Origin: Bacteroidia bacterium
GTDB taxonomy: Bacteria; Bacteroidota; Bacteroidia; Bacteroidales; UBA12481
NCBI GenBank assembly: GCA_026391235.1
Contig: JAPLDV010000732.1
Span: 1 to 14,119 of the forward strand
DNA length: 14,119 bases
Direction: 5' to 3'
Part shown: piece after piece, positions 1 through 14,119 of the stretch
Layout: every line of letters starts with the position of its first letter
How positions within the stretch are numbered: the first letter of the stretch is position 1
The notes under the pieces: generated by a model
Told to the model about the DNA's origin: nothing
What the model saw: the letters and a program-made list of their open reading frames with translations, nothing else
Databases searched by the model: none
Position numbers and translations under genes: made by a program

Positions 1-282
1 GAACTGATCACCGGCTGCCTGATGATTACCTATGAGTGGTCCGACTGGCGGGCCAGGACCGTATGGTATATCCAATCGTTGTATGTGATTCCGGAATACC
101 GGCGCCTGGGTATTTTCAGGCAGATGTTTGCCTGGCTGCTCGAAAAGGTTAATAATGATGATTCCATCGGCGGGATCCGTTTATTTGTTGATCATACCAA
201 CCTGAATGCGCAGAAGGTTTATGACTCGATCGGAATGGATGGCAACCATTACCGGTTTTATGAATTCATAAAATCGCCGTAG
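1..282 (+). CDS. GNAT family N-acetyltransferase, C-terminal part (5' end outside window)
   Basis: The frame is open from the first base to a TAG at 280-282, so only the C-terminal ~93 residues are present and the true start lies upstream of the window. The fragment shows the acetyl-CoA-binding motif A of the GNAT fold (VIPEYRRLGIFRQMF: a strand, then the R-x-x-G-x turn that holds the pyrophosphate, then a helix). It also shows the later N-x-x-A-x-x-V-Y-x-S-I-G-M motif B, typical of enzymes that acetylate small amines or protein N-termini. The substrate cannot be told from this fragment. The gene ends tail-to-tail with the methyltransferase gene, separated by ~56 bp that holds a 7-bp tandem repeat. 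The family assignment is firm; the biological role is unknown. Confidence 0.85.
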   Translation, partial: ELITGCLMITYEWSDWRARTVWYIQSLYVIPEYRRLGIFRQMFAWLLEKVNNDDSIGGIRLFVDHTNLNAQKVYDSIGMDGNHYRFYEFIKSP

Positions 283-306
283 GACGCCTGATATGCATCT
301 CTTCGG

Positions 307-1000
<694 letters not shown>

Positions 1001-1004
<4 letters not shown>

Positions 1005-2221
1005 TTGAAAATCAACATCGATAGCTTGTCAGGGGCGAGTATCTCGTTGGCAGTGTCAATCAATTGCTCAGCGGTGACCTCTTCAATCTTTTTTGCGATC
1101 GTTTCCATCGAATCAAACCGGTTAAAAAACAGGATGCTCTTGCCTAATGAGAAAAGTAGATTCTCATTATTGTCTGTCGACATGGCTATATGCCCGAGTA
1201 TCTGATTTTTAGCCCTCCTGAGCTGCAGCGTACCCAGTTTTTCATTACGCAGCCGGGCAAGTTCCTTATGTACCAGGGCGATGCTTTTATTCAGTTTTTC
1301 GGGATCGGTGCCAAAATAAATGGTGAGAACACCGGTATCGATATAGGGGGTATAGGTGGATTCAACATTGTAGGCATAGCCGTGTTTCTCGCGCAGCGAC
1401 ATGTTCAGCCGGGAGTTGAGGCCTTGTCCGCCAAGCAGGTTATTCAGAAGGATGAGATTCATTCGCCGCGGTTCCATGGCATGATAAGCTATATTGCCGA
1501 TTACACAATGGGCCTGAAAGGTGTTCAACTGCCGGATTTCCTGACTGGGCATATAACTCAGGATTGGAGTGCGTTCGGTTTTCCGTGTTTTCGATTCAAC
1601 CTCGCCAAAATATTTTTCGATCATCTTGATCAGCCGGGGGAACGGGATCTTTCCAACCGAGCAAATCACCATCTGATCGGTATCGTAGGTGCGGGCCATA
1701 AACCGGCGAATGGCTTTTTCGTCAAAGGTTTGCAGTGCTTCCGGGGTTCCCAGGATATTCCGGCCGATGGGGTGAACGGGGTAAATCAGTTCCTCGAAAT
1801 CATCGAATATCTGGTCCGATGGGTTGTCTTTATATGAATTGATCTCATCTGCAATAACTTCCCTCTCTTTTTCCAGTTCATTTGCCGGAAAGGTGGAATG
1901 GAAAATGATATCAGCAAGAAGCTCGGCTGCCCGGTCGTAATGTTGAGCCAGGAAGCCCGCATAAAAGGCTGTTTCCTCCTTGGTGGTGTACGCATTGATT
2001 TCGCCGCCGACGTCATCCAGGCGGCATAAAATATGATAGGCCTTGCGGTGAGTGGTGCCTTTAAAGATCACGTGCTCAATGAAATGGGCCATTCCATGCT
2101 CATGCTCCTGCTCATCTCTCGAGCCGGTATTCAGCAGGAGTCCGCAATAGGCCACCTCATTATCGGCAGGCACATGAACCAAACGCATTCCATTTTTCAG
2201 GGTATGAATAAAATACTCCAT
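1001..2221 (-). CDS. M16 family zinc metallopeptidase (pitrilysin / processing-peptidase-like)
   Basis: This 406-residue protein has the usual size of the single-repeat M16B peptidases. The inverted zinc motif HFIEH is at residues 46-50 and the third zinc ligand E126 lies 76 residues after H50, in the sequence VIADEI, so the active site is complete. The second half carries the M16_C domain with the substrate-binding R277 and Y284 in LREKHGYAY, preceded by the glycine-rich LGGQGLNSRLN. No signal peptide is seen, so a cytoplasmic location is inferred. M16B enzymes form a clam-shell that degrades or processes peptides. It is the first gene of a two-gene operon with the O-methyltransferase. A consensus promoter lies just upstream (2243-2250) and gives a leader of only ~15 nt. 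Confidence 0.93.
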
Positions 2222-2242
2222 TACAGCTTATTAATAGGGATG

Positions 2243-2250
2243 CAAAGATA
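2243..2250 (-). promoter_or_regulatory. Bacteroidota-type -7 element for the protease/methyltransferase operon
   Basis: On the minus strand this reads TATCTTTG, a perfect match to the Bacteroidota sigma factor -7 consensus TAnnTTTG, 21 bp before the ATG of the M16 gene. No clear TTTG -33 element is seen at the usual distance, so the call rests on the -7 box and its position. Confidence 0.6.
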
Positions 2251-2290
2251 TAAAAAGGGCTATATGCCGTTAGTTTTTTCGCGGAGATAC

Positions 2291-2321
2291 TTGGTCATAA
2301 ACAAATTTTACCTTACATTTG
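2291..2321 (+). promoter_or_regulatory. Promoter of tRNA-Phe
   Basis: A -7 box TACATTTG (2314-2321) matches TAnnTTTG, and TTG at 2291-2293 lies 20 bp upstream as a partial -33 element. The expected transcription start is a few bases before the mature tRNA 5' end at 2337. Confidence 0.55.
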
Positions 2322-2336
2322 TTGCCCGATTGAAAC

Positions 2337-2409
2337 GGTACCATAGCTCAGCTGGTAGAGCAACGGACTGAAAATCCGTGAGTCCTTGGTTCAAATCCGA
2401 GTGGTACCA
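2337..2409 (+). tRNA. tRNA-Phe (anticodon GAA)
   Basis: A complete 73-nt cloverleaf can be drawn by hand. The acceptor stem is 2337-2343 with 2402-2408 (GGTACCA / TGGTACC) and the D stem is GCTC / GAGC. The anticodon stem ACGGA / TCCGT holds the loop CTGAAAA, with anticodon GAA at 2370-2372. The T stem CTTGG / CCGAG (one G-U) holds the loop TTCAAAT, and A2409 is the discriminator base. The 3' CCA is not encoded. It is transcribed alone from its own promoter and followed by a terminator. tRNA 3' ends are common integration sites and the DNA just downstream holds a gene relic, but no second copy of the tRNA 3' end was found in the window. Confidence 0.97.
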
Positions 2410-2415
2410 CGAGAA

Positions 2416-2444
2416 GGGTGTGAGTGTGAGTGTGGGGGTGGGTG
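2416..2444 (+). repeat. GT-rich hexamer tract (GTGAGT/GTGGGT units)
   Basis: A short imperfect run of GTGTGA and GTGGGG-type hexamers lies directly after the tRNA. Closely similar tracts flank the compound repeat at 5859-5882 (opposite orientation) and 6060-6091, so this is a recurring intergenic simple-sequence type in this genome. Confidence 0.75.
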
Positions 2445-2454
2445 AAAAGAATTT

Positions 2455-2484
2455 AGCCTGGGTGATGAGCCCGGGCTTTTTTTT
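2455..2484 (+). terminator. Rho-independent terminator after tRNA-Phe
   Basis: An 8-bp stem (AGCCTGGG at 2455-2462 with CCCGGGCT at 2470-2477, one G-U pair) encloses a 7-nt loop and is followed by a run of eight T residues (2477-2484). It sits ~45 bp after the tRNA 3' end, as expected for a single-tRNA transcript. Confidence 0.85.
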
Positions 2485-2490
2485 CATTTT

Positions 2491-2616
2491 TTCAAATATG
2501 ATTTCTTGATCAGTGCTTCAAGCAAGGATAGTCAATTTGTCGCAGAGATACATAAATCACTCAGGGGCAAAAGGGTATTCTATGCCGATAAGGATATGAA
2601 AGCCAGCGATAGCTGA
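2491..2616 (+). pseudogene. TIR-domain relic (N-terminal fragment, no start codon, early stop)
   Basis: Between the terminator and the next gene one frame reads as the first ~40 residues of a TIR domain. It begins with the strand-A motif YDFLISASSKDSQFV (family form YDvFISh.S.D..fV), continues with an amphipathic helix (AEIHKSL), and ends with strand B and the BB-loop start (KRVFYADKDMKASDS, family form vfyD..l..Gds), where a TGA stops it at 2614-2616. No ATG precedes the motif, and the frame runs back into the T-tract of the terminator. TIR domains in bacteria are often NAD-cleaving effectors of antiphage systems. This fragment lacks the catalytic glutamate region and cannot function. It is best read as the remains of a deleted gene; that origin is inferred from motif resemblance alone. 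Confidence 0.55.
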
Positions 2617-2653
2617 CGTCCGTCTGATCATGCATCTTTTCCAGCCAATGCTA

Positions 2654-2683
2654 TTTGCAAATAATAGGAAGACATTACCTTTA
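2654..2683 (+). promoter_or_regulatory. Promoter of the FISUMP/VWA protein gene
   Basis: TTTG at 2654-2657 and TACCTTTA at 2676-2683 (7 of 8 to TAnnTTTG) are separated by 18 bp. The predicted start of transcription is about 15-20 nt before the ATG at 2706. No Shine-Dalgarno sequence is seen, which is usual in Bacteroidota. Confidence 0.5.
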
Positions 2684-2705
2684 GACGGATAAACCAACTT
2701 GGCAA

Positions 2706-5700
2706 ATGAAAAAAGTTTCTTTCCTTTTATTACTGAATCTATGGTTCAGCTGTGGGTATACCCAATCAGGCAGTTTTACACTTAATTTCAGTGGCAAGGT
2801 GCAAGCCGGAAACACTCCGGTCACTCTCGATAAGGTTCAAATTATTAACCTCACCAGGGGAGTTTCCACCACTCTCAGCAATGGTAATTTTAACTTCCAG
2901 CTTTCTTACGGAACCGGGATCGGCGAGGAAAGTTTCGTCAGGAATAAAAACCTGGTCATCCATCCTGCTTTCCCAAACCCTTTTACCGGGACCGCCGAAG
3001 TGGTGATCGAGCTTCAGAATGCTTCATCACTGCGGATATCGTTGTATGAAGTCACTGGGATGAAATTGAAAGAGCTGTCAGGAGATTTTAACCCGGGAAT
3101 GAATCGTTTTACAGTGACTTCATCGTCCGTGGGATTGCTGTTTTTACAGATCACCGACGGTCAAACTGCCGGTTCGCTGAAACTGGTCAGCACTGCTTCG
3201 TCCGGAGCAGGAAAATCTGATATCGTTTATCAGGGGAACATCAATTACGGAACGAACCTCAAAGTGAGCGAATCTTCCAATCCTTTTTGGTTCATGCTGG
3301 GCGACCGGTTGCAGTTAATTGGCTATTCTGCAGGCTATGCCAACAGCACTATCTATGATTCCCCGGTAGGGAATTTCAGCTATACATTCAGCTTTACCGA
3401 TCCGTTCTACCGGCTGATCGGACGAAATGTCTCCACCGAAACGCCTTGTTTTGTAGATATAATGTTTTCAGTCGAAAACTTACAGTACAAAGGCGCGGAT
3501 AACCTGAGCAACAGCAATTTCAGGGTGCTTGAGGATGGAAATGTGATCAGTCCGACCGAGACCTTCCGGTACATTAAGAAAATCAATACCATACCCTATA
3601 AGATAAAGACGGTATTATTGCTGGATAACAGTGCCAGCGTGGCCGACAAACTGGATGAGATTAAAAAGGCTGCAAAGGCCCTCGTCAGTCTGATAACTGA
3701 GAAACAGGAATTTGCCATTTTCAGTTTTTCGGAAAATGCAATACTCATGCAGGATTTTACCAGTAATGTTTCTCTGCTGACAAATGCCATTAACCGGATT
3801 ATTACAGGTTTTCCAACCACAAACCTGTATGGATCTTTTATTCAGGGCGTAAACAAATGGTCCGAGCAATTCTCAACGACGCTCATTGAGCAGGGTTTTC
3901 TTGTGGTATTTACCGATGGAGACGATACGCAGGGGTCCTACACCCTTCAACAGGCCTTAACTGCCAGAGGTGTCAAAAAAGCCTATATGATAGGGCTGGG
4001 AAGTGAATTGAATCCCGGACCGCTGAACCAGCTCGCCAATCCCGGCCCCTATTTTCCCATTACCAATGTCAGTCAGCTGGAGCCGGTTTTCAAACAGGTA
4101 CAGAACGACATCATCCAGTATGCCAACAGCTTTTACTGGCTTAATTACATGACTCCCAAGCGCACGGGCCTGCACACACTGAGGTTGGAAGTTCTCGACA
4201 ATGATAACACCGGAACCGATTCCTATTATGTCGGGCAGTTCAATGCCAACGGATTCAAATCAGTGTATTCCGGAGTTTTTGTGAATATTTCAGAAAACAA
4301 TTTGTACGGCCTGGATTCCTTACTGGTTAATGATGCAAATCCCTATGAATTAAGGGCCGTGACCTATTGGGCCTATGAACCGCCGGTGTATTCCTGGAAA
4401 TCATCCGACGCAACCCTTGTCACCATAGAAAACGACCCACTGTATTTTAACAGGGCCTGGCTCAAGTTTCCCGGAATCAAGGGGGGTACTGCAATCATCA
4501 CCGTAAATGATAATACCAACGGTTACAAGAAAGAATTCAAGGTAACGGCATACACTCCTCCAACCGTCTCTACGGCTCCCATAACCGATGTCGGTCCGAC
4601 ATCGGCAACCGGAGGCGGCAACGTCACCGGCAATGGCGGTCAGCCGGTTACTGACCGCGGGGTTTGCTGGAATACCTATGGGGATCCGACCATCGGCAAT
4701 CAGCACACCTCTGATGGGAACGGCATGGGGTCCTTCACGAGCCAAATCGGTGGGTTGAGCCCAAGTTCCCCCTATTTTGTCCGGGCCTATGCCACCAATA
4801 GTATCGGAACCTCCTATGGTGATGTTGTCACTTTCAACACCCTACAGCCCGGATTACCATCTGTAACCACCGCTGCTGCAAAAGACACAACAATCAACAG
4901 CGCCCTGTGCGGCGGGGAAGTTACGAATGATGGCGGCAGTGCAGTCACAAGCAGGGGATTATGCTGGAGCCTGAATCCAAATCCCGGGTTAACCGATCAG
5001 GTTGCAACGGTGGGTTCGGGTAAAGGTACTTTTACCAGAACAATTGCCACTCTCACCCCGGCTACCACTTATTATGTACGGGCCTATGCCACCAACAGTG
5101 CAGGGACGGCCTACGGGCAGGAAGTTTCCTTTACCACCACCGTCAGAATTACAGGCACACTTACTGATGCCAGGGATAACAGGACCTATTCGTGTGTAAA
5201 AATCGGAACACAAACCTGGATGTCGCAGAACCTGGCGTACCTGCCGGCAGTGAGCCCCTCTGGCACCGGATCGGAAACAGCCATTCACTATTATGTTTAC
5301 GGCTATGAGGGCACCAGCGTCAGCACGGCAAAAACCCAGGCCAACTATACCAATTACGGAGTGCTGTACAACTGGCCGGCAGTGTTGTCTGCCTGCCCAA
5401 CGGGCTGGCATCTGCCAAGCGATGCGGAATGGACTGTATTAACCGATTACCTCACCAATAACGGATACGGTTATGGAGGCAGCGGAAGTATTAATGGCAA
5501 ATCCATGGCCTCGACATCGGGCTGGACTCCCTCCTCAACAGCCGGAACCGTTGGTAACGACCAGGCAAGCAACAATAGCAGCGGTTTTACGGCCCTTCCG
5601 GGCGGCAACCGCAACAACAATGGGGGCTTCTACGGCCTTGGCGGCCACGCCTACTTCTGGTCGTCCTCAGAGTATGGGTCGTCGTACGCCTGGGGCCGGT

Positions 5701-5783
5701 ACCTGTACCACTCCGACGCCGGCCTGGGCCGGTACGGCGACTACAGGAGTTACGGTTTCTCGGTCCGGTGCTTACAGAATTGA
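2706..5783 (+). CDS. Secreted VWA / Fn3-like / FISUMP-domain protein, candidate DGR target
   Basis: This protein has 1025 residues. Residues 1-19 form a signal peptide (MKKVSFLLLLNL..., likely cut after GYTQ). Residues 83-161 resemble a type IX secretion (T9SS) type A sorting domain (PNPF ... ISLYEVTGM ... LKLV) but sit near the N-terminus. A VWA domain spans about 300-480 with MIDAS residues DNSAS (307-311), T371/T372 and D404 in FTDGDD. A Big/Ig-like stretch follows at about 520-615. Two Fn3-like repeats (about 619-713 and 717-810) each contain RGVCW/RGLCW and FVRAYATNS/YVRAYATNS. A FISUMP domain (TIGR02145 type) covers about 815-1025, with WMSQNLAY, CPTGWHLPSDAEW, FWSSSE and GFSVRC. The FISUMP fold is thought to be C-type-lectin-like. 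The last part (residues 974-1022) is GC-rich, adenine-poor and built mostly of NNC codons, unlike the rest of the gene. The gene is single, with its own promoter. An exported ligand-binding or adhesive role is inferred. Confidence 0.9.
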   Translation: MKKVSFLLLLNLWFSCGYTQSGSFTLNFSGKVQAGNTPVTLDKVQIINLTRGVSTTLSNGNFNFQLSYGTGIGEESFVRNKNLVIHPAFPNPFTGTAEVVIELQNASSLRISLYEVTGMKLKELSGDFNPGMNRFTVTSSSVGLLFLQITDGQTAGSLKLVSTASSGAGKSDIVYQGNINYGTNLKVSESSNPFWFMLGDRLQLIGYSAGYANSTIYDSPVGNFSYTFSFTDPFYRLIGRNVSTETPCFVDIMFSVENLQYKGADNLSNSNFRVLEDGNVISPTETFRYIKKINTIPYKIKTVLLLDNSASVADKLDEIKKAAKALVSLITEKQEFAIFSFSENAILMQDFTSNVSLLTNAINRIITGFPTTNLYGSFIQGVNKWSEQFSTTLIEQGFLVVFTDGDDTQGSYTLQQALTARGVKKAYMIGLGSELNPGPLNQLANPGPYFPITNVSQLEPVFKQVQNDIIQYANSFYWLNYMTPKRTGLHTLRLEVLDNDNTGTDSYYVGQFNANGFKSVYSGVFVNISENNLYGLDSLLVNDANPYELRAVTYWAYEPPVYSWKSSDATLVTIENDPLYFNRAWLKFPGIKGGTAIITVNDNTNGYKKEFKVTAYTPPTVSTAPITDVGPTSATGGGNVTGNGGQPVTDRGVCWNTYGDPTIGNQHTSDGNGMGSFTSQIGGLSPSSPYFVRAYATNSIGTSYGDVVTFNTLQPGLPSVTTAAAKDTTINSALCGGEVTNDGGSAVTSRGLCWSLNPNPGLTDQVATVGSGKGTFTRTIATLTPATTYYVRAYATNSAGTAYGQEVSFTTTVRITGTLTDARDNRTYSCVKIGTQTWMSQNLAYLPAVSPSGTGSETAIHYYVYGYEGTSVSTAKTQANYTNYGVLYNWPAVLSACPTGWHLPSDAEWTVLTDYLTNNGYGYGGSGSINGKSMASTSGWTPSSTAGTVGNDQASNNSSGFTALPGGNRNNNGGFYGLGGHAYFWSSSEYGSSYAWGRYLYHSDAGLGRYGDYRSYGFSVRCLQN
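5625..5771 (+). other. Adenine-depleted 3' coding segment resembling a DGR variable region
   Basis: These 49 codons end at the conserved GFSVRC tail of the FISUMP domain. Thirty of them end in C, only one ends in A, and none is AAN, so Asn and Lys are absent, although Asn is abundant just upstream (NRNNN at 5607-5621). By my count adenine is about 12% of bases from 5621 to 5760. TAC, GGC, CAC, TCC and GAC fill positions around a fixed frame of AYFWSSSE, AW, R and GFSVRC. This is what randomising the adenines of AAC template codons would give. A GC-rich tail at 5754-5771 could serve as the 3' homology site. No template repeat or reverse transcriptase is in the window, so the call is an inference. 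Confidence 0.45.
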
Positions 5784-5856
5784 GGTCTGCCACAATGCGA
5801 TTCACAAGGCACTTTTTTATGGTTTCTGGTTCAGATACCGGTAGTCACCCATGCAC

Positions 5857-6091
5857 TGACACTCACACTCACACTCACACTCATACCCCCTTCTTCCCCC
5901 ACGCGACCACCTGTCATTCCCGCGAAGGCGGGAACCGCTTGACGCTGCACCGAGGCCCTTGATGCCGTTCCCGCGGGAATGACAGGTGCTGCTGCGGGTA
6001 TTTGTGGTAAGGGAAGCGGTTCCCGCCTCCGCGGGAATGACAAGGTCGCGGGGGGGAAATGGGTGTGGGTGTGGGTGTGAGTGTGGGTGGT
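5857..6091. repeat. Compound inverted repeat with dRS3/REP-like palindromes
   Basis: Two ~80-bp arms mirror each other. The cores at 5912-5940 and 6014-6042 are reverse complements at 28 of 29 positions; each contains the palindrome ATTCCCGCG-n-GCGGGAA type. Outside each core is a matching CGCGACC block, a C-rich (or G-rich) run, and then a hexamer tract of CACTCA units on the left (5859-5882) and GTGGGT units on the right (6060-6091). The ~70-bp centre holds a third, shortened copy (5968-5984) lacking 6 bp of the palindrome. The segment lies 74 bp after the FISUMP gene stop. It can fold into a long hairpin and could act as a transcription barrier. It resembles dispersed ATTCCC...GGGAAT repeats of other bacteria rather than a coding element. 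Confidence 0.85.
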
Positions 6092-6336
6092 GAGTTATCT
6101 GTTTTGTTGTTCGGTTCCAAAACTGCGGGGACTCTACGGGCAGTGGTGGATGATGCATGAATAACTTGATGAGAGAATTTCATTACGTCTTTTGAAAGTA
6201 AGAGGGCCTTGTACTACTTTACCACTATTAGATGTAAAGTAAAGTAACGCAAAGTGATACTGATAGATAAAATGGAACGGAATCGCCAGAAGACCTTGAC
6301 ATTGGATAAACAATTGAGTGTGTATCCATATTAACG
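6092..6336. other. Intergenic stretch without recognised gene
   Basis: Short frames with stops on both strands and no recognisable protein motif. AAAGTAAAGTAA at about 6235-6246 is a small local repeat. Nothing here could be assigned. Confidence 0.5.
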
Positions 6337-6366
6337 TAACTTTATGGTAACAAAAATTCCAAAGCC

Positions 6367-6708
6367 ATTAAAAAGCCATTATATTTCATCCTCTCAGCAA
6401 TGGCCTTATTCAGTATTTCTGGTCATGACCCTTCCATAGATATTTCCTGGGAAAAAGTTGACGATGGCTTATACCTGTCAGCATATCTTCCTTCCCAAAA
6501 ATCTTTGGTGGGTGACAGTAAGATTACCATATTAAAGGTTGATCCCTCCAGATATAATTTCAATATGTTTAGTGCAAAGGAAAATGGAGAAAGTGTAAAA
6601 AGTGCCAATGAATGGGCTATGGATTTACGGTTGAAACAATGGGTAGCTATGAAACAGGTTTTTTCGAAAATGATGAAAATGATCGCTATTGGCAAATCCC
6701 CAATATAA
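6367..6708 (+). pseudogene. NAGPA-type phosphodiester glycosidase, N-terminal stub (truncated)
   Basis: The frame from 6367 reads as a signal-peptide start (KKPLYFILSAMALFSISG) preceded by ATT where an ATG is expected, so the original start codon may have mutated; the first in-frame ATG is 6400, inside the hydrophobic segment. The mature part resembles the beginning of the phosphodiester glycosidase domain (PF09992): ISWEKVDDGLYL, then VGDSKITILKVDPSRYNF, then SANEWAMDLRLKQWVA. At that point the family normally continues with the conserved I-N-A-G-M/F and the catalytic domain of ~150 more residues. Here the sequence departs (MKQVFSKMMKM) and stops after ~113 residues. A weak promoter (TTG 6314-6316, TAACTTTA 6337-6344) precedes it. 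The family resemblance is by eye; inactivity follows from the missing domain. Confidence 0.5.
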
Positions 6709-7013
6709 TCGGATTAACAAAAAAGTAACTTGAATGTTATGGGTCTTCATTCCCACATCATGCAATTTAACTCGTCATTAGCAGGTTCGACCAATACTCT
6801 AGGCCTCAAGTGTGGTGGGTTCTTGTTCGTGATTGATATCCAGGTGAGAACAATGGCGAATTCATAATCCGTACCATGCCGGTAACCCCAGTTTAACTTG
6901 CAGGTATTCCGGTAAAAATGTGTCGGACCTGCGAGCATCACTATTGCCATAAAGTTGCTTTCCTCATCCATTAAACCTAATGTTATGCACCAAACCAACA
7001 ACAATGCTCCCAA
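6709..7013. other. Gene-free stretch between two gene remnants
   Basis: No family was recognised here. The only sizeable open frame is 88 codons on the minus strand (7013 down to 6747). It begins with a moderately hydrophobic stretch and ends in LVEPANDELNCMMWE, but has no promoter, no start context and no family resemblance. It is probably non-coding debris between the two truncated genes, or a remnant too short to place. Confidence 0.4.
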
Positions 7014-7019
7014 AGGAAA

Positions 7020-8309
7020 TGGGATCTGGAAAGGGGAAACCCTCAGGCTATCGTCGTATTTCCTTCCCCTGAATCAGTTGCCGGGTATGACCGCTTTAAA
7101 CCGAATCCTGAACGACTGATCAATGAATTGGTAGAGCCGGATTATATCGTCATGGGGCAGAAGCCGGATTACCGAAACGATCCTGCCTGGCAGAATGAAG
7201 ACACACGTCCTGAATTTAATCGAAGGAATCACCTGGCATTCCTGCGAACCTACAATGCACAACGGATTCTTTTTCTCGTGGATAGGCTGGAACTGGAAGA
7301 ACAGGCAAACCGCGATTTGATCCGATTATTAAAGAACGATTACAAGGTTCTGATTTATAAGCAAAACCGGGATGATTGGCGCAAAGCCGAAATCGTCGTT
7401 TCAACCATTCAGACCTTCCTGTCCAATAACCGGTATAAACGGGATTTTGCGCCGGATGATTTCGATATGGTGATCTCGGATGAGGCGCACCGGAGTATCG
7501 GAGGAAACAGCCGGGCGGTTTTTGAGTATTTCATTGGGTATAAGTTAGGATTGACCGCCACCCCGAAAGCGTATCTCAAACATATTGATGTGTCGGCATT
7601 GGGTTCAAACGATCCACGCGAACTGGAACGGCGAATTTTACTGGATACTTATAAAACTTTTGGCTGCGAAACCGGCGAACCTACTTTCCGGTATTCCCTG
7701 CTGGATGGAGTCAAAGAAAGGTACCTGGTTAATCCGGTAGTGGTCGATGCCCGCACGGATGTTACCACCCAGCTTTTATCGGAACAGGGATACGTGGTTA
7801 CGGAACCCAATGAAAACGGAGAGGATGCCGAAGAATCATTCGTGCAGAAGGATTTTGAAAGGAGTTTCTTTTCGGATAATACCAACCGGGTCTTTTGTCA
7901 GACGTTTTTGGATAATGGATTCAAAGATCCGATCACCGGAGAGTTTGGTAAGTCATTAATATTCTGTGTTTCACAAAACCATGCCGCTAAAATTGTCCAG
8001 CTATTGAATGAATTGGCTGATAAACTGTTTCCCGGCAAATACAATTCGGACTTTGCCATTCAGGTTACTTCACAAATCCCCGATGCCAAACAGTTCACGT
8101 TAAGTTTCAAGAACAATAACTTATCGGGTAGTTTTAACTTCAACCTGCTATATAAGACTTCCAAGACGCGTGCTTGTGTTACAGTCGGGATGATGACTAC
8201 CGGGTATGATTGTCAGGATATACTGAATCCGGGATTGATGCGGCCGGTTTATTCACCAACCGATTTCATCAAGATCAAAGGTGTTATTGATAAGGTTTGG
8301 GGAGAGTAA
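7020..8309 (+). pseudogene. Type I restriction endonuclease HsdR remnant (nuclease domain, Walker A and C-terminus lost)
   Basis: The frame matches the middle of an EcoEI-like HsdR subunit. It starts abruptly at WDLERGNPQAIVVFPSPES (7020), a region normally ~110-130 residues into the protein, so the PD-(D/E)xK nuclease domain is missing. No ATG precedes it; a TTG at 7128 is the only candidate start. After LAFLR (about 7233-7247) it jumps to TYNAQRILFLVDRLELE, skipping the ~40-50 residues with the ATP-binding GTGKT motif. Both edges of the gap normally read FLR, so slippage between two FLR-coding copies is a likely cause. The remaining helicase motifs are well kept: ISDEAHRSIGGNSRAVF (DEAH at 7479-7490), GLTATPK, VTVGMMTTGYDC and SPTDFIKIKG. 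The frame ends with VIDKVWGE instead of the arginine-finger motif GRGTR and the long C-terminal part. No HsdM or HsdS gene is present. The lack of a working ATPase site makes function very unlikely. Confidence 0.85.
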
Positions 8310-8341
8310 CATGTTGCCAGATCTATAAAACTTCAGATGCA

Positions 8342-9439
8342 ATGCCCATCAAAGTACTTTTTATAACATATATATCTCAGGCCGGTTCCTCTTCTCTGGC
8401 TGAAAGGATGCTTATAAAAGGACTTTATTTTAAAGGCATTGATCTTACTGTCATCAGTAATGCACCAACACAGGAATGCAGCGAACTTGAATCATTGGGA
8501 ATAAGATTTGAATATTTCCCTATTACAAAAAAAATTAGTTTCACCACTATTGCCAGAATACGTAAAATCCTGTTAGCAGAAAAATATGACATAATGCATC
8601 TTACTTATGGTAAGGCAATTACAAATAGCCTTTTTGCATCAGGGGGAATTCCTGTAAAAATTGTTGTGTTCTTTGGATCAATGAGTGTTTACTGGCATGA
8701 CCCAAGCGCTTATCTCTCTTTTCTTAACTCACGTATTGACAAAATCATCTGTATAAGCGATAATGTCAGAGACCATGTAATGAAACAGTTACGAAAGAAA
8801 GACCGGAATAAGGCAATTAGGATCTACAGAGGATTTGATCCCGGCTGGCTTGGATCGATAGTACCGGTAACGAGGGGATCGCTGAATATTCCTGAAGATG
8901 CATTTGTAATAGGATGTGTTGCCACAGTAAGAAAAATTAAAGGTATCCCTTATTTGATCAATGCTGCAAACTCGCTTCCGGCAGGTCTGCCTGTTTACTT
9001 TGTTATAGTAGGCCGTAATTCTGACAGCCGGAAGATTAAAAAAATGGCCGAAGCAACAAAATATGGAGAAAACTTCAGATTAACCGGGAAGCAGCCTATG
9101 GCCACTGCTTATACCGCGATGAGCGACCTTTATGTTCAGCCTTCAATAACAGAAGGACTGGGAAGAGCAATTATTGAAGCAATGAGCCTTTGCAAGCCGG
9201 TTATTGTTACAGATAATGGAGGAGCAAAGGAACTTATTGAAGAGGGCAAATGCGGCTTTGTGGTCCCGGCAAAATCATCGGCCGCTATCGCTGAAAGAAT
9301 ACTGTATTGTTTAAAAAATCGTGATTTATTAAAGGTCATTGGGGAAAATGCAAGGGAACGTATTAGTAGTTATTTTCATATAGACAGCTCAGTCAGCCAG
9401 ACCGTTGACCTGTATCGTGAAATAAGAGGTAAGAATTAA
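8342..9439 (+). CDS. GT4 family glycosyltransferase
   Basis: This 365-residue protein is counted from the ATG at 8342 (MPIKVLFITY). The frame stays open upstream to a TTG at 8297, but those 15 codons overlap the HsdR remnant and lack family character. It has a two-lobe GT-B architecture. The N-terminal lobe begins with VLFITYISQAGSSSLAERML, where the glycine/serine loop contacts the acceptor. The second lobe begins near VIGCVATVRKIKGIPYLI. It carries YFVIVGRNSD and the retaining-enzyme donor site PSITEGLGRAIIEAM, whose E271 and E279 form the EX7E motif. No membrane segment is seen, so a cytoplasmic enzyme acting at the inner membrane on a polysaccharide or glycolipid is likely. Donor and acceptor cannot be told. 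The gene is more AT-rich by eye than the FISUMP gene. About 160 bp with a promoter separate it from the next gene. Confidence 0.9.
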   Translation: MPIKVLFITYISQAGSSSLAERMLIKGLYFKGIDLTVISNAPTQECSELESLGIRFEYFPITKKISFTTIARIRKILLAEKYDIMHLTYGKAITNSLFASGGIPVKIVVFFGSMSVYWHDPSAYLSFLNSRIDKIICISDNVRDHVMKQLRKKDRNKAIRIYRGFDPGWLGSIVPVTRGSLNIPEDAFVIGCVATVRKIKGIPYLINAANSLPAGLPVYFVIVGRNSDSRKIKKMAEATKYGENFRLTGKQPMATAYTAMSDLYVQPSITEGLGRAIIEAMSLCKPVIVTDNGGAKELIEEGKCGFVVPAKSSAAIAERILYCLKNRDLLKVIGENARERISSYFHIDSSVSQTVDLYREIRGKN

Positions 9440-9498
9440 TCATTTCATTGGTCCATAATCTGGCAACCTCAAGCCTGGCGAACGTTTTCCTTTCGCTG

Positions 9499-9530
9499 TT
9501 GCTTATCTGCTGATTATTCTTTTACCTTCG
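9499..9530 (+). promoter_or_regulatory. Candidate promoter for the barrel protein / GT39 / GtrA genes
   Basis: TACCTTCG at 9523-9530 (7 of 8 to TAnnTTTG) is preceded by TTG at 9499-9501 with a 21-bp spacer. The leader to the ATG at 9602 would be about 65 nt. No terminator was seen between this point and the GtrA gene, so a three-gene transcript is plausible. Confidence 0.4.
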
Positions 9531-9601
9531 TGTGCGGCAACATGGACTTTGACAATGTTTCAAGTGGCCTGGAAACCAGTACAAAACGTATCTAAATTAC
9601 A

Positions 9602-10672
9602 ATGAAACGAATTCATCTGATTCTAACTTTGATGGTTTTCGGGATTACGGTTTCGGCTCAAAAGCATGAATTTCAGATGAAGCTGAGCTCTTTTTTCGAC
9701 AATACGGAATTTGGATTTTCCAAAATTCAAATGCCACAAACGATGGCAGGGGTTCACGTTGAACCCTCTTTCGGAATTAGTTTTCAAGAAAGCCACAGCA
9801 TACATGCAGGAGTCAATCTTTTACATGAATTTGGAAGCGATCAGGCCATAGGCTTTTGGGATCCGATGGCATACTATCAGTTCGATAATAAACCATTTCG
9901 GTTTCTGATGGGCGCTTTCCCGCGAGAAAATGCGGTAGACAAGTATCCGCGGATATTCTTTCAGGATTCTATTTCCTATTATCGACCAGCAATCAACGGT
10001 TTGGTCTGGCAATTCATTAAAAATAATAGTTATGCCAATGTTTGGTTGGATTGGACAAGTCGCCAGACGACCAGGCGCCATGAGGCATTTTTCATGGGAT
10101 GGAGCGGCAGGCTTTCGTTAAACTGGTTTTATGTGCAGCAATTTGCCTACATGTTTCACTTTGCCGGAATAAAGAATCCGGCAGTAGATGAAGCCTTGCA
10201 CGATAATGGTTTAATCCTTTCGTCGCTGGGGATAGATCTGGCAAATCAGGCGGGGTTCGAAAAGCTTGAATTAAATGTGGGATACGTGGCAGGATTGGAA
10301 CGGGCGAGGGCCGAAAGCAGTAACTGGCACATTCAAAAAGCTCTGTTATCAGAAGTGAGAGTCGAATACAAGGGGATTGGCTTAATGAATACCTTTTATA
10401 AAGGTGATGGTCAGATGTATTATTATAAAAGCCATCGCAATGAATTGTACTGGGGTGATCCCATGTATCAGGCTTCTGCCTATAACCGTACGGATATGTA
10501 CATCAATTTCCTGAATTCGGATGTGATAAAAGCGCGTTTTACCTACTCTCTTCATTTTGCTGAAGGAACAACGTATCACGAGCAAATGCTCAAAGTTTCG
10601 TTCGATATCAATCGTCACGGCAAGAAGGATGCATTACCTCCCCGCTATCTTTGGAGCACCTGGTTTAACTAA
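9602..10672 (+). CDS. Probable outer-membrane beta-barrel protein of unknown function
   Basis: This 356-residue protein has a clear signal peptide (MKRIHLILTLMVFGITVSAQ, cut near residue 19-20). The rest is rich in alternating polar and aromatic residues typical of membrane beta strands (for example FRFLMGAFPRE, NVWLDWTSRQ, LSLNWFYVQQFAYMFHF, ARFTYSLHFAEG), and the end LWSTWFN is aromatic. There is no lipobox and no TonB-dependent receptor plug. I do not recognise a named family. Thirty-seven base pairs separate it from the downstream GT39-like gene on the same strand with no terminator, so they are probably co-transcribed. That context suggests, without proving, a part in envelope glycan export, modification or anchoring. 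The barrel assignment rests on composition and strand pattern only. Confidence 0.7.
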   Translation: MKRIHLILTLMVFGITVSAQKHEFQMKLSSFFDNTEFGFSKIQMPQTMAGVHVEPSFGISFQESHSIHAGVNLLHEFGSDQAIGFWDPMAYYQFDNKPFRFLMGAFPRENAVDKYPRIFFQDSISYYRPAINGLVWQFIKNNSYANVWLDWTSRQTTRRHEAFFMGWSGRLSLNWFYVQQFAYMFHFAGIKNPAVDEALHDNGLILSSLGIDLANQAGFEKLELNVGYVAGLERARAESSNWHIQKALLSEVRVEYKGIGLMNTFYKGDGQMYYYKSHRNELYWGDPMYQASAYNRTDMYINFLNSDVIKARFTYSLHFAEGTTYHEQMLKVSFDINRHGKKDALPPRYLWSTWFN

Positions 10673-10709
10673 ATACCGGTAGTTACTAAAACTGAAAGAA
10701 TGGTCAGAT

Positions 10710-12383
10710 ATGTTTAAACCAGATTACAAAAAGATTTTCCTTTTCCTTTTGATTGTCACATTTGTCCTCAATTTAGCGCAGGCACTCTTTACCGGCATTT
10801 TGAGCGATGAAGCCTATTATGGATTGTATGGAGCCAATCTTAGCTGGGGATATTTTGATCATCCTCCAATGGTTGGTTTATTAGTCAAATTAAGCTCATT
10901 GATCTTCTCAGGCACATTAGGCATCCGGTTTATGAGCGTTGTTGTGCATGTTTTCACTATCCTGCTGACATGGAAACTGATCGAAGAAAATCATCCGGAT
11001 ACACGCAAAGTGGCTATTTTCTTTTTGTTAGTCGGGACTTCGGTTATGTTTTCAGCGTATGGATTTGTAACCACTCCCGACTCTCCTCTTTTATTTTTTG
11101 TAGCTCTGTTCCTCTATGCTTACCGAAATTTCCTGAAAGAAAAGAATTGGGGAGCAACACTTCTGTTATCCGTTGCAATGGCAGGAATGATTTATAGCAA
11201 ATACCAGGCTGCTATTGTTATTGCTTTAGTGGTTTTCTCAAATCTCCGATTGCTTCGCAATGGAAAATTCTGGCTATCAGGCATATTCGCTTTAGTATTA
11301 TTATTTCCCCATTTCTATTGGCAATATATTCACGATTTCCCCGGATTCAAATATCATTTGGTCGACCGTTCGGGTATTTTTAAATGGCGCTATATCTACG
11401 AGTATATACCTAATCAAATGGCTTCTTTCAATCCATTTATATTCTGCGCAATCATTTTCGTACTTCTAAAATTCAAAGCAAAAGACACCTTCGAACGGGC
11501 ACTCTATTTTTTAATTATCGGATTTATTGCATTCTTTTGGATAACCGGTTTTCGGGGGCATGTTGAACCGCATTGGACTGTTTCAGCTGCTATTCCGACG
11601 ATCATACTGCTTTTTCGCCGCAGTTTTGAGAACAAAAAGTTGATGGGATACGTACTGAAAGTCATTCTTCCCTCTTTTTTGCTGGTTTTAGTTATCCGGC
11701 TGTTGATTATTGTGAACGATACGGCAAAAACAATGGCCGGTTTTGATAAACGGAGAGCAGAGACAGAGTATGTGGGGAAATTGGCAGGAAATGTACCTGT
11801 GCTGTATATAGGTTCGTTTCAGAGTCCATCGACCTACTCTTTTTTCAATGGCAAAAAGGCACTCTTGATCAGTACCCTCGATACACGCCGCACGCAATTC
11901 GATTTCTGGCAATGGGAAACTCAGTATCAAAACAGAGCCGTTTTTGTTTGTGCTGATATTCCCGGCAAATCAAGAACTTTTGAAAGTGGCGAACAAAGTG
12001 TTACGGGATTTTTTACTGATAGTCTGCAAACAGTTACCCGGATGCGCATCAAGTACATTCCTCCTGCGAATCAAATGATTTCAGGACAAAATATCGTACT
12101 TGATTGTACGATTCAAAATCCTTATACCTTCTCAATTGATTTCAATCACCAACAGTTTCCTGTTGAATTAAAGGCAGCTTTCTTAAAACGCAAGGCAACA
12201 TTTCTTCAACCGGTTCAAATGGATCATCCTATTGGAATTATTCAACCTGGAGAGAGTATCAACAGGACTTTGAGCTTTGTTGTGCCCAAGCTTGGGAGAG
12301 GAAAATACCAGTTTGGTCTTTCACTTACCAATTGTCTGGGACCATCACTCAACAGTAAATATGAAAAAGTAAATCTTGAATAA
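10710..12383 (+). CDS. GT39-like (ArnT/PMT_2) integral-membrane glycosyltransferase
   Basis: This 557-residue protein belongs to the GT-C fold. After the first membrane helix the catalytic loop SDEAYYGLYG carries the acidic pair D33-E34, followed by WGYFDHPPM (46-54), a hallmark of the PMT_2 family (PF13231). About ten hydrophobic segments run to residue ~336, including the motif region GFVTTPDSPLLFF. The final ~220 residues are soluble and would face the periplasm. They contain a beta-rich segment at about 440-550. Such enzymes move a sugar from a polyprenyl-phosphate donor to lipid A, a polysaccharide or protein in the periplasm. The acceptor here is unknown. The stop codon overlaps the TTG start of the GtrA-like gene by 8 bp, which ties the two functionally: GtrA-like proteins are thought to flip polyprenyl-linked sugars. 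Confidence 0.9.
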   Translation: MFKPDYKKIFLFLLIVTFVLNLAQALFTGILSDEAYYGLYGANLSWGYFDHPPMVGLLVKLSSLIFSGTLGIRFMSVVVHVFTILLTWKLIEENHPDTRKVAIFFLLVGTSVMFSAYGFVTTPDSPLLFFVALFLYAYRNFLKEKNWGATLLLSVAMAGMIYSKYQAAIVIALVVFSNLRLLRNGKFWLSGIFALVLLFPHFYWQYIHDFPGFKYHLVDRSGIFKWRYIYEYIPNQMASFNPFIFCAIIFVLLKFKAKDTFERALYFLIIGFIAFFWITGFRGHVEPHWTVSAAIPTIILLFRRSFENKKLMGYVLKVILPSFLLVLVIRLLIIVNDTAKTMAGFDKRRAETEYVGKLAGNVPVLYIGSFQSPSTYSFFNGKKALLISTLDTRRTQFDFWQWETQYQNRAVFVCADIPGKSRTFESGEQSVTGFFTDSLQTVTRMRIKYIPPANQMISGQNIVLDCTIQNPYTFSIDFNHQQFPVELKAAFLKRKATFLQPVQMDHPIGIIQPGESINRTLSFVVPKLGRGKYQFGLSLTNCLGPSLNSKYEKVNLE

Positions 12384-12771
12384 TTTGTTTAGCAAAGTAC
12401 TCATATATAAGTTTTTAAAGTTTTGTGCAGTCGGCTTCTCAGGCGTTTTTGTTGATTTTGGTCTCACCTGGTTGCTGAAAGAAAAAGCTAAGTTTAACAA
12501 GTATTTGGCCAGCTCACTTGGATTTGTCACAGCTGCCACTTCCAACTATTTTCTCAACCGGTTTTGGACTTTTCATAGCCAAAACAATCAAATTGTTACC
12601 GAATACTTCTCCTTTTTCTTTATTTCAATCATGGGTTTAGGTATTGTTAATCTACTTATTTACATTGCTAACGACAGGCTTAAAATCAACTTCTATGTAG
12701 CCAAACTCCTGGCAATCGTCGTGGTAACGATTTGGAACTTCGTAATGAATTATTCGTTCACTTTTCGTTGA
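12376..12771 (+). CDS. GtrA-like membrane protein (putative polyprenyl-phosphate-sugar flippase)
   Basis: This 131-residue protein has the usual GtrA (PF04138) length and four predicted membrane helices (about 10-32, 38-58, 72-97 and 103-128). Visible family motifs are FLKFCAVGFSGVFVDFGLTW near the start and NYFLNRFWTF in the loop after helix 2, echoed by WNFVMNYSFTFR at the end. No ATG lies in frame: an in-frame stop at 12370-12372 leaves TTG at 12376 (or TTG at 12385) as the start, and 12376 overlaps the preceding gene's stop by 8 bp, which favours coupled translation. GtrA proteins are thought to transfer polyprenyl-phosphate-linked glucose or similar across the inner membrane, providing the donor for a GT-C enzyme such as the one encoded upstream. 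Confidence 0.88.
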   Translation: MNNLFSKVLIYKFLKFCAVGFSGVFVDFGLTWLLKEKAKFNKYLASSLGFVTAATSNYFLNRFWTFHSQNNQIVTEYFSFFFISIMGLGIVNLLIYIANDRLKINFYVAKLLAIVVVTIWNFVMNYSFTFR

Positions 12772-12900
12772 TATATAGTTTTCTCCGGGTTGGTTGGACA
12801 CTTTTAACGGCTTGGTAAATGACTTTTGCTCCAAAAAAACAACCGCTTGCATTTCACAACGATATTTTGAATATTTTTAAAGCCTTTAAATCAGGAGATC

Positions 12901-14119
12901 GTGCCAAAATTTTTTAAAAAATATTTCTCTGATATCAGGCTGACCAGGAATCTGTATGTATTGCTGATCTGGCGATTCATCATGGTGATGGTTCTCTTTT
13001 CAATCTGCAGGGTTGCTTTCTACCTGATCAACCGTGGATATTTCCCGAATACAACGTTTCCCGGTATGATGAGATTAATGGGCGGCGGGCTATCTTTTGA
13101 TACAACTGCCGTTCTCTATACCAACCTGCTCTATTTCTTCCTGCTTCTGCTGCCTTTCACTTTCAGGTATAATCTGATATACCAAAAAGTAATGAAATGG
13201 ATCTACCTGATCACCAACAGTATCGCATTATTGCTTAATTGCTGCGACTTTATTTATTTCCAGTTTGGTTTTCGCCGCACTACGGCATCAATCTTCCGCG
13301 AGTTTCAGAATGAGACCAACCTGGGTGCCCTTTTGCCAAAGGCCATGGTGGGTTACTGGTATGTTGTTCTGATCGGACTCGCTCTGATAGCTATTCTTTA
13401 TTTTACCTATGGTCCTTCCCATATTTCTAAATCCGCAGCACGCAAAGGCTGGAAAGCGCAAGTCCTTCCGCTTGTGAGAAGCACAGTGCTGTTTGTTGTT
13501 TTTTCAACATTAATTGTCGGAGGCCTGAGAGGGGATTTCAAACATAGTACCCGTCCGATAACTCTGAGCAATGCAGGGAAATATATCAGCGAACCTCTCG
13601 AGGCAAATATTGTGCTCAACACCCCTTTTGCTATTTACCGGACCATCGGCAAGCAATCATTAGAGAAACAAAATTATTTCAAAAGTCAGGAAGAGCTGGA
13701 GAAAGTGGTTAACCCTGTCCATCAGCCGGTTGTAAATGATTCCTTTCAAAAACAGAACGTCGTAATCCTGATTCTCGAAAGTTTTGGCTGCGAGTACACG
13801 AAGAGCTATGGACATCACCTGGATGGTGGTACTTATGAAGGTTACACTCCATTCCTCGATTCGCTTATCGGTAATGGCCTCATATACCTTGAGTCATTCA
13901 GTAACGGGCGTAAATCCATAGATGCCATGCCATCGGTTCTCACCAGTATTCCGATGCTGGTGGAGCCCTTTCTGCTGACATCCTATTCCGCTAACAAAAC
14001 CAACAGCATAGCATCGATCCTTAATGGTAAAGGCTACCATACCGCCTATTTTCATGGCGCACCCAATGGCTCGATGGGTTTTCAGGCCTTTGCCAATGCA
14101 ATCGGCTTCAAAGAGTATT
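12901..14119 (+). CDS. LTA-synthase-like alkaline phosphatase superfamily membrane transferase (3' end outside window)
   Basis: The frame runs from a GTG at 12901 to the window edge, giving 406 residues with the C-terminus cut off. AGGAG at 12893-12897 lies just upstream, a rare Shine-Dalgarno match in this window that supports the GTG; the frame has no ATG between the upstream stop at 12868 and this codon. About five membrane helices occupy residues 15-230 and a periplasmic catalytic domain of the sulfatase/LtaS fold (PF00884) follows. It begins NVVILILESFGCEYTKSYG with predicted metal ligand E293, then NGRKSIDAMPSVLTSIP, in which S339 takes the nucleophile place that is Thr in LtaS. Family members transfer phosphoglycerol or phosphoethanolamine to glycans or lipids. 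Bacteroidota do not make classical lipoteichoic acid, so the substrate is unknown. It follows the GtrA-like gene after ~130 bp. Confidence 0.88.
   Translation, partial: MPKFFKKYFSDIRLTRNLYVLLIWRFIMVMVLFSICRVAFYLINRGYFPNTTFPGMMRLMGGGLSFDTTAVLYTNLLYFFLLLLPFTFRYNLIYQKVMKWIYLITNSIALLLNCCDFIYFQFGFRRTTASIFREFQNETNLGALLPKAMVGYWYVVLIGLALIAILYFTYGPSHISKSAARKGWKAQVLPLVRSTVLFVVFSTLIVGGLRGDFKHSTRPITLSNAGKYISEPLEANIVLNTPFAIYRTIGKQSLEKQNYFKSQEELEKVVNPVHQPVVNDSFQKQNVVILILESFGCEYTKSYGHHLDGGTYEGYTPFLDSLIGNGLIYLESFSNGRKSIDAMPSVLTSIPMLVEPFLLTSYSANKTNSIASILNGKGYHTAYFHGAPNGSMGFQAFANAIGFKEY

What the first reader, a model, noticed from the sequence alone, without database searches (positions are those of the whole stretch)
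5625..5771. Adenine-depleted, NNC-codon 3' end of a FISUMP gene: candidate remote DGR variable region
Seen: 49 codons ending in the conserved GFSVRC tail contain no AAN codon, 30 end in C, and the changing positions are filled by TAC, GGC, CAC, TCC and GAC, while adenine drops to about 12%. Asn codons are frequent immediately upstream. Known: DGRs randomise template adenines, typically AAC codons, at the 3' end of genes for C-type-lectin-fold proteins, and FISUMP-like domains are thought to have that fold. Inferred: this gene is, or descends from, a DGR target whose template and reverse transcriptase lie outside the window. The VWA and Fn3-like domains would carry the variable tip outside the cell.
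Basis: partly seen in the sequence, partly recalled or inferred. Interest (0 to 1): 0.8.

Follow-up and report, generated by a model that had tools for sequence, protein, structure and literature searches.

The report
Orphan hypervariable tail of surface protein
The end of this bacterial gene, probably for a surface protein, carries the marks of a known natural mutation machine that rewrites binding proteins, but the machine itself is not on this piece of DNA and was not found in the relatives searched, so it is a solid new example of a known kind.

Summary
The gene at 2706-5783(+) encodes a probably exported VWA/Fn3-like protein ending in a FISUMP (Fib_succ_major) domain. Other Bacteroidales carry complete FISUMP DGRs: a PIGNLTSQ-type reverse transcriptase (RT), an Asn-rich template, and a FISUMP variable repeat differing from it almost only at template adenines. 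Seven such templates define 23 Asn columns. The window has NNY codons at 23 of 23 and NNC at 21 of 23, against 316 NNC in 959 upstream codons. The repeat is longer than reported, about 5586-5780; the upstream Asn codons are its unmutated 5' part. In a close relative, three paralogues share such a tail with nearly identical constant codons beside strongly diverged upstream domains. The predicted fold resembles C-type lectins. No template or DGR RT lies in the window. None of 12 family genomes yields a FISUMP template; the one DGR RT there sits beside another target. So this is a remote or orphan target; present activity is unproven. FISUMP targets are already in print (PMC4159848).

The parts
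2706..5783 (+). gene for a 1025-aa protein: N-terminal hydrophobic leader, VWA domain, Fn3/Ig-like repeats, C-terminal FISUMP domain
   Evidence: leader read by eye, no signal-peptide program run
3612..4091 (+). VWA domain (residues 303-462, PF00092, E 5.6e-9)
4768..5138 (+). region of two Fn3/Ig-like repeats (74-nt copies at 4768-4841 and 5065-5138, 70% alike; PF16974 Ig-like over its cut-off, fn3 models below theirs)
5157..5780 (+). FISUMP domain (TIGR02145, residues 818-1025, E 8e-38; PF09603 831-1023, E 1.2e-33); predicted fold resembles C-type lectins
5586..5780 (+). inferred DGR variable repeat, fuzzy ends; starts at F-T-A-L-P-G-G, as in three of the four clean TR/VR pairs
5607..5621 (+). 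5' part of the repeat with template adenines unchanged (AAC CGC AAC AAC AAT)
5631..5753 (+). rewritten part: 19 template-Asn columns now TAC (8), TAT (1), GGC (6), GAC (2), CAC (1), TCC (1); none keeps A at codon position 1
5754..5771 (+). GFSVRC, the conserved closing stretch of the repeat; an IMH would lie about here (not tested)

Best explanation
The 3' end of this gene is the variable repeat of a FISUMP-type diversity-generating retroelement that acts, or acted, from elsewhere in the genome. Inferred steps, by analogy with known DGRs: an Asn(AAC)-rich template RNA is reverse transcribed by a DGR RT that misreads adenines, and the cDNA replaces about 190 bp at 5586-5780 up to the fixed GFSVRC end. 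Shown here: the codons at template-Asn columns keep their third base while the first two bases are changed; the adenines of the 5' part are unchanged; most constant codons match those of paralogues in a sister genome. The product would be an exported VWA/Fn3-like protein presenting a lectin-like tip with 19 rewritten residues (9 Tyr, 6 Gly, 2 Asp, 1 His, 1 Ser), that is, a diversified binding protein. Export is inferred from a leader read by eye; the ligand is unknown.
Against: The cognate template and RT were not found: none in the window; no FISUMP template in 12 family genomes (all 18 hits checked); of those 12 only G012 has a DGR-type RT, with its own non-FISUMP TR/VR. Completeness of these assemblies is not told. 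The NNC share of family tails is a continuum, not two classes. The three G002 tails were noticed because they are all NNC, so their 0/69 is partly selected for, and pairwise counts are not independent. C-ending codons are also common in the unvarying part of the repeat (15 of 18 NNY). L150 has AAT at two further Asn columns where the window has TAC. No strain-level variation was seen: the protein cluster has one member. No template found matches the window's own constants exactly.
Confidence: 0.92

Rival explanations
1. Fossil (a sub-case of 'acted'): the tail was written by a DGR in an ancestor, but the template and RT have been lost in this lineage, and the tail now evolves as an ordinary gene or spreads by recombination among paralogues.
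For: No FISUMP template in 12 family genomes; no DGR RT beside FISUMP there; 9 of the 21 relatives with a match show no DGR RT at E 1e-10.
Against: Third bases at Asn columns and of constant codons are well kept for a long decay: window against G002 6/69 and 27/123, while the upstream domain differs at 169/312. Many assemblies are fragmentary, so a lost RT cannot be told from a missing contig.
Confidence: 0.35
2. Ordinary diversifying selection on a lectin-like binding face combined with a C-ending codon preference, with no retroelement at all.
For: FISUMP-like DNA is abundant (29 matches at E <= 1 in G002, many of them short), the tails are variable, the other repeat codons also favour C (15/18 NNY), and family tails form a continuum of NNC share.
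Against: Selection gives no reason for kept third bases while both first bases change, for agreement with 23 columns set by outside templates, or for near-identical constant codons beside a diverged upstream domain. Eight tails of the same family have only 2/21 to 11/23 NNC, so the share is not a property of the domain as such.
Confidence: 0.03
3. Gene conversion between FISUMP paralogues alone made the mosaic.
For: Shared 3' flanks after several tails in G001 and G002.
Against: Conversion would copy the variable codons too; here they are the ones that differ (74/138 at the first two bases). Part of the shared flank also occurs at G001:C39, where no FISUMP frame was seen beside it, and the window lacks it by eye.
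Confidence: 0.03

Closest known systems
FISUMP/Fib_succ_major DGR targets of human microbiomes (PMC4159848: 9 of its putative variable proteins carry Fib_succ_major; passages read)
   Same: same C-terminal domain, thought there to be the diversified part
   Different: VWA/Fn3-like front part here; template and RT not adjacent; relatives of the window are from lakes and sediments to judge by record names, not gut
Complete FISUMP DGRs in unnamed Bacteroidales genomes (L172, L173, L176, L178)
   Same: scaffold, variable columns, extent of the repeat
   Different: there VR, TR and RT lie within about 3 kb; here 8.3 kb downstream and 5.6 kb upstream of the repeat hold neither
[quoted passage not shown]
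   Same: VR not beside an RT
   Different: no template found yet for this one
TaqVP, Thermus aquaticus DGR variable protein (PDB 5vf4)
   Different: not found by sequence

Membership tests
DGR target gene (variable repeat) | Changes confined to template adenines: first two bases of AAY codons vary, third base kept | tested here: met
   against outside templates, not the cognate one: 23/23 NNY, 21/23 NNC; both NNT codons at columns where template L150 has AAT
DGR target gene (variable repeat) | Near-identical template repeat in the same genome | tested here: inconclusive
   none in the window; own genome not held; none in 12 family genomes; template-like ORFs in the protein collection
DGR target gene (variable repeat) | DGR-type reverse transcriptase (xGxxxSQ) in the genome | tested here: inconclusive
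   none in the window; own genome not held; in 12 family genomes only G012, beside another target
DGR target gene (variable repeat) | Variable repeat at the C-terminal end of the protein | tested here: met
   repeat ends with the gene; FISUMP at residues 818-1025 of 1025
DGR target gene (variable repeat) | C-type lectin fold of the variable domain | tested here: inconclusive
DGR target gene (variable repeat) | IMH and downstream hairpin that direct replacement | tested here: inconclusive
   no hairpin shared even among the control repeats
DGR target gene (variable repeat) | Variation among strains at the A-sites | not testable with these tools
   no reads; single-member protein cluster
FISUMP domain (TIGR02145 / PF09603) | Score over the curated cut-off | tested here: met
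   130.9 against 41.65 bits; 117.4 against 33.9 bits

The most novel reading that the evidence does not exclude
One FISUMP template and RT, carried elsewhere in the genome or on a separate replicon that assemblies miss, rewrites a fleet of scattered FISUMP genes in trans, so that this clade varies many surface lectins at once; the window gene is one such remote target, and RT-centred surveys overlook the whole class.
Probability: 0.4. Interest if true: 0.6.

Novelty: new member of a known kind. Interest (0 to 1): 0.42.

Why it matters
It suggests that a DGR target can be recognised from its own codons, without its template or RT, by using templates of other species as a ruler. One large survey says that it would not detect remote targets (PMC8144416). 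The ruler gives a graded score rather than a clean split, but it points to candidates that can be tested in read data. For this protein it predicts which 23 residues vary.

Tried and rejected
Degenerate VR patterns: TCGNNC... gave 3 viral contigs, which I took for chance hits in G+C-rich phages from their ORFs; the longer pattern gave nothing in genome contigs or viral contigs; template patterns gave nothing in viral contigs. Phage records by DNA similarity: no match.

RTs found by PF00078 in 6 of 9 relatives: of the ten stretches read, eight gave a QGxxxSP motif (group II intron or retron-like), L133 an RT-like ORF without the motif and L135 no ORF of the size asked; none is DGR-type by motif. 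A FISUMP match near an RT in G006:C43 is beside one of these. A template-pattern hit in G006:C146 had no FISUMP or RT pattern on the 20 kb read.

A 3' flank shared by several G001/G002 tails looked like a target-site element, but one partial copy (G001:C39) has no FISUMP frame beside it, so I took it for a dispersed repeat. VR-side hairpins: no common one. Sequence search of solved structures: nothing for the single domain, three weak matches with E 0.18-0.19 for the alignment. PHROGs: none. Exposure of the variable residues in the model was not measured: the coordinates were not at hand.

Rows left out of the count: 9 rows of L158, L164 and L180 (another scaffold with deletions) and the 7 template rows; 38 of 54 rows were counted. 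The regex misses some tails, so the set is not complete. Searches scored only the best 2 candidates per genome. The motif reading missed an RT in L175 (G057) that the profile finds.

Full report
What is there. The window is a 14,119-base record with no whole genome held. Its M16 peptidase is 93% identical to one in the record PowLak16_MAG2 (L004 = G001, titled Porphyromonadaceae) and 90% to one in Loclat_bin-03441 (L005 = G002, titled Bacteroidetes), so it comes from an uncultured bacterium of the Bacteroidales or nearby. The gene 2706-5783(+) encodes 1025 residues with a VWA domain at 303-462, Fn3/Ig-like repeats, and a FISUMP domain at 818-1025.

The observation. In 5625-5771 there are 49 codons, 30 ending in C, none AAN, adenine 11.6%; only 4 of 977 windows of this size in the gene lack AAN, all here.

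Positive controls. A search of 393 genomes of the order with a template guess gave 18 genomes with matches. Of 15 stretches read around such hits, nine have an RT with PIGNLTSQ beside an Asn-rich template of 12 to 16 AAN codons, and five of these (L172, L173, L176, L178, L180) also a FISUMP VR; L185 and L186 had an RT but no template by this reading; L175, L181, L182 and L183 had no RT by this reading, though in L175 the profile finds one. The five TR/VR pairs differ almost only at template adenines. In the four clean pairs the matched stretch is 189-200 nt and runs from about A-L-P-G-G (A-P-F-G-G in L178) to just past GFSVRC.

The ruler. From 54 aligned tails, 7 templates define 23 columns with Asn in at least 4 of 7. 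The window has at these columns AAC, AAC, AAC, AAT, TAC, GGC, GGC, CAC, TAC, TAT, TAC, GGC, TAC, TAC, TCC, GAC, GGC, GGC, TAC, GGC, GAC, TAC, TAC: NNY 23 of 23, NNC 21 of 23. The two NNT codons fall where template L150 has AAT; at two further AAT columns of L150 the window has TAC. NNC is 316 of 959 upstream in the gene (p 1.4e-8), 50 of 129 in the FISUMP part before the repeat (p 1.8e-6) and 15 of 35 in other repeat codons (p 1.6e-4). Among 38 counted tails the window is tied for sixth (L096, L122, L140 23/23; L152 and one of L168 22/23). Four VRs with a template beside them have 17/23 (L150), 16/22 (L153), 16/23 (L159) and 20/23 (L173). The 24 other tails from the window's family run from 2/21 to 23/23 without a gap: eight from G003, G004, G007, G008 and G009 have 2/21 to 11/23. 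So the score is graded, and the window lies near its top. Adenine at codon position 1 is kept at 4 columns, all in the 5' part; at position 2 at 16 of 23. Control VR L173 behaves alike (5 and 20 kept).

Mosaic in a sister genome. In G002, tails L096, L140 and L122 have 23/23 NNC. Between them the upstream FISUMP domain differs at 124 of 260 third bases; the repeat differs at 0 of 69 third bases and 74 of 138 first and second bases of Asn columns, and at 14 of 123 third bases of the other codons. The three were noticed because of NNC, so the zero is partly selected; the 14/123 is less so. The window against the three: 6/69, 80/138, 27/123, upstream 169/312. Codon by codon the window shares most constant codons with them, so its template is probably a close relative of theirs. 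Pairs are not independent, so the Fisher values are only a guide.

Template and RT. None in the window: an ungapped A-tolerant scan of the repeat against both strands finds only itself (next best 57% non-A mismatch), and an 11-sequence DGR RT profile finds nothing. Family genomes: the template pattern with up to 2 mismatches hit 1 of 12, without FISUMP or RT pattern nearby; the DNA search over 12 gave 18 hits in 6 genomes, none template-like (at most 6 AAN in 43 codons; one 30-nt scrap had 4 of 10). The DGR RT profile found a DGR RT only in G012; beside it lies a 112-nt TR/VR pair of another target (20 of 31 A mismatched, 1 of 81 non-A). Its weak hits in G001, G002, G006 and G008 fall on the RTs. 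Of the 21 relatives with matches at E 1e-10, 12 have an RT match at E 1e-10 and 9 do not (G001, G002, G005, G009, G080, G083, G086, G230, G280); in G294 the RT matches are fragments with stops, and G012's serves another target. Completeness of these assemblies is not told. In the protein collection a template-like peptide query found 47 proteins (36 to 115 aa by the rule of the search), 43 of them with 13 or more Asn in the aligned part; P0122 shares SSSENDAS, DGV and GFSARCLQ with G002 tails. No hit matches the window's own constants exactly.

Architecture. The front part matched 108 proteins at E 1e-20, the window's own included (only the 7995 candidates with most shared words were scored). 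VWA is joined there to FISUMP (P0169-P0171, 56-58% identical), to Lcl_C (P0173, P0174) or to FGE-sulfatase domains (P0232 and others), as if VWA served as a carrier for interchangeable lectin-like tips. That is an inference from domain lists.

What is in print. PMC4159848 (passages read) lists Fib_succ_major among DGR target domains (9 proteins). PMC8934634 (one passage) repeats it. PMC8144416 (passages) says its survey would not detect remote targets and that annotated VR regions have C-type lectin folds. PMC10907252: abstract and outline only. A search for the DGR term with FISUMP gave 0 papers, with Fib_succ_major 3 (one of them not opened); a search on orphan variable repeats gave 1 paper, not read. 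That DGR RTs carry xGxxxSQ where group II introns have QGxxxSP is recalled.

Verdict. Descent from a DGR-written tail: very likely (0.92). Still being rewritten: about even; I lean to an active remote system missed by assemblies, with a fossil as the main rival (0.35).

Noticed in passing
window 2445-12851: The stretch between two conserved blocks is an insertion relative to relatives: in L005 the blocks lie 358 bp apart, in L004 3.2 kb and in L006 5.0 kb with other genes. The FISUMP gene sits in this variable slot.
   Followed up: partly
window 2416-2444, 5860-5899, 6050-6089, 5912-6042: TG/CA-rich stretches flank the FISUMP gene in opposite orientation (29 nt, 86% complementary for 2416/5860), and a 29-nt arm pair at 5912-5940/6014-6042 is 97% complementary, REP-like.
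   Followed up: no
window 7128-8309: ResIII/DEAD helicase ORF that looks like a truncated type I restriction subunit (my reading), overlapped at its end by a glycosyltransferase ORF from 8297.
   Followed up: no
L208 about 7215-9705: A different DGR in family genome G012: RT with IGNYLSQ and YCDD and a 112-nt TR/VR pair beside it, mismatches at 20 of 31 A and 1 of 81 non-A; not FISUMP.
   Followed up: partly
L168, L240, L139: Proteins with two or three FISUMP tails in one ORF, some internal; the three L168 tails have 20, 22 and 21 of 23 NNC, so several repeats per gene may be rewritten.
   Followed up: no
window 2970-3173: A Por_Secre_tail-like stretch (residues 89-156, E 1.5e-4, below the cut-off) near the N-terminus, where a T9SS sorting domain would not be expected.
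   Followed up: no
proteins P0173, P0174, P0232 and others: The same VWA front part is joined to Lcl_C or FGE-sulfatase domains in other proteins; PMC4159848 lists DUF1566 and FGE-sulfatase as DGR target domains, and that DUF1566 is the old name of Lcl_C is recalled.
   Followed up: no
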